The notes beneath the pieces were generated by a model. It was not told where the DNA came from, ran no database searches, and was given only the letters and a program-made list of their open reading frames with translations. A DNA stretch of 64,000 bases from Teredinibacter turnerae T7901. Its GTDB lineage: Bacteria > Pseudomonadota > Gammaproteobacteria > Pseudomonadales > Cellvibrionaceae. The DNA lies in assembly GCF_000023025.1 (NCBI RefSeq), contig NC_012997.1, positions 3,407,125 through 3,471,124 on the forward strand. The letters are read 5' to 3'. Shown piece by piece: positions 1-64,000 of the stretch (position 1 is the stretch's first letter; each line of letters starts with the position of its first letter). A program made the position numbers and the translations under genes.

Positions 1-965
1 ATGCCGAATACCAAAAACCCGCTAAACAGCTTTTGTCTACTCAGTGCTATTCTGGCGAGCGCGATCATACGCCATACGAAGAAACCGTAAAGGACTACCA
101 ATAATATGGCTCCGACAAAACCAAACTCTTCTGCATAGATGGCAAATATAAAGTCCGTGTGGGCCTCGGGCAGGAAAAATAATTTTTGTAAGCTATTACC
201 TAAACCCGCGCCGAACCACTCCCCTCTCCCAAATGCAATCAACGACTGCACCAACTGATATCCGCTATCAAACTGACGTGACCAAGGGTCCATAAATGCG
301 ACAATGCGCTCCCATCGGTAGGGGGACAAATAGGCCAACGCAAACATACTCGCCACGCCAAACAGCGCAATTATGGCAAAGCGAAATACCGGAATACCTG
401 CGACAAACATCATGCACGAGAGTGTCATACTCAACACCACAGCACTGCCAAAGTCGGGTTCAGCCAACAGTAAAATTGCCGCAAGCCCCAACACCATTAC
501 CATTTTGAAAAATCCAGCCCAGCGTGCTTTAACCTCTTCATTTTTGCGTGCCAGGTAGCTCGCAAAATAAATAATGAAACAAAACTTCGCCAGTTCCGAG
601 GCTTGAATACCGACTGGACCTAAATCCAACCAACGCCGACTCCCGTTTACCACCTTCCCAATTCCCGGCACCAGAACCGCAAGCAACAAAACCAGCCCTA
701 CCAATAACAGTACGCCAGCATATTTTTGCCAGATATCGGTGGGTACAGATGCGATTATTGCTCCGCCCAAGATGCCAACACACAAAAACAGGCATTGTTT
801 CTTAACAAAAAACCAAGGGTCGCCATAAGTCGCAAAGGCAAAGTCCATAGAACTTGATGCGACCATAACCATGCCTACGCTCAACAGGAGTGCGGCTGCG
901 GCAATGAGGCTGCGATCCATCGTCGTATTTTCAACAGAAATACTTGCCAATGCTTGCGAAATCAC
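1..965 (-). CDS. ftsW: FtsW, lipid II-polymerising SEDS glycosyltransferase (C-terminus off window)
   Basis: Multi-pass inner-membrane protein of the SEDS family that polymerises septal peptidoglycan together with FtsI. The minus-strand frame is open from 965 to the left edge and is full of hydrophobic segments. It carries SEDS/FtsW signatures such as GNSLQKLFFLPEAHTDFIF and the following AEEFGFVG, and an early NGSRRWLDLGP stretch. The preferred start is a GTG at 965 that overlaps the murD stop (GTGA), with a GGAGG about 10 nt upstream inside murD. An in-frame ATG at 920 is the alternative and would remove 15 residues. It is the last visible gene of the dcw operon, and about 320 codons are present. 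Identification is firm; the start is less certain. Confidence 0.93.
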   Translation of the reverse strand, partial: MISQALASISVENTTMDRSLIAAAALLLSVGMVMVASSSMDFAFATYGDPWFFVKKQCLFLCVGILGGAIIASVPTDIWQKYAGVLLLVGLVLLLAVLVPGIGKVVNGSRRWLDLGPVGIQASELAKFCFIIYFASYLARKNEEVKARWAGFFKMVMVLGLAAILLLAEPDFGSAVVLSMTLSCMMFVAGIPVFRFAIIALFGVASMFALAYLSPYRWERIVAFMDPWSRQFDSGYQLVQSLIAFGRGEWFGAGLGNSLQKLFFLPEAHTDFIFAIYAEEFGFVGAILLVVLYGFFVWRMIALARIALSRQKLFSGFLVFG

Positions 966-2323
966 TCCGTTAATCCCTCCACGGCAGCGGCAAATTGTCG
1001 CCCCCTGTCTTCAAATCCAGCAAACATATCGAAGCTCGCACAGGCAGGTGATAGTAGAACCAAATCGCCCTCCTCCGCCGAAGAAAACGCAACTTCCACG
1101 GCTTCTGTCATCGTTTGTGCCTGCACTACCGGTGTAGTGTCGGAAACACAATCAGCAATGGCCCCCGCGTCGCGACCCATCAATATGAGAACTGCAACAT
1201 GAGCATCAACCAGCTTGCCGAAGCTGAAAAAATTTGCGTCTTTCCCATCGCCACCTGCAATCAACAAGATCCGCTTGAAGCTGGCTGACAAGCCAGCAAT
1301 CGCCGCCTGAGCTGCGCCAACATTGGTCGCCTTGGAATCATTAATAAATGTAACGCCACGTTTTTTTGCAACCCACTGACATCGGTGGTCAAGACCACTG
1401 AATTCCTGCACGGCAGCGCAAGTGGCCGCGCGCGTAATGTTCAATGCGTCAGCCATTGCAAACACCGCCAACACATTAGCGACATTGTGACGACCAAATA
1501 TTTTTATTTGGTCGATATTTATAAGATTATCTTTAGCCGCGCACAGATTCCCGGTATCGGCAGAAAAGTAGAACGCACTTTCGCCTTCTTCTATGGGCTT
1601 GCTCAAACTGAATCCGCGCCGAGCGACCCCGTCAACTATAGGTGGCTGGGTTAATTTATCGTCGATGTTATAAACAACATTTTGTGCACCAAAATAAATA
1701 CGCTGTTTTGCCATGCAGTAATCGACGAAACGGTTGTAGCGATCCATATGATCTTCGCTAACATTAAGCATACAAGCGACCGTTAGCCCAGGCCGACTGA
1801 CGCTTTCAAGCTGAAAACTGGAAAGCTCCAATATGTAAAGCTCTGCGTTTTCCTGAAGCGCATCTAACACCGGTAATCCTATATTTCCGGCTGCACAGGT
1901 TTTAAAACCCGCTTTTGCGCCTACCGCCGCCATCAACGCGGTAACCGTCGATTTTCCGTTCGAGCCGGTAATACCCACAACAGGCACTTGGACTTCTCGC
2001 AAAAACAGTTCGATATCGCCAACAATAGAAATGTTGTTTTTAAGCGCGGCCTGTATAAAGTCAGTGCGTCTGTCGACGCCCGGGCTCAACACGATCTCAG
2101 CTGCGTTTAACAACAGATCTATCTGGGGTTGCTCAACTGCGCCGAAGTGATGGTCCACTTTATTGTTCAGCGCCATGAGTTCGTCGGCCCCAGGCGGGTG
2201 CTCTCTAGTATCCACTACTGAAAAACGTTCCCCACGCAGGTGTAAATAACGGGCGACAGAAAGCCCGGTTGCACCGAGCCCCACTATCACCACATATTTA
2301 TCACTTGCCAACAGACCGTTCAT
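962..2323 (-). CDS. murD: UDP-N-acetylmuramoyl-L-alanine--D-glutamate ligase
   Basis: Cytoplasmic Mur ligase that adds D-glutamate to UDP-MurNAc-L-Ala using ATP. The protein is 453 aa, normal for MurD. An N-terminal Rossmann-like UDP-binding region (VGLGATGLSVARYL) is followed by the ATP-binding loop GITGSNGKST at about residues 117-126, and then by NDSKATN, which is typical of MurD. It starts with ATG 10 nt after the mraY stop and its stop overlaps the ftsW GTG start. The ribosome-binding site is weak, which fits translational coupling within the operon. Confidence 0.97.
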   Translation of the reverse strand: MNGLLASDKYVVIVGLGATGLSVARYLHLRGERFSVVDTREHPPGADELMALNNKVDHHFGAVEQPQIDLLLNAAEIVLSPGVDRRTDFIQAALKNNISIVGDIELFLREVQVPVVGITGSNGKSTVTALMAAVGAKAGFKTCAAGNIGLPVLDALQENAELYILELSSFQLESVSRPGLTVACMLNVSEDHMDRYNRFVDYCMAKQRIYFGAQNVVYNIDDKLTQPPIVDGVARRGFSLSKPIEEGESAFYFSADTGNLCAAKDNLINIDQIKIFGRHNVANVLAVFAMADALNITRAATCAAVQEFSGLDHRCQWVAKKRGVTFINDSKATNVGAAQAAIAGLSASFKRILLIAGGDGKDANFFSFGKLVDAHVAVLILMGRDAGAIADCVSDTTPVVQAQTMTEAVEVAFSSAEEGDLVLLSPACASFDMFAGFEDRGRQFAAAVEGLTE

Positions 2324-2332
2324 ATGAAGGTA

Positions 2333-3415
2333 TTACCGTATTTTTAAGGTTGCCAAGCCAAATAAAACCAAGATCACTGTAATTATCCAAAACCGCACAA
2401 TCACACGTGGCTCCGGCCAACCTTTTAACTCAAAGTGATGGTGCAACGGCGCCATTCGAAATATGCGCCGACCGGTAAGCTTATAAGAGCCAACTTGCAA
2501 GATTACAGAAACCGTCTCCATGACAAATATGCCGGACATTATAAAAAACACGATTTCATGCCGAACAATGACTGCAATTACACCTAACGCTGCGCCCAAC
2601 GCCAAGGCGCCGACATCACCCATAAATACTTGTGCGGGATAAGTGTTAAACCACAAAAATCCGAGGCCAGCGCCAGCGAGAGCTGCACAGTAAACGACAA
2701 GTTCACCAGAGCCTGGCACAAAAGCTATGTGCAGATACTCAGAAAAATTTGCATTACCTACCAAATAGGCAATCACGCCAAGCGCGGAGCCCACCATTAC
2801 CGTTGGCATAATCGCGAGGCCATCAAGCCCGTCGGTTAGGTTTACCGCATTGCTGAAACCAACAATCATCAAGTAGGTAACAAAGACATACAGTACACCC
2901 ATCTGCCATGCGACATTTTTGAAAAACGGAATGTAGAGTGTTGTTTCTGCGGGTGTCTGCGCGGTCACAAATAGTGCGATAGCAACAATAAACCCGCATG
3001 CGGATTGCCAAAAATACTTCCACTTTGCGGGCAAACCTTTTGAATTTTTCTCAACCACTTTACGGTAATCATCCACCCAACCAATGAGGCCAAAGGTGAT
3101 GGTTACAAACAGCACGGCCAGAACATACCTATTGCTTAAATCTGCCCATAGCAAAGTAGCGGTAACAATAGAAAATAAAATCAGCGTCCCGCCCATTGTC
3201 GGGGTCCCAGATTTACTCAAATGCGACTGCGGACCGTCGTCGCGAATCGCTTGCCCAATTTGCAATTCGTTGAGCTTTCGAATAACCCATGGGCCCAACA
3301 CCATTGACAAACCCAGCGCAGTTAGCACACCAAGAATTGCTCGCAATGTGAGGTATTGAAAAACGCCAAACCCGCTGACATAGCTTTCTAAGAAATTGGC
3401 AAGCCAAACTAACAC
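2333..3415 (-). CDS. mraY: Phospho-N-acetylmuramoyl-pentapeptide transferase
   Basis: Integral membrane enzyme that transfers phospho-MurNAc-pentapeptide to undecaprenyl phosphate, giving lipid I. The protein is 360 aa, the usual length, with about ten hydrophobic segments. Family motifs are visible: the DDYRK aspartates, [25 protein letters not shown], and the histidine-rich [14 protein letters not shown] loop near the C-terminus. The start is GTG at 3415, preceded by GAGG seven bases upstream, and it overlaps the end of murF. Confidence 0.97.
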
Positions 3416-4785
3416 TGCGACACCTCATCATTTTTAACCAATAGTTCGATAACCTCTTCCATTTTCGCACTGCGAGAACCTTTAACCAGCACGACAGCAT
3501 CACTTAGGTCTTGCTGCTGTAACGCAGAAGCCAGCGCGACTTTGTCCTCGAACCACGTAGCGCCCTCACCAAATCCGGCGACTGTCTGTTTGGATAATTC
3601 ACCAACCGCGAAGAGATTTTTAATTTTCTGACTTTTCGCGTAACGCCCAAGATCAAAATGTTGGGCCAGCTCATCACTGCCGAGCTCACCCATATCCCCC
3701 ACCACCATCACACTGTGTTTTGCGTGTGCCAAATAATTAGCGGCAGCACGCATAGAACCGGGGTTAGCGTTATAGGTATCGTTAATTAACGTGTGGCAGC
3801 ACTTAGTGCTCACTCGCTGCATTCGGCCCGCAACGCCCTGAAACTGAGAAACTCCCTTTGCAATAAGCTCGTGCGCGACGCCAAGCGCCACCGCACAGCT
3901 GGCCGCAGCAAGGGCGTTATTCACAGAGTGCTTGCCTGGCACCTGCAGATTTACCGGAAACCGATTTCCCTCTAAAACGAGATCGAAGCTGTAACAACCC
4001 ATGCCGTCCGGTGTCAGGCACTCCCCGTATATCAGCGTATCCACACCGCTATTTTTTTCGTACTGAATTGGGCTAGCCGTAAAACCAATGGTTGTGATTC
4101 CGCCGTTTCGCGCCAAGAATTCTTGGGCATAGTTGTCGTCGAGATTTATTACCGCGCAGCGTAGGTTACTACCGCCATAAATATCCCCTTTTTCCTGGGC
4201 GATTGCGTCGAGTGATCCAAAACCCGCCATATGAGCAGGCATAACATTATTCACCAGAGCAACCTCTGGCTGGATCAAACTTGTTAAATAGGCAATTTCG
4301 CCAAAGCCACTGGTACCCGCCTCCACAATGGCAAAAGCTTGCTGCTCCAGGCGCATAAGCGTTTGCGGCACACCAATGTGATTATTTAAATTGCCGGCTG
4401 TGGCCACAGTTGGTCCAGCCTGCCGACAAACCGCCTCCAACATTCCCTTCACCGACGTTTTACCACTACTTCCGGTAAGCCCGACGACAGCTCCTTCAAA
4501 CTCAGCGCGTTTATTGGCGGCAATAAAACCCAACGCACGAACGGTATCTTTCACAACCCATTGCGGTACTGCAATTTCCGCCTGTACAGTGTCGACAACA
4601 ACGGCGCAGGCGCCTTTCTCAATAGCCTGAGCAATATAGGCATGCCCATCGAAATGTTCACCGCGCAACGCCACAAACAAATCACCCGGTTGCAGTGATC
4701 GCGTATCGGTACTCACACAAAAAAATTCTGCGTCACCACCCACTAAAGTCTTAGCGCTGTCCAGTTTCAATTGCGACAGTTTCAC
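3409..4785 (-). CDS. murF: UDP-N-acetylmuramoyl-tripeptide--D-alanyl-D-alanine ligase
   Basis: Mur ligase that adds the D-Ala-D-Ala dipeptide to the UDP-MurNAc-tripeptide. The ATP loop [10 protein letters not shown] lies about 100 residues in, and [11 protein letters not shown] and GDMGELG are characteristic of MurF. I chose the GTG at 4785 (KLSQLKLD follows), which overlaps the murE TGA as GTGA and has AGAGGTG just upstream. This gives 458 aa. A longer in-frame start at 4824 would add 13 residues lying inside murE and has no reason to be used. The murE/murF overlap matches the murD/ftsW arrangement in the same operon. Confidence 0.96.
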
Positions 4786-6305
4786 CGCTGCACCTCTTGC
4801 TGGGAGATCCGTGCGTATAAACACTGACTACTCACTTCACAATCGTCAAAGTGCCGCTTAGCGGTACCTACAATTTGATAATCTTCGTGGCCCTTGCCAG
4901 CAATTAACACGGTATCGCCGCTCTTTGCCTGCAAAATGGCAAACTCAATTGCCGCAGAGCGATCTTCAAAGTTTGTCACTCGTTTATCTGAAGCAGGAAT
5001 ACCGGAAAGAACATCATCGATGATACAAGCGGGGGTTTCGGTACGAGGATTATCAGACGTCACGACAACCGCATCCGCATGCTCAGCAGCGATCCTCCCC
5101 ATTTGTGCACGCTTACCTTTGTCCCGGTCACCGCCGCAGCCAAACACAACCCACACGTCATTCGCGGCTTGTGCGCGCAATGCCAGTAACGCTTTTTCCA
5201 GTGCATCCGGTGTATGGGCGTAATCGACACACACAGTCACATCGCCACCGTCTACAACAATACGCTGCATTCGCCCTCTAGCGGGTTGCAGGTGTTGCAC
5301 TTGTTCTGCTACCGCTGGCAGTGAGTAGCCTGCAGCACAGGCGGTGGTAATTACCGCGAGCAAGTTTAAAATATTAAAGTTACCTATCAGGCATGATTGG
5401 ATATTTGCCTCGCCCCAAGCACTCGAAATTTTCGCGGCCACGCCTTCTGGCGAGAGCGCAATATCTTTTGCGACTACTGTGTTGCCTGATTCTGCCCCGT
5501 ATAAGAAAGACGATTCGGCAGTGGACGCAGCCGATAACGCTCTGCTTGCAGAGTCGTCACCATTGATCACCGCAAAGCGCAGTGCGTCGAACGTAAATAA
5601 ACGGGATTTCGCAGCGATATAGTGTTCAAACGTACCATGGTAATCGAGATGGTCGCGGCTAATATTGGTAAATACGGCGCCCTCAAAATTTACGGCATCT
5701 ACCCTGCCCTGCTCCAGAGCGTGCGACGAAACTTCCATGGCTACGAACGTTGCGCCAGCATTTCGCAATTGGGCTAGCACCCGCTGGCAGGCAATAGCAT
5801 CTGGCGTGGTCAATCCAAAATCTTGTAGTGCGCTCTGCGAAAAACCGTAACCCATGGTGCCAATACTTGCAGCTTTTTCGCCTAATTGATTGAACAACTG
5901 CATGAGCAGTTGTACGCAGGTGGTTTTGCCATTGGTGCCGGTAACGCCAATTACACGTACAGATCGAGAGGGGTGATCGTAAAAATTTCCAGCGATCAAA
6001 CTCAGTGTCCGACCTAAATTTTTTACCAGCACCAACGGAATATCATTGGGTACCGAGCTAAAATCAAAATCATCTGACGCATCCGCGACAACCGCTGTAG
6101 CACCACGACTAATCGCAGCTGAAATAAACTGCCGTCCATCGACGCTATGCCCTTTCACCGCACAAAAAAGCTCACCAACAGCAATGCTACGACTATCCAA
6201 ACTTAACCCGGTGATTTCCGGATTGTGTTCGGTCGCTCGTTCACACACGACATTTTCGAAAAGTGTTTGCAGGCGTTTCGCTGTTGCGGTTTGATTGGTC
6301 ACCAT
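4782..6305 (-). CDS. murE: UDP-N-acetylmuramoyl-L-alanyl-D-glutamate--2,6-diaminopimelate ligase
   Basis: Mur ligase that adds the third residue of the stem peptide. The ATP loop GVTGTNGKTT is at about residues 120-129. The TSDNPRTE motif contains DNPR, the signature of meso-diaminopimelate specificity, so DAP-type peptidoglycan is expected. I prefer ATG at 6305 (TAGGG eight bases upstream), giving 507 aa. A TTG at 6311 that overlaps the ftsI stop is the alternative and adds two residues. The C-terminal GKGHEDYQ is typical of MurE. Confidence 0.96.
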   Translation of the reverse strand: MVTNQTATAKRLQTLFENVVCERATEHNPEITGLSLDSRSIAVGELFCAVKGHSVDGRQFISAAISRGATAVVADASDDFDFSSVPNDIPLVLVKNLGRTLSLIAGNFYDHPSRSVRVIGVTGTNGKTTCVQLLMQLFNQLGEKAASIGTMGYGFSQSALQDFGLTTPDAIACQRVLAQLRNAGATFVAMEVSSHALEQGRVDAVNFEGAVFTNISRDHLDYHGTFEHYIAAKSRLFTFDALRFAVINGDDSASRALSAASTAESSFLYGAESGNTVVAKDIALSPEGVAAKISSAWGEANIQSCLIGNFNILNLLAVITTACAAGYSLPAVAEQVQHLQPARGRMQRIVVDGGDVTVCVDYAHTPDALEKALLALRAQAANDVWVVFGCGGDRDKGKRAQMGRIAAEHADAVVVTSDNPRTETPACIIDDVLSGIPASDKRVTNFEDRSAAIEFAILQAKSGDTVLIAGKGHEDYQIVGTAKRHFDDCEVSSQCLYARISQQEVQR

Positions 6306-6307
6306 GT

Positions 6308-8014
6308 TCAAAACCCTACCACCTGTGCAGTTTGCAGGGCTGGCAACTCTGGGGTTACCCGCAATACTTTTAAACTCTCTTCTACAATTTTTGCGAACAC
6401 TGGCGCTGCCGCTTCGCCGCCAAAATAATGCCCATCACTCGGTTCGTTAATAACGACAATCGCCACCAGGCGCGGGTTATCGGCCGGCGCCACACCCGCG
6501 AAGAGCGCAGTGTGGCGATCATCGGCATATCCATCACTGGAGACTTTGTGAGCGGTGCCCGTTTTTCCTGCCACCGGATAAGCGTCAATCTGTGCCCGCG
6601 TTGCAGTGCCACCTGGCTGTGGAACTGTCTTCATCATATTCAGCACTTCTTGTGCGATAGTCGCGTTAACTGCCGAGTGTTTCGCCACTGCTGACTTATC
6701 AACTTTTAGCAAACTTGCACTCTTGAATTCGCCGCCGTCCGCGATAGCCGCATATGCCTGCGCCAATTGCACGGTATTCACATTTAGCCCGTAGCCGAAC
6801 GCCAGAGTCGCCACCTCAATCGGGTGCCAGCGATTGCGGTTTGGTAACACACCAATGCTTTCGCCGGGAAATCCCGTGCCGGAACTTTGCCCCAGGCCCA
6901 TGCGGTAAAACATATCGCGAATTTGCACGGGCTCCAGGCTGAGCGCAATTTTAGTAATGCCGACCTGGCTTGATTTCGTGATGATTTTAGTCAGGCTCAT
7001 AACGCCGTAGTCTTTCGGGTCTAAGAGCGCTTTGCGCCCGACCATAACATAGCCTGGGCTGGTATTTATGGTGTCGTTAAGATGGTATTTGCCCGACTCC
7101 AAGGCAGCCATCATAGTCAGGGGCTTAACGGTAGAGCCCGGCTCGAAAACATCGGTGAGTGCGCGATTGCGCAACTGCGCAGGTTTAATGGAACTGCGGT
7201 CGTTAGGGTTGTACGCTGGCTGGTTCGCCATCGCCAGAACCTCACCGGTTTTTACATCCATAACCACAACAGATCCGGATTTAGCGCCCTGCTTTTTAAC
7301 TGCACTCGCCAGTTCGCGGTAAGCCAGGTATTGCAAGCGTAAATCCAGGCTGAGCGTGATGTCCTGCCCTGAAACAGGTGCTTTAAGCAGCCCGTCTTCC
7401 CTAACGATATTTCCTTTTAAATCTTTAACCACCTGTTTCGCACCGGGCGAACCTGCAAGATACTGATCGAACGCGAGTTCAATACCTTCCTGTCCGTGAT
7501 CATTGATGTTAGTAAAACCGACCACATGCGCCGCAACTTCGCCTGCGGGATAAAAACGCTGGTATTCGGTTTCGCTGAAAACACCGGCAAACCGGTGCCG
7601 CAATATAGTCTCGGCTTCTTGTGGGGGCAGGTGCCGAGCCAAATACATAAATTGCTTGTTTGTGTATTTGGCAATACGCGCACTTAATTTCTTCGGCGAC
7701 TCACCCAGTGCTTTGGCAAGGGCATTGTGCTGTTCGGGGTTGAGTCGCTGCGGGTTTGCATAAATCGAGGTGACCGGCGTACTTACTGCCAGAAGTTCGC
7801 CGTTGCGGTCGGTGATAACACCACGATACGCATTTAACACTTCGCTGCGCTGAGTGCGGGCCTCACCCTCACTCTGTAGAAATTCGTAACCTTTGTCCTG
7901 CGCTGGTACCACCTGTAGTTTCGCCAAATGCCAAACGAGCGCCAGCGGAAGCGATGCCATCACAAACACCATCGCCCACACACGCCACATTGACACTGCT
8001 TTGGCTACTTTCAT
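6308..8014 (-). CDS. ftsI: Peptidoglycan D,D-transpeptidase FtsI (PBP3)
   Basis: Septal class B penicillin-binding protein that cross-links peptidoglycan made by FtsW. The protein is 568 aa with one N-terminal membrane anchor (about residues 10-32), a PBP dimerisation domain, and a transpeptidase domain. The active-site serine is S294 in GSTVK and the third motif is KTGT at 484-487. The second motif reads SSQ (348-350) where SSN is normal. The codon is clearly CAG, so this is a real substitution in the sequence given. The ATG overlaps the ftsL stop by ATGA. Confidence 0.96.
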   Translation of the reverse strand: MKVAKAVSMWRVWAMVFVMASLPLALVWHLAKLQVVPAQDKGYEFLQSEGEARTQRSEVLNAYRGVITDRNGELLAVSTPVTSIYANPQRLNPEQHNALAKALGESPKKLSARIAKYTNKQFMYLARHLPPQEAETILRHRFAGVFSETEYQRFYPAGEVAAHVVGFTNINDHGQEGIELAFDQYLAGSPGAKQVVKDLKGNIVREDGLLKAPVSGQDITLSLDLRLQYLAYRELASAVKKQGAKSGSVVVMDVKTGEVLAMANQPAYNPNDRSSIKPAQLRNRALTDVFEPGSTVKPLTMMAALESGKYHLNDTINTSPGYVMVGRKALLDPKDYGVMSLTKIITKSSQVGITKIALSLEPVQIRDMFYRMGLGQSSGTGFPGESIGVLPNRNRWHPIEVATLAFGYGLNVNTVQLAQAYAAIADGGEFKSASLLKVDKSAVAKHSAVNATIAQEVLNMMKTVPQPGGTATRAQIDAYPVAGKTGTAHKVSSDGYADDRHTALFAGVAPADNPRLVAIVVINEPSDGHYFGGEAAAPVFAKIVEESLKVLRVTPELPALQTAQVVGF

Positions 8015-8331
8015 TGACGTTTTACCAACACTGTTTTGGAAGAGTCGGGTACCTGCATTTTTAGTTTATTAACCGCAATATCCTCTACCCGCGCATAGGC
8101 TGCCCAGGTACTCTTTTCAAGCAAATACTGGCCAGACCTCACCTGCAATGTATTGGACTCCTTACGGAGCATTTCCAGTTGATGTGTTGATTGACGAGCT
8201 TTAAAAGAGGAGTAGACAACACCAACTGCACTGCCGAAAGCGCCAAACCACAAACCCAAAAACAGCAGATTTCCCAACACGGAAACCTGCTGTTTTAGCT
8301 GTGTCTTTTTGCCAGAACCTCGACCGCCCAT
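8011..8331 (-). CDS. ftsL: Cell division protein FtsL
   Basis: Small bitopic division protein that forms the FtsQLB complex. From ATG at 8331 it has 106 aa: a short charged N-terminus (GGRGSGKKTQLKQQ), one membrane segment (about residues 18-40) and a periplasmic heptad-rich coiled coil. The frame extends upstream to 8370, but that part overlaps rsmH and lacks a ribosome-binding site, whereas 8331 is preceded by AGGTGGGTG. FtsL is poorly conserved, so the call rests on size, topology and its position between rsmH and ftsI. Confidence 0.9.
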   Translation of the reverse strand: MGGRGSGKKTQLKQQVSVLGNLLFLGLWFGAFGSAVGVVYSSFKARQSTHQLEMLRKESNTLQVRSGQYLLEKSTWAAYARVEDIAVNKLKMQVPDSSKTVLVKRQ

Positions 8332-8338
8332 CACCCAC

Positions 8339-9274
8339 CTATAGTTTTTCTGCCACGCGCAAAGTTGCACTCCGTGAACGTATATTTTCTGCCAGTTCTC
8401 TATCTCCGGCGCGCTGTGCTTTGCCTAGAGTTTTCAATTTTTTTTCAAGCATATCTTCAGTAACAGGCATGCCTATTGGGAACTGCTTGCCCCGAGCCTG
8501 ATCGCGCATAAAACGCTTAACAATACGGTCCTCCAGCGAATGAAAGCTAATAACAACCAGCCTGCCGCCAGAGGGCAACATTTCAAGAGACTGCGCAAGC
8601 GTCGCCGTTAAATCATCCAGCTCTCGATTTATAAATATTCTTATCGCTTGAAACGCGCGAGTCGCCGGATGCTTGCCCTTCTCCCACTTGGGGTTCGCTT
8701 CGCTCACAATATTTGCCAGCCTTAACGTTTGAGTAATGGGCGATTTTTCACGCTCAGCAACAATTGCCCTGGCCATTCGCCGAGCAAAACGTTCTTCGCC
8801 ATATTCTTTTATAACGAACGCGAGCTCACTCTCTTCAGCCGTGTTTATCCACTCGGCTGCCGTCTGGCCGGAGGAATTATCCATCCGCATATCGAGTGGG
8901 CCATCGTGCATAAAGCTGAAACCACGCTCCGCCTGATCCAACTGGGGAGAAGACACACCAAGATCAAGCAACACACCACTTAGCGACCAGTTATTTGCGT
9001 GTGCTGCAGAAGCCCAGTGAGACGCCATATTCACAAAGGAGTCATGCACCATTGAGAACCGATTATCGCTACCCGCCAATTCGCGCCCGTATGCAACTGC
9101 CTCAGGATCCTTATCGAAGGCCAGCAATCTGCCCTGCGGCGAGAGTTTCTGCAGGACCGCACGGCTGTGCCCACCCCGCCCGAAAGTCCCATCGATGTAT
9201 ACGCCGTCAGCATTTGTCACCAACGCGTCCACCGACTCCTTGAGGAGCACTGAGTAATGAATCTCTTGTGTCAC
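8339..9274 (-). CDS. rsmH: 16S rRNA (cytosine(1402)-N(4))-methyltransferase
   Basis: SAM-dependent methyltransferase (MraW) that modifies C1402 of 16S rRNA. The protein is 311 aa. The N-terminus [13 protein letters not shown] and the glycine-rich [12 protein letters not shown] match the family, as do [13 protein letters not shown] and the late [12 protein letters not shown]. It starts with GTG at 9274, with AGGT six bases upstream, just after the mraZ stop. It sits in its standard place between mraZ and ftsL. Confidence 0.97.
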
Positions 9275-9282
9275 TACGTTAC

Positions 9283-9726
9283 CTACAGTGAAAGCGAAAG
9301 CATTTCTGCTGGCAGCTCTTCGTCCACATCCAGGTCAGCCACTGAGGCCCACCATGACTCTTCGCTCCAGAGCTCAAATTTTTTGCCCATGCCAACCAGC
9401 ATGAGTTTTTTATCCAGGTTGGCGTAGTTGCGTAGTGTAGGAGGCACCAGCACCCGTCCGTTGCTATCCAACTCCATCGCGCAGGCGTAACCAAGGAGAA
9501 GGCGCTGTGCACGGAGCGCGGCCTTATTAAAGGTGGGGAGAGCCTCAATTTTTGGCAGAATTTCCTGCCACTCAGGCTCTGGATAAATGAGGATGCAACG
9601 ATCCTCGGTATGGGCCGTCATTACGATCCTTCCGCCGCACGCAGACGCAAGCGCATCCCGGTGCATCGCCGGAATTGCCATACGCCCTTTGGCGTCCATA
9701 TTGATCGCTTGATTGCCTTGAAACAC
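9283..9726 (-). CDS. mraZ: Transcriptional regulator MraZ
   Basis: DNA-binding protein of the AbrB-like fold that represses its own dcw operon. The protein is 147 aa with two tandem MraZ domains, each carrying the conserved D-x-x-G-R motif (DAKGRMAIP near residue 11 and DSNGRVLVP near residue 89). It starts with GTG at 9726. It is the first gene of the operon, and four candidate operator boxes lie between its promoter and start codon. Confidence 0.96.
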
Positions 9727-9776
9727 GTTGATTGTGCCGCCTTAGTACCCGTTTCCCCACAGGAGCCGTTCCTAGC

Positions 9777-9811
9777 TCCACAAAACACCACTAATCACCA
9801 CTTAATACCAC
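9777..9811 (-). promoter_or_regulatory. MraZ operator: four GTGG(T/A) boxes at 10-bp spacing
   Basis: On the minus strand GTGGT occurs at 9811-9807, 9801-9797 and 9791-9787, and GTGGA at 9781-9777. The boxes are spaced exactly 10 bp, one helical turn. Known MraZ operators are TGGG-type 5-mers separated by 5 nt upstream of mraZ, so position and periodicity fit autoregulation. The bases differ slightly from the E. coli box, and the functional call is inference. Confidence 0.8.
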
Positions 9812-9819
9812 TAATGCAC

Positions 9820-9847
9820 ACTATATTTCCCATAGCTGCAAAGTCAA
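9820..9847 (-). promoter_or_regulatory. Sigma70-type promoter of the mra/dcw operon
   Basis: On the minus strand, TTGACT (9847-9842) and TATAGT (9825-9820) are separated by 16 bp. Predicted transcription starts near 9813, immediately before the MraZ boxes. The match to consensus is good and it is the only strong candidate upstream of mraZ. Confidence 0.75.
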
Positions 9848-10138
9848 GAAAAACTCGAGACTGATTGAGCTAAGCCCTTGAAATATCGACACTTTTATAA
9901 GTTGGTCACACTATATACACAAATCCAAACAACTAAAAAAACCGGGTTAAGCAATAACTTAAGCCCAGCTTCTAGAATTTACTTTAAGTTCAAGACTATT
10001 TAGGTTTATTAGCGAAGTTACTTATAGACGAGGGGAATATGGCGCCAGAGGCATAGAATCAACGCCGCAAGGAGGGAATGTTGCGACATTCCGTAGGAAA
10101 AGCAGGCAAATGAATACGTTATTGGGAAGTCGATCAGG
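9848..10138. other. Intergenic region between the dcw promoter and the histidine kinase gene
   Basis: AT-rich stretch with no supported gene. A 7-bp hairpin (GGAATGT/ACATTCC, 10075-10092) lies just after the kinase stop but has no T-tract, so a terminator call is weak. Confidence 0.4.
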
Positions 10139-12145
10139 TTAGCAGTCTTGCCCCCCAAGATGCCGATTGAGCACATCGACCAAGCGGTTGACGTCCACCG
10201 GTTTAGTCAGGTAATCAACAAAGCCCGCTTGGAGGCCTTTATCAACATCCTGCGACATCGCATTTGCCGACAAAGCCACCACGGGGATTCCACGGGTTAA
10301 AAAATCGTTTTTGAGTACTTCCAGTACTTGGTACCCGTCCAAGTCGGGCAAGTTGATATCCAGCACGATCAAGTCCGGCGGAGATGTGCGGGCCTCGTAC
10401 AAACCCAAGAGAGGCTCCATAACTGTTTTGACAGACAACAATTCGAACCGCTGGATAATTTTCTCAAACAGACGTGTATTTGCAGGATTATCTTCGATGT
10501 ACAAAATACGTTTGGGCTCTGCAAGATTGAGCAGTTTTCGTGTGCGGGCGAATGCATCATCCGCTTGAACCGAAACAGATTTGACTCCCTCTTTAGCCAG
10601 CGGCAGATCCATCCAAAATCGCGAGCCAACACCCACCTCACTGTGAAACCCCAGCGTACCGCCCATCATTTCCACGAGTCGCTTGGTGATAACCAATCCA
10701 ACGCCACTTCCCTCCACGGCACCAAGCTCTGCATGGAGTCGATTAAAAGGCTCAAACACCTGCGCTTGCAGAGCATCTGGAATACCGCGCCCGGTGTCGG
10801 TAACCATGATGCGCAAACGACCTTCCCCCACCGCGGTAAGCGAAATGTTCACGCTGCCGTCTTTGGTGTTGTATTTCACCGCGTTGGAAATCAAATTTAA
10901 CAGCGCCTGCTTGAGACGCGTGTTGTCGGCAAAAATAGCGGATTGCTGATGCTGCAGGGCATCGCGCTCAATCGTGATTCCCTGCTCTTGCGCCAGCGGC
11001 GACACCAAGCGAACGGCTTCGTCCAGCAAACGCTGGGGATACACCGGCTCCATCGATAGCGTCATCCGCCCTGCTTCGATCTTTGCTAGATCAAGGACTT
11101 CATTTATCAGGTGTAGAAGGTGGGTACCGGCTTTCTTCACCTCTTGCAGGTTGTCGCACTGATCAGGTGTGAGGTTGGTGTCATAGTCGAAAAGCTGCAC
11201 GTAACCTAAGATTGCGTTCAACGGCGTGCGCAACTCGTGGCTCATGCTTGAGAGAAACTCTGATTTGGCCTGATTAGCCTGCTCCGCTGCCACTTTTGCC
11301 TGCACCACGGCAAGCTGTGTGTTTTTTAGTTCAGTAATATCCATATTACTGCCCGAAATTTTTACCGCGCGCCCTTCTTTGTTATAGGTCGCCTCCGCGC
11401 GAGCCCGGATCCAACGCTGAGTTCCATCTTTTGCCTTAATCTGGTATTCAATATCGAAAGGAGCTCGCTCTAAAATATGTTTGCGCAATGCCTCCTTAAA
11501 CCGCTTCACATCCACCGGGCTCATGCGCGCTTCCCAGTCCGCAATTGTCGTCAAATTAAGCTCGCGAACGTCTTCCGCAGTGAAACCAATCTGTTCCCAG
11601 CAAATATCAGAGAAGGAAATTACGTTGTTGTCGAAGCTCCAATCCCAAACGCCATCACGAGTGCCGGCGATAATGCGCGAGTAGCGTGCTTCACTGGCCC
11701 GCAGCGCTTGTTCGGTTTGCTTTAATTGAGAGATGTTGTAGTTGGCCCCAGCCAACTGATGCGTCCAACCAGATGCGTCGCGAAACCCCTGACCATTTAC
11801 CCGAACCCATAAATAATAACCGGCTTTAGCCTGCAGCCTGTAACACAGGTCCAGCGCGACACCTTCGCGAATAGTCGCTGTAACCGCCTGCTGGAACAGC
11901 GCTCTGTCATCTGGATGAATGTAATTCAACAACACTTCGGGCGCAGTCATCGTCTGGATGTCTAGCTCGCTATAGCCCAACTCACGCCAAAAAGTGCCGT
12001 ACCAGCGCAGCTTGTTTGTGCCTAGATCCCACTCCCAAAACCCATGACCACAACCCAGCATACTGCGCTGATAGCTGGCCATTTCTTCGCCAAGATCATT
12101 AATGTCGATATCGGAGAGTTCAGGGTTCCAGATGACATCCAACAT
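10139..12145 (-). CDS. Hybrid sensor histidine kinase, PAS-PAS-HisKA-HATPase-REC
   Basis: The protein is 668 aa and has no membrane segment or signal peptide, so it should be a cytoplasmic sensor. Two PAS domains (about 25-145 and 150-275) share the W-R/W-x-R-x-x-G pattern of PAC motifs and end in ITELK-type linkers. The HisKA box MSHELRTPLN places the phosphoacceptor at H303. N-, G1- and G2-type ATP-binding boxes follow (NLISNAVKYN, DTGRGIP, GSGVGLVITK). The C-terminal receiver carries D596 in DLIVLDINLPD and a late K in LTKPVD. No partner regulator is adjacent, so its output is unknown. It is transcribed towards mraZ but is separated from it by 400 bp including a promoter. Confidence 0.92.
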   Translation of the reverse strand: MLDVIWNPELSDIDINDLGEEMASYQRSMLGCGHGFWEWDLGTNKLRWYGTFWRELGYSELDIQTMTAPEVLLNYIHPDDRALFQQAVTATIREGVALDLCYRLQAKAGYYLWVRVNGQGFRDASGWTHQLAGANYNISQLKQTEQALRASEARYSRIIAGTRDGVWDWSFDNNVISFSDICWEQIGFTAEDVRELNLTTIADWEARMSPVDVKRFKEALRKHILERAPFDIEYQIKAKDGTQRWIRARAEATYNKEGRAVKISGSNMDITELKNTQLAVVQAKVAAEQANQAKSEFLSSMSHELRTPLNAILGYVQLFDYDTNLTPDQCDNLQEVKKAGTHLLHLINEVLDLAKIEAGRMTLSMEPVYPQRLLDEAVRLVSPLAQEQGITIERDALQHQQSAIFADNTRLKQALLNLISNAVKYNTKDGSVNISLTAVGEGRLRIMVTDTGRGIPDALQAQVFEPFNRLHAELGAVEGSGVGLVITKRLVEMMGGTLGFHSEVGVGSRFWMDLPLAKEGVKSVSVQADDAFARTRKLLNLAEPKRILYIEDNPANTRLFEKIIQRFELLSVKTVMEPLLGLYEARTSPPDLIVLDINLPDLDGYQVLEVLKNDFLTRGIPVVALSANAMSQDVDKGLQAGFVDYLTKPVDVNRLVDVLNRHLGGQDC

Positions 12146-12270
12146 GCGTTTTCCTTTTCACCACAGGGCATAATTCCCTCGGGCGCCGACCTGTTCTTCC
12201 GTATACCAGCCGACAACACGCGCCCACTTGAGCAACGATACCTTCGCCTGATGCGAAGATTTAAAGGTGG

Positions 12271-12298
12271 AACACCCGGCAGTGTACCGCCGGGTGTT
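12271..12298 (-). terminator. Hairpin downstream of RNase P RNA
   Basis: Perfect 10-bp stem (AACACCCGGC/GCCGGGTGTT) with an 8-nt loop, immediately 3' of the RNase P RNA on the minus strand. Only a short, interrupted T-run follows (CCACCTTTAAAT), so it may be a weak terminator or a processing barrier. Confidence 0.6.
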
Positions 12299-12304
12299 GA
12301 TAGA

Positions 12305-12655
<351 letters not shown>

Positions 12656-12660
12656 AGCGA

Positions 12661-12689
12661 AGAGTACAAAGCCAATGACTAAAGCACAA
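12661..12689 (-). promoter_or_regulatory. Promoter of rnpB
   Basis: On the minus strand, TTGTGC (12689-12684) and TACTCT (12666-12661) are separated by 17 bp, and the -10 lies about 7 nt before the predicted RNA 5' end. It falls in the short gap after the upstream gene's stop. Confidence 0.65.
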
Positions 12690-12697
12690 GAGAACGA

Positions 12698-13204
12698 TCA
12701 AAAATATAGGTATTTTTCCTCGTTAACCAGCCGCTCAATCTCCGCCGGACCGAAAGGAACCGTGTCGACAAAAGGCTGTAAATGGCCAACGGCATGACCA
12801 AGATCGCTGGTGCTGGACTCACATACGCGCACATTTACCACCTCAAACGCGCTTAGTTTGGCGGCGAGGTCGACAATCGGGCGATATTTTTCGTAGTTTT
12901 CCCGAAAAAAAATGGCGACTTCCGGGCCGTGAATCACAAATGCCAATGGCGGCTGACCGGACGCTAATTTGCCTGAACGAAACCACGACTCCGCACGCAG
13001 TAGTGCGCTTTCTACATCAGACGGGGAATTAAGGTCTATGCGCGCCAGATAGCCCTGCTCATCCAGCTCAGCGGCCACAACACCCGGCGCGTCAAATGAA
13101 CCCGAGTGCTTCGGCTTCACGTCGAAACGCTTGGGAGGTACTTCGGCCAGCACAGCCGAAGAGAGGAGCAGGCCTGCAAAAAGTATGGCGAGAGAACGCA
13201 GCAT
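12698..13204 (-). CDS. DsrE-like domain protein with signal peptide
   Basis: A 168-aa protein. Residues 1-20 (MLRSLAILFAGLLLSSAVLA) form a clear Sec signal peptide with an AxA-like cleavage site, so the mature protein should be periplasmic. The mature part resembles the DsrE/DsrF-like fold: alternating strands and helices, LAFVIHGPEVAIF, and a single cysteine in VNVRVCESS, the place where DsrE-type proteins often carry a cysteine. Function is unknown; sulfur-relay relatives are cytoplasmic, which makes an exported version unusual. It starts 6 nt after the erpA stop, so the two are probably co-transcribed. Confidence 0.7.
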   Translation of the reverse strand: MLRSLAILFAGLLLSSAVLAEVPPKRFDVKPKHSGSFDAPGVVAAELDEQGYLARIDLNSPSDVESALLRAESWFRSGKLASGQPPLAFVIHGPEVAIFFRENYEKYRPIVDLAAKLSAFEVVNVRVCESSTSDLGHAVGHLQPFVDTVPFGPAEIERLVNEEKYLYF

Positions 13205-13210
13205 TACTGG

Positions 13211-13567
13211 TTAGATCGAAAATGAAGATCCGCAACCACAGGTCGATGACGCATTTGGGTTTTCTACGGTGAAGCGAGAGCCCTGCAGCCCTTCCTGATA
13301 ATCCAGTGTAGCGCCCACCAAGTAGGGGTAACTCATCGAATCCACCAAAACGGTAACGCCAGATTTTTCGATCTGAGCATCGTCGTCTCCGCTGACTTCA
13401 TCAAATGCGAACCCATATTGGAAACCGGAGCACCCGCCACCCGTTACATAAACTCGCAACTTAAGCTCTGGGTTGCCTTCTTCGTCAATAAGATCTTTCA
13501 CTTTGGAAACCGCGTTCTGGGTTACCAACAGGGGCTCTGGAACAAACTCCTCGACACCACTCATCAT
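13211..13567 (-). CDS. erpA: Iron-sulfur cluster insertion protein ErpA
   Basis: A-type carrier that delivers [Fe-S] clusters to apo-proteins, including isoprenoid-pathway enzymes. The protein is 118 aa. The three ligand cysteines are visible: C46 in GGGCSGF and C110/C112 in the C-terminal [11 protein letters not shown], an ending typical of ErpA rather than IscA. Two adjacent ATGs (13567 and 13564) are possible starts; GAGG lies 5 and 8 nt upstream respectively. Confidence 0.93.
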
Positions 13568-13652
13568 TTCTGCCTCAATTGTCTGCGCTATGCTGTTGCG
13601 CTTATTGCATTCGAACCAAATTATCCGAGTACCCGAGTGTTTCAGTCAAGTA

Positions 13653-14120
13653 TCAAGATTTTACTCTGGACGCAACGGCATCGGTTTGTAGAGCAGTAAC
13701 CGACGCGCTGTCTGAGGTTGTGGTCGCAGCGGCATCCTTACTGGCGGCGCTATCTTCGTCTCCAATATGCATGAGCTTGCCATTCACCGACGCGCCTTTA
13801 ACCATTTCAATGACTTTGTAGTACACATTCCCGTCTACCACGGCATTGGCAGCTAACTCGAGATGTTTGGCACAATGCACATCGCCATTCACACGCCCGT
13901 TAATAATGATTTTGGGTGCGCGAATTTCACCGGTCACTTCACCACGAGAGCGCACTCGTACCAACGCATCAGAGGCTGCGTCCGCTACCACGTTGCCTTT
14001 TACACGACCTTCAATATCCAAGGTCCCGCCAAAGCGCACGTCGCCGACGATTTCCAGAGCATTATCAAACAGCGTATGACCGCCATTTGCGAAAGGACTG
14101 TCTTTTTTCTTACCGAACAT
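13653..14120 (-). CDS. Bactofilin (polymer-forming cytoskeletal protein)
   Basis: A 155-aa protein starting MFGKKKDSP. The central region (about residues 15-115) shows the bactofilin pattern of short beta-helix rungs with repeated G-x-V/I motifs (EIVGDVRFGGTLDIEGRVKG and VTGEIRAPKIIINGRVNGDV). Tails are polar and disordered, and the C-terminal tail is rich in Ala, Ser and Thr. Bactofilins form filaments that position envelope or cell-shape enzymes. It sits 3 nt after the upstream coiled-coil membrane protein gene, so the two are probably functionally linked. Confidence 0.88.
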   Translation of the reverse strand: MFGKKKDSPFANGGHTLFDNALEIVGDVRFGGTLDIEGRVKGNVVADAASDALVRVRSRGEVTGEIRAPKIIINGRVNGDVHCAKHLELAANAVVDGNVYYKVIEMVKGASVNGKLMHIGDEDSAASKDAAATTTSDSASVTALQTDAVASRVKS

Positions 14121-14123
14121 GGA

Positions 14124-14864
14124 TTAGGCCTCCTCTACCAGCCATCCGAAACGTTTTTCCACGGTCACGCCGCGACTTCCAGTTGATGTAGCCTCCAACT
14201 CCAGTCGCTCTGGCTCAAACCCTTCAGGCAGCGCAAGGCGCCCCTGAACAGTTTGAAAGTACTTGAACCGCAATTTGATACGATTTTCGGAGACTTGTTC
14301 CGACAAATCTTTTAGAGGCAAGGTGACCTCTACACCATTCTGGCGACCTACCACCTTCGCAATAAGGTAGCCATTTAAAAGCTGATGATTTACAGCGAGT
14401 TGCTGCAACACCACTTTATAATCGTATTGCCGGGCGACATCGGTATCGACTATCTCAACCGCCCCAAAACTCAACCCCACTTTGTTACCGCTCGGCGCCA
14501 TCAGGTTTCGGTAAAAGCTGTTGTCTTCCTGCAGTTTTGCCAGCTGGTCTTTGAGTTCTATGACTTCCTGGCGCACATCTTCATTCGCTTGACGATCGAT
14601 CTCAGCCCCCAGATTAAAGTTCTCAATCTGCTGCTCCAGCTCCGCCACTTGATTTGAACGAGTCAGTAAGGCTGCACTTAAGCGAGTAACATCATCCAGC
14701 GCCTGCTCCCGCCCCGCCATTCCATTTGAATGGCCCAGGTTATAACTCAGGTAACCGGTGCCACATATCACAGCGACAAGCAGTACGTACGACAACGCAC
14801 GCAGCAACGGTCTATCGCGCACGACTCGCAAGGGAAATTGCTTAGTGCCTCTAACTACTGTCAT
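14124..14864 (-). CDS. Bitopic membrane protein with coiled coil (DUF6776-like)
   Basis: The protein is 246 aa. A basic N-terminus is followed by one transmembrane segment (about 26-46), then a coiled coil (about 55-125, heptads such as VAELEQQIENFNLGAEIDRQ), then a mixed alpha/beta C-terminal domain. No catalytic motif is seen. It resembles the uncharacterised family found beside bactofilin genes in Pseudomonas and relatives; the family name is from memory and moderately certain. Topology suggests a periplasmic partner or anchor of the bactofilin encoded immediately downstream. Confidence 0.7.
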   Translation of the reverse strand: MTVVRGTKQFPLRVVRDRPLLRALSYVLLVAVICGTGYLSYNLGHSNGMAGREQALDDVTRLSAALLTRSNQVAELEQQIENFNLGAEIDRQANEDVRQEVIELKDQLAKLQEDNSFYRNLMAPSGNKVGLSFGAVEIVDTDVARQYDYKVVLQQLAVNHQLLNGYLIAKVVGRQNGVEVTLPLKDLSEQVSENRIKLRFKYFQTVQGRLALPEGFEPERLELEATSTGSRGVTVEKRFGWLVEEA

Positions 14865-14954
14865 TCGATCATATATCCAAAGAAGTACTTATTATTTTGC
14901 GTGCTGGTGGTCTACCGAACGTATTTAGATTAGGCGCTGGAAGCCCCGAGTCTG

Positions 14955-15995
14955 TTATGGCAACAGCGCTGGTGCCGCCAGCCCCATCGTTTCGTCGAAG
15001 CCAAACATAATATTCATGTTCTGTATGCCTTGTCCGGATGCGCCTTTAGTCAGATTGTCTATCACGGAGGCGACTACCACAGTACCACGCGACTGGGGTT
15101 CCAACACGGCTAAGCGGCATATATTGCTGCTCTTAACGCTCCTGGTCTCTGGCAACACACCTTGAGGCAATACATCGACAAACGGCTCATTTGCGTAAAA
15201 ATCTTCGAACAACGCCTGCAAGTCCACATTTTCAATCAGACGCGCAAACAAGGTGGAATGTATGCCGCGAATCATTGGTAATAGGTGTGGAACAAACGTA
15301 AGTTCGGGTTCCGCAGCATCGGGAGTTTGCATATCACGCAACCCCTGTTCAATTTCCGGCAGGTGGCGATGACCGCCGGCAGCGTATGTTTTAAAGCTTT
15401 CGCCCATTTCCGCCATCAGCAGGTCCACTTTTGCCTGCTTGCCCGCACCGCTCACGCCGGAGGCACTACTGGCTATCAAAGACCGGGGATCAATTAAATC
15501 GTTCGCCAACAATGGATAAAAACCCAGCTGGATAGACGTGGGGTAACAACCCGGGCAGGCGACAAGCTGTGCATCTTTAATCTGCTCACGGTGGATCTCT
15601 GGTAATCCATACACCGCTTGCGCTACCAATTCCGGGCAACCGTGTTGCTGGCCGTACCACTTTTCCCAGACCTCTATGTCACGAATGCGGAAGTCTGCAG
15701 ACAAATCGATTGCGCGCACACCCGCCGCTAGAACCTCTTTCATCATAGCCTGTGCAACCCCATGCGGTGTGGCAAAAAACACCAAATCACAGGCTCCCAG
15801 CGCATGACTTTCTGGTTCACTGAAGTAAAGATCGTCGTAGTGACCGCGCAGGGTTGGGAACAGCTCAGTGACACATTTACCAGCCTCCGCTCGAGACGTG
15901 ATAAGTGTTACCTCTACCTTCGGATGAACCGCCAGCAAACGCAACAGCTCAACACCTGTATACCCTGTTCCACCGACAATACCAACTTTGATCAC
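14955..15995 (-). CDS. argC: N-acetyl-gamma-glutamyl-phosphate reductase
   Basis: NADPH-dependent enzyme of arginine biosynthesis. The N-terminal [18 protein letters not shown] is the dinucleotide-binding start of type 1 ArgC, and the catalytic cysteine lies in ACPGCYPTS (about C150). GVSGAGK and the late [12 protein letters not shown] are also typical. I chose GTG at 15995 (VIKVGIVGG), with GGAG six bases upstream, giving 346 aa. A TTG at 16007 would add four residues and overlaps the ribosome-binding site. Nothing else of the arginine pathway is adjacent. Confidence 0.95.
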
Positions 15996-16081
15996 CTGCG
16001 ACTCCAATTCTAATCATGACGAATTTGATGGCGTATGATAATGTTCTTTATGATAAATCGAAAGAAAGGCTGCCACGTTCT

Positions 16082-16333
16082 GGGGCCTGTTCACACTAAT
16101 TTATCGAACAGTGCGGCCCGCAAATATTTGCCACAGACACTTGCAGAACGTGTCTTGGCGGTAACGAAGCTTTGGTAGCTTCGGCTGCCGAGCAAAAAAT
16201 CAGACTGAAAATACCCTGCATTTTCGGGTCTATAGTTGGCTGGGGGATAACCTGAATTATCCGAACGGCGATCCGTTTTAGCCTGAGACTCCCAGTTCTG
16301 GCAGAGCGAATAGAACTAGTGTTAACAGACCGC
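16082..16333. mobile_element. Diverged relative of the 265-bp MITE-like element
   Basis: The left end GGGGCCTGTTCACACTAATT and right end AGAACTAGTGTTAACAGACC match the terminal inverted repeats of the copies at 21462 and 52815, with a few changes. The subterminal GCAGAGCGAAT next to the right end is also shared. The roughly 200-bp interior is largely different, so this is either an old copy or a sister subfamily. It fills the argC/CLC divergent intergenic region, ends 37 bp before the CLC start, and could carry promoter sequence. No gene is seen in it. Confidence 0.7.
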
Positions 16334-16370
16334 CGGGCACCTTTGCGCTCTCACTCGTGGAGAAGACTAT

Positions 16371-18197
16371 TTGAGCAATAGCAACCACAACGACAATCAC
16401 CCGCACGGCACGAGTTCCCCCTCTGACTCCAGCACCACATCCGAAAATTTCTTCAACCGCTTCCGTCATTCGCTGGCCTACATCGATGCGCTGCCACAGT
16501 TAACCATTTTGGGGCTCATTGTCGGCCTTTTTACCGGTGGCGTGATTGTGGTGTTTCGCCTGCTCACGGAACAGCCGCTCAGCTACTTCATGGCAGGACA
16601 ACCGGATAACTTCGAAAGCTTTTCCCCTCGCGATAGGGTGATTATTATTTTTTCCGGTATTCTCGCCCTCGCGCTGGTGCTCAAACTGGCAGGCAAAAAA
16701 TATCGCGAGACCAGCGTAGGCCACGTATTGGACCGCACCCACAATCACCAGGGCAAACTGCCTTTGGGAAACTGTGTGGTGCAATTTGCCGGCGCAGTGG
16801 TCGCCTTGGTTAGCGGCCAGTCTGTCGGCCGCGAGGGACCTGCGGTGCACTTGGGCGCAGGTGCCGCCAGCCAACTCGGGCAGTGGTTGCGCCTACCGAG
16901 CAACAGCATGCACACACTGGTCGGTTGCGGTGTGGCAGCGGCAATCGCCGCGTCTTTCGATACGCCTATGGCCGGTGTCATCTTTGCCATGGAAGTGATC
17001 ATGATGGAATACACCATCGTGGGCTTCGTACCGGTTATTCTCGCTTCGGTTATGGGCACGGCAGTAAGTCAGGCAGTGTTTGGCAAACACTCGCTCCTCG
17101 TCGGCAGCAGCGATATGACAAGCCTGCTCGAACTGCCATATATGGTGTTTTTCGGGCTGCTCATCGCTCTCTGCGCTGCCGTTTATATCCGGCTGAATAT
17201 TTTTGCGCTGCAATTTGGCAAGTACCCGGTTTTCCTGCGCCTGTTCGCAGCCGGCTTCTACACCGCCGTAATCGCCATATTTGTGCCCGAAATAATGGGT
17301 CTGGGCTATGACACGGTTAACGCCGCTCTCGCCGGAAAATTAACGGTATATAGCCTGTTAATTATTGCCGCCGCAAAGCTGGCGGTTACGCCAGTCGTTA
17401 TTGGATTGGGAGTACCCGGTGGCGTGATTGGCCCACTAATGTTTATCGGTGCCTGCGTGGGCGGTGTGGTAGGCACTCTTCTACCATTACTGGTACCGGA
17501 ACAACAAACCAACGCGAGCTTTTATGCGGTGCTCGGCATGGCGGGCATGATGGCGGCAACACTGAATGCGCCGCTCGCTGCCCTGGTCGCCGTACTGGAA
17601 CTGAGCTACAACCCTCATATGATATTTCCGGCGATGCTGGTGATTGTGGTCGCCTGTGTTTCCACCCGACAATTTTTTCGCTTGAACAGCATTTTTATTG
17701 AACAGTTAAATCACTCTGGCCGGCAGCTGGATTTTGGCCCGGCACGGCAAGCTTTGCGCCGCGCGGGAGTGCGCAGCATTATGGACAATCGCTTTCTCAC
17801 GTGTTCGCGTAAACTTCAACCCGAACTCGCCAATCAGCTGCTCCAGACCAACCCAATGTGGATATTATTCGACGATGATGGCGAGAAAATCGCGTTGCGC
17901 GCGGCGGATCTCGCTATCGAACTGGAAAAGCGCAAAGAGACTGCCCCCTCCAGCGACGAAGAGCCAAATGCCGCCCTGGATCTGCTGGAAATTCCCGGCC
18001 GTCGCCTTTCCACTATCGCCATCGACGACACCGCCAATTTAATTCAGGCACTCGAGCTGTTTCGCCAGACTGGAGCCGATGGACTCTATGTCGCCGGCAG
18101 CTATGGCCTGTCTGCAGGTAAAACGCAGGGGATTGTCACCCTGGCAGCAATACAAAATTATTATCAACCTAAGGAATTAAAAAATGTTATGGGTTAA
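16371..18197 (+). CDS. CLC-family chloride channel or H+/Cl- antiporter with C-terminal CBS-like region
   Basis: The protein is 608 aa. A polar N-terminus (about 35 residues) is followed by the CLC membrane domain (about 45-450). GREGPAVHLGAGAASQ contains the gating glutamate, and GLGVPGGVIGP is the second ion-pathway loop. The first selectivity loop, usually GSGIP, is not recognisable; the position reads ETSVGHVLDR. This suggests a CLC subfamily other than E. coli ClcA. The C-terminal 150 residues have a CBS-like pattern (SIMDNRFLTCSR and LFRQTGADGLYVAG). The start is TTG at 16371 with GGAG eight bases upstream. The 3' end overlaps hemJ by 14 nt. Confidence 0.88.
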   Translation: MSNSNHNDNHPHGTSSPSDSSTTSENFFNRFRHSLAYIDALPQLTILGLIVGLFTGGVIVVFRLLTEQPLSYFMAGQPDNFESFSPRDRVIIIFSGILALALVLKLAGKKYRETSVGHVLDRTHNHQGKLPLGNCVVQFAGAVVALVSGQSVGREGPAVHLGAGAASQLGQWLRLPSNSMHTLVGCGVAAAIAASFDTPMAGVIFAMEVIMMEYTIVGFVPVILASVMGTAVSQAVFGKHSLLVGSSDMTSLLELPYMVFFGLLIALCAAVYIRLNIFALQFGKYPVFLRLFAAGFYTAVIAIFVPEIMGLGYDTVNAALAGKLTVYSLLIIAAAKLAVTPVVIGLGVPGGVIGPLMFIGACVGGVVGTLLPLLVPEQQTNASFYAVLGMAGMMAATLNAPLAALVAVLELSYNPHMIFPAMLVIVVACVSTRQFFRLNSIFIEQLNHSGRQLDFGPARQALRRAGVRSIMDNRFLTCSRKLQPELANQLLQTNPMWILFDDDGEKIALRAADLAIELEKRKETAPSSDEEPNAALDLLEIPGRRLSTIAIDDTANLIQALELFRQTGADGLYVAGSYGLSAGKTQGIVTLAAIQNYYQPKELKNVMG

Positions 18198-18609
18198 AGC
18201 GCTCCACATTATCAGTGTGGTTTGTTGGTTCGCAGTACTGTTTTACTTGCCACGGCTCTTCGTCTATCACGCAATGACCGATAATCCCGCGATCAAAGAG
18301 CAGTTTAAAATAATGGAGCGACGCCTATATCGGGGAATTGGAATTCCTTCCATGGTCGCTACTTTGGTGTTTGGCATTTGGGCTACCAGCTACAATTGGA
18401 GCTACTATATGCACAGCGGCTGGTTCCATATCAAAATGACCCTCGTCGTCACCCTGGTGATTTACCATCACATGTGCGGAGCGCTACTAAAGCAATTCGC
18501 TCGCGACGAATGCACAAAATCCCACGTATTTTTTCGCTGGTTCAATGAATACCCGACTCTCGTTCTGGTAGCCTGCGTATTACTGGTTGTTTTAAAGCAA
18601 CCAGGTTAA
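18184..18609 (+). CDS. hemJ: Protoporphyrinogen oxidase HemJ
   Basis: Membrane enzyme that oxidises protoporphyrinogen IX in heme biosynthesis. The protein is 141 aa with four hydrophobic segments. LWVKALHIISVVCWFAVLFY near the N-terminus contains the conserved histidine, PRLFVYHA follows, and the late WFHIKMTLV and VIYHHMCG match the family. It overlaps the CLC gene by 14 nt and lies upstream of hemL, another tetrapyrrole gene. Confidence 0.92.
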   Translation: MLWVKALHIISVVCWFAVLFYLPRLFVYHAMTDNPAIKEQFKIMERRLYRGIGIPSMVATLVFGIWATSYNWSYYMHSGWFHIKMTLVVTLVIYHHMCGALLKQFARDECTKSHVFFRWFNEYPTLVLVACVLLVVLKQPG

Positions 18610-18683
18610 TGGCGCTAGAAGTTATCATGCCAGTGTTTTCCGTGTGATAGACTCCGCCAGTAACACAGGGGCAGAAACCGATC

Positions 18684-19526
18684 ATGGAAAGCATTGGCAA
18701 TAATCCACCGATTATTCTCACCTTCGCAGCACTGGACCCGTCCGGGACCGGGGGCCTGCAGGCCGACATAGAAACCGCAGCCAGTCTTGGCTGCCATTGC
18801 GCGCCGGTTGCCACCACTTTGGTTGCAGAGGGTGTTAATAGCAATGCAGAGTCGCACGCGGTTTCCTCCACGCTATTAATTTCGCAAGCGCGTTCTGTGC
18901 TGGAAAACATGAACGTGGCAACTATCAAGCTGGGCTTTTTGGGTTCTGTGGCAAACGTCGAAGCCGTGCACACGATTTTGCGCGATTATGCTTCTATCCC
19001 CGTAGTCGCTCACCCCACCCTGTATATCTGGGACAAAATGGATGAACAGCAAAGCGGCCTTGCAGACGCCCTTTTCACCCTTATTTTTCCGCTCGTAAAA
19101 GTGGGGATTTTTTCGGTATATGAAGCCCGAGTGGTTTCCCGTCAGTCGGACACTATAGCAACAACAGCCCAGGCCATTGCCGGCACCGGCTGCGAGTACA
19201 CCTTGATCACGGGTACCGGCGAAGACCAACCCAATTTTCGCAACAGCAGCTACTCCCAAAAAGGTCTGGTTGAGCACTACAACTGGGAACAGGAGCCTCC
19301 CACCTGCCACGGGACCAGCACAACCCTGACAATGAGTACCGCGGCTTACCTTGCGCACAGTGGCGACCCGCTCGTTGCAATTCAGCAGGCACAAAATTTT
19401 ACCTGGCAGACCATCCGCGCGGCGCGCCCACTCGGCTATGCCACTCACACGCCCCACCGCTTTTTCTGGGCCGATAAAAACATTGAATCCTGCGATAAAA
19501 TTCCCACCAAAACAAAAAACCACTGA
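18684..19526 (+). CDS. ThiD-like protein (HMP/HMP-P kinase family, divergent active site)
   Basis: A 280-aa member of the ribokinase-like ThiD family. The N-terminal AALDPSGTGGLQADIETAAS aligns with the substrate loop of phosphomethylpyrimidine kinase. Key later positions differ from active ThiD. The anion-hole motif G-(S/T)-G-C-T is GTSTT (210-214), with the cysteine lost. The D-P-V segment is HPT (110-112), and the T-P-N-x-x-E segment has no counterpart (FPLVKVGIFSVYEA). Whether it still phosphorylates HMP-P is unclear. It lies 13 nt upstream of thiE, so a thiamine-related role is likely. An open frame antisense to it is a shadow. Confidence 0.8.
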   Translation: MESIGNNPPIILTFAALDPSGTGGLQADIETAASLGCHCAPVATTLVAEGVNSNAESHAVSSTLLISQARSVLENMNVATIKLGFLGSVANVEAVHTILRDYASIPVVAHPTLYIWDKMDEQQSGLADALFTLIFPLVKVGIFSVYEARVVSRQSDTIATTAQAIAGTGCEYTLITGTGEDQPNFRNSSYSQKGLVEHYNWEQEPPTCHGTSTTLTMSTAAYLAHSGDPLVAIQQAQNFTWQTIRAARPLGYATHTPHRFFWADKNIESCDKIPTKTKNH

Positions 19527-19539
19527 CCTGTTTTAAACA

Positions 19540-20178
19540 ATGCCCACACATTCTTTGCCGCGCATTTACGGTATAACCGATAGCGGCTTGCTACCCACAA
19601 CCCACCAACTTGTCACTGCCGTGGAAACTGCACTACTGGCCGGTGTCACTTGGATTCAATACCGCGCGAAACAGCTGGATCCAGACACCAAACTCAAGCA
19701 AGCCGAGCGCCTTATAGCGCTCTGCCAAACCTTGAACGGCGTACTTATTGTGAATGACGACGTACACCTGGCCCAGCGCATTGGGGCGCACGGGGTGCAC
19801 CTCGGCCAGAGTGATATGCCCGTTGTTCAGGCGCGCGCGATTCTCGGGCCTGAAGCATTGATCGGCGTTACCTGCCACAGCGACCTTGCCCTCGCCCGCA
19901 AGGCAGCAGATGAGGGCGCCAGTTATCTCGCGTTCGGCCGTTTTTTTCGCTCGAGCACTAAACCCGACGCACCAGTCGCGCCGCTATCAGTTTTAAAAAA
20001 GGCAAAAACGCAGTTTCAACTGCCTATCGTCGCGATTGGCGGCATTGATGCCGCAAATGCACTTGAAGTGTACCGAGCAGGAGCGGACAGCCTCGCTTGC
20101 TGCAACAGTCTTTTTGACGGCAATAATGTAAAATCCCGAGCCGAAATGCTATTTAGGAGCCTGTCCCATCATGAGTAA
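19540..20178 (+). CDS. thiE: Thiamine-phosphate synthase
   Basis: TIM-barrel enzyme that joins HMP-pyrophosphate and thiazole phosphate to give thiamine monophosphate. The protein is 212 aa. [28 protein letters not shown], the phosphate-loop [11 protein letters not shown] and the late [10 protein letters not shown] are the usual motifs, and catalytic-site residues look intact, unlike the upstream ThiD-like protein. Its end overlaps the hemL start by 8 nt. There is no TPP riboswitch-like sequence upstream of thiD or thiE. Confidence 0.93.
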
Positions 20179-21454
20179 TTTTTCCGAAGTCTTCGCCCGC
20201 GCCCAAAAAACCATCCCGGGCGGTGTCAACTCTCCTGTGCGGGCTTTCAAGGCAGTTGGCGGTGAACCCGTATTCATTGATCACGCAAAAGGCGCCTACG
20301 TATACGACATTCACGGCAAACGCTATGTCGACTATGTGTTGTCCTGGGGACCGATGTTATTGGGGCACGGCGACGACGACGTATTGGATGCAGTACGTGC
20401 AAAACTGGATAAAGGTTTGAGTTTTGGCGCTCCCACCGAAATTGAAACCGAACTGGCAGAAAAAATCTGCAATATTATGCCCGGCATGGACAAAGTGCGT
20501 TTTGTGAACTCGGGTACCGAGGCCACGATGAGCGCGATTCGCCTCGCGCGAGGCTACACCGGGCGCGACAAAATCGTGAAGTTCGAAGGCTGCTATCACG
20601 GCCACTCCGATTCCCTACTGATTAAAGCAGGCAGCGGCGCGCTCACGCTTGGCGTGCCCAGCTCACCCGGCGTTCCGGCTTGTCTTGCGGAACACACGAT
20701 CACGCTCACCTACAACAATATCGAACAGGTCAGGCAACTGTTTCGCGACCGCGGGAATGAGATCGCCTGCATTATTGTGGAGCCTGTCGCAGGCAACATG
20801 AACTGCATTCCGCCGGAGCCAGGATTCCTGCAAGCACTTCGCGAAGTCTGCACTCAAGCCGATGCGCTGCTGATTTTTGACGAAGTGATGACTGGCTTCC
20901 GCCTGGGACTAAGTGGTGCTCAGGGTTACTACCAGGTACAACCTGACATTACCACCCTGGGTAAAGTTATTGGTGGCGGCATGCCCGTTGGCGCATTCGG
21001 CGGCAGTGAACGTATTATGGATTTTATTGCTCCGGTTGGGCCGGTTTATCAAGCGGGAACCTTATCGGGCAACCCCGTCGCGATGGCAGCGGGATTAAAA
21101 ACCCTGGAAAAAATCAGCGCGGAGGGCTTCTACCAACCCATTTTTGATAAAACCGCAGCCCTGTGTCGCAACCTGGAATCAGCGGCCAAAGAAGCAGGAA
21201 TCGGATTTACCACCAACTACGTGGGCTCTATGTGGGGCGGTTTTTTCACGGAAGAGGAGAAGATCAGCAATTACCAGCAGGTAATGGCGTGCAATACGGA
21301 GAGATTTAACCGATTTTTCCACGGCATGCTGGACGAAGGTGTTTACCTGGCACCAGCATCCTATGAAGCCGGTTTTATGTCGGTTAGCCACAGCGACGAG
21401 GACATCGATTTCACTGTAAATGCCGCCCGCAAAGTCTTCGCAAATATCAAATAA
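20171..21454 (+). CDS. hemL: Glutamate-1-semialdehyde 2,1-aminomutase
   Basis: PLP enzyme that makes 5-aminolevulinate in the C5 tetrapyrrole pathway. The protein is 427 aa, the family length. The PLP lysine is K265 in [42 protein letters not shown] and [10 protein letters not shown] are diagnostic. It is the last gene of the clc-hemJ-thiD-like-thiE-hemL run. A MITE-like element starts 7 bp after its stop and may terminate or stabilise the transcript. Confidence 0.97.
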
Positions 21455-21461
21455 AGAACCT

Positions 21462-21726
21462 AGGGCCTGTTAACACTAATTCGATTCATTCTGTTGCGGC
21501 TAAAATTTCGCTGTCAAGGCGTTTGGAGCGTAGTTTGGTTGTTCCAAATGAGCGATAAACAACGCTGAGAGCGGGATTTTAGCCGCAACCCGCAGGGCTG
21601 GGCCTGTATTTCCAGGCTGATGCGTTATTTTTCGCTCGTTTAGCCCGCTAAACAACGCCAAAAATGCCTTTCATCCTGAAAATACAGGCTCCAGCAGAGC
21701 GAATTGAATTAGTGTTAACAGGCCCT
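21462..21726. mobile_element. 265-bp MITE-like element, copy 1
   Basis: The element runs from AGGGCCTGTTAACACTAATT to its inverse complement. Terminal inverted repeats are 26 bp with one mismatch, and the flanks extend the symmetry to CTAG...CTAG. Inside are two large arms: GTTGCGGCTAAAAT/ATTTTAGCCGCAAC (21493-21506 with 21576-21589) and GCCTGTATTTCCAGG/CCTGAAAATACAGGC (21602-21616 with 21675-21689). There is no coding frame of note. By eye it is identical to 52815-53079. Size, inverted ends and repetition fit a non-autonomous transposable element; a TA target duplication is plausible (TA on both sides here). The remainder up to 21850 has short CCAAGTAA direct repeats and no gene. Confidence 0.85.
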
Positions 21727-21850
21727 AGCCACAAGCGTGTAATCTACTCGCCCGCTCCGCGCTATTTCAGCCGGAGCGGCACTCCCAAGCAACCAAGTAA
21801 CCAAGTAACCAAGCAGACAAAAGCAAACTAAAAAAGAAATTAGGTAACAC

Positions 21851-22207
21851 CTACTCATCCGGGGGTAGCTTAAGTTGCTTGAGAATAGTGAGATCTTCTG
21901 CCGCAACATCCACAATATGAAAACCGGCCCACACGCGATCTTCACCAGCCGCTTCCCTCACCCATAAACATTCCGCACCGACATCGAGAATGTTCACCCC
22001 ATCGACCGCATCCGTGAGCTCCAACTTCAATTGGTACACACAGTTCTCTCGAATATTAGGCCCGCCAATGAGCATAAAACCTTCTTCATGGAGATTCACC
22101 ACGCGCCCGATCTCCATATCGCGATATACATCGCGTACCAGAATAACCTGTTGAATATGCGAACGGGCTATTTTTCGACTATCACTTTCGCTCTCACTCT
22201 GGCTCAT
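21851..22207 (-). CDS. PilZ-domain protein
   Basis: A 118-aa protein starting at ATG 22207 (MSQSESESDSRKIARSHI), with GGGGGAG just upstream. A longer open frame reaches 22246 but overlaps the preceding gene and lacks a site. The PilZ pattern is visible: a basic stretch before the barrel, then R-x-V-N-L-H-x-x-G-F (residues about 45-55) corresponding to the D/N-x-S-x-x-G motif. The canonical RxxxR is less clear. PilZ domains bind cyclic di-GMP. It overlaps the DUF1631 gene by 14 nt, so the two are translationally coupled. Confidence 0.8.
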   Translation of the reverse strand: MSQSESESDSRKIARSHIQQVILVRDVYRDMEIGRVVNLHEEGFMLIGGPNIRENCVYQLKLELTDAVDGVNILDVGAECLWVREAAGEDRVWAGFHIVDVAAEDLTILKQLKLPPDE

Positions 22208-24464
22208 TCTCTCCCCCGAGCTTACCGTTCGCCTCGGCTTTTTCATTCAGCTTTTGGAAAATATTTTCCAATGCCCTCTCAAAGAAAGGTTTTGAGCTGC
22301 CGGAAATAATCTTCGCTTTACCGCTAATCATTTGGCGCGCGAGCACCAAACCCGACATCATATCTACACGCTTACCCATTTGATCCACTAACATATAGTG
22401 AGAGGTTCGCGCGTTATACCAAGCTACTTTCAAGCGCTTGCCACCGTCAAATTCGAACCAGGTGCCGAATTCAATCATTTTAAGGCTGTCGACCATTTGT
22501 TCCTCTTCCGGCGAACAATTCTCGTGCCTTACGTCAGTGGTTCCCGCCTTTTCAGCCGCAATACGCTCCAGCTTGTCGCGCATGGGAGCAGGCGCAGGCT
22601 CTGCCTTCTTACTCTGCATCGCAAGCTTCATCAGGGAAGACAACGCCTCCACTAATTTGCGCCCCTTCGCTTGATCATAGCCTATAGTTTCGAACCCTGA
22701 CTCGATTGCAGCCACTAGCTCGTCGTGAGACTCCATCTGACGAGACTTGTCTGCTTCGAGATCCTTGGGTTCAATACACCAAAGCAGCTCATCAGCAATC
22801 GCCAGGGCTTTTAACCAACGATCGGACTTTTCGCCATAGCGGAGTAAAGCAAAACTCAAAAAATCAGACCAGGGTTGCAATAAAAACAGCAACACGGCGG
22901 AGGGCAGCTCCTTGCCTTCTGTACGCTCGCTGATTTCATCATTTACCCGCAACTTAACTTCGCGCAGCTTTTCCTCGCCCTGCGCTTTTTCGGTCGCGCG
23001 TTTTTCCATTAGCTCCTGGCGGCGAATAATGTTCTTGGTGTAGCTACTGAATTCGAGCAACAACTCCGTAATCATTTTTACGTCGTTCTCAAACTCATTT
23101 AAGATACGGTGCACAACATTTTTTATTTTGTTGTACATATCGTATTGCGCAGTGCCATCGTTGGCGACCCAACTCGCACCAGCTTCCGCCAGGTTATTCA
23201 GCAACACCCGCGCAGGATGTTCTGCTTGTTCGAAAAAGCCGGGGTCAATAAACGCAATCTTTAGAAATGGCGTGTGCAAATAACTCAATAGCGCTTTGAT
23301 AGAGTCCGGGAGATTTTCATCGTTCAGCATATACTCGAATAACATACCGACCAGATCGATGGTCTGCATATCATTCTTTTTCATCGCTCCGTCTTTATCG
23401 TTTTCCTGCAACTGGGCATGGAGTCGAGCTTGAATCTGACCGACGTCCAACGCCACCAGATTACTACCCAAGGTTGCGGAATCGACTGGCTGGCCGCCCG
23501 CACCTTGCAGCGACTGCAACGCTGCAAGTAAGTCATTGGAAGATACCACCACACCATTTGCGGGCAATGGCGCTGTAGCGCCAGCCACCAACTCGTTTTG
23601 GAGGCCGCGAATCGCCTGCAACAGGCTCGCCTGGTACTCTTCCGGCGGCAAACTCGGGTCGGGCATGCTCTCCGGTGCCGGCATATTGACCATCACATCC
23701 GACGCCACCATATCACTGTCGCCTTGGAGCGCAGATGCGGGCGCGGCACCCGAGGGAATTGTGTATTTTAAATGCGGCAGCACTCCCTGCCCCTGCAAGT
23801 ACTGATTTATGTCCTCACTGATTTTCGCAACAGAGCCGAGCAGCTGATCGTCGTAAATTTTGTAGGCGAGATGTTTCGATTTTTGATCCAAAGGCACCAG
23901 TTTGAGTGCTTTTCGCAGGGACTCACAAAACTGCACCGGTGCCGCCGGGTTTGAGCTCTCGGTGACATGATCGCCGCCATTCAACACCGCGAAACGCTGA
24001 TTTAACGCCCACAACGGCTCTGCGAAATAGGCATCAGCGCGCTGGGTAATGGAGGATATCGCAATAGTTTCTTCGAGATCTTCGTTGTTGACCAACGATA
24101 ATTCACCCTCAGTTTCACTGCCAATCCGGGTATGTAATTCGCCTTTTTTGAACTTAACAAAACCCTCGGAAAGATAGCCACAAAAATAGCGCTCCAGCTC
24201 GGCACGGCTCTGGCGCAACAGACGTTGAACCTCGTTGTACTCGCGCGCCTCTTTATCGGTTTTCGCCCGATCGATCTCGTGGTTTAACGCTTCATCCAGG
24301 GTTTTTAAATATTCTCGAAAAGCGGTACGAGCGTGCTCCGCAGCCAAGCCCTGGCACGCTTTCAAATGCGTCAACACGTCTGCGCTATCAAGGCGCGTTA
24401 AAGCAGACGCCCTGCGCTCCTTATCGCCACCTTCGTTATTATTATCTCGAATCAATCTTGACAT
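22194..24464 (-). CDS. DUF1631 family protein
   Basis: A large cytoplasmic protein (756 aa) without membrane segments, mostly helical and charged. The C-terminal 200 residues (from about WFEFDGGKRLKVAWYNARTSHYMLVDQMGKRV) form the conserved beta-rich part seen in DUF1631 proteins of gammaproteobacteria. No enzymatic motif is visible. Overlap with a PilZ gene suggests a cyclic di-GMP-related partnership, which is inference. It has its own start at 24464 with no gene upstream in the same direction, so a promoter should lie in 24465-24700. Confidence 0.8.
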   Translation of the reverse strand: MSRLIRDNNNEGGDKERRASALTRLDSADVLTHLKACQGLAAEHARTAFREYLKTLDEALNHEIDRAKTDKEAREYNEVQRLLRQSRAELERYFCGYLSEGFVKFKKGELHTRIGSETEGELSLVNNEDLEETIAISSITQRADAYFAEPLWALNQRFAVLNGGDHVTESSNPAAPVQFCESLRKALKLVPLDQKSKHLAYKIYDDQLLGSVAKISEDINQYLQGQGVLPHLKYTIPSGAAPASALQGDSDMVASDVMVNMPAPESMPDPSLPPEEYQASLLQAIRGLQNELVAGATAPLPANGVVVSSNDLLAALQSLQGAGGQPVDSATLGSNLVALDVGQIQARLHAQLQENDKDGAMKKNDMQTIDLVGMLFEYMLNDENLPDSIKALLSYLHTPFLKIAFIDPGFFEQAEHPARVLLNNLAEAGASWVANDGTAQYDMYNKIKNVVHRILNEFENDVKMITELLLEFSSYTKNIIRRQELMEKRATEKAQGEEKLREVKLRVNDEISERTEGKELPSAVLLFLLQPWSDFLSFALLRYGEKSDRWLKALAIADELLWCIEPKDLEADKSRQMESHDELVAAIESGFETIGYDQAKGRKLVEALSSLMKLAMQSKKAEPAPAPMRDKLERIAAEKAGTTDVRHENCSPEEEQMVDSLKMIEFGTWFEFDGGKRLKVAWYNARTSHYMLVDQMGKRVDMMSGLVLARQMISGKAKIISGSSKPFFERALENIFQKLNEKAEANGKLGGENEPE

Positions 24465-24815
24465 AATGCCTCTGAAAATCCGGATTTTGTTCCTTTAAGA
24501 AACTTACCACGTTACCTGGCAGATCACCCGTAATAACTGCGCAGAAACTTTAAAACGTAAACAAACCCGACACCTGTTGCAAAAAAATGCTGTAATCGAC
24601 TGAGGCTGATTTTTTAACTATAGCTGCCATGCCCCGGAAAAATTGCAATAGATAGACGTTTAATTGCGCCGCACGTCGCGGAATACAGCAAATATTGCAC
24701 AGTAGAAACCGCTGTGCAAATTAGATGCCTCACGCGCCAATTTTTGCACATATCGCTTGCCCTTTCCAAACGCTATAATCTGCGCCCCCATCCGAAAACA
24801 GGAACCAATACCGCA
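24465..24815. other. Divergent intergenic region between DUF1631 and PfkB kinase genes
   Basis: No gene is supported. It must hold the promoters of both divergent transcripts, but I see no convincing -35/-10 pair. The kinase frame is open back to 24714, but that segment has no ribosome-binding site and reads as non-coding. Confidence 0.4.
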
Positions 24816-25808
24816 ATGACTCAAATTGACATCTACGGCCTGGGCGCCGCTCTTTTAGACACGGAAGTGGAAGTATCAGACGGTGACTTATCGGCGTTGA
24901 ACGTCGAAAAGGGTGTAATGACTCTGGTGGATGAGCCTCGCCAACATGAACTTATGGCGTCACTCAAAGGGCATTTGGTCGCCTCAAAGCGTGCCAGCGG
25001 TGGCTCAGCAGCGAATAGCATTATTGCAGCCAGCTATTTTGGTTCGCGCACTTTTTACTCCTGTCGTGTCGCGAACGACGAAAACGGCGAATTTTATCTC
25101 GCAGACCTGGCCAGCGCCGGAGTGCAGTATCACAGTAGCAATGGCAGTAACGATGGCATCACCGGCAAGTGTTTGGTGATGATTACACCAGACGCCGAAC
25201 GCACCATGAATACCTTCCTGGGCATTAGCGAACAACTCTGCTTCGACGATGTGGATGAAAACGCGCTGAAACAGTCGAAGTATGTGTACATCGAGGGGTA
25301 TCAAGTCACGTCCGAGTCCGGTCGTCCAACCGCGATTAAACTTCGCCAGCAAGCTGAAGCACTTGGTGTGAAAACTGCGCTGACACTTTCCGACCCCGCG
25401 ATTGTTAAATTTTTCCACGATGGGATGCGGGAGATGGTGGGAGATGGCGTCGATATACTTTTCTGCAACGAACAGGAAGCGCAGAGCTTTACTCAGTGCC
25501 ACGACCTGAAAGGCGCATTCGAAGCCCTGAAAACCCATGCAAAGACTTTCGCAATTACCCGTGGCAGCGAAGGTGCATTGATTTTCGACGGTGAAGAGCG
25601 CATTGCTGTATCTGCGCCCGAGGTCAAAGCGATCGACACTAATGGCGCGGGAGATATGTTCGCCGGTGCGTTTTTACATGCACTCAGTCAGGGTAAGAAC
25701 TACCGGACTGCCGGCGAATTCGGATGTAAGGCCGCCGCGCAAATCGTCACTCAGTTCGGGCCCCGGCTGCAACCAGAACAGTACAAAGCACTGGTCGCCA
25801 GCCTGTGA
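24816..25808 (+). CDS. PfkB-family carbohydrate/nucleoside kinase
   Basis: A 330-aa ribokinase-fold kinase. The N-terminal IDIYGLGAALLDTEVEV, the GGSAANSI glycine motif, and the C-terminal DTNGAGDMFAGAFLHAL with the catalytic aspartate are all present. Closest family resemblance is to adenosine kinase or fructokinase-like proteins found next to DUF2333 genes; the substrate cannot be fixed from sequence. I chose ATG 24816 (MTQIDIYG) over an upstream in-frame start at 24714 because family members begin close to this point. AGGA lies 12 nt upstream. Confidence 0.88.
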   Translation: MTQIDIYGLGAALLDTEVEVSDGDLSALNVEKGVMTLVDEPRQHELMASLKGHLVASKRASGGSAANSIIAASYFGSRTFYSCRVANDENGEFYLADLASAGVQYHSSNGSNDGITGKCLVMITPDAERTMNTFLGISEQLCFDDVDENALKQSKYVYIEGYQVTSESGRPTAIKLRQQAEALGVKTALTLSDPAIVKFFHDGMREMVGDGVDILFCNEQEAQSFTQCHDLKGAFEALKTHAKTFAITRGSEGALIFDGEERIAVSAPEVKAIDTNGAGDMFAGAFLHALSQGKNYRTAGEFGCKAAAQIVTQFGPRLQPEQYKALVASL

Positions 25809-25816
25809 AAAACTGG

Positions 25817-25846
25817 CTAAAACAGGGTCACTTAACCCTGTTTTAG
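25817..25846. terminator. Bidirectional terminator between convergent genes
   Basis: Perfect 12-bp stem CTAAAACAGGGT/ACCCTGTTTTAG with loop CACTTA. The A- and T-rich stem base serves both strands. Its right arm includes the last codons and stop of the DUF2333 gene (stop at 25832), so coding and terminator sequence overlap. Confidence 0.8.
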
Positions 25847-26905
25847 CAGCTCGCGCAAATCAATGATCGCTGCATTGGCGCGCGAAATATAGTTGGCCAT
25901 CACCAGCGAGTGGTTAGCCAACATGCCAAACCCGTTACCGTTCAAGATCATTGGGCTGTACACGGTTTGCTGCGTGCCTTCAAGCTCACGCACTATTTGC
26001 TGTACGCTCACTACCGCATTTTTCTTTTCGAGCACGTCGGCAAAGTCAATTTCCATTGCACGGAAAAACTGGATTAACGCCCAGGACGTCCCCCGAGCTT
26101 CATAGAACACATCGTCGATTTCCATCCACGGAGTTTTCACCTCCATTTCTTCGGGCAGCCGGGTCGCATTAGCCGCTCCCGGTGAGCCCGCCAGATCGGT
26201 ATTCAAGCGGCGCTGCCCCACGCTCGCACTCAGCCGCTGCGACAAACTACCCAGGCGTGTTTCGACGGTACTCAACCAGTAATTCAAATTGTCAGCACGG
26301 GTATAAAACTGCGCTGACGGCTCGTTAGGGTCGGACAAACGTTTAAGGTACGCGCGCAACGCCTTAACACCTTCGCCATATTCCTTTTCAGTGGCGGGTA
26401 GGAGCCAGTTACTGTTATCGAAATTAAACTGCGGCTCGGCAGCGGCAAGATCTTTATCTTCGGTAGACTGAGATTGGGAACGACTGTACGCCTCGCGCAT
26501 GGCTTTGGTGAGATCGCGCACCTGGATAAGAACCCCGTACTCCCAATTGGGAATATTGTCCAACCACACCCCCGGAGGAGCCACATCGTTGGATAAATAA
26601 CCCCCGCGTTTGTTGAGCATGGTGTCGACCACATTGATCAACGCCGATGTGGTTATTACTCCGGTAACCAGGCGAGATTCATCTCCACCGACTTCGCGTA
26701 CTGCCGCCTCGCGCACATCGAAAGGCTCGGGTTCGAAGCTCCAGATTACCCCTAACACCAGCGCGACCAGTAAATACACCACGATAACGCCAGCGCCAAT
26801 GCCAAACCACCGGTTTGACTCTGCCATATCCGAGCGCCAGTCTTTCCAACCGGTTGTTAAGCGACTTCCGGCACTTCGCGCCGAAGCTGTAATTTTCTTA
26901 AACAT
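25832..26905 (-). CDS. DUF2333 family membrane-anchored protein
   Basis: A 357-aa protein with a basic N-terminus (KKITASARSAGSR), one transmembrane segment at about 36-56 and a periplasmic helical domain. It resembles the DUF2333 family, uncharacterised and common in marine gammaproteobacteria. No catalytic motif or lipobox is seen. It converges on the PfkB kinase gene and is followed at 2 nt distance upstream by the PCuAC gene, which suggests one minus-strand unit from 28144 to 25832. Confidence 0.78.
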   Translation of the reverse strand: MFKKITASARSAGSRLTTGWKDWRSDMAESNRWFGIGAGVIVVYLLVALVLGVIWSFEPEPFDVREAAVREVGGDESRLVTGVITTSALINVVDTMLNKRGGYLSNDVAPPGVWLDNIPNWEYGVLIQVRDLTKAMREAYSRSQSQSTEDKDLAAAEPQFNFDNSNWLLPATEKEYGEGVKALRAYLKRLSDPNEPSAQFYTRADNLNYWLSTVETRLGSLSQRLSASVGQRRLNTDLAGSPGAANATRLPEEMEVKTPWMEIDDVFYEARGTSWALIQFFRAMEIDFADVLEKKNAVVSVQQIVRELEGTQQTVYSPMILNGNGFGMLANHSLVMANYISRANAAIIDLRELLKQG

Positions 26906-26907
26906 AA

Positions 26908-27345
26908 TTATCGTTCCTTCACTGTCACTTCAGTAGTGACTTTTAACCCGCCTTCAAATTCCAGAACCAGATCAAAGGTTTGGCCAACTGGCGGCGCGTC
27001 CTCCACGTCAAACAGCATTAAGTGGTACCCACCTGGCTGAAACGCAAGAGCCGCATGTGGATCCAACCGCAAATGCTGTACCGGCCGCATTTTCATCAAG
27101 CCGTTTTCATAGATGTTTCTGTGCACTTCAATATGGTCGCTTAAATCCGAATGCAAGTAGTTAAGCGTCACCATCGCGGATGAATTATTTTTTAACGTCA
27201 TGTACACCACCGCTGTCTTCTGTCCTGGCGGTAATTGAGGCATAACAGCAGCATCCACTGTAACAGGGTCCGGGGGAGTGGTTTGTTCACATCCAGGTAG
27301 TAACCAAAGAAGCAACCACACTATCGGCCCGGTTAGCAACCGCAT
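26908..27345 (-). CDS. PCuAC-family copper chaperone, predicted lipoprotein
   Basis: A 145-aa protein. The signal sequence ends in a lipobox-like LLPGC (C at about 19). The mature domain shows the PCuAC (DUF461) pattern of methionine and histidine copper ligands: H-x-E-V-H, then M-K-M, then H-L-M in a beta-sandwich. Such periplasmic proteins pass Cu(I) to the CuA site of cytochrome oxidase. No cytochrome oxidase genes are in the window. Ligand assignment is by eye. Confidence 0.82.
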   Translation of the reverse strand: MRLLTGPIVWLLLWLLPGCEQTTPPDPVTVDAAVMPQLPPGQKTAVVYMTLKNNSSAMVTLNYLHSDLSDHIEVHRNIYENGLMKMRPVQHLRLDPHAALAFQPGGYHLMLFDVEDAPPVGQTFDLVLEFEGGLKVTTEVTVKER

Positions 27346-27394
27346 TCAGATCTCCTCATCCGCATAATTGGGCAAGCGCCCAAATACGCCTAAA

Positions 27395-28144
27395 TTATAA
27401 TGGCGGCAGAATAGCTATTTTGGGTGATTTGGATAACCGAATATCACCGCGTATCCGATAACCTTGCGCAGCTTTTTTCATCTGCTTGTAGAGCCAGCGC
27501 CCCTCAGCATCCGTTCGCGCATAAATCATGACACTTTCATTCGTCTGCGCAACCCGCTGTGCCAACGTTGCCAACAACGGAAGCAGACTGTCGCGCTGAC
27601 CACTGAGTACCGCAGTAGAAAGTGGATACTCATCAATAGCATCTATTTTACCTATGCGTTTTATGCTCGTCGTCCGCACCGCAGACTCGGCCGGCAAGGC
27701 GCGATTCATTTGTTCCATTTCCCGGCGCAGGTCGGCTAGCAGCTGGTGCTCCGGAAAATACGCCTCCGCTTCACGTAGCAGCACGCCCGCTTCGCGGGTC
27801 CGGCTGCGAGCCAACGCCTGCCGAACACCTTCGGCAAACTGGATAACCATCGCCTGCAAACCCGCCCGCGCTTCAGAATTGGCAGGATCGAGGAGAAGTA
27901 CCGATTGAAATCGATCATAAGCATTGTTGTGCGCAGGCTCGGTCAGGTGACCCTTGCGAAACGCTTGCTCAGCCTGAACTAACAGATTTTCCACCAAAAC
28001 CTGCTTTGCGGTCCTGGCCACAGGTACAGACTCTGACGGTGGAAGTGGGGTCTCCTTCACGACAACGGAAGCCCCGCAACCACTCAAAACGACGATGGCT
28101 GCCGCCAGTCCAACACTAAAAATTAAAGCGCTAGGCGCCCGCAT
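27395..28144 (-). CDS. Predicted lipoprotein with TPR-like repeats
   Basis: A 249-aa protein of unknown function. Signal peptide with lipobox LSGC (C at about 23). Residues about 45-145 form helix pairs typical of tetratricopeptide-like repeats (AEQAFRKGHL... RFQSVLLLDPANSEARAGLQ). The C-terminal part (160-249) is mixed alpha/beta and not recognised. Probably faces the periplasm and is co-transcribed with the PCuAC gene 49 bp downstream. Confidence 0.65.
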   Translation of the reverse strand: MRAPSALIFSVGLAAAIVVLSGCGASVVVKETPLPPSESVPVARTAKQVLVENLLVQAEQAFRKGHLTEPAHNNAYDRFQSVLLLDPANSEARAGLQAMVIQFAEGVRQALARSRTREAGVLLREAEAYFPEHQLLADLRREMEQMNRALPAESAVRTTSIKRIGKIDAIDEYPLSTAVLSGQRDSLLPLLATLAQRVAQTNESVMIYARTDAEGRWLYKQMKKAAQGYRIRGDIRLSKSPKIAILPPL

Positions 28145-28307
28145 TGTGGAAAACCCCTAAACTAATCTGTGAATTATGACGCCAATGTAGGCCTGGGTTT
28201 CACTTAGAATGAACTCCGCTTAGCCGCGGAGGTCTCTGAGCTACGGTTGATAAGTAGGCACTAGACCCCGTCAATTTGACGCAACATAACACACAAGCCG
28301 TAATACT

Positions 28308-30107
28308 ATGACTCGCTATTTTTTCAAAGCCTCCGCGGCAACGCAATTTTCCCTGCGCTATTTTCTCTCACTGAGCTTATTATTCGTCGCTTTTCAGGCA
28401 TACGGCGATACCTACAATTTTGGTGCGAGCAGCAACAATGATGACTTCCTGAGCGTGGACCAGGCGTATCAGGCGAATGTCGAACTCCACAATAACAGCC
28501 TGGAAACAGACTGGACCATCGCGCCAGGTTACTACCTGTACCAACACCGCTTCAAAATGGAAGCCTACAACACTGAGCAGCGCGAAGAGCTCGAGCTGCA
28601 ATTCGCCCCTGGCCTACGCAAGTACGACGATTACTATCAAAAAGAGCTCGAGGTGTATTACGACAATACCACCTTCAAAAGTGCTCCGCCCTCTATCAAG
28701 CCTCCCTACGAATTACTACTGGTTTCACAAGGGTGTGCTGATGCAGGCCTCTGCTACCCACCGCGCAAACAGTACTTCCAGGTGGATACTGACGGCATTG
28801 TTGTTGAGACACCGGAGTCGACCATAGAGTCCAGCGCGAGCACAGCTGTAACACAGAAGCCTTCGGCTCAAGAGCAAACACCAGCTTCACCATCGCAACC
28901 CTTTAACCCGTTAATTTTGCTTGGTGCTTTGCTTGGCGGACTCATTCTTAACCTGATGCCTTGCGTATTCCCGGTCCTTTCCCTGAAAGCACTTAGCTTT
29001 GCCTCCAATAATCACCAGGATGGCAAGCAGCATCTGCACGGCTGGGCCTACACCCTTGGCGTGGTGATCTCGTTTTTAATCGCAGCGAGTATTATTCTGG
29101 TAGCCCGACACACCGGCGAAGCGCTCGGCTGGGGATTTCAGCTGCAACAGCCCCTTTTTGTTGTGATTCTCGTATACCTGTTTTTAGTGATGGGACTGAG
29201 CCTGTTTGGCGCATTCCATTTCGGCACCAGCTTGATGGGGGCAGGCCAGGGACTGACCACCGGTGATGGACTCGGCGCATCCTTTTTTACCGGCGTACTT
29301 GCGGCCGTGGTCGCCAGCCCCTGTACCGCACCGTTTATGGCCACAGCGCTCGGCGTTGCCCTTACGCAGCCAGCCCCCCTCGCGCTTTTGGTCTTCGCCT
29401 GCCTCGGTTTCGGCATGGCGCTCCCCTTCCTTGCGCTAAGTTACAGCCCCGCGCTTGCGCGTTATTTACCCTCTCCCGGGCCCTGGATGGATGTACTGAA
29501 ACAAGTACTCGCCTTTCCGCTGCTGGCAACCTGCGTATGGCTTCTCTGGGTACTGGGTAACCAAAGTGGGGTGACGGGCACCGCTATGGCGCTGCTAGGC
29601 GCCCTATTCCTCTACTTTGCCCTATGGTTGACGCAGTTCGAACCAAGATCGACGATCTTACGCTGGATCAATCGCGGCCTTGTGTTGGTGAGCCTGCTCG
29701 CGGTTGCGCACTTCAGTTGGCATCTTACCGACTACAAGGCCACGAGTTCCGGGACCTACGACAAGTGGCAGACCTTTTCCATGGAGCGACTCAATGAATT
29801 GCGTGAACAGGGCGAACCGGTATTTGTGAACCTGACGGCAGATTGGTGTATCACTTGCAAAGTGAACGAACGGGTCGCTTTCAGTTCACAGGATTTCTTC
29901 AATCACGCATTAGATAAAGACGTTAACCTGCTGATTGGAGACTGGACAAATGCCAACCCCGAAATCGAAGCACTATTGGCTGAGTTTAACCGCAGCGGGA
30001 TTCCTCTGTACTTAATGTTCCCTGCAGGTGGCGGCGACGCTGAGATCCTGCCACAATTACTCACGCCAAAAGCCGTAATCAACGCAATCGATCGCGCGGT
30101 GGAGTAA
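28308..30107 (+). CDS. dsbD: Thiol:disulfide interchange protein DsbD
   Basis: Inner-membrane reductant conduit that keeps periplasmic DsbC and similar proteins reduced. The protein is 599 aa with a signal peptide. The periplasmic alpha domain has C143/C149 (GCADAGLCYPP). The eight-segment membrane domain has C219 (NLMPCVFPV) and C339 (ASPCTAPF). The C-terminal thioredoxin-like gamma domain has C514/C517 (ADWCITCK). All three cysteine pairs are present, so it should be functional. It stands alone, divergent from the lipoprotein gene. Confidence 0.96.
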   Translation: MTRYFFKASAATQFSLRYFLSLSLLFVAFQAYGDTYNFGASSNNDDFLSVDQAYQANVELHNNSLETDWTIAPGYYLYQHRFKMEAYNTEQREELELQFAPGLRKYDDYYQKELEVYYDNTTFKSAPPSIKPPYELLLVSQGCADAGLCYPPRKQYFQVDTDGIVVETPESTIESSASTAVTQKPSAQEQTPASPSQPFNPLILLGALLGGLILNLMPCVFPVLSLKALSFASNNHQDGKQHLHGWAYTLGVVISFLIAASIILVARHTGEALGWGFQLQQPLFVVILVYLFLVMGLSLFGAFHFGTSLMGAGQGLTTGDGLGASFFTGVLAAVVASPCTAPFMATALGVALTQPAPLALLVFACLGFGMALPFLALSYSPALARYLPSPGPWMDVLKQVLAFPLLATCVWLLWVLGNQSGVTGTAMALLGALFLYFALWLTQFEPRSTILRWINRGLVLVSLLAVAHFSWHLTDYKATSSGTYDKWQTFSMERLNELREQGEPVFVNLTADWCITCKVNERVAFSSQDFFNHALDKDVNLLIGDWTNANPEIEALLAEFNRSGIPLYLMFPAGGGDAEILPQLLTPKAVINAIDRAVE

Positions 30108-30367
30108 AAAAACACCAGCGCTATCCAAACCGACTTCGATCATATAACAACCACTAATTTCATGAACGTCGGGAATATTGAAGCAAAATGCGGTGATTGT
30201 CAGCAAAACGGCAATCACCCATAGACATCAGCCGCCAAATTAGGCACAATCCCCTCCAGACATCTCGAAACAGCGTTTTTACACGCAAGTCGAGACATTT
30301 CTGCGCTTTTAACCTCATTTTTCTTAAGCTAAGTCGTTAAAAACTTTCTTAAGGCACAGGAATTTTC

Positions 30368-30832
30368 ATGGCTACTATTCTGGTGCTTCACGGGCCAAAC
30401 CTTAACTTACTAGGTACCCGGGAACCCGAAATCTACGGGCGAGAAACCCTTGCAGATATCGACCAGAAGCTTATGACGCTTTGCCTTGAGCGGGGCCATC
30501 ATCTGCATTTTCTGCAAAGCAACGCCGAATACGAGTTGATAGACCGAATCCACGACGCACGCAGGGAAGGCGTTAACTTTATCGTGATCAACCCCGCTGC
30601 GTTTACGCACACCAGTGTCGCCCTGCGCGATGCGCTTGCAGGCGTCGGTATCCCTTTTGTTGAATGCCACTTATCGAATGTATTCAGCCGTGAAGCCTTT
30701 CGTCACCACTCCTATTTTTCCGACATCGCGGTCGGAGTGGTCTGCGGATTTGGCTCACAGAGCTATGAGCTCGCGCTGCAAGCGGCATTCAATTATCTGG
30801 ATAAAAACAAGCCCGAACAAAAACACAGCTGA
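30368..30832 (+). CDS. aroQ: 3-dehydroquinate dehydratase, type II
   Basis: Shikimate-pathway enzyme, dodecameric type II. The protein is 154 aa. Family motifs are [16 protein letters not shown] at the N-terminus, with the catalytic Arg and the flexible-loop Tyr, [17 protein letters not shown], and [14 protein letters not shown]. It precedes accB-accC, a common gammaproteobacterial arrangement. Confidence 0.97.
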
Positions 30833-30917
30833 ATATCGTACCGGAGGAGTGCCGACATTCCTCCCGCAACAACAAAACACAGACCTAGTCACAGCACACA
30901 GCTACTGAGAGGACACA

Positions 30918-31382
30918 ATGGACATTCGCAAAATCAAAAAACTGATCGAATTGTTGGAGGAATCCAACGTCGAAGAACTGGAAATTAAAGAAGGCGAAGA
31001 ATCTGTTCGCATCAGCCGTGGTGGTGCGCGCTCAGCCGCCGCTCCCATGCAAACAGTATTTCAACCTGCGCCGGTTGCCGCGGCACCTGCACCAGCCCCC
31101 GTGGCCGCTGCGCCCGCTCCGAGTGAAGAAAAAGCCCCGGAAGTGGCAGGCCACAAAGTGGTGTCCCCTATGGTTGGCACCTTCTACCGTTCGCCAAGCC
31201 CCGGTGCTTCGGCGTTTGTCGAAGTCGGTCAGTCTGTAAAAGCTGGCGATGTAGTGTGCATCGTTGAAGCGATGAAGATGATGAACCAGATAGAAGCCGA
31301 TAAATCCGGTGTGGTGGAAGCGATTCTGGTGGAAGATGGAGAGCCTGTAGAGTACGACCAACCTCTGCTCGTCATTAACTAA
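30918..31382 (+). CDS. accB: Acetyl-CoA carboxylase biotin carboxyl carrier protein
   Basis: Carrier subunit of acetyl-CoA carboxylase. The protein is 154 aa: an N-terminal helical region, an Ala/Pro-rich linker (about 40-72), and a C-terminal biotinyl domain with the biotin-accepting lysine K120 in [18 protein letters not shown] lies just upstream of the ATG. Followed 16 nt later by accC. Confidence 0.97.
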
Positions 31383-31398
31383 GAGCGGGGTAGCCATC

Positions 31399-32739
31399 AT
31401 GTTTAACAAAGTCCTCATTGCCAACCGGGGCGAGATTGCACTGCGCATCCTGCGCGCCTGTCGCGAACTCGATATCCCAACTGTGGCGGTCTACTCCAAA
31501 GCAGACCGCGATCTAAAACATGTGCGCCTGGCGGACGAATCTGTATGTATCGGCCCCAACGCGTCATCAGACAGCTACCTTAACGTCCCCGCTATTATTG
31601 CAGCCATGGAAGTCACCGACGCCGTTGCGGTGCATCCCGGCTACGGTTTTCTGGCAGAAAATGCTGATTTCGCTGAGCGTGTGCAAAAAAGCGGTTTCGT
31701 TTTTATCGGCCCGGATGCAGACGTTATCCGCCTGATGGGCGACAAGGTTTCCGCAATTGAAGCAATGAAAAAAGCAGGTGTACCCACGGTACCCGGCTCT
31801 GGTGGGCCACTGCCCGGCGACCCGGAAACCTGCATTGAAATTGCGCGCCGCATCGGCTTCCCGGTCATTATTAAGGCTGCTGCTGGCGGTGGCGGTCGCG
31901 GTATGCGCGTTGTGCACACCGAAGCCAGCTTGTGGAATTCGATTCAAGTCACCAAATCCGAAGCAAAAGCGGCTTTTGGCGACGATACCGTGTACATGGA
32001 AAAATTCCTGCAAAACCCACGTCACGTGGAAGTGCAGATTATTTCCGATGGCCAGGGCAACACTGTCCACTTGTTCGATCGCGACTGCTCGCTGCAGCGC
32101 CGCCACCAAAAAGTGTTGGAAGAAGCGCCAGCGCCCGGCATCCCGGAAGAAGTGCGACAGGAGGTCTATCAATCCTGCGTGCACGCCTGTAATGAAATTG
32201 GCTATCGCGGTGCCGGCACCTTCGAGTTTTTATACGAAGACGGCCGTTTCTACTTTATCGAGATGAATACGCGTATTCAGGTGGAGCACCCCGTATCGGA
32301 AATGATCACGGGTGTCGACCTGATTAAAGAGCAAATTCGCGTTTGCTCGGGCGCAAAGCTCAGCCTCAAGCAGGAAGACATCACGATCAAAGGCCATGCG
32401 ATTGAGTGCCGCATTAACGCGGAAGACCCCAAAACTTTTATGCCCTCACCTGGCCTGGTCGAAAGCTATCACGCTCCCGGTGGTTTAGGTGTGCGCATGG
32501 ATTCTCACCTGTATTCAGGATACCGGGTACCGCCCTACTACGATTCCATGATCGCCAAAGTCATCACCCACGCGGAAACGCGCCGTGAAGCCTTGCGCCG
32601 CATGGAAGGTGCGCTCGACGAACTGGTGATTACCGGCATCAAAACCAACACCCCGCTGCAAAAAGAACTGGTTCGCGATGAAGCCTTCATTGAAGGTGGA
32701 GTCAATATCCACTACCTTGAGAAAAAGCTCGGTCTCTAA
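31399..32739 (+). CDS. accC: Acetyl-CoA carboxylase biotin carboxylase subunit
   Basis: ATP-grasp enzyme that carboxylates biotin on AccB. The protein is 446 aa. [17 protein letters not shown] opens the carboxylase N-terminal domain, [11 protein letters not shown] is the glycine-rich ATP loop, and [25 protein letters not shown] is the catalytic and Mg-binding segment. Length and motifs are normal. A hairpin with a UUCG loop follows the stop. Confidence 0.98.
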
Positions 32740-32747
32740 GCCCTTCC

Positions 32748-32780
32748 CGGTGTGAACTTCGGTTCACACCGATCTATTTT
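32748..32780 (+). terminator. UUCG-loop hairpin between accC and prmA
   Basis: Perfect 10-bp stem CGGTGTGAAC/GTTCACACCG closed by a TTCG tetraloop, then ATCTATTTTC. The T-tract is short, so it may be a partial terminator or 3'-end stabiliser rather than a full stop. It begins 9 nt after the accC stop. Confidence 0.6.
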
Positions 32781-32790
32781 CGGACGTTAC

Positions 32791-33690
32791 ATGCCCTGGC
32801 TACAATTGCGCATCAACACCACCCGCGAACTGGCGCCGCGCGTTGAATACGCCATGGCAAAATCCGGGTCGCTCGCGGTAACTTTGCAAGACAACGCAGA
32901 CCACCCCATCTTCGAACCCGCTCTCGGCGAAACACCTCTCTGGCAGGAAACCCGTATAGTCGGTCTGTTTGAAGCAGATACCGACACCACCGCCATACTC
33001 GAACTGGTACTCAAGAAGTCCGGGCTGAGCGAAGCTCAGCATCAGTGGCACATTCTTGAGGACAAAGACTGGGAGCGGGAATGGATGACGCACTACCAAC
33101 CCATCCAATGCGGCCCAGGTTTCTGGATCTGCCCAAGTTGGACGGCACCGCCGGACCCACAGGCGGTCAACCTGATGCTCGACCCAGGCCTTGCATTTGG
33201 TACAGGCACCCACCCCACAACCTTTTTATGCTTGCAGTGGCTGGCCGGGGAAAACCTCGCCAATAAAACAGTGATCGATTACGGATGCGGCTCCGGCATT
33301 CTTGGAATAGGTGCGCTATTGCTTGGCGCAGTCTCGGTTACCGGAACCGATATCGACCCGCAAGCGCTGATGGCCACCCAGGAAAACGTTAAGCGCAACA
33401 ATTTGCCCGCCGAAAGCTTCCCTGTTTACTTCCCCGACAAGTGCCCGGAGAACCCCGTCGACATTGTGCTGGCCAATATTCTTGCTGGACCACTGGTGGA
33501 GCTCGCGCCCGCACTGTCTGCACTGCTTAAACCCGGCGGCCGCTTGTGTCTTTCCGGTGTCCTTGAAACTCAAAAAGACGACCTCCTGGCCGCCTACGAA
33601 CCCACCGTCGAGATCGAACAGGTGTTTCAACGTGAAGAATGGATCTGTATCACCGGCACACGACGGGCGCTCAAATCCGCAAAGGAATAA
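32791..33690 (+). CDS. prmA: Ribosomal protein L11 methyltransferase
   Basis: SAM-dependent enzyme that trimethylates ribosomal protein L11. It has 299 aa from ATG 32791 (MPWLQLRINTTREL); the in-frame start at 32752 lies inside the hairpin and is rejected. The N-terminal substrate-binding domain is followed by the Rossmann domain: the DPGLAFGTGTHPTT loop, motif I VIDYGCGSGILGIGAL, and NPVDIVLANILAGPL. The ribosome-binding site is weak. Confidence 0.95.
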   Translation: MPWLQLRINTTRELAPRVEYAMAKSGSLAVTLQDNADHPIFEPALGETPLWQETRIVGLFEADTDTTAILELVLKKSGLSEAQHQWHILEDKDWEREWMTHYQPIQCGPGFWICPSWTAPPDPQAVNLMLDPGLAFGTGTHPTTFLCLQWLAGENLANKTVIDYGCGSGILGIGALLLGAVSVTGTDIDPQALMATQENVKRNNLPAESFPVYFPDKCPENPVDIVLANILAGPLVELAPALSALLKPGGRLCLSGVLETQKDDLLAAYEPTVEIEQVFQREEWICITGTRRALKSAKE

Positions 33691-33789
33691 TTTACGCCCC
33701 CGCCGTGAGCGTATAAACTTCGCGTAAACCCAACGCCTATAACGCATTAGCGCCGTAAGTTAACGGAGATTCTCAGGACTAGAGCCCCT

Positions 33790-35163
33790 ATGGCAGATTC
33801 AATTACCCGCTGCCCAAAATGTCACACCTCGTTCCGCATCACCCAGGCACATCTCAGTTCAGCCAAGGGTGCGGTGCGTTGCGGCTCCTGTCTGAATATT
33901 TTTAACGCTAAAGAGCATTTGGTTGCCCCTGGCGAGGAACCCACCCCGGCAGCGTCTGCACCGACTAAAAAGCCTGCACGCCCGTTAACCAACAAGCCGA
34001 AAACGGCCAAACCAACCAACCGCGGTGCTGCTAAGAGCGCACCTGCCGTCGCGCCCAAGCCCGTCCCCAAACCGGTTCCCGCAGCGCAGAACATTCGCGA
34101 CGACGACGATATTCTGATAAGCGACGATATGGATATCGACGACAACCTGGGTGTTGAAGACGATCAGTTTAGTCACGACCACCACGACAACATCATCTAC
34201 AGCAAAAGCCTCTCATCGACAAAATCCAATCTTTTCGAGCGCACAGAAGAGGACGACAAAGACAAGAATGATGAGAACAAGCCCGATGAGTCCTGGGCAC
34301 TCAGCCTCCTGGAGGATTCGGAAGACGACACTCCTCTCCCCAGCTTCCGCAAAGACAGCAGCAAGCATGTCGCCGTTGAAGATGTACAACGCGCTTCCCG
34401 GCACACAGCAACGGGAGAATACCGCGCTGTCACTGAGCGCACGCCCACTCCAGAAGAGGATGAAGCCCAGGCGTTTATCACAGAAAATTATCCAGAGATG
34501 CCACCAGAGCAGGTGGAAGAAGAGCTTCGCCGCAACACCAGCGCCCACCAGCCGGTGTTCACCACCATGTCGGACGAAACCCAGGATGAATACGCCGAAC
34601 GCGAGCCGGAACCGGACTTCAGCCAACCGCTGATCCACGCCATTGAGCCAGAGCCAGTTGAGTTTTCTTACGCCCGCAGCTACACACTCTTGGAATCCAA
34701 CTGGTTGTGGGCACCGCTCACCTTGGTCGCCGCCATAACCCTGATCGGCTTACTGGCCTGGGTCAATTTCGATCATTACAGCCGAATTTCGCCTTACCGC
34801 AGTTATTACAGCAAGGCCTGCTCGGTTATCGGTTGCGAGTTACCTGCACTGATCAGCCGCAAAGATATACGCGCAGTTAATCTGGTAGTGCGCAGCCACC
34901 CGACGGTTGCGGGCGCCTTCATCGTGGACGCCGTACTGCAAAACACGGCGGAATTCGACCAGCCCTTCCCTTCGCTCGATCTGGTATTTACCGATGTTGG
35001 TAATAAACCGGTGGCAGCGAGACGTTTCCACCCCGCCGAATACCTGGCTGGAGAGATGGCGGGCAAAACCCAGATGCCCAGCCAGAAATCTGTTCACATC
35101 GTCCTCGAGATCGTCGACCCGGGCCCCGATGCCGTGGGTTACCGCATCGAAATCGCAAAGTGA
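33790..35163 (+). CDS. Zinc-ribbon (MJ0042-type) and DUF3426 membrane protein
   Basis: A 457-aa protein. The N-terminal zinc ribbon has two CxxC pairs (CPKCHTSFRI... VRCGSCLNIF, residues 8-37). Then a long disordered linker rich in Pro, Ala, Asp and Glu (40-295), a single transmembrane segment (about 310-330), and a C-terminal periplasmic domain of DUF3426 type. Its position between prmA and dusB is conserved in gammaproteobacteria. Function is not known. The acidic, low-complexity linker is unusually long. Confidence 0.82.
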   Translation: MADSITRCPKCHTSFRITQAHLSSAKGAVRCGSCLNIFNAKEHLVAPGEEPTPAASAPTKKPARPLTNKPKTAKPTNRGAAKSAPAVAPKPVPKPVPAAQNIRDDDDILISDDMDIDDNLGVEDDQFSHDHHDNIIYSKSLSSTKSNLFERTEEDDKDKNDENKPDESWALSLLEDSEDDTPLPSFRKDSSKHVAVEDVQRASRHTATGEYRAVTERTPTPEEDEAQAFITENYPEMPPEQVEEELRRNTSAHQPVFTTMSDETQDEYAEREPEPDFSQPLIHAIEPEPVEFSYARSYTLLESNWLWAPLTLVAAITLIGLLAWVNFDHYSRISPYRSYYSKACSVIGCELPALISRKDIRAVNLVVRSHPTVAGAFIVDAVLQNTAEFDQPFPSLDLVFTDVGNKPVAARRFHPAEYLAGEMAGKTQMPSQKSVHIVLEIVDPGPDAVGYRIEIAK

Positions 35164-35439
35164 TCTTTCTCGAAAAAAATACAAGCCCTCAAATTGCTAT
35201 TTTTTTGACCAAACTGCTCACTATGTGCATTCCCAATACCGCCAACAACGGGTATCATAGCCGCCTTTTTTGGGGTGGCGCACGTCTGCGTTAGCAGGCA
35301 TTACACCTACTGCTTTAAAGCCTCAGAGATAAGAGGCGCCGACCACACAATCGCCGCAGCGGTATTCGAACGGCGAAGGCAAAGAGTTATAACCCTACTC
35401 ACCAGCGAGATTTACAAGCCGTTCTTGGGGGAGAATCGT

Positions 35440-36432
35440 TTGTTCCACATTGGCAATTACGCTATCACAAGCATCGCATTGCTGGCGCCCATGGCGGGGG
35501 TCACAGACGCACCTTTCCGACGTATTTGTCGCGAAATGGGCGCGGGTCTGGCCACCTCCGAAATGGTAACCAGCGACGTTAACTTGTGGCAAAGCCGCAA
35601 AACCCGCGCTCGCCTGTCTGCCCTTGAACAGGAGCTGGCACCGGTGAGCGTACAAATTGCTGGCAGCGAACCTCAAATGATGGCCCAAGCGGCTGTCGCT
35701 GCGGTCGTGCAAGGCGCACAAATTGTCGATATCAACATGGGCTGCCCGGCAAAGAAAGTTTGCAAGAAGGCAGCAGGCTCAGCCCTCCTGCGTGACGAAG
35801 CGCTGGTGGACGCCATCACCCGGACAGTGGTAGAAGCTGTTGACGTACCCGTCACGCTCAAAATTCGCACCGGCTGGGACACCTCCCAGCGCAACGCGAT
35901 AAACATAGCCCGTATCGCCGAGAACAATGGCATACAGGCTCTGGCTGTTCACGGTCGCACTCGCGCCTGCCGGTTTAACGGCACGGCAGAGTACGACACC
36001 ATTGCTCAGGTGGTGAACAGTGTGGCTATTCCCGTAATAGCCAACGGCGACATAGATTCGCCGGCTAAAGCCCGCAAGGTGTTACAACACACCGGCGCAC
36101 AAGCCGTGATGATCGGCCGCGCGGCACTGGGGAATCCCTGGTTGTTCGGGCAAATAGAGCAGTTTTTGGAGCAGGGTGAAATTCGAGAACTTCCCGCCAC
36201 TTCAGAGGTTTGCAAAACCATTGAACGGCATCTGACCGACTTAACCTGTTTCTATGGGGAAGAAGCAGGCGTTCGCATAGCGCGCAAACACACGCGCTGG
36301 TACCTGCAGGGGTATCGCGACGCTGAAACATTCCTCAAGCATTTTAATACGTTAAATACTCTTCAATCACAACTAATGGCCGTGCGTCAGTTTTTAGAAC
36401 GGTCAGTAACACATGAGGAAAATGCAGCATGA
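35440..36432 (+). CDS. dusB: tRNA-dihydrouridine synthase DusB
   Basis: FMN-dependent reductase of uridines in t[23 protein letters not shown] opens the TIM barrel. The catalytic cysteine is in [12 protein letters not shown], followed by the second motif [10 protein letters not shown] (NGDI later). The frame runs open from 35275, but TTG at 35440 (FHIGNYAI follows) has a near-perfect GGGGGAG six bases upstream and gives 330 aa, the family length. Its end overlaps fis by ATGA, the conserved dusB-fis operon. Confidence 0.94.
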
Positions 36433-36740
36433 ACACAGCGGATACGCTAGTACGAGAAGGCGCTCGGGAATTAAGCCAGCCGGCCAATAGCGAAACATAC
36501 GCTAGCAGCCAAGAGCCTTCCTTAAGGGATTGCGTAGAAAAAGCCGTATCTAACTATTTCCAACACCTTGAGGGACAGGACGTCTCCGATGTGTACGACA
36601 TGGTACTCGCCGAAGTCGAAGCGCCTATGCTGGAAGTAGTTATGAAATATACCCGCCACAATCAAACCCGTGCTGCGCACGTTCTTGGCCTAAACCGAGG
36701 CACTTTGCGCAAGAAGCTCAAGCAATACGGTTTACTGTAA
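36429..36740 (+). CDS. fis: Nucleoid-associated regulator Fis
   Basis: Growth-phase-dependent DNA-bending protein. The protein is 103 aa. The C-terminal helix-turn-helix [24 protein letters not shown] is nearly invariant in Fis. A dimerisation region precedes it and the N-terminal 25 residues are less conserved. It is the second gene of the dusB-fis operon. Imperfect hairpins (CTGTTGTTGC/GCAGCAACAG near 36747-36776, then GGGGCC/GGCCCC) follow the stop and could terminate it. Confidence 0.97.
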
Positions 36741-36967
36741 GTGCATCTGTTGTTGCACACCTGAGCAGCAACAGACACTCGGGGGCCTTCAGGGCCCCTG
36801 CTATACTCCAATCAGCCCGCGCGAGAGCGCACCAGACGGACGGGCAGCATTCAGCAGAGGCACCTCGCGTGTCGAAAACAGATTTAACGGCTATTGCAGA
36901 CTCGCCAAATATCGCAACCTGCAATACCAGGCACACCGATAAACTCCTATAAGGAACGCATACATCC

Positions 36968-38548
36968 ATGACCAACGTCACTGATTTCGTTAACATCAGA
37001 CGTGCACTGATTAGTGTTTCCGATAAAACCGGCATTGTGGAATTTGCTCAGACACTCAGTCAGCAAGGCGTAGAAATACTCTCCACAGGCGGTACTTACA
37101 AACTATTGCAAGAAAGCGGCATTCCCGCGATCGAGATTTCCGATTACACCGGCTTTCCAGAAATGATGAGCGGCCGGGTTAAAACCCTCCACCCGAAGGT
37201 ACACGGCGGCATTCTCGCCCGCCGCGGCACCGATGATGCGGTTATGGCCGAGCACGGCATCAACCCTATCGATATGGTGGTGGTTAACCTCTACCCTTTC
37301 GAAAATACCATTGCCAATCCGGACTGCGACCTCCCCACCGCAATCGAAAATATCGATATCGGCGGGCCGACCATGGTGCGCGCAGCGGCCAAAAACTTTA
37401 ACGATGTCGCCATCGTAGTAAACGCCAGCAGCTATGCCACCGTCACCGCAGAAATGGCAGCCAACAACGGCGCGGTGAGCAATGCCACCCGCTTTGACCT
37501 GGCGGTGCAGGCGTTCGAGCATACTTCCGCTTACGACGGCGCAATCGCAAATTACCTCGGCCAAAAAGTTGAAGGCGGTGAAGAGTCATTCCCTCGCACT
37601 TTTAATTTGCAGTTCGAAAAATTGCAGGGCATGCGCTACGGCGAAAACCCTCACCAGGCGGCGGCTTTCTACAAAGAAGCCAATGCCACTGAGGCGAGCA
37701 TTACCACTGCCGTGCAACTGCAGGGTAAAGAGCTTTCCTACAACAACGTGGCTGACACCGATGCGGCATTAGAAACCGTCAAGCTGTTCGAGACTCCCGC
37801 TTGCGTTATCGTCAAACACGCCAACCCCTGTGGTGTTGCGATTGGCGACAGCATCCTGGAAGCCTACGAAAAAGCCTTTGCCACCGATCCGGAATCCGCC
37901 TTCGGCGGCATCATCGCATTTAACCGTGAGCTGGATGCCGAAACCGCCGCCGCCATTGTCGAAAAGCAATTTGTGGAAGTGATTATCGCCCCAACAGTCG
38001 CCCCCGCCGCGAGCGAAGTGGTCAGCGCCAAGAAGAATGTGCGCCTGCTGGCCTGCGGTGTGTGGAATAACGCCACCAGCAGCGGCTACGACTACAAGCG
38101 CGTCACTGGCGGCCTGTTAATTCAAGATCGCGACAACGGCATGGTCACCGAAGCCGAGCTGGAAGTGGTCACCAAGCGCGCGCCGACAGAAGACGAAATT
38201 CGCGACCTGTTATTTGCATGGAAAGTGGCCAAGATGGTTAAATCCAATGCCATTGTCTACGCCAAAAACAGCCAGACAATCGGCGTGGGCGCAGGCCAGA
38301 TGAGCCGCGTAAACTCCGCCCGTATCGCAGCGATTAAAGCCGAACACGCCGGCTTTGAGGTAAAAGGTTCGGTGATGGCTTCCGACGCCTTCTTCCCCTT
38401 CCGTGACGGTATCGACAACGCCGCCAGCGTTGGCATTACTGCGGTAATCGAGCCCGGCGGTTCCATGCGCGACGACGAAGTAATCGCCGCCGCAGACGAG
38501 CACAACATGGCCATGGTGTTCACCCGTATGCGCCATTTCCGCCACTAG
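36968..38548 (+). CDS. purH: Bifunctional AICAR formyltransferase/IMP cyclohydrolase
   Basis: Catalyses the last two steps of IMP synthesis. The protein is 526 aa. The N-terminal cyclohydrolase ([17 protein letters not shown], then [14 protein letters not shown]-type SGRVKTLHP) is followed by the formyltransferase domain ([21 protein letters not shown]). It starts at ATG 36968 with AAGGA upstream and is followed by purD 86 bp later, the usual purHD pair. Confidence 0.97.
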
Positions 38549-38634
38549 TGACTAGCGGCACCGGGTCCCATCCGGTGCCATGGTGATCCGCGAGGGTCAC
38601 CTATTCCAAGTAGATCAACCATAGAACTAGAACA

Positions 38635-39921
38635 ATGAAAGTACTGATTATTGGCTCCGGAGGTCGCGAACATGCACTCGCATGGAAGGCCGCCCAAAGC
38701 GAAAATGTGGAAAAAGTATTCGTCGCACCTGGCAACGCGGGTACCGCCACGGAAGCTAAAATGGAAAATGTGCCCATCGACGTTATGGCATTCGATGAGC
38801 TGCTCAAGTTTGCCACCGACAATGCCATCGAACTCACCATCGTAGGCCCCGAGGCCCCGCTGGTAGATGGCCTGGTAGACAAGTTCACTGCCGCCGGGCT
38901 CGCCTGCTTTGGCCCCGGCAAAGGCGCGGCACAGCTGGAAGGTTCCAAGTCGTTCACCAAAGACTTTCTCGCCCGCCACAAGATCCCAACCGCGGATTAT
39001 CAAACCTTTACTAACGAACAAGACGCCCTCGCCTACCTCCGCGCAAAAGGCGCGCCCATCGTGATTAAAGCCGATGGTCTGGCGGCCGGTAAAGGCGTGA
39101 TTGTCGCCGAAGACCTGGCCACAGCAGAAGCAGCCGTGACCGATATGCTATCGGGCAACGCGTTTGGCGACGCGGGCTGCCGCGTGGTTATCGAAGAATT
39201 CCTGCAGGGGGAAGAAGCCAGTTTTATTGTGATTGCCGACGGCGAAAACGTGCTGCCCATGGCCACCAGCCAGGACCACAAGCGCGCGGGCGACGGCGAC
39301 ACCGGCCTGAACACCGGCGGCATGGGCGCCTACTCGCCTGCGCCCGTGGTGACCGCTGAGGTTTACCAGCGGGTCATGGACGAAGTTATTATGCCAACCA
39401 TTCGCGGTATGGCAGCGGAAGGTAACAGCTACACGGGTTTTCTCTACGCCGGGCTGATGATTACTGCCGACGGCACCCCGAAAGTGATCGAGTACAACTG
39501 CCGCTTCGGCGACCCGGAAACCCAGCCCATTATGCTGCGCCTCAAAAGCGACCTGGTACAACTCTGCCAGGCAGCACTGGACAAAACCCTCGCCAGCCAC
39601 ACCACCGAGTGGGATGATCGTCCAGCGGTCGGCGTGGTATTGGCTGCAGGCGGTTACCCCGGCAGCTACCGCAAAGGTGACGTAATATCCGGTTTGGGTG
39701 AAGGCGAGTCCGCAGACGCTAAAGTGTTTCACGCAGGTACCAGCGAAGCCGACGGCAAGGTAGTCACCAACGGCGGGCGCGTGCTCTGTGCCACGGCACT
39801 CGGCACCAGCGTCACCGAAGCCCAACGCAATGCTTATGTTCTGGCTAAACACATCGACTGGAACGACGTGTACATGCGTACCGACATCGCGTATCGCGCC
39901 ATAGCCAGAGAAAACAGTTAG
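38635..39921 (+). CDS. purD: Phosphoribosylamine--glycine ligase
   Basis: ATP-grasp ligase for the second step of purine synthesis. The protein is 428 aa. The N-terminus MKVLIIGSGGREHALAWK, VGPEAPLVDGLVD, the ATP loop GLAAGKGVIVA, and NCRFGDPETQP are characteristic. A strong bidirectional terminator follows 54 bp after the stop. Confidence 0.98.
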   Translation: MKVLIIGSGGREHALAWKAAQSENVEKVFVAPGNAGTATEAKMENVPIDVMAFDELLKFATDNAIELTIVGPEAPLVDGLVDKFTAAGLACFGPGKGAAQLEGSKSFTKDFLARHKIPTADYQTFTNEQDALAYLRAKGAPIVIKADGLAAGKGVIVAEDLATAEAAVTDMLSGNAFGDAGCRVVIEEFLQGEEASFIVIADGENVLPMATSQDHKRAGDGDTGLNTGGMGAYSPAPVVTAEVYQRVMDEVIMPTIRGMAAEGNSYTGFLYAGLMITADGTPKVIEYNCRFGDPETQPIMLRLKSDLVQLCQAALDKTLASHTTEWDDRPAVGVVLAAGGYPGSYRKGDVISGLGEGESADAKVFHAGTSEADGKVVTNGGRVLCATALGTSVTEAQRNAYVLAKHIDWNDVYMRTDIAYRAIARENS

Positions 39922-39974
39922 CACTAAAACGGCGACTCCCCTGCGCCGGAACCCGGCGGGGATTCGCCCAAGCT

Positions 39975-40012
39975 AACGAAAAAAAGCTCCCGTTTGGGAG
40001 CTTTTTTTCGTT
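39975..40012. terminator. Strong bidirectional intrinsic terminator
   Basis: Perfect 17-bp stem AACGAAAAAAAGCTCCC/GGGAGCTTTTTTTCGTT with a GTTT loop. GC core with long A and T tracts serves purHD on plus and the hypothetical gene on minus. Confidence 0.93.
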
Positions 40013-40064
40013 TTAAAACACGCAAGACCAAGTTGTCCTAGGGCGGAATCAAAGTCAAGTCAAC

Positions 40065-40631
40065 TTAGCGATTGAAACTCATCGCATTGGCGATCAAGTA
40101 GCCCCCAAAGTCGACGCTATCCGGCTGCTCAAACGCATCGGCGGGATACAATACCCCAAGACCATCCACAGTGCGAAGCACATAGCCCCCTTCCGGAGTG
40201 GCAATGGACGCAGTTGCTGACCCATTACGGGTCTCTACATAATCCACCGTGTAGTGCCGGCCCAATCCCGCCAGATTGCCGCGCCAGCCTACTTCCCCTG
40301 CCCGACCGGTATAAGTGGACACAATTTTTACCACATAATCTGCAGCCGGCATTGCCAATACAATGGTTGCACCTCTCCCGGGGAACCGCTCCAAGTTTCG
40401 CATAGCGACAACGCGCACCGGGTCTTTAGTTGCGCCCTCGCCTCCAGCGCCCGCCACTTCGGTATCCTCGATCAGCGACCACGCCACCAGGTGTTCCAGC
40501 TGCTGCTTTGGGGTTGACGGTGCGTTGCTCAACTCGCTCTCCCATTGTTCTGGCATAGACACCAATGCGCCCACGGCACAGAACGCCAGCAGTGCAGTCA
40601 AACCAGATAACAGATATCGAACATCGAACAT
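40065..40631 (-). CDS. Hypothetical protein with N-terminal membrane anchor or signal peptide
   Basis: A 188-aa protein that I do not recognise. A hydrophobic segment (about residues 8-25) suggests a signal peptide or anchor. The rest has Gly-rich beta-type sequence (YTGRAGEVGWRGNLAGLG and GGYVLRTVDGLGVLYP) and no cysteine pair or catalytic motif. It converges on purD across the terminator and has a long upstream non-coding region with no partner gene. Confidence 0.55.
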   Translation of the reverse strand: MFDVRYLLSGLTALLAFCAVGALVSMPEQWESELSNAPSTPKQQLEHLVAWSLIEDTEVAGAGGEGATKDPVRVVAMRNLERFPGRGATIVLAMPAADYVVKIVSTYTGRAGEVGWRGNLAGLGRHYTVDYVETRNGSATASIATPEGGYVLRTVDGLGVLYPADAFEQPDSVDFGGYLIANAMSFNR

Positions 40632-41181
40632 TTCCCCACCTCAAATAGTGACACGTTTCACATAAAGTGCTGAAAATGTATACGCTGAAACTCCAGGCTG
40701 CCATTAATTTTTGCCCATGTGAGAACAAAGTCTGGCAGGCGCCAGACTCGTAACCGTGAAGTATATTGACTCGTGAATTACCGCAAAAATACGCTGTAAC
40801 CCATTGAAAGATAATTGAATTTTAGAAACGCTACCACCCGGACACCTGCGACAACACTGCGAGCATGAGGTGACCGTACCTGTACGCCAGGCTCAGAATA
40901 ACGTGCCCCGCGTGGGCTGACATCCCGCTGCGTTCTATGGAAGCATTTCCATCCTGATTGAACGATGCGGCTGCATCCATGTGATGCTATCTAACGCCTT
41001 GTGCCGGTACACTCAGCTCGACTCCTGCTAACTGCTGGTATATGGTTGTTGCGTATCGCTCAGGCGAACAAAAATCATAATAATGAATAACAGTACTGCT
41101 TCTGATGACACTGCGAAACGCTGGCGCTTCTCGCCACCGAATTATTCCCAGTTCCGCTACTACTTTCGATACGAGGTTTCA
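40632..41181. other. Intergenic region between two divergent hypothetical genes
   Basis: About 550 bp without a supported gene. A frame is open from 41083, but the first 33 codons lack a site and the better start is 41182. GC-rich palindromic patches occur around 40860-40980, without a clear match to any known RNA. Promoters for both flanking genes should lie here. Confidence 0.4.
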
Positions 41182-41904
41182 ATGAACAAGGGACACTTGG
41201 CGCTCCTTATCGGTACCTTTTCACTTGGTTTTGTCGCTGGCCGATTTTATCCTGACGACAGCCATATTCCAGCGGTGGCAACGCCAATTAGCGAACACAA
41301 GCACTCTGCCCTGGCTCAAAATCAGGATCCAAGGCATTTAGCAGAGAGTAATAATTCACCGCAGATTACCGGCATAGTGCCGACCGCACAGACAGCTGAA
41401 ACAGCACGCGTGCCAGAAAAACCACAAAAGGAGACGTTGCACACTCCGGCGATCCCAGAAAACATGAGCGAGGATCTCGTGCAAAACCTGTCTAAACAGG
41501 ACGCCGAAAACTCAGTAGAGAACTTCCAGGCATTTTTGCAGGAAGCAAAAAATAACAATGTATCCCCCATAAACTACGCCGAGCAGCGCTTCGAGCAGGA
41601 AGCGGTAAATTATGATTGGTCGATCGAAAAAGAGGACCAGATACTGGCCTCATTCGAGCAGCAAACGGCGCTACAAGACATAGTCCCCCTCTCCGTCGAC
41701 TGTAAGAGCGCAAGCTGTAAAGTCGTAGTCGCAGTAACCGATGCCGCGCAGGCAAATCAACTAAGCGGCAAATTCAGCCGTGCACTCACAGAACAAAATA
41801 CCGCGCACGGCCTCTCTGCGGTAACCTATTTTATCGACGAAAAAAGTGGTGAACTTGTGTTTTATATGAACGACGCCGCAGGAAAATCACTTTTCGAACA
41901 GTAG
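41182..41904 (+). CDS. Hypothetical membrane-anchored protein
   Basis: A 240-aa unrecognised protein from ATG 41182, with GAGG five bases upstream. A single N-terminal hydrophobic segment (LALLIGTFSLGFVAGRFY, residues 5-22) is followed by a low-complexity Pro/Thr/Glu-rich linker (30-95), a helical part and a C-terminal alpha/beta domain. CKSASCK (about 173-179) is a C-x4-C pair that could form a periplasmic disulfide. No function is inferred. Confidence 0.55.
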   Translation: MNKGHLALLIGTFSLGFVAGRFYPDDSHIPAVATPISEHKHSALAQNQDPRHLAESNNSPQITGIVPTAQTAETARVPEKPQKETLHTPAIPENMSEDLVQNLSKQDAENSVENFQAFLQEAKNNNVSPINYAEQRFEQEAVNYDWSIEKEDQILASFEQQTALQDIVPLSVDCKSASCKVVVAVTDAAQANQLSGKFSRALTEQNTAHGLSAVTYFIDEKSGELVFYMNDAAGKSLFEQ

Positions 41905-41929
41905 CACCGCAAAGGAGGAAGGCGCTTGC

Positions 41930-41955
41930 CAGGGCCTGTTGACGCAAACGTACAC
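41930..41955. repeat. Possible solo end of the MITE-like element
   Basis: AGGGCCTGTT, the outer 10 bp of the element's terminal repeat, followed by diverging GACGCAAACGTACACT. It sits inside an inverted repeat GGCGCTTG (41921-41928)/CAAGCGCC (41969-41976). No second end is found nearby, so this may be a relic or chance. Confidence 0.3.
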
Positions 41956-41988
41956 TCAAAGCCTTAGCCAAGCGCCACTTAACGAGGT

Positions 41989-42321
41989 TTAATCGTAAAC
42001 ACGCCAGTTATTACAATTGTTCCAACTCATCGAATAGCCTGCGGTATCTGTGTAAATATCGCAGGTGTATTGATAGCCTTGCCACAGCTGGTAGCGACTC
42101 ACAATCACTGATGGATGGCCGGGGCAGTTCACCGTGTACTCGTCGTACGAGTAAGTTAAACCATAGCCACCACCACCGGTGCCATAAGTTCTAGCGGCGC
42201 TGCATTCGGGCGGATAGTTGCCCTGCACGGGATCGTTCCACTCAAAAATCTTCACGGCATTTGCGGACGCGGAAAAACCCAGGCTCAACAACAAGGATGC
42301 AAAAAGAAATTTTCTAGACAT
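41989..42321 (-). CDS. Small secreted cysteine-rich hypothetical protein
   Basis: A 110-aa protein from ATG 42321, preceded by GGAG. Residues 1-22 (MSRKFLFASLLLSLGFSASANA) are a textbook Sec signal peptide with ANA cleavage. The mature 88 residues are rich in Tyr, Gly, Trp and Asn and hold four cysteines, probably two disulfides. No family is recognised. A longer frame to 42387 has no ribosome-binding site. Confidence 0.6.
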   Translation of the reverse strand: MSRKFLFASLLLSLGFSASANAVKIFEWNDPVQGNYPPECSAARTYGTGGGGYGLTYSYDEYTVNCPGHPSVIVSRYQLWQGYQYTCDIYTDTAGYSMSWNNCNNWRVYD

Positions 42322-43345
42322 ACCATCTCCATGGACAATAGAGGTGTAAACCGCCTCAGCTGGAATGCTCAACACAAAATCAAACATCCACCCATTAGAC
42401 CGCCACTAGCTGAGTGCCGCCATATTACCCTCGCTTTATTCACACTCAAAGAGAGGCGCATGCCACTTGATAGCGTTATTAAAAAATAGTCTAACTGGTC
42501 TAGTGCCCACAGCGTGATTGGTTCCAACAAATTGGATTTAACGAATATTTCTGACAGGAACCGTGTCAAATAATACCGCTACCAGGCGACACGACGATCG
42601 CGCCGACAATCGGATAACTTGCTTTCTACGCCACAAGCACTCAATTATTATCTGCAGCCACTTGGTTTTTTACATGACGCCACACCAGGAAAAACACCCC
42701 CCCAAACAAATTTCCCCTGTGGACGGCTTTTTTACGCTTTTGCTCTGCGGTTGAAAATGGATTCCAGCTACAACGCAGAATAGTCACCAAGTCGCCCACT
42801 ATAAAAAACGCAACCCAACTTACACCAATGTAAAATATGCAAAAAAACTAACCAAAGCACTAAATACAAAAATAAATTGTAAATTTTCGAAAACATCCAC
42901 CGCAATTAAAAATAATCGACCCCACCAAGAATCCCTTCATGCTATCGCCCGCTATAGCCCGCCATAAAAAATAAAAAGCTCTTAAATGCCTGTTTTTATA
43001 GATCAAATTAATAAATCACTACATTTAATTTAGATTAGAAAACCGTTAACAAAACCAACAAAACCTCGGCCAAACTCAGCTTGGTATCTCATTTGCAACC
43101 CCTTGATAAATGAACTTTCGCTCGCACTACTTGATCAGAACTAGTAACTGCAGAGTAATTTAGCCCTAGATTTACTATGTCTATCGATTGTGATCTGCGC
43201 TCAATCACGAGTGCGCCAGCAACATAGTCAGCAAAAGTTCGCCAGCGAAACACACGCTATTTAGTGGAATGCAGCCAAATACATTTTTCCAAATTTAGCG
43301 TCTCGCATACCTATTCGATACCAAAATCAGCCGGGAGTACTCACT
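42322..43345. other. AT-rich non-coding region of about 1 kb
   Basis: No gene, tRNA or convincing structured RNA is seen. The short frame at 42563-42754 has no ribosome-binding site and poor composition. A-rich runs dominate 42780-43030, and GCTAT(C/A)GCCCGC is repeated around 42950-42965. The promoter of the 43346 gene is presumably near 43260-43330. Confidence 0.4.
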
Positions 43346-43813
43346 ATGACTGAACGAATATGCGAACTCATGAGCCAGATAAAAACGTACCACAGCGATC
43401 TCGCCGACCGACATGCACTGTTGTCGCAAAGCCGTATTCAGAACGAGCGAGTGTCTCAAATGGCCTCGTATTTAAGTGATTGGGAACGCAAACGTGAACG
43501 GAATCTTAACGAATTTATCAACCACTCAAATTACCAAAACAAGGTGGAAACCTGGCTAAAGGAAAAACCGGAAATAGACCGATCGCGCATGGACTACGAA
43601 GTGGAAAAGCAATTACCGGATATATCGCACACTGAAGAAGGGCTGATTAGTATTGTCTCTGCACAACACAATTTTATTGCCGATACCTACACCCAGTTGG
43701 AGGAAATAAGTCCCACGCCGGAAATGGCGGAGTTTTTTGGCGACCTGGCCGAAAACGAGCGGCAGGCACTGCGCACGACAGTACGCAGCCTTCACGAATT
43801 CAGCAGCGTGTAA
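43346..43813 (+). CDS. Hypothetical helical protein upstream of aconitase
   Basis: A 155-aa protein, all-helical by pattern, charged and with no membrane segment. The C-terminal half (IVSAQHNFIADTYTQLEEIS... FFGDLAENERQALRTTVRS) has Glu and His spacing that loosely recalls ferritin-like four-helix proteins, but I would not assign that family from sequence alone. CGGGAGTACTCACT precedes the ATG. It ends 41 bp before acnA on the same strand, so co-transcription is possible. Confidence 0.6.
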   Translation: MTERICELMSQIKTYHSDLADRHALLSQSRIQNERVSQMASYLSDWERKRERNLNEFINHSNYQNKVETWLKEKPEIDRSRMDYEVEKQLPDISHTEEGLISIVSAQHNFIADTYTQLEEISPTPEMAEFFGDLAENERQALRTTVRSLHEFSSV

Positions 43814-43854
43814 CGCTGGTTCCGTGTAACCCGGCAAAATGGAGAACCTGACCT

Positions 43855-46635
43855 ATGCGAAACAACACATACCAAGTGCTATCGACTCTCCAGGTTGCTG
43901 GGGAGACATACACCTATTTTGATATCACCAAATTACCAAACCAGTCGCAGGTACAACAGCTACCCTTTTGTCTGAAAATACTGTTGGAAAACCTGCTGCG
44001 CAACCAGGATGGAGAAAACATTCTGGCTGCTGACATCAAGCAGCTGAGCACCCGCTCAGCGCCACTACAGCAGATATCTTTTTCCCCGGCGCGGGTTGTT
44101 TTACAGGATTTTACCGGCGTGCCCGCCATTGTCGATCTCGCCTCCATGCGCGACGCGGTGGTCAACCTGGGTGGCGACCCCAAACACATTAACCCGATAG
44201 TGCCTGTCGATCTGGTCATCGACCACTCGGTAATGGTCGACGCGTTTGGCAGCGATGATGCACTGCGCATCAACACCGCCAAAGAAGCAGAGCGCAATCG
44301 CGAGCGATATCAGTTTCTGCGCTGGGGGCAAACCGCGTTCGAAAACTTTCGTGTGGTGCCACCCGGTCGCGGCATTGTGCATCAGGTGAATCTCGAGTAT
44401 CTCGCGTCCGTTGTCGCCACCCAAAAGATGAACGACGATCAGCTGCTGATTCCCGATACCCTGGTAGGCACCGACTCCCACACCACCATGATCAATGGTC
44501 TGGGTGTACTCGGTTGGGGTGTTGGCGGCATTGAGGCCGAAGCAGCAATGCTGGGCCAGCCGATCAGTATGGTGGTGCCGCAGGTGGTCGGTTTCGAACT
44601 CACCGGTACGCTGCCCCCAGGCGCAACCGCCACCGACCTGGTGTTGCGCGTAACCGAAATGCTGCGGGCGAAAGGTGTGGTGGGGAAATTCGTTGAATTC
44701 TACGGCGATGGCTTGTCCACCCTGCCGCTGGCCGATCGCGCGACCATCGCCAACATGGCACCAGAGTACGGCGCCACCTGTGGCATATTCCCGATTGACC
44801 AGGAAGTGCTGAATTATCTCGCCTTGAGCGGGCGCTCTGCAGACCAGATCGCGAAGGTAGAAGCCTACGCAAAAGCGCAGACTTTATGGCGCGAAGACGG
44901 CCAACCCCCTGCCCAGTACGATGAAATTATCGCACTGGATATGAGTAGCGTCGTACCCAGTATCGCTGGCCCCAAGCGACCCCAGGACCGCATCGCCCTG
45001 GCAGACGCGGCGGCCAGCTTCAACCTGCACCTCAACACCTCCCAGGAACCCACAGGTAATACGGCAGCCGAGCGCTTCGCCGACGAAGGCGGCCACACCG
45101 CGATCGGTACAGAGCCGCCCCAGGGCGCGGTGGAGGTTCACCACGAAGACGAAAGCTTCTGGCTAAAACATGGCGATGTGGTTATTGCGGCAATTACCTC
45201 CTGTACCAACACCTCCAATCCGGCAGTTATGCTGGCCGCTGGCCTGCTCGCCGCTAACGCCAACCGCAAAGGGCTCAGGGTGCAACCCTGGGTTAAAACC
45301 TCACTGGCGCCGGGTTCGCAGGTGGTCACCGCCTACCTCGAGCAAGCCGGTGTGATGGGTGATTTAAACGCCTTGGGGTTTGATGTGGTCGGCTATGGCT
45401 GTACCACGTGCATCGGCAACTCTGGCCCGCTGCCCGAGCCGATCAGTAAAGCGGTGCAAGACGCGGATTTAACTGTGTGCTCCGTGCTGTCTGGCAATCG
45501 CAACTTCGAAGGGCGCATCCACGCCGATGTAAAAGCCAATTACCTTGCCTCGCCACCGCTGGTTGTTGCCTATGCACTCGCAGGTACCATGACAAAAGAT
45601 CTCATGACCGAGCCGCTTGGCTATAGCCCGCAGAACGAACCGGTGTTTTTGCAGGACATCTGGCCCAGCCCACAGGAAATTGCCGATGCAATGAGTAAAA
45701 CCTTAAAAGCGGAACTCTACCAAAGCCTGTACCGCGATGTGTTTGAAGGCCGTGAAGATTGGCAGAACCTGGATGTGCCAGAGGGCGAAATCTATGCGTG
45801 GCCAGAATCCACCTACATCAAAAAGCCTCCGTATTTCGACGGCATGCAGGCGGAAATAGATAAACCGGCCCCCGTAGTTAATGCCCATTGTCTGGTCAAA
45901 CTGGGGGACTCGATCACCACCGACCATATTTCACCGGCTGGGGCAATCCATCCGCAAAGCCCCGCTGGCAAGTACCTCGCTGAACAGGGTGTTGCCCCGG
46001 AAAGTTTTAACAGTCTGGGCTCTCGACGCGGCAACCACGAAGTGATGATTCGCGGAACCTTTGCAAACCCGCGCTTGAAAAACCAGCTGGTGCCGGAATC
46101 GGAAGGCAGCGTGACCAGCCATTTTCCAACCGGGCAAACCCTTTCAATCTACGATGCGGCGATGCGCTACCAGAAGGAAGACAAGGATCTGATTGTGCTT
46201 GCCGGTAAAGAATACGGCACCGGCTCCAGCCGCGATTGGGCCGCAAAAGGTGTGAATCTGCTCGGGGTAAAAGTGGTTATTGCCGAGAGTTTCGAGCGTA
46301 TCCACCGCTCCAATTTAGTGGGTTGCGGGGTGCTGCCGTTGAGTTTTAAGCCTGGTCAGAATGCACAAGTGCTGGGTTTGAAAGGCGATGAAACCTACTC
46401 GTTCTCGCGCTTTTGTTCGCGCCCCAATTCCATCACGGTAACGGCAACCCGACGTGACGCCAGTGCGATTATTTTTGAAACCGACGTGCAAATCGCAACG
46501 CCGAAGGAATGGGATTACTTCTATCACGGCGGCATTCTCCCATATGTTCTGCGCTCGCTAAACGACACCGCACACCGCGAGCAGGAAGAGAAAGCACCCC
46601 AGTTGCAACACGAAACAGAAGAGGAACCGGTCTAA
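43855..46635 (+). CDS. acnA: Aconitate hydratase A
   Basis: [4Fe-4S] enzyme that isomerises citrate and isocitrate. The protein is 926 aa, slightly longer than usual (about 890), with a short Glu-rich C-terminal tail. The cluster cysteines are C450 (TSCTNTSNP) and C516/C519 (GYGCTTCIGNSGP). VGTDSHTTMINGLGVLGWGVGGIEAEAA is in two parts characteristic of AcnA/IRP-type aconitases. The stop TAA shares a base with the fumC ATG (TAATG), so the two are coupled. Confidence 0.96.
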   Translation: MRNNTYQVLSTLQVAGETYTYFDITKLPNQSQVQQLPFCLKILLENLLRNQDGENILAADIKQLSTRSAPLQQISFSPARVVLQDFTGVPAIVDLASMRDAVVNLGGDPKHINPIVPVDLVIDHSVMVDAFGSDDALRINTAKEAERNRERYQFLRWGQTAFENFRVVPPGRGIVHQVNLEYLASVVATQKMNDDQLLIPDTLVGTDSHTTMINGLGVLGWGVGGIEAEAAMLGQPISMVVPQVVGFELTGTLPPGATATDLVLRVTEMLRAKGVVGKFVEFYGDGLSTLPLADRATIANMAPEYGATCGIFPIDQEVLNYLALSGRSADQIAKVEAYAKAQTLWREDGQPPAQYDEIIALDMSSVVPSIAGPKRPQDRIALADAAASFNLHLNTSQEPTGNTAAERFADEGGHTAIGTEPPQGAVEVHHEDESFWLKHGDVVIAAITSCTNTSNPAVMLAAGLLAANANRKGLRVQPWVKTSLAPGSQVVTAYLEQAGVMGDLNALGFDVVGYGCTTCIGNSGPLPEPISKAVQDADLTVCSVLSGNRNFEGRIHADVKANYLASPPLVVAYALAGTMTKDLMTEPLGYSPQNEPVFLQDIWPSPQEIADAMSKTLKAELYQSLYRDVFEGREDWQNLDVPEGEIYAWPESTYIKKPPYFDGMQAEIDKPAPVVNAHCLVKLGDSITTDHISPAGAIHPQSPAGKYLAEQGVAPESFNSLGSRRGNHEVMIRGTFANPRLKNQLVPESEGSVTSHFPTGQTLSIYDAAMRYQKEDKDLIVLAGKEYGTGSSRDWAAKGVNLLGVKVVIAESFERIHRSNLVGCGVLPLSFKPGQNAQVLGLKGDETYSFSRFCSRPNSITVTATRRDASAIIFETDVQIATPKEWDYFYHGGILPYVLRSLNDTAHREQEEKAPQLQHETEEEPV

Positions 46636-47993
46636 TGCCCCGCCGCGAACAAGACAGCCTTGGGCCGGTAACCCTGCCCGACGGGGCGCTCTACGGCGCG
46701 CAAACGCAGCGCGCAGTGGAAAACTTTCCGATCAGCGGGTTCGCCCTCCCGCGTCAATTCCTGCGCGCGCTCGGCCTTATCAAAGCAGCATGTGCGCAAG
46801 TAAATAGCAGCCAGGGCGCATTAGATAATGCCCTAGGCAACGCCATCGCAGCCGCCGCCTTCGAGGTGGCCCGCGGCGAGCACGACAATCAGTTTCCGGT
46901 GGATGTTTTCCAAACCGGCTCTGGCACCAGCACCAACATGAATGCCAACGAAGTTATCGCGAGCCTGGCCAGCAATCGGGCAAAGACTCCGGTACACCCG
47001 AACGACCATGTTAATTGCGGCCAGAGCTCCAACGACGTTATTCCAACGGCCATTCACGTCAGCGCCGCGCTGGCAGTGAGTGAGCAACTGCTACCCGCGC
47101 TAAAACACCTGGCAAATATTCTCAGCGAAAAACGGCAGGCATTTGCAGGCATTGTTAAAAACGGACGCACCCATTTAATGGATGCAATGCCGGTGCGCGT
47201 CGATCAGGAATGGAGCGCCTGGCAAACACTGGTAGAACAGGACATCACCCGCATACAGCAACTGCAACCAGCACTACACGCGCTGGCAATCGGCGGCACA
47301 GCAGTGGGCACCGGGGTAAATGCCACTGCGGAATTTGGGCCACAGGTGGCAGCCAGTTTGAGTGAAATCACCGGCGAGTTGTTCACCCCGGCAGAAAATC
47401 GCTTTGCTGCCATAAGTGGGCAAGCCACCGCGCAAGCATTAAGTGGGCACCTGAAAACTGCCGCCAGCAATCTGTTTAAAATCAGCAACGATTTGCGCTG
47501 GATGAACAGCGGCCCGCTCGCGGGCCTGGGTGAAATTACCCTGCCGGCGCTTCAGCCGGGAAGCAGCATAATGCCTGGCAAGATTAACCCGGTGATCCCC
47601 GAAGCCGTCGCAATGGTTGCGGCTCAAATTACCGGTAACGATGCCACCATCACCATGGCAGCCCAGGCGGGCAATTTTCAGTTAAATACCATGCTGCCTG
47701 TTATCGCCTATAACCTGCTGCAAAGTATTGAGCTTCTTGCGAATGGCGCTAGAGTGCTGGCAGACAAAGCGCTGGCGGGCACCCAACTTAACCGCGACAC
47801 ACTGCATGCCACCCTCGCCCAGAACCCGGTGCTTGTCACGGCACTTAACCCGGTAATCGGCTACGAGAAAAGTGCAGAGATTGCCAAAAAAGCGTACGCA
47901 GAAAATCGGCCTGTGCTCGAGGTCGCCATTGAGATGACAGACTTGCCGCGCGAACAACTGACAGAACTGCTGGACCCGTACACGCTCACCTGA
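46635..47993 (+). CDS. fumC: Fumarate hydratase class II
   Basis: Iron-independent fumarase. It has 452 aa from ATG 46635 (MPRREQDSLGPVTLPDGALYGAQTQRA), which overlaps the acnA stop by one base; the frame is open upstream but lies inside acnA. The superfamily signature GSSIMPGKINPV is at about residues 309-320, and TGSGTSTNMNANEV and HPNDHVNCGQSSND are the other active-site loops. Pairing acnA with fumC gives two consecutive-acting TCA enzymes in one unit. Confidence 0.96.
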   Translation: MPRREQDSLGPVTLPDGALYGAQTQRAVENFPISGFALPRQFLRALGLIKAACAQVNSSQGALDNALGNAIAAAAFEVARGEHDNQFPVDVFQTGSGTSTNMNANEVIASLASNRAKTPVHPNDHVNCGQSSNDVIPTAIHVSAALAVSEQLLPALKHLANILSEKRQAFAGIVKNGRTHLMDAMPVRVDQEWSAWQTLVEQDITRIQQLQPALHALAIGGTAVGTGVNATAEFGPQVAASLSEITGELFTPAENRFAAISGQATAQALSGHLKTAASNLFKISNDLRWMNSGPLAGLGEITLPALQPGSSIMPGKINPVIPEAVAMVAAQITGNDATITMAAQAGNFQLNTMLPVIAYNLLQSIELLANGARVLADKALAGTQLNRDTLHATLAQNPVLVTALNPVIGYEKSAEIAKKAYAENRPVLEVAIEMTDLPREQLTELLDPYTLT

Positions 47994-48146
47994 AGTTCGC
48001 CTACCCATACAAGCCGGGAGTCGCAAAGCCGCGCACCAGCTACAGCAATTGCCGTTTTTTATAACCAATCTGTCGTGCAAAACAGCGGTACGAAGCGCGA
48101 TCTTGACTAAAGTTAAGCAAACACACTCCTCACGCTCTGGTTGGTT

Positions 48147-49355
48147 ATGGCAGCAATAAACCGCATCCTCATCGTCGATGACGACGGATTTATGCGCAAA
48201 GTTCTGGTTAAAGCCGTATCGAGCCGCTTTGAGGTGGAAACTGCCGTAGACGGTGAAGACGGTATCGCCAAGGCGCAATCGTGGAAGCCAGACCTGATCC
48301 TGCTGGACGTGGAAATGCCGGGCCGCAACGGCTACGAGGTTTGCGACTTTCTCAAACACCAGGACGCCACCGCACATATTCCCGTGATTTTTTTGTCGTC
48401 TCTAAGCTCAGTGCGCGAGCGCATGCTGGGGTTTGAAGTCGGTGCCGACGATTTTTTGGTGAAGCCCTGCAGTGCAGAACTGCTAAACGCCAAGCTCGAT
48501 AAAATGAGCGACTACATGGATCAGCGGGTGCAGCTGGAATCGTCCTACCAGACCGCGCAAAACACGGCGCTGGAAGCACTCGCCGCCAGTGCAGAACTGG
48601 GCAAGGCCGTGCGCTTTGTGGAGCGCTCTTATCAGGTGCCATCTCTCACCAAACTCGCCGAAGAGCTGGCGTCCAATTTGCGCGACATGCAGCTTTCTGC
48701 CTCACTCATGCTTATTTCCCGCCACGACAATCAATTTGCCTGTACCAAAGGTACCAGCGTCGCGCCGCTGGAACGCGACCTGCTCGCCATGCTGCACTCG
48801 GAAAAACGCTTTATCGATTTTGGCTGCCGTACACAGGTTAACTATCCACGGGTTGCCATCCTGGTAAAAAACATGCCGCTGGAAGACCGCAATCGTTACG
48901 GTCGATTAAAAGATGTATTGCCCTTTATTCTGGGCGCGGTCGACGCCAAAGTCCGCGTTATCGACGCAGAACAATCGTTTACCAAACAGAATCTCGAACT
49001 GGGCAATGCCGTAGAGTCTGTGCGCAATTCACTAACACTGATCAGCGACATGCTGGAAAAAAACCAGTCGGTGGTCGGCGATATTATGTCGTCACTTAAT
49101 ACCGGCCTTTCGCTCGAATTGCACCGCCTGGGGTTAGAGGAAGATCAGGAAAATTACATCCTCGATCAATTCGACGACGCCGCCCAAAGCGTGCATCAAA
49201 CCCTCGTGCGCGGCGGCCATATTCTCGACGACCTGGAAGCGGTCGCCCACAAATTGGAACAACTCGCCGTGAATCAGCATCAAACAATCACTGAAACACT
49301 CGCGGTAAAAGACTCAGACGAACTGGACCCCTCTGGCGACGTGGAGCTGTTTTAA
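48147..49355 (+). CDS. Response regulator with C-terminal helical output region
   Basis: A 402-aa protein. The N-terminal receiver (residues 5-120) has DDD near residue 11, phosphoacceptor D54 in LILLDVEMPG, the threonine/serine position in FLSSLSSV, and lysine in FLVKPC. A coiled linker follows, then a middle domain (about 150-270) with GAF-like pattern and a helical C-terminus (280-390) of unknown type. No DNA-binding, GGDEF or EAL motif is seen. I prefer ATG 48147 to a TTG at 48141. No cognate kinase is adjacent. Confidence 0.85.
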   Translation: MAAINRILIVDDDGFMRKVLVKAVSSRFEVETAVDGEDGIAKAQSWKPDLILLDVEMPGRNGYEVCDFLKHQDATAHIPVIFLSSLSSVRERMLGFEVGADDFLVKPCSAELLNAKLDKMSDYMDQRVQLESSYQTAQNTALEALAASAELGKAVRFVERSYQVPSLTKLAEELASNLRDMQLSASLMLISRHDNQFACTKGTSVAPLERDLLAMLHSEKRFIDFGCRTQVNYPRVAILVKNMPLEDRNRYGRLKDVLPFILGAVDAKVRVIDAEQSFTKQNLELGNAVESVRNSLTLISDMLEKNQSVVGDIMSSLNTGLSLELHRLGLEEDQENYILDQFDDAAQSVHQTLVRGGHILDDLEAVAHKLEQLAVNQHQTITETLAVKDSDELDPSGDVELF

Positions 49356-49710
49356 CCCCTATCTATTCTCTCGCTGAATTCGCACTGCATCCAACCTTAG
49401 CGAGCACATAATATTTCCATCCATACAAATCGCGTTAATGCAAATAAGAATGGCTCCAGCGTTTTCCCCTTTCCTATTCAAATAATCATCAACGTGCGCA
49501 ATTTCTCACATTTATTTAATTTTACATTTTAGGCACATTGCTGAACGCCGCTGCTACGTAGAATCACGCGCCTCGAGTGGGCTTCTGTGTACATCGCCAA
49601 AAATTCCCCTCGTGAACGAAATAGCTTATTTAATCAGCATTTTTCTGCCGCTCGCTTCCTAGCCTGCGGCAACTGGAAAACGTGTTAAAGAAATATTAAA
49701 GGATGTAACT
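49356..49710. other. Intergenic region upstream of the DUF3012 genes
   Basis: About 355 bp, AT-rich, with no gene seen. AAAGGATGTAACT just before 49711 is the ribosome-binding site of the first DUF3012 gene. Confidence 0.4.
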
Positions 49711-49896
49711 ATGTATTTGAGAACGCTGGTTCTGGCAGCAATGGCCATGTTGTTATGTGCGTGTGGCCCGGAAGTGGGCAGTGAAGAATGGTGTAAAGAT
49801 ATGACCAAGAAAAAACAACAAGACCTGTCGATGGAAGAAGGTCAGGCGTTCATGAAGCACTGCGTCATGAATAAAATAGAAGTGCCCGGCATGTAA
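49711..49896 (+). CDS. DUF3012 mini-lipoprotein, copy A
   Basis: A 61-aa protein with a lipobox (LLCAC, C at about 18) and the DUF3012 signature CGPEVGSEEWCKDM... EEGQAFMKHCVM. After removal of the signal the mature lipoprotein would be about 44 residues with two further cysteines (in EWC and KHC), probably disulfide-bonded. AAAGGA precedes the ATG. Function of the family is unknown. Confidence 0.8.
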   Translation: MYLRTLVLAAMAMLLCACGPEVGSEEWCKDMTKKKQQDLSMEEGQAFMKHCVMNKIEVPGM

Positions 49897-49984
49897 ATTT
49901 TTAGCGTCGCTGACAAAGACAATACGTCAAAAGTCTGGCTGCAGAGATCAGCCGGTACAGATTCACGCTATGCAATAAACACAA

Positions 49985-50014
49985 TCCGCACAAGCATCGA
50001 CATGCTTGTGCGGA
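49985..50014. repeat. Perfect hairpin between the two DUF3012 genes
   Basis: A 13-bp stem TCCGCACAAGCAT/ATGCTTGTGCGGA with loop CGAC. No T-tract follows on plus, so it is not a classical terminator; it may be an mRNA 3'-end stabiliser. Confidence 0.6.
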
Positions 50015-50142
50015 AAAACTGTATGCCTGATTGTATTTTGCAAAAAAAGCGACACCGCCATTCGTGGGAAGCCCCCACATTTATCCCGCAGCAGGTACGA
50101 AGTTGTCGGGTTGTTATCTAAAAGAGAAAAGGAGTAGTACAA

Positions 50143-50322
50143 ATGTTGTTAAGATTAATTGGCCTGACAATGGTTATCGGTTTCGTAAGCGCCTGCAGCC
50201 CGGAAGTAGGCAGCGCCAAGTGGTGTAACGGTATAGAAAAAGATGACTTTATGGAACTGTCCTCGGATGACAAAAAAGTCTTCCAAAAAGAGTGCGTACT
50301 GAACGGTAAAAAAACCAAATAA
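50143..50322 (+). CDS. DUF3012 mini-lipoprotein, copy B (59 aa)
   Basis: A short gene easily missed by length filters. GGAG lies eight bases before the ATG. The 59-aa product has a signal peptide with lipobox VSAC (C at about 17) followed by SPEVGSAKWCNGIEKDDF and a late ECVL, matching copy A at PEVGS, WC and the final cysteine. Only these landmark residues are shared, so the duplication is old or the copies diverged fast. There is no overlap with other genes. Confidence 0.8.
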   Translation: MLLRLIGLTMVIGFVSACSPEVGSAKWCNGIEKDDFMELSSDDKKVFQKECVLNGKKTK

Positions 50323-50769
50323 TGCACTGCGTCGGCGGCCATAGCTGCGCCGCTGACACCCCGAAGCAGCGCTGGGCAAGCCCGGCGTTGCCCCGCCTAC
50401 CCTGCCGCCAGATTTTCGTTTTGAGTGTACGCGCACCCGCCATTTAGCTTACCTCCATACCCTTCGGCAAAAGATACCTCTGTGATTAACCTGGCAATTA
50501 AAATTGCGAAGTTAATAGGCGGGGCAGGAACGCGCCGCCACAGCCCGAACGGCAATGTAAACCCTTGAAATATAAGAAAATTCACACATTTTCGCCAGTA
50601 TTTCACGGATGCACGATTAAGTAGAGATGATCATCTATTTAATCGCTAGGTTAAAAGTGGTCAACCAGAAAGTGTATTTGAGCAAACCATATACCGCGGG
50701 GATTTTCTCCTCCCCGAATAGCAGCTAAACTCCTACCCCATGGATTAACCCAACACTGCAGGAGAACCT
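50323..50769. other. Intergenic region before the ABM-family gene
   Basis: About 450 bp. GTCGGCGGC/GCGCCGCTGAC forms an imperfect hairpin just after copy B (50331-50357). Antisense open frames here have no ribosome-binding site and are rejected. Nothing else is supported. Confidence 0.4.
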
Positions 50770-51072
50770 ATGTATATCGCAATGAATCGCTTCAAAATAA
50801 AGCCTGGGCACGAGCAGGATTTTATTGCCATTTGGAAAGACAGAAACAGCTTCCTCGAAACCGTACCCGGTTTTAAAGAATTCCACCTGCTGCAAGGCCC
50901 AACAACCGAAGACTATGTGCTGTTTTCGTCCCACGCGACCTGGGAGTCCGAACAGCATTTCGAAGACTGGACAAAATCCGAAGCTTTTCGCAAGGCACAC
51001 GCCAACGCAGGCGCACGTCGGGATATTTACCTGGGGCCGCCGCAATTAGAATGCTTCACTGTTGTAGTTTGA
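50770..51072 (+). CDS. Antibiotic biosynthesis monooxygenase (ABM)-fold protein
   Basis: A 100-aa protein with the dimeric ferredoxin-like ABM pattern: IAMNRFKIKPGHEQDFIAIW at the N-terminus, an FLETVPGFKEFHLLQG strand-loop, and FSSHATWESEQHFEDWTKSEAFRKAH. Relatives include heme-degrading IsdG/HmoB-type and quinol monooxygenases; the substrate cannot be deduced, and I do not see a definite heme-ligand set. GCAGGAGAACCT gives an excellent ribosome-binding site. Confidence 0.82.
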   Translation: MYIAMNRFKIKPGHEQDFIAIWKDRNSFLETVPGFKEFHLLQGPTTEDYVLFSSHATWESEQHFEDWTKSEAFRKAHANAGARRDIYLGPPQLECFTVVV

Positions 51073-51195
51073 CGCGCCATTCTGGAAGAACTGAAAACGC
51101 TATAAATTTGTGATATTTCTGTGAAACTCTGATGAGGTCTCATCGTTAACCTTAATCCTACGCAAGCTAAATACTTTCAACGCCAGGATTATGTG

Positions 51196-51897
51196 ATGAA
51201 AATAAAATCGTTATTACTCAGTTCTTCTCTGCTTCTTGCAGCCACCAGCCAGGCGGCGACGCTGGATGTCTCCGTGACCAACCTTACCCACGGTGTTTAC
51301 TTCGCACCTTTACTTATTAGCGCTCACGACAGCAGTACCCATTTTTACGCACTGGGTAGCGCGGCATCCACCGAGCTACAGGCGATGGCCGAAGGTGGTG
51401 ATATCTCCGGCCTGGCAACCTACGCTACCGGCATGGGCGCTGTAAATATGGAAAACCCCGCCAGCGGCATGTTGCCACCGGCCACCACCACAGACGCAAT
51501 GGATATCGATACCGGCGACAATATGTACCTGTCTATCGTCGGCATGATGGTGCCCACCAACGACGGCTTTATCGGCCTCGACGCCTGGCCCATTCCCACC
51601 ACCACCGGCACTTACACGCTTTACTTAAACGGCTACGATGCAGGTACCGAAGCCAATAACGAAATCGTCGTCGGCCCAAGCGCGGGCATGCCCGGCACAC
51701 CCGGTATTCCCGGTAACCCTGGCGGCCAGGGCGGTACAGGCGCAACCGGCGTAACTACTGAAGAGCTGAACCCCACAGTGCATATTCACCGGGGCAACCT
51801 GGGGGATACCATGGCAGATGGCGGCATGAGTGACCTGGATTCCCGTGTTCACCGCTGGTTAAACCCGGTCGCCAAAGTTGTAATCACAGTTAAGTAA
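51196..51897 (+). CDS. Spondin-N domain secreted protein with collagen-like insert
   Basis: A 233-aa protein. Signal peptide (KIKSLLLSSSLLLAATSQA), then a spondin-N domain (about 22-150): LDVSVTNLTHGVYFAPLLISAH and the ALGSAASTELQAMAEGG segment are diagnostic. Around residues 155-180 a short Gly-x-Pro run (MPGTPGIPGNPGGQGG) resembles collagen repeats and separates the domain from a C-terminal VHIHRGN strand. Exported and probably surface or periplasmic. ATG 51196 is preferred over GTG 51193, with AGGA seven bases upstream. Ten bp ahead of its paralogue. Confidence 0.85.
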   Translation: MKIKSLLLSSSLLLAATSQAATLDVSVTNLTHGVYFAPLLISAHDSSTHFYALGSAASTELQAMAEGGDISGLATYATGMGAVNMENPASGMLPPATTTDAMDIDTGDNMYLSIVGMMVPTNDGFIGLDAWPIPTTTGTYTLYLNGYDAGTEANNEIVVGPSAGMPGTPGIPGNPGGQGGTGATGVTTEELNPTVHIHRGNLGDTMADGGMSDLDSRVHRWLNPVAKVVITVK

Positions 51898-51907
51898 GGG
51901 GCGAGCC

Positions 51908-52663
51908 ATGAAATTAACTACCTTAGCGAAAATAGGTGTGCTCGCATCCGCACCCATATGGCTGGTTGCCTGCGGCGGTGACGATGACAACAACGGCCCA
52001 ACAGCCCCGTCGCCTTCACCGTCACCCACGCCTGCACCCGATGTTACCGTGAGCTACCAGATCGAGGTGACCAACCTCACCCAGGCGCAGCCGCTAGCGC
52101 CCTACGCCGCCCTATTGCACGGGCAGAACTATCGCGGTTGGCACATTGGTGAGCCTGCGTCCGAAGGCCTGGAAATGCTGGCCGAAGCCGGAGCCCCTGC
52201 CGAATTTATTGGCGAAGCAACCTCCGCCATGAGCAGCACCGCAGGCGATGGCCCGGTAATGCCCGGCAATAGCGTTAGCTTCGAAATCAGCACCACCATG
52301 AGCAGCAGCGACTACGCCATGCACAACTGGCAATTAACCCTGGCCTCCATGGCGGGCAATACCAACGATGCATTCGCTGGCGTGACCGGGTTGAATATCG
52401 CCAGCCTGGCAATGGGCGAAACCATGGTGCAGTTGGTGCCGATTTACGATGCGGGTACCGAAGCCAATACCGAAACCGCGGAAACCGTTCCCGGGCCGGC
52501 TGGTGGTGGCGAAGGGTTTAATGAAATGCGAGACGACATTATGGACCAGGTCACCATGCACCCCGGTGTTGTCACCGCCGCAGACGGCTACGCCGATTCC
52601 ACCCTCAACCAGGCGCACCGCTTCGACCAGTACCCGATGCTGATTAAAATCACACGAATGTAA
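51908..52663 (+). CDS. Spondin-N domain lipoprotein
   Basis: A 251-aa paralogue of the upstream gene. Lipobox LVAC (C at about 22) followed by an Asp/Asn and then Pro/Ser-rich tether (DDDNNGPTAPSPSPSPTPAP), then the spondin-N domain with VTNLTQAQPLAPYAALLHG and a shared YDAGTEANTE. A Gly-rich spacer (GPAGGGEG) replaces the collagen-like insert. Expected to be anchored to the outer membrane. A strong terminator follows 20 bp after the stop. Confidence 0.85.
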   Translation: MKLTTLAKIGVLASAPIWLVACGGDDDNNGPTAPSPSPSPTPAPDVTVSYQIEVTNLTQAQPLAPYAALLHGQNYRGWHIGEPASEGLEMLAEAGAPAEFIGEATSAMSSTAGDGPVMPGNSVSFEISTTMSSSDYAMHNWQLTLASMAGNTNDAFAGVTGLNIASLAMGETMVQLVPIYDAGTEANTETAETVPGPAGGGEGFNEMRDDIMDQVTMHPGVVTAADGYADSTLNQAHRFDQYPMLIKITRM

Positions 52664-52682
52664 GCACGAGCACTATGCAATA

Positions 52683-52726
52683 AAAAACCCCGCTGGCTCC
52701 TTCACGCACGAACCAGCGGGGTTTTT
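52683..52726 (+). terminator. Intrinsic terminator of the spondin operon
   Basis: A 14-bp stem AAAAACCCCGCTGG/CCAGCGGGGTTTTT with a 16-nt loop, ending in a T-tract (TTTTTATTTTT). Good bidirectional shape. Confidence 0.9.
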
Positions 52727-52814
52727 ATTTTTGCGGCTTTATACCGTGTTGAGGTGAGCGCGCCAAACCCCAAACCGGATTAACGTGTATTTTTAAGATT
52801 GGCCTGCGTTAACG

Positions 52815-53079
52815 AGGGCCTGTTAACACTAATTCGATTCATTCTGTTGCGGCTAAAATTTCGCTGTCAAGGCGTTTGGAGCGTAGTTTGGTTGTTCCAA
52901 ATGAGCGATAAACAACGCTGAGAGCGGGATTTTAGCCGCAACCCGCAGGGCTGGGCCTGTATTTCCAGGCTGATGCGTTATTTTTCGCTCGTTTAGCCCG
53001 CTAAACAACGCCAAAAATGCCTTTCATCCTGAAAATACAGGCTCCAGCAGAGCGAATTGAATTAGTGTTAACAGGCCCT
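52815..53079. mobile_element. 265-bp MITE-like element, copy 2
   Basis: Same 265 bp as 21462-21726, apparently base for base, including ends, both internal arms and the GTTTAGC/GCTAAAC mini-hairpin. Identity implies recent movement or strong conservation. The flanks differ: AACG before and AGGAAC after, with GA rather than TA on the left. Its last bases (CT at 53078-53079) with the following A form TAG, the stop codon of the adjacent minus-strand gene. Confidence 0.85.
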
Positions 53080-54511
53080 AGGAACCAAAAACATCGAGCA
53101 CTTTGCCGTCGAACACGGCACTAGTCTGGATACCCGCCGCGCATAACAACGTTGGCGCAATATCGATGATTTCCGCTCCCTGCAAGCTAGCGCCGCGTTT
53201 TATTCCAGGCCCGTGTAAAATAAACACCGCATCTTCCGCATGCATTGCTGACCTGCGCCGGTCGTTGCGCCTGGCAAGCTCGCTAAAACCTATCTGTTTA
53301 TCCGCCATGGCAATATGTAAATTTTCCAAATTCGCCTGACGATAAAATGCCACATCGGTAGCCAGATTAAATTTCACAATAATTTCATGTTGCTGATTAA
53401 AGACCTGAAATAGAGGCTCGCCGGTTTCAACCACCACCAACGACTGGAGTTTTTCTACCTCCGCAGAAGCAATTAGTGCCCCATCGTCCCGCCGGTAAGC
53501 AACCCAGCGTGCTATCGGATGCGCATGAATATGTTCGTCCAGACCAGCAAACTGCTTCAAACGCGCAGCGTTAATGACGTAATGCCAATCGCCATGTTCG
53601 GTAGAATCCGGTTCGGCCGCCATGCCATGCTCCGACACAAAAGCGACGACGGTATTGCTATCCATACGTTGCAAAATGCGGCCAAGCATATTATCCACCG
53701 CGATATATGCGTTGATTACCGCATTGCGAATAGCTGGTGCTGCAGGTGCTTCACCAAATTTTTCCGGCTCGTGATAGCGCCAATACCGATGCGAAATATA
53801 GTCCACCAAAAAAGTGACAAACGCCGATGCATCAGGTTGGTAGCGGCGGCATAAATCCAAAAACAAACCACAGGCAAGTTGCTGCTTGGCATGGCGCAAC
53901 TCCAGGGTGCGCTCCTCTGCAGAGGCCGAAAATGCAACCCGCGCAGCCGAACGCAACAGGCTTCCCGCCATGGGGTACAACACATTGTAACGCGCAAGCA
54001 CCTGTGCCATACGCAGGCTTTCCAGCAGTCGCAACCGAGCATCGCCTTCGCGGTCCAACACGGCCTTGGCAGACTGTCGATCCAGGTTGCGAATATCCTC
54101 CAACTCCGGCGGCCAGGTACGGCGGTCGCGCGCGTGATAACAGGGGATATCAAACCCGTTGATTTCTTTAGGTGGCCAGGTCATAGGCCAACTGTAGGTT
54201 CCCACATTGCGCCCGGTATCCGAAATTAATTGCCAAATGGAAGGAACCTGCATTTCTGCAGCGGTATGAAAATACCGTAAAATGCCGTGGCTTTCCGGGC
54301 GGCGACCAGTCGACAGACAAGGCCATGCGGTTTGCGGCCGAAAATGCTTGTCGCCCTCTGGCCGCACAGACGCAAGCACGCCCGATACACCGCCATCAAT
54401 CAACTTGCGAATATTGGGTAAACGCCCCGCATTTGCCAGAGGCGTAATAACATCCCAGGTTGCTCCCGAAACCCCAAAAACAAATACACGTGGTTGCACA
54501 GATAGTTTCAT
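53078..54511 (-). CDS. Type I phosphodiesterase/alkaline-phosphatase superfamily protein (altered metal site)
   Basis: A 477-aa protein with the fold and order of the superfamily: GATWDVITPLANAGRLPNIR, QTAWPCLSTGRRPESHGI (nucleophile Thr), VDYISHRYW, and a late GPGIKRGA... DIAPTLL. Two metal positions are changed: the first Asp of G-L-D-G-A is S15 (GVSGA) and S-D-H-G is SEHG. It may be inactive or have another chemistry. No signal peptide. The stop TAG overlaps the MITE end, so the original C-terminus may have been altered. The start overlaps the sulfotransferase stop by ATGA. Confidence 0.8.
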   Translation of the reverse strand: MKLSVQPRVFVFGVSGATWDVITPLANAGRLPNIRKLIDGGVSGVLASVRPEGDKHFRPQTAWPCLSTGRRPESHGILRYFHTAAEMQVPSIWQLISDTGRNVGTYSWPMTWPPKEINGFDIPCYHARDRRTWPPELEDIRNLDRQSAKAVLDREGDARLRLLESLRMAQVLARYNVLYPMAGSLLRSAARVAFSASAEERTLELRHAKQQLACGLFLDLCRRYQPDASAFVTFLVDYISHRYWRYHEPEKFGEAPAAPAIRNAVINAYIAVDNMLGRILQRMDSNTVVAFVSEHGMAAEPDSTEHGDWHYVINAARLKQFAGLDEHIHAHPIARWVAYRRDDGALIASAEVEKLQSLVVVETGEPLFQVFNQQHEIIVKFNLATDVAFYRQANLENLHIAMADKQIGFSELARRNDRRRSAMHAEDAVFILHGPGIKRGASLQGAEIIDIAPTLLCAAGIQTSAVFDGKVLDVFGS

Positions 54512-55206
54512 TCGTAGCCGTAAAAATACGCTTTTTCCCGTACCCGCTGGTAAACCTGCGAATCGAGCGCCTTAAGTTGTGCCCATGTTAAAGAAGGACG
54601 TTTCTGATCACCGCTCAACGCCAACAGCAATTGCCTTAGCTTGGTGCCATGCCAGGAGCGACGCTCGTAGTTGTACATTTCCAGGTGCCAGCTTAAATTT
54701 TCGAATCGTTTTGGCCGCACATTAATATTGGTCGGCACCCGCTGCAACGCAGACCTATCGGCAGGTACGTTAAGGCGCGCGCAAAATTCTTCGAAGATTT
54801 CCGGCAGGGCTTCAATACGATATCGCCAGGTGGCCTTGCTCTCGGCGAGTTCGTTCCAATCACACCACAACTTTGCGCAGCGAAGTGTTAAAGGCTCGTC
54901 ATCGCTCACCGCCACCCACTGCGATAAAAATTCCCACGAATCTTTACGGAAATCCCCCATTGAAGGAATAACCTTTAACGGGTGGCGAACCTGATGAAAT
55001 ATGTGCTCGAAAGCCAGGCCGCGCGAACCAGGGCCAAAAGGCGCCCGGTCACAATCTGCCGCCAAATACCAGGACGCAATACCATCCTTACCAAGCACCT
55101 CACCACTCTCGTGGCTAATATCCTTACCCAGCATGCGCAGCAGCAGTGAGATATATTTCGTACCGCTGCGGCCACACCCCGTAACCAGTAATTGCTTGTG
55201 GTCCAT
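54508..55206 (-). CDS. Sulfotransferase family protein
   Basis: A 232-aa protein from ATG 55206. The N-terminal P-loop-like VTGCGRSGTKYISLLL binds the 5'-phosphosulfate of PAPS, and HIFHQVRHPLKVIPSM is the 3'-phosphate-binding segment, both in correct order. The middle region is short, so the acceptor is unknown. An open frame back to 55281 lacks a ribosome-binding site. It is coupled to the phosphodiesterase-like gene downstream; together they suggest modification of a glycan or small metabolite, which is inference. Confidence 0.82.
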   Translation of the reverse strand: MDHKQLLVTGCGRSGTKYISLLLRMLGKDISHESGEVLGKDGIASWYLAADCDRAPFGPGSRGLAFEHIFHQVRHPLKVIPSMGDFRKDSWEFLSQWVAVSDDEPLTLRCAKLWCDWNELAESKATWRYRIEALPEIFEEFCARLNVPADRSALQRVPTNINVRPKRFENLSWHLEMYNYERRSWHGTKLRQLLLALSGDQKRPSLTWAQLKALDSQVYQRVREKAYFYGYE

Positions 55207-56152
55207 TCTGAAGCAACCCCCATCTTCATGACAGCGAGAACGGAATTCGATCCACCCTTTTGTACACCCATTGCATTGCAAACATTAAAAATAAAGCCAA
55301 TCGGCCAAAAGCAGCGTATTTTCAAAAGCGGCGAAAAACCGAGAAAAACAAGCTGAATCCGACAAAAAAACAAAGCCTTAAAATGAAAAAATAACGTATT
55401 TCGATATCCGCACGGCATTAAACCAAGGTTTAACACCAAGCCAGACAAGTAAACATGCAACAATCAGAGAAAAGATAAAAAAGAGAATAAGTGCTTACTT
55501 ACAAAACCCAAGCGACTAAAAACACATCGCCTGTAAAAACTCGCACATATAAAACTGAGCGCAACAGAAGATGGCACTTACAATACAGACTTAAACGAGA
55601 AACCACAATTCGCAAAACGTATAATTAATTAACTATTTTTTATAGATAAAAATAGTTGTACACCACCAACTATCGATTGACTCTATTCCATTAAAAATAT
55701 CGAACAAATATAGCCCGACGCACCACCAAGGGGAGAAAAAAACAAACAAACTGGCGATTGCACCAAAACAGAAAAAATCGGCGCAAGATGGATTCTAACA
55801 AGTGACGAAACGGTTAAAATTTATTGCGATTTTTTGAATTTGGAGTGGCGAATTTTTTTACATTAGACGGGTGCTGATGAAATTTTGGGGGAGTTGGGGG
55901 AATCGAAGATGTCGCTAACACAAAAAGCGACAGCTAAACCCATAATCAAAATAACGCGCAACTATAGTATGAGCGCAAAACGCCTCAACGCAATCAAAGT
56001 GAATATTTTTATTTTTTAAAGTTTTATCGGCGCACCAATAAAAACAGCGATAAAATTTTTCAGCTTCGAGCAGCTTCACCCCGAAGCTCCACTAAGTGTG
56101 CTATCTATGGGCATGCAGATCAAAATCGTATTGAGTTACTGTGAAAAATCCG
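55207..56152. other. A/T-rich non-coding region on the trailer side of the CRISPR array
   Basis: About 950 bp, notably A-rich, with no supported gene on either strand. An AT-only hairpin AACTATTTTT/AAAAATAGTT lies at 55631-55657. The minus strand frame at 54975-55463 is a shadow of the sulfotransferase gene and its upstream region. The promoter of the sulfotransferase gene should be just right of 55206. Confidence 0.45.
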
Positions 56153-56184
56153 GCTCTCCCCCACGCGCTCGCGAGGAGCGCGAA
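56153..56184 (-). repeat. Degenerate terminal CRISPR repeat (trailer end)
   Basis: The last repeat keeps the palindromic core but its ATTGAAAC side is changed: on plus GCTCTCCCCC replaces GTTTCAATCC (six of ten bases differ). Decay of the leader-distal repeat is normal and confirms the array's direction. Confidence 0.9.
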
Positions 56185-58170
56185 GTTGGCCGGTGGACGT
56201 AATCTACGAGGCGATATTCGTTTCAATCCACGCGCTCGCGAGGAGCGCGAATTACCGCACGAGCAAAGGCCCTGGGACGCCTACAAGTTTCAATCCACGC
56301 GCTCGCGAGGAGCGCGAAGGCGATTTGAATCTGTTGTTTTGGCCCATGTAATGTTTCAATCCACGCGCTCGCGAGGAGCGCGAATATGTTAACCACACCT
56401 AACCCTTCATCCGTCGCCGTTTCAATCCACGCGCTCGCGAGGAGCGCGAAAGCACAGATACAGAAGCTGCTTGACGAGGCCGAGTTTCAATCCACGCGCT
56501 CGCGAGGAGCGCGAAACCCATGAGTACAAAAAATAGCGTACCCGCTCACGTTTCAATCCACGCGCTCGCGAGGAGCGCGAAAAAAGTAACACTATCAAAA
56601 CCCATTATTCGAGAAGTTTCAATCCACCCGCTCGCGAGGAGCGCGAATTTTTCTGTTGAGTGGGTACCGGGGGTACATCATGTTTCAATCCACGCGCTCG
56701 CGAGGAGCGCGAATTCAAAAGCCGGGGTCATAAATCACCAACACCGGGTTTCAATCCACGCGCTCGCGAGGAGCGCGAACTTGGCTTTTAGCTGATCTAG
56801 CAAGCCCTGATGTCGTTTCAATCCACGCGCTCGCGAGGAGCGCGAAAAAGGCGAAAGCTGAACCCGAAGAGGTCGAACCAGTTTCAATCCACGCGCTCGC
56901 GAGGAGCGCGAAGTTGGAGCTGCATGTTCAGCCAATCCCACACAACGTTTCAATCCACGCGCTCGCGAGGAGCGCGAAAAGCGTCCAGCGTTGCATAATT
57001 CACATGCGTATCGTTTCAATCCACGCGCTCGCGAGGAGCGCGAACTCCAATGCTTGCGCCTGCAATTCTGCCGCAATGGGTTTCAATCCACGCGCTCGCG
57101 AGGAGCGCGAATTGCCGTAGTTTTTCAAAATGCGGGCTGCAGCACGTTTCAATCCACGCGCTCGCGAGGAGCGCGAAGATAGGCGGGTTTATCCCGGTCC
57201 CGTCTAAATGGGTTTCAATCCACGCGCTCGCGAGGAGCGCGAATCATTGACAACATGATAATGCTCGGCCTCGACCCTGTTTCAATCCACGCGCTCGCGA
57301 GGAGCGCGAATCGCCAGGCGAGTTATCAGTCCAATTGCTATCAATGTTTCAATCCACGCGCTCGCGAGGAGCGCGAACTGCTCTGCCGTATAGCCGGTTA
57401 TTTCGTATTCGCGTTTCAATCCACGCGCTCGCGAGGAGCGCGAAAGCCGCAGCGGTATCAGCTGGGGCCGTAGCGCGAGTTTCAATCCACGCGCTCGCGA
57501 GGAGCGCGAAGTTAAAGCATTGGGCGCCAACAACACGACCATCAGTTTCAATCCACGCGCTCGCGAGGAGCGCGAATCGTAGCTTGCACCGGTGCCCTTG
57601 GTGTGAAACTGTTTCAATCCACGCGCTCGCGAGGAGCGCGAAAACGGGTGGCGCTTAACCGCCATAAATCATAATTGTTTCAATCCACGCGCTCGCGAGG
57701 AGCGCGAAAATCGCTCGCGCTAACGCCGCATATGCGGACGGAGTTTCAATCCACGCGCTCGCGAGGAGCGCGAACTCAGATCTTGTGATGCTCCGTTGAG
57801 CAAAATCCGGGTTTCAATCCACGCGCTCGCGAGAAGCGCGAAGATAATACAAAGGCTTGGCGCTATGGGATGCGGGTTTCAATCCACGCGCTCGCGAGGA
57901 GCGCGAAAATAGATATTTTGCCATCACCATCTTTGCACATAGTTTCAATCCACGCGCTCGCGAGGAGCGCGAAAAAAGTGCGTATACAGATTATGCGCTC
58001 ACTTGATGTTTCAATCCACGCGCTCGCGAGGAGCGCGAAACTTATTGAGGCCATAGCCGACGCAGTTATTGAAGTTTCAATCCACGCGCTCGCGAGGAGC
58101 GCGAACCCACGTCATTAAAACCGCGATACGCAAACGACGTTTCAATCCACGCGCTCGCGAGGAGCGCGAA
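56153..58170 (-). CRISPR. Type I-C CRISPR array: 31 repeats, 30 spacers
   Basis: Repeats are 32 nt and spacers 33-36 nt (mostly 34). In canonical orientation (minus strand) repeats end in GTGGATTGAAAC, typical of type I-C, so crRNA is transcribed right to left from the leader beside cas2. The core is palindromic (CGCGCTC/GAGCGCG around a 5-nt loop). Intact repeats start at 56220, 56287, 56353, 56419, 56484, 56550, 56616 and so on to 58139. Single-base variants are at 56616-56647 (CACCCG for CACGCG) and 57811-57842 (GAGAAG for GAGGAG). The terminal repeat 56153-56184 is degenerate. All 30 spacers look distinct; no spacer matches elsewhere in the window by eye. Newest spacers should lie at the 58138 side. 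Open frames across the array are artefacts. Confidence 0.98.
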
Positions 58171-58348
58171 AGTAGCTTCTGAAAGCCTTTAATACCGGGG
58201 CTTTCAATTGTGATATTCGCTAACCTCCCTAAAATTGACAATAATTTCCTTTAACTGAAGACGAATCTTGAGTAACCCATTGAAATTAAATAGAAAATAA
58301 CAGTCGCTAACCTATCGGGGTTTTAATGAGAACTGGTGGTTAGCGTTT
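58171..58348 (-). promoter_or_regulatory. CRISPR leader
   Basis: AT-rich 178 bp between cas2 and the first repeat. It contains CGCTAACC three times: direct at 58218-58225 and 58306-58313, and inverted (GGTTAGCG) at 58339-58346. The last two form an inverted repeat around a 25-nt spacer. These may be binding sites for adaptation or transcription factors. The array promoter should be here; no clear -35/-10 pair is asserted. Confidence 0.75.
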
Positions 58349-58642
58349 TTATAGAATCAGCGTGTCCTGATATATATCCAGCGCTGGCTTTGCTCCGTGG
58401 TGCTCTACCCTGTCCCGCCAATTTTTGCCTAACTTGTAGAACCGCAAGCTATCCACCGATGAGTCGTAAATGTCAAACAATTGCGCTTGTAGCTGTACCC
58501 AGCGGTCGGGGGTTACCTCGCACTCAAAAACCGAGTATTGCACCCGCACCCCGCAATCCAGGCACGCATTTGCAATTTGGCGCAATCTTTTCTGCGGATT
58601 ATTACCTTCCGTACTCACATCATATGTAATAAGAACCATCAT
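58349..58642 (-). CDS. cas2: CRISPR-associated endonuclease Cas2
   Basis: A 97-aa subunit of the Cas1-Cas2 spacer integrase. MVLITYDVSTEG carries the conserved metal-site aspartate, followed by the RLRQIANACLDCGVRVQYSVFEC helix-strand typical of Cas2. I chose ATG 58642; ATG 58639 is equally plausible, and the longer frame to 58684 overlaps cas1. It is the last cas gene before the leader. Confidence 0.95.
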   Translation of the reverse strand: MMVLITYDVSTEGNNPQKRLRQIANACLDCGVRVQYSVFECEVTPDRWVQLQAQLFDIYDSSVDSLRFYKLGKNWRDRVEHHGAKPALDIYQDTLIL

Positions 58643-58656
58643 CGAAGTATGTCCGT

Positions 58657-59676
58657 TTAACGATATACAAAAGGGGGATAGCATTCCAAATCTCCCCGCA
58701 GGTGGCTGGCGAGTAACATTGCCTGCATATGGGGAATAAGCCCAATAGGCAGTTTTTCTTTTGTGTAGGGATGTTCTACCTCCTCATGCTTTTTTTCTTG
58801 GTAAGCCTTGAGTAACGCTTTTCGCGCAGATTCGCTCATGGTTACCGCTCCACTTACGGCCTGGGAAAAGTCACGCGCTTTTATTTCACGCCGGTTTACC
58901 TGTGTTAAAACCAACCTATCTACCCACCAGGCCCGCAGCTCTTCGAGTAAGTCCATTGCAAGGCTGTCTCTACCCGACCGGTCTGTATGCAGAAAGCCGA
59001 CCTGAGGATCGAGCCCCACACCTTGGAGCGCTGCAGATATATCGTTACCCAGTACACTGTACAAAAAAGACAGCATGGCGTTAATTGGGTCTGTGGGAGG
59101 ACGTTTATTCCGTCCGTTAAAAGCGAAGCCCGCATCGTTTTCTACGCGAACGAGATGCTGAAATACCGAAAAATAGTTCGCTGCCGCAACACCCTCTGTG
59201 CCTCTCAACCGATCTAGTGATGGGTCAACACGTGCCTGCTCCAAATTGTGTTTTAACCGGCCGATGACTTTCACAACATCATCCTGCGAGCCATAGTTGC
59301 GTATATGCCGCTGCAACACCGAGCGACTGCTGACAATTTTTGCGGCAATTATTGCTCGCGCCACATCTAGTGGAGCGGATTTTGTTTTCTCATACTGAAT
59401 TCTTCGCAACAGCACATTTCCGCTCTGCGGCCCCTGAATGCGAGCCAAGAACCGCCCGTATTCGGTAAAAAAAGCCAAACCGACCCCGTTTTCCGCACAG
59501 AAGCCCAGTAAAAAGGGCGAGACTATGACATTGCCAAAACAGAAAATGCTTTTAATCGCATGAATCGGTATCTGGAGAATTTTTTCGCTTTCCTGTTCAA
59601 CGACAATGGTTTCACGCTGTTTGTGAACATAACTCTTCTGGCGAGTGATAAATAAACTATTTTGTAGTTTTTTCAT
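58657..59676 (-). CDS. cas1: CRISPR-associated endonuclease Cas1 (type I-C)
   Basis: Integrase subunit of spacer acquisition. It has 339 aa from ATG 59676 (MKKLQNSLFITRQ), which has AAGGA five bases upstream; the open frame to 59811 lies inside cas4. The metal ligands are E161 in GTEGVAAANYF, H230 in GFLHTDR and D242 in LAMDLLEE. The arrangement and length are normal. The 5' end overlaps cas4 by 20 nt. Confidence 0.96.
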   Translation of the reverse strand: MKKLQNSLFITRQKSYVHKQRETIVVEQESEKILQIPIHAIKSIFCFGNVIVSPFLLGFCAENGVGLAFFTEYGRFLARIQGPQSGNVLLRRIQYEKTKSAPLDVARAIIAAKIVSSRSVLQRHIRNYGSQDDVVKVIGRLKHNLEQARVDPSLDRLRGTEGVAAANYFSVFQHLVRVENDAGFAFNGRNKRPPTDPINAMLSFLYSVLGNDISAALQGVGLDPQVGFLHTDRSGRDSLAMDLLEELRAWWVDRLVLTQVNRREIKARDFSQAVSGAVTMSESARKALLKAYQEKKHEEVEHPYTKEKLPIGLIPHMQAMLLASHLRGDLECYPPFVYR

Positions 59677-60295
59677 AGTCATCCTTGAAAATAGCTTCCA
59701 TATAGCCAACGCTTCTGTCTGCTTGTGAAACTTTCGGCTCGCAGAGATCAAGCAAAGAGCAGTTGTTACAAGCGCGCATAAACACGGCTTTAGGCAAGCT
59801 TTCGTTATCAAATAATTCGCCGACAGCCTCTATCACGCCTCGCGTTCGCTTTCTCAACTTTTCTGTTAATTCAATTTTTTCACGACGTTTGGTTTGCCAG
59901 TACCAAATAGCGCCATCGCTTATCTCGACACCCAACATTTCTTCCAGACACATTGCCTGAGCGCAAACCTGTATGCGGTCACAATCGTCGACTTTACTCT
60001 TGCCCTTTTTATACTCCACAGGTATCAGGGTGTTTTCCGCGCTGTTTATTTCCAGCAGGTCTAGCTTCCCCGTGAGCCTTAAGGAAGGCGCGTGTACAGA
60101 CACACTTCTCTCAAAGCGAATATCTTTTCGCGTTTCCGGTTCTCCACGATCAACCCGCTCGTGCAACAGTTGGCCCTTCGCAGTGTGCCAGTTTTCTGCC
60201 CACAATTGATGGTTGTGAATCAACGCGCACTGCCGGGGGCAAAAAGCATAGTGTTGTAGCGCGGCAAGAGGAATCAGCTTTTTAGTACTATCCAT
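59657..60295 (-). CDS. cas4: CRISPR-associated exonuclease Cas4
   Basis: RecB-like nuclease with an iron-sulfur cluster that trims prespacers and selects PAM. The protein is 212 aa. C19/C23 in FCPRQC and C176, C179 and C185 near the C-terminus (ACNNCSLLDLCEP) include the cluster ligands. The nuclease residues are D79 (GKLDLLE), E94 and K96 (VEYKKGK). It is present between cas7 and cas1, as in complete I-C loci. Confidence 0.96.
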   Translation of the reverse strand: MDSTKKLIPLAALQHYAFCPRQCALIHNHQLWAENWHTAKGQLLHERVDRGEPETRKDIRFERSVSVHAPSLRLTGKLDLLEINSAENTLIPVEYKKGKSKVDDCDRIQVCAQAMCLEEMLGVEISDGAIWYWQTKRREKIELTEKLRKRTRGVIEAVGELFDNESLPKAVFMRACNNCSLLDLCEPKVSQADRSVGYMEAIFKDDYEKTTK

Positions 60296-60362
60296 GTGCA
60301 GCCTACTCTCAGCAAATGTTGCAGTCAGGCCGAAGCTGTCCAGCCTGACTGCAGTTGGATCG

Positions 60363-61205
60363 TTAGAATCCTTGGAGAATTTCCGGCTCCAGACCCGGCA
60401 GCGGAGTGATACTCAACTCGCCGTCTGAGTTTGGAGAAAAGGAACCGTGTACTTTTGCAGATGAATACTGACCTTGCTTACTGCTGTGTTCCCACCAAAC
60501 GACCTGTTCCACCGCCATACTGCCTTCTGGCCTGGCCGATGATGCATCGCCCTCAAACAACTTGGGGAGGAGTTCTTTTAATATGGCGGCGTCTGCGTCA
60601 GTGAAGCCTGTGCGTTCCGCTAGCTGTGGTGACATCGCTCCATAGGCCACGTACACGGCGTTATCCACGCGGTGTTTCATGCCCATGGTATCGGAACTTT
60701 TCTTGCTACCGTCGCCTTCCCCACTTACGCTCTTGGTGATTTGAATACTGGTGATGCCAATCGGTGCCAAGCTATAACCGGACTGCACAGTTACCGGGCC
60801 CCGAACAGGAATGGAAACACCGTCTTTACCTGCGGATTTAAACGCAAACAATTGCCCAAATGCACGAACGTCGAACCATTTTTCACAGGCCAACTGCGCC
60901 GCTTTATCGACAGGCGTTTTCTTGGAATCCAACACGGCTTTACCCAGGCCAAATTCTTCGGATTCCGCGCGCTCCCTCAGGCTTTTCATCCCATCCACAT
61001 TTTTTTGATCTGATTGCACAAATACGGTTTGACCTGCATCGAGTAAACGATCACGTATTTTTCGCTTCAAACACACATCGGAAATCTCGCCAAAGCCATC
61101 GTAATCAATGCGTGGTCGATTGCCGTTCAACGGGTCGCCATTGGGATTGGCATTTTTAACCCGGACAACAATAGCGAAATCAATTTTTTTAGTTAGTGAA
61201 CTCAT
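60363..61205 (-). CDS. cas7: Cascade backbone subunit Cas7 (Csd2)
   Basis: Backbone protein that coats the crRNA. The protein is 280 aa. IDFAIVVRVKNANPNGDPLNGN and RPRIDYDGFGEISDVCLKRKIRD are diagnostic of the Csd2 type. Its ATG overlaps the cas8c stop (ATGA), and 67 bp separate it from cas4. Confidence 0.96.
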   Translation of the reverse strand: MSSLTKKIDFAIVVRVKNANPNGDPLNGNRPRIDYDGFGEISDVCLKRKIRDRLLDAGQTVFVQSDQKNVDGMKSLRERAESEEFGLGKAVLDSKKTPVDKAAQLACEKWFDVRAFGQLFAFKSAGKDGVSIPVRGPVTVQSGYSLAPIGITSIQITKSVSGEGDGSKKSSDTMGMKHRVDNAVYVAYGAMSPQLAERTGFTDADAAILKELLPKLFEGDASSARPEGSMAVEQVVWWEHSSKQGQYSSAKVHGSFSPNSDGELSITPLPGLEPEILQGF

Positions 61206-61651
61206 GCTGCATCTCCTTCTGTCGATATTTCTTCGTCTTCAGTGTCAATATTTTTGTCTGCTTTTGCTTTTGCTCGACGTTCCGCTCTCTCTTCATCCAG
61301 CGCCAGGCGCTGACAGTGATAGCCGAGCAGGAATTCTCCACTGAGCTTAGCGTCCGAATTAAAGTCCGTTGTATCGAACAAGCTCAATATCTGATCGAGC
61401 GTGCCCTCCAATGCTTTACTATTTGGCCACGAACGGGTTTTCAACCTCTGACGGTAAGGAGCAAGGTGTTTTTCTATGGTTAACCAGGTAGTAGCAGGCC
61501 GGTCTGAAAACCTCTGAAACAACCGGCTAACATGCGTAGTTCGCGCGGGTATCCGCATTGCCTCGTTCGACCAGGTTTCTATCAGCTCCCCGACAGCTAG
61601 CAGCCGCCCATAAAGATAATCTCTCGATGTGTAGTTAGTATCTAACGCCAT
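61202..61651 (-). CDS. Predicted internal Cas11c small subunit (in frame within cas8c)
   Basis: An in-frame ATG at 61651 (ALDTNYTSRDYLYGRLLAVG follows) is preceded by CAGAGGACGTACACA: GAGGA with an 8-nt spacer, a strong ribosome-binding site buried inside cas8c. Translation from it gives 149 aa, all-helical, ending with the shared C-terminus. In other type I-C systems the small subunit Cas11c is known to be made from such an internal start. The DNA signal is seen directly; that it is used here is inference. Confidence 0.72.
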   Translation of the reverse strand: MALDTNYTSRDYLYGRLLAVGELIETWSNEAMRIPARTTHVSRLFQRFSDRPATTWLTIEKHLAPYRQRLKTRSWPNSKALEGTLDQILSLFDTTDFNSDAKLSGEFLLGYHCQRLALDEERAERRAKAKADKNIDTEDEEISTEGDAA

Positions 61652-63235
61652 TGTGTACGTCCTCTGTCGCTCTGGTTTAATTTGTCTGTCTGGATGATGA
61701 AACCCGCTGAACAACGCGCAGGCCACACCCAAATCCCGCTCCCATTCCCAAGGCTCTTTGCCACTGCGTTGGCAGGCACGCTGGATACAACGCTGATAGA
61801 TGTCATCGGGAATGTTGCGGTTAAGCAGAATACTGGGTAGGAGTCGTTCTACAATCGCTCGCTTGAGCTTGTCATTATTTTTAATCGCTTCGCCAAAAGT
61901 CGCTTCCGCAATTTTCCAGATGCTGGGAGCTTCCACCCGCCACCGCTGATAATACAAGCGGCGATTTTTATCCTGCTTTTCTGCGCTCAACCGCTGCCAC
62001 CAGCAAAAATGGGTTTGCCAGTTTTCCAGGCTTGCAAAGTAGTCATCACGTAAAAAATTCAGGTAGACGCTTACGGCCATTCTTCCGGGTGTGGCGGAGT
62101 CCAATACCAAAATGTTAATGCTGTCGTTTATGTGCAACTGCTCAGCAAAACCCTGTATTTTACGTTTGAGCGCCTGAGCCGGATAGAATGCGAAGTTTCT
62201 GCCGTAATCCGGGATCTCGGAATCGGCCACGCTCACCTCCGGGCCATTGGGGCTCAGTTCATCACCCCACTCGGCTGGGTCAACAATTGGATTGGGTACA
62301 GGTACGCCAGTGGTAGACCAGGCCAAAACAACCTGCTCGCCGTTGCGGCCTTTGGAGCCCTGCCGGTCAATCAGCCAACGCAACGCATTATGCGCTTTTT
62401 GCGAGACTTCAAAACTCACGGTCGCTGCTTGCTGGGGATCGACGAATCGGCCACGATAGGTGAAGCCACTATTGTCGTTGGAGGAAATAAGTTTGGCTTT
62501 ATCACTGCCGTAGCGAATTTTTGCGGGGTGGTTTTTTCCAGCCGGTTTATTCGCTCCCGTGATATAACAAAACTTAGATTCACCTGCATTGCTTAAATCG
62601 AAGCGAATCCACGATTCTCGAATGGATTCGTCCTCCCATGTTTTGTTCTGTGGGTCTCCCGGCAATAGAACACTCCAACAAACGAGCGCATTGCCCTGAT
62701 CGATAACGCCTTGTGTTTTGGTGAGCACCTTAAATATTGGCGGTACCGTATCTCTGCCAGTAGCGTCCTGATCCCAGGCCTCGAGGAATTTGTTATTTTC
62801 GTCTACCCAGCAGACACCGTGTTTAATCAGGTCGGCAATTAAATTGTTGGCCGTGAGGTATCGATAGATTAGCTGAACCTTGGGGTGGGCATACTCCGAC
62901 TCACACCAGGCGGCCAGCTGCTGACTATAAGCGGAAAAAAAGGGTTTTCTGCTCGTCGAATAGTGCTCGAAATCGGCAGCAACATATTGCAGTTTGTCTG
63001 CTAGCGCGTGCGGCGCTACTCCACTTGATCGGCTTGCCGAACTTTCTGTCGCGGGGAGAACAACGGAAAATTTTTCGAGAACCTCTGCGCTAATGAAATT
63101 GGCTTGATCGTCTATAGATACATGAATATGCACCTGTTGCGGCGTATGGCAGATAGGCATTACACGCTGCTCAATAGGCAAGTCCATGTCTACACAGTTT
63201 TCGTAGGTTTGGTAGAGTTGCGCCATCCAGCTCAT
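61202..63235 (-). CDS. cas8c: Cascade large subunit Cas8c (Csd1)
   Basis: PAM-recognising large subunit of the type I-C effector. The protein is 677 aa, starting MSWMAQLYQTYENC, the typical Csd1 N-terminus (LY..Y..). FEVSQKAHNALRWLIDRQG and VVLAWSTTGVPVPNP are conserved. It is somewhat longer than many Csd1 proteins (about 580-620), with a charged Lys/Glu-rich C-terminal tail. It overlaps cas5c and cas7 by ATGA on both sides. Confidence 0.95.
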   Translation of the reverse strand: MSWMAQLYQTYENCVDMDLPIEQRVMPICHTPQQVHIHVSIDDQANFISAEVLEKFSVVLPATESSASRSSGVAPHALADKLQYVAADFEHYSTSRKPFFSAYSQQLAAWCESEYAHPKVQLIYRYLTANNLIADLIKHGVCWVDENNKFLEAWDQDATGRDTVPPIFKVLTKTQGVIDQGNALVCWSVLLPGDPQNKTWEDESIRESWIRFDLSNAGESKFCYITGANKPAGKNHPAKIRYGSDKAKLISSNDNSGFTYRGRFVDPQQAATVSFEVSQKAHNALRWLIDRQGSKGRNGEQVVLAWSTTGVPVPNPIVDPAEWGDELSPNGPEVSVADSEIPDYGRNFAFYPAQALKRKIQGFAEQLHINDSINILVLDSATPGRMAVSVYLNFLRDDYFASLENWQTHFCWWQRLSAEKQDKNRRLYYQRWRVEAPSIWKIAEATFGEAIKNNDKLKRAIVERLLPSILLNRNIPDDIYQRCIQRACQRSGKEPWEWERDLGVACALFSGFHHPDRQIKPERQRTYTMALDTNYTSRDYLYGRLLAVGELIETWSNEAMRIPARTTHVSRLFQRFSDRPATTWLTIEKHLAPYRQRLKTRSWPNSKALEGTLDQILSLFDTTDFNSDAKLSGEFLLGYHCQRLALDEERAERRAKAKADKNIDTEDEEISTEGDAA

Positions 63236-63942
63236 AGGAGAGCCTCCTCGGCAACAACGCCCTTCAAATTATTGCCCTCCGCAAATGCCTTCACTGACAT
63301 AGGCCGAACATATTCGCGGTGTTCACACACCTCCGGGCGAGGAAATTCGACTACGCCATGCCGCATTACCGGGCGCCAGAAACGCTTGTATAGCGCAGGC
63401 TCGCCGGATTCGTCCGGGTAATCGAAACCGTGGAACATCAGCCCAAAATCGAGCTGTTCCAGCTCATCAAAGCAACCTGGCCCAGCGCCGAACTCACAGG
63501 GTTCTACATAGGCCTGACAATCCCGTACTCCCAGAAAAATATCCTGCCGACCGCCCCGCTCCAGCATGCGTTTGGCTATCGAGAAGTGTTTGCCGTCTAT
63601 GCGGTCTTTTTCCAGCTCCGGTCGGTGAAGGTTCCATTCAAAGTGCGCCTCTACCTGATACTCGACATCCCGCAAATAGGTGTAAATACTGAGCGTATTG
63701 CCCCCGCCCCAATCGAGCGGCTTCATCGATTTGGCTTCCGTGCGGAACTGCTTCAGCACCCTCACCCTGTCAACATGCCAAATAAGCGTCGGCTTCCAGT
63801 AGATCGATTTAAGTACTCCTTTGATCGCTTCATAGGTTGGCAAGTGATAGCTCAGTTTTTCACCACCCAACTTGGTTACTGGATCTGTGAAAAGCGCATA
63901 ACGCCCCCACAGTCGAAACGAAATACTGTTATTTTTTTCCAT
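63232..63942 (-). CDS. cas5c: Cascade subunit and crRNA-processing ribonuclease Cas5c (Cas5d)
   Basis: In type I-C this Cas5 cuts pre-crRNA in place of Cas6, which is absent from the window. The protein is 236 aa. ISFRLWGRYALFTDPVTKLGG opens the ferredoxin-like domain. YEAIKGVLKSIYWKP is the helix that carries catalytic-site residues in this family, and LGVRDCQAYVEPCEF is a later conserved patch. CAGGAGG lies seven bases before the ATG. It is the first complete gene of the effector operon here. Confidence 0.95.
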   Translation of the reverse strand: MEKNNSISFRLWGRYALFTDPVTKLGGEKLSYHLPTYEAIKGVLKSIYWKPTLIWHVDRVRVLKQFRTEAKSMKPLDWGGGNTLSIYTYLRDVEYQVEAHFEWNLHRPELEKDRIDGKHFSIAKRMLERGGRQDIFLGVRDCQAYVEPCEFGAGPGCFDELEQLDFGLMFHGFDYPDESGEPALYKRFWRPVMRHGVVEFPRPEVCEHREYVRPMSVKAFAEGNNLKGVVAEEALL

Positions 63943-63963
63943 ATAATCCTCCTGAAAAAATAA

Positions 63964-64000
63964 TTAGTCCGCTTTACCACCACTAACAATCGAACAAGAA
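63964..64000 (-). CDS. Possible C-terminal tail of cas3 (11 codons, runs off window)
   Basis: Open minus-strand frame to the edge, ending in GGKAD and TAA at 63964, 21 nt before the cas5c ATG. In type I-C operons cas3 directly precedes cas5c, so this is probably its 3' end, but 11 codons cannot establish identity. Confidence 0.35.
   Translation of the reverse strand, partial: SCSIVSGGKAD

Follow-up and report, generated by a model that had tools for sequence, protein, structure and literature searches.

A putative IS5-type MITE of Teredinibacter turnerae T7901 with a two-armed interior of conserved predicted fold

Two identical copies of a non-coding element

The window analysed here is a stretch of 64,000 nucleotides from the genome of T. 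turnerae T7901, which we searched as one contig of 5,193,164 bp (G000). It carries two copies of a repeat that direct comparison found identical over the full 265 bp, as a preliminary description of the window had claimed (Table 1). That description had also noted inverted ends, no coding capacity and TA on both sides of copy 1, and we recovered all three: the terminal inverted repeats form 37-nt arms that are 89% complementary, no coding capacity is apparent in the unit, and copy 1 is flanked by CTA/TAG (the slash standing for the element). Copy 2 lies between CGA/TAG, with TA on the right only. The extent of the unit needed revision: the repeat does span 265 bp, but 263 bp with duplication of TA describes the mobile unit better, the 265 bp being this unit plus one flanking base per side.

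Table 1. Coordinates of the two-armed elements and associated features. Positions are those of the window except for L235 and L236, which are parts of IMG/VR contig 3300022695_000189. Both arms of copy 1 were among the 30 arms from which the one-arm covariance model R1 was built.
Feature	Position	Strand	Remark
Diverged end pair (1 and 3 mismatches) around another interior of about 250 bp	16083..16332		End-pattern scan
TA, left half of copy 1 target duplication (target CTAG)	21461..21462		Single CTAG in congener G004
Two-armed MITE, copy 1	21463..21725	+	263-bp unit
Copy 1, arm A	21493..21589	+	R1, 89.9 bits
Copy 1, arm B	21597..21695	-	R1, 80.7 bits; 7 nt beyond arm A, on the other strand
TA, right half of copy 1 target duplication	21726..21727		Comparison with G004 site
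Two-armed MITE, copy 2	52816..53078	+	Sequence identical to copy 1
Copy 2, arm A	52846..52942	+	R1
Copy 2, arm B	52950..53048	-	R1
TA at right end of copy 2	53079..53080		Left end has GA instead
Two-armed element L235	3119-3402		Ends GGCTCATATCTTATGCC
Two-armed element L236	5233-5499		Ends GGCTCATATCTTATGCC

Copy 1 starts 8 nt past the stop codon of a 427-aa ORF (20171-21454), and copy 2 overlaps, at its right end, the TAG stop of a minus-strand ORF (53078-54511). The window has six occurrences of the end pattern with up to three mismatches, far above chance, as shuffled sequences predict 0.01. One further pair of occurrences, with ends of the GGGCCTGTT type, encloses a different interior in which the arm model detected no arms at E values up to 10; this diverged pair is perhaps an old relative. 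Elsewhere in the window, positions 12303-12654 of the minus strand match bacterial RNase P RNA class A (331.6 bits), the sole Rfam match in the window at the gathering score.

Copy number, target sites and comparison with congeners

Where the preliminary description knew two copies only, the genome holds 22 full-length two-armed copies: 11 of 265 bp, one of 276 bp, four of 280 bp and six of 345 bp, one flanking base per side counted. The longer length classes have added blocks within one arm. Extra hairpin-like blocks lie near the same arm bulge in several lineages (L062, L068, L073 and the 280- and 345-types of G000).

Flanks of the form YTA/TAR surround 20 of 23 copies in G000 (the 22 two-armed copies and the insertion sequence described below), as well as all 41 elements in the stretches fetched from the congener G004; a clean YTA/TAR is absent in the other three copies of G000 and in 19 of 45 elements of relatives. 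Among the G004 elements, mixed cases with CTA/TAA or TTA/TAG flanks indicate that only TA is duplicated. In a crude test using 950-bp flanks, 19 of the 22 two-armed copies interrupt no ORF of at least 100 aa at the joined site; copy 2 (whose flank is doubtful), 2467680 and 1246446 possibly do.

At the place of copy 1, G004 has an empty site with a single uninterrupted CTAG. The junctions read AACCTA/GGGCCTG...CAGGCCC/TAGCCACAAG in G000 and AGCCTAGCCACAAG in G004, so that insertion of the 263-bp unit at CTAG, duplicating TA, is the simplest account. Copy 2 sits where likeness to G004 ends: its left flank is 96% identical up to 52764, and its right-hand flank finds no match in that genome (window region 52650-53080). 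The likeness stopping at the element suggests a rearrangement beside copy 2. Matches to the ends with at most two mismatches (forward/reverse) number 57/54 in G004, 27/27 in G000, 16/13 in G007, 9/8 in G005 and 2/2 in G006, and there are none in three further congeners.

Partner insertion sequences and classification

The preliminary description had proposed a search for a transposase gene between the same ends. Such an element is present in G000 as an IS5-family insertion sequence of 792 bp that has the 20-bp ends of the MITE, but its own transposase frame is broken by three TGA codons. Searched apart, the two transposase pieces match DUF4096 and DDE_Tnp_1, and the element matches the model NF033580 IS5_3, of which it is the sole G000 match above the cut-off; a second, weak match scores 25 bits. 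An open-framed relative of 800 bp occurs in G007, where the same ends (20/20 and 19/20) enclose two overlapping open frames that match IS5_3 at 115.9, above the cut-off of 110, and at 93.5, below it. The DUF4096/DDE domains, the two overlapping frames and the TA-type target place these partners in the IS5 family, presumably in its IS427 subgroup. No DNA match to the 792-bp element was found among the candidates scored in G004 (9 of 61).

Unlike the MITE, the IS5_3 elements have transposase frames, and beyond the ends the one in G000 bears no likeness to it. The 265-bp query found no match inside the 792-bp element, and a simple internal deletion of the latter was rejected because only the ends agree in alignment; the MITE may derive from another parent insertion sequence. 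The kind of mobilising enzyme predicted from the shared ends is clear, namely an IS5-type transposase, and its proposed action in trans is well supported by the anatomy of the element.

The element is short, lacks a transposase gene, has terminal inverted repeats, occurs in many dispersed copies with target duplication, and shares its ends with an element of autonomous type whose transposase is broken in G000 and whose frames are open in G007. By these defining features it is a MITE, and its copies, its ends common to an IS5-family insertion sequence and the empty congener site make it an IS5-type one. The earlier MITE-like reading therefore holds, on the strength of the common 20-bp ends, the TA duplication at YTAR and the empty site; the window copies are neither alone nor lacking inverted-end relatives, there being 22 copies plus the insertion sequence. 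No Rfam family matches the element (window at the gathering score; five element loci at E ≤ 1), and a known Rfam RNA gene was rejected for want of any covariance-model match.

Several known elements are comparable. TIMEs are reportedly small non-autonomous elements derived from Tn3 and found in Pseudomonas; they make 5-bp duplications, whereas the T. turnerae MITE duplicates TA. The Correia repeats, which are cut by RNase III, and the ERIC repeats differ from it in ends and size, and we know of no two-armed design in either. They are likewise palindromic MITEs, and their transcripts can be cut by RNases (PMC10969869). MITEPsy1 of Pseudomonas syringae is also short and without an ORF, with ends like those of the IS5-family ISPsy2 and a target of CTAG or YTAA, and was trapped as a mobile element by its authors (PMC3189936), and QMITE1 and QMITE2 of Coxiella burnetii are MITEs with strong predicted folds, some of which give small RNAs (PMC5896051). 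MITEPsy1, however, has 100 nt, other ends and a 4-nt duplication, in contrast to the 263 bp, TA and two-armed interior of the T. turnerae element (PMC3189936). The Coxiella report gives QMITE1 300-400 bp, with no orthologues found by its authors, and QMITE2 duplications of 7-11 nt and a REP (PMC5896051). The T7901 genome paper mentions transposable elements and, in the part available, does not describe this repeat (PMC2699552). Our literature search, which covered few subscription journals, returned no description of the element or of its end sequences. The two-armed interior, present in several kinds of ends, is without counterpart in Rfam or the literature searched, and an earlier name for the element may exist.

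Probable exchange among copies

The mean difference between copies in the 263 class is 1.26% within G000 (n=11), 1.32% within G004 (n=13) and 1.31% between them; in the 343 class it is 0.93% (n=6), 1.45% (n=20) and 1.41%, respectively. The consensus sequences of the two genomes differ at 1 of 265 positions, and at 3 of 345 in the longer class, while the flanking DNA at these and further sites has 82-98% identity. At one site (4837089 in G000, L099 in G004), an element stands at the same base in both genomes, of the 345-type in one and of the 265-type in the other. A second shared site (2381924/L126) holds 276- and 345-types, which a deletion could explain; not counted as shared were 2398128/L125, whose positions differ by about 10 bases, and 2332600/L128, matched in the left flank alone. 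From these differences, the diverged flanks and the variant swap, gene conversion among copies within a genome seems to act on top of transposition, with one clear site. A reading of the identical copies as recent transposition only is weakened by the different variants at one site in the two genomes.

Three of the 41 elements of G004 (L100, L110, L114) are 53-bp units made of the ends only, one and the same product in both orientations. Their presence at three sites means that the arms may be dispensable for movement. A TTG repeat lies at the junction of these units, so they could have arisen as separate deletions in place, in which case they say nothing about movement.

Predicted fold and covariation

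The preliminary description did not include the paired-hairpin interior, whose strongly conserved predicted fold is the most notable feature of the element. As single-stranded DNA, the 263-bp unit is predicted to fold into an outer stem and two long arms at -78.5 kcal/mol, where shuffled versions average -35.4 (z -12.4). The interior consists of two hairpin arms of about 99 nt in inverted order, 7 nt apart, which alignment shows to be homologous once one is reversed. Other genera of the family have elements of 262-266 bp with similar ends and layout and with different stem sequences.

We compared these in three alignments. A1 (n=22, nine genomes, eight genera) holds the window copy and 21 of 22 elements of 262-266 bp, leaving out L059, which is nearly the window's own sequence, and shorter or longer elements; A2 holds 30 arms drawn from 15 A1 elements; A3 holds 96 arm matches from 49 of 79 loci, chosen mostly for having two arms and fitted to the model. 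In A1, 93.9% of the cells of the named structure are paired, and 63 of the 96 predicted pairs are somewhere kept with both sides changed. Such double-change cells number 399, against 126±9 after shuffling and 46-81 after sliding. Like the arms, the terminal repeats covary, their sequences differing while pairing is kept. The model-fitted A3 gives 785 double-change cells against 237±12; the number of pairs with double changes was equalled in 35 of 500 shuffles, the other measures in none. Such compensatory change in the stems would be left unexplained if the conserved cores were an inverted pair of sites at which a host protein binds the DNA duplex; the conservation of core bases in both arms fits that reading, which we nevertheless consider very improbable.

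The core itself is partly non-Watson-Crick. In the fitted alignment, GC stands opposite AA in 86 of 96 arms, and tandem G.A occurs at one place in 43 of 96 arms (11.3 expected from column frequencies), the other arms often having Watson-Crick letters there, and at a second place in 62 of 96 (44 expected). The arms could act as RNA, as hairpins in read-through transcripts that end or stabilise host mRNA, or expose it to cutting, and so soften the effect of insertion. Tandem G.A in the core agrees with this, as does the position of both window copies at or just past stop codons. In fitted stem columns G.T (G.U in RNA) also exceeds A.C by 77 to 11, mostly in columns 17-21, where one strand keeps G. 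The lack of an Rfam match for the window at the gathering score, or for five element loci at E ≤ 1, speaks against it, and so do the unfitted counts, in which G.T and A.C are about equal in the outer repeats (18/18) and the arm B stem (13/14), though not in the arm A stem (31/10). We regard action as RNA as quite possible, if short of likely.

Arms acting as DNA, as lagging-strand or extruded hairpins that help a transposase or a host protein act on the element, would instead suit that part of the unfitted data in which the mismatches are symmetric. The pairing kept in the terminal repeats points the same way, and DNA folding of four single arms gives z of -4.9 to -8.1. The 53-bp end-only units at the three G004 sites argue against such a role, subject to the palindrome-guided separate deletions that their TTG junction allows, and we hold it to be rather unlikely. 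A crude end-to-end count, bulge included, gives 113 G.T to 134 A.C. Since the counts disagree between alignments, the mismatches do not settle between RNA and DNA.

Occurrence in other bacteria and in different terminal repeats

Searches with R1 found matches in at least 77 of 293 genomes and 43 of 119 genera of the order (E ≤ 1e-4), at least 83 of 369 genomes and 70 of 272 genera of the class (E ≤ 1e-6), and at least 105 of 398 genomes and 48 of 213 genera of the phylum. These samples overlap; of the 105 phylum genomes, 66 belong to other classes, a single family accounting for 53 of these. Since only part of the first-look candidates was scored (10-14 per genome), all these counts are minima, and the lack of a match is no proof of absence. 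Carriers include plasmids of Azotobacter chroococcum, Pseudomonas aeruginosa PA83 and Halomonas sp. PA16-9, and Agaribacterium haliotis, the last also being the one record returned by a scan of genome contigs with a core pattern one base too long. Across many bacteria of the phylum, the predicted hairpin shape is preserved more than the sequence. Searched against the plasmid and phage collections, the window's own element sequence gave no hit at E ≤ 1e-5; diverged relatives are present on plasmids. A copy closely like the window's element is carried by L237 (IMG/VR 2519899664_000001), a contig classed as viral.

Among the best-scoring matches, which are not a random draw, we picked 53 two-armed elements as inverted arm pairs lying close together, dropping longer, partial and single arms. 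The arms are 7 nt apart in 51 of the 53, in part owing to the selection of close pairs, and both ends were recognised in 40 elements, of which 37 are 263-267 bp long. Ends are of the GGGYCW type in 43 elements and of other types in ten. Judged by eye, four of these ten (L272, L277, L278, L284) still resemble the main type in a G-rich start or in GCCTGT, and six, of five kinds (L235 with L236, L248, L251, L259, L260), have ends that look unrelated; the outer stem of L260 is weak. About four of the ten (L248, L251, L277, L284) have a clear TA on both sides. The contig of L235 and L236 also carries terminase, portal, head and baseplate genes, and we found no other contig with GGCTCATATCTTATGCC ends.

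These data bear on whether the arms are passive palindromes of an ordinary MITE, kept complementary by template-switch correction and gene conversion and spread by lateral transfer. Quasi-palindromes are corrected by template switching, and the variant exchange at 4837089/L099, the near-identity of the G000 and G004 consensus sequences despite diverged flanks, and terminal repeats that covary as well as the arms all agree with such an origin. Correction should mend the core too, yet its mismatches are conserved in the fitted alignment; the near-constant unit length and the retention of the module within different terminal repeats also count against it. We judge passive palindromes improbable.

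Interpretation

We think it likely that the element is a non-autonomous IS5-type MITE with a conserved folded two-arm module, its stem pairing kept by compensatory change, which has been re-housed in different ends. A transposase acting in trans would recognise the ends of about 20 bp, with insertion at YTAR, often CTAG, and duplication of TA, as seen in the flanks and one empty site. The two homologous arms, inverted round the 7-nt centre, constitute the conserved folded module, and our comparisons show the long stem of each arm held in pairing by compensatory change, with a conserved core that is partly non-Watson-Crick. The module may work as a folded single strand, either as a transcript or as single-stranded DNA exposed at the replication fork. 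With the arms doubled in inverted order, either strand would present one of them in its own sense. The likeliest beneficiary would be the element itself, surviving at insertion sites near gene ends. The module is seen inside different terminal repeats, a pattern from which we infer the route of re-housing. That the two-armed interior has been kept so long suggests that a folded strand is selected for.

Bacterial MITEs are usually regarded as transient derivatives of a single insertion sequence, formed by deletion, and a shape-conserved interior is, to our knowledge, unusual among them. Here, over eight genera, the size, layout and fold of the interior persist with compensatory change; its structure model matches about a quarter of the genomes sampled from the phylum, and several kinds of terminal repeat enclose it. 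Long-term selection for structure on non-coding mobile DNA, and the reader of that structure, thereby become testable. More tentatively, and with some doubt, the module could be a distinct, ancient and selectable mobile structured nucleic acid that persists by swapping transposon ends, also on a phage contig; a host factor of wide distribution would read its folded strand, and the MITE would be no more than its present vehicle.

A separate observation concerns the phage genes beside L235 and L236, where the right end of the element seems to give the GGAGG and the ATG of the next gene.
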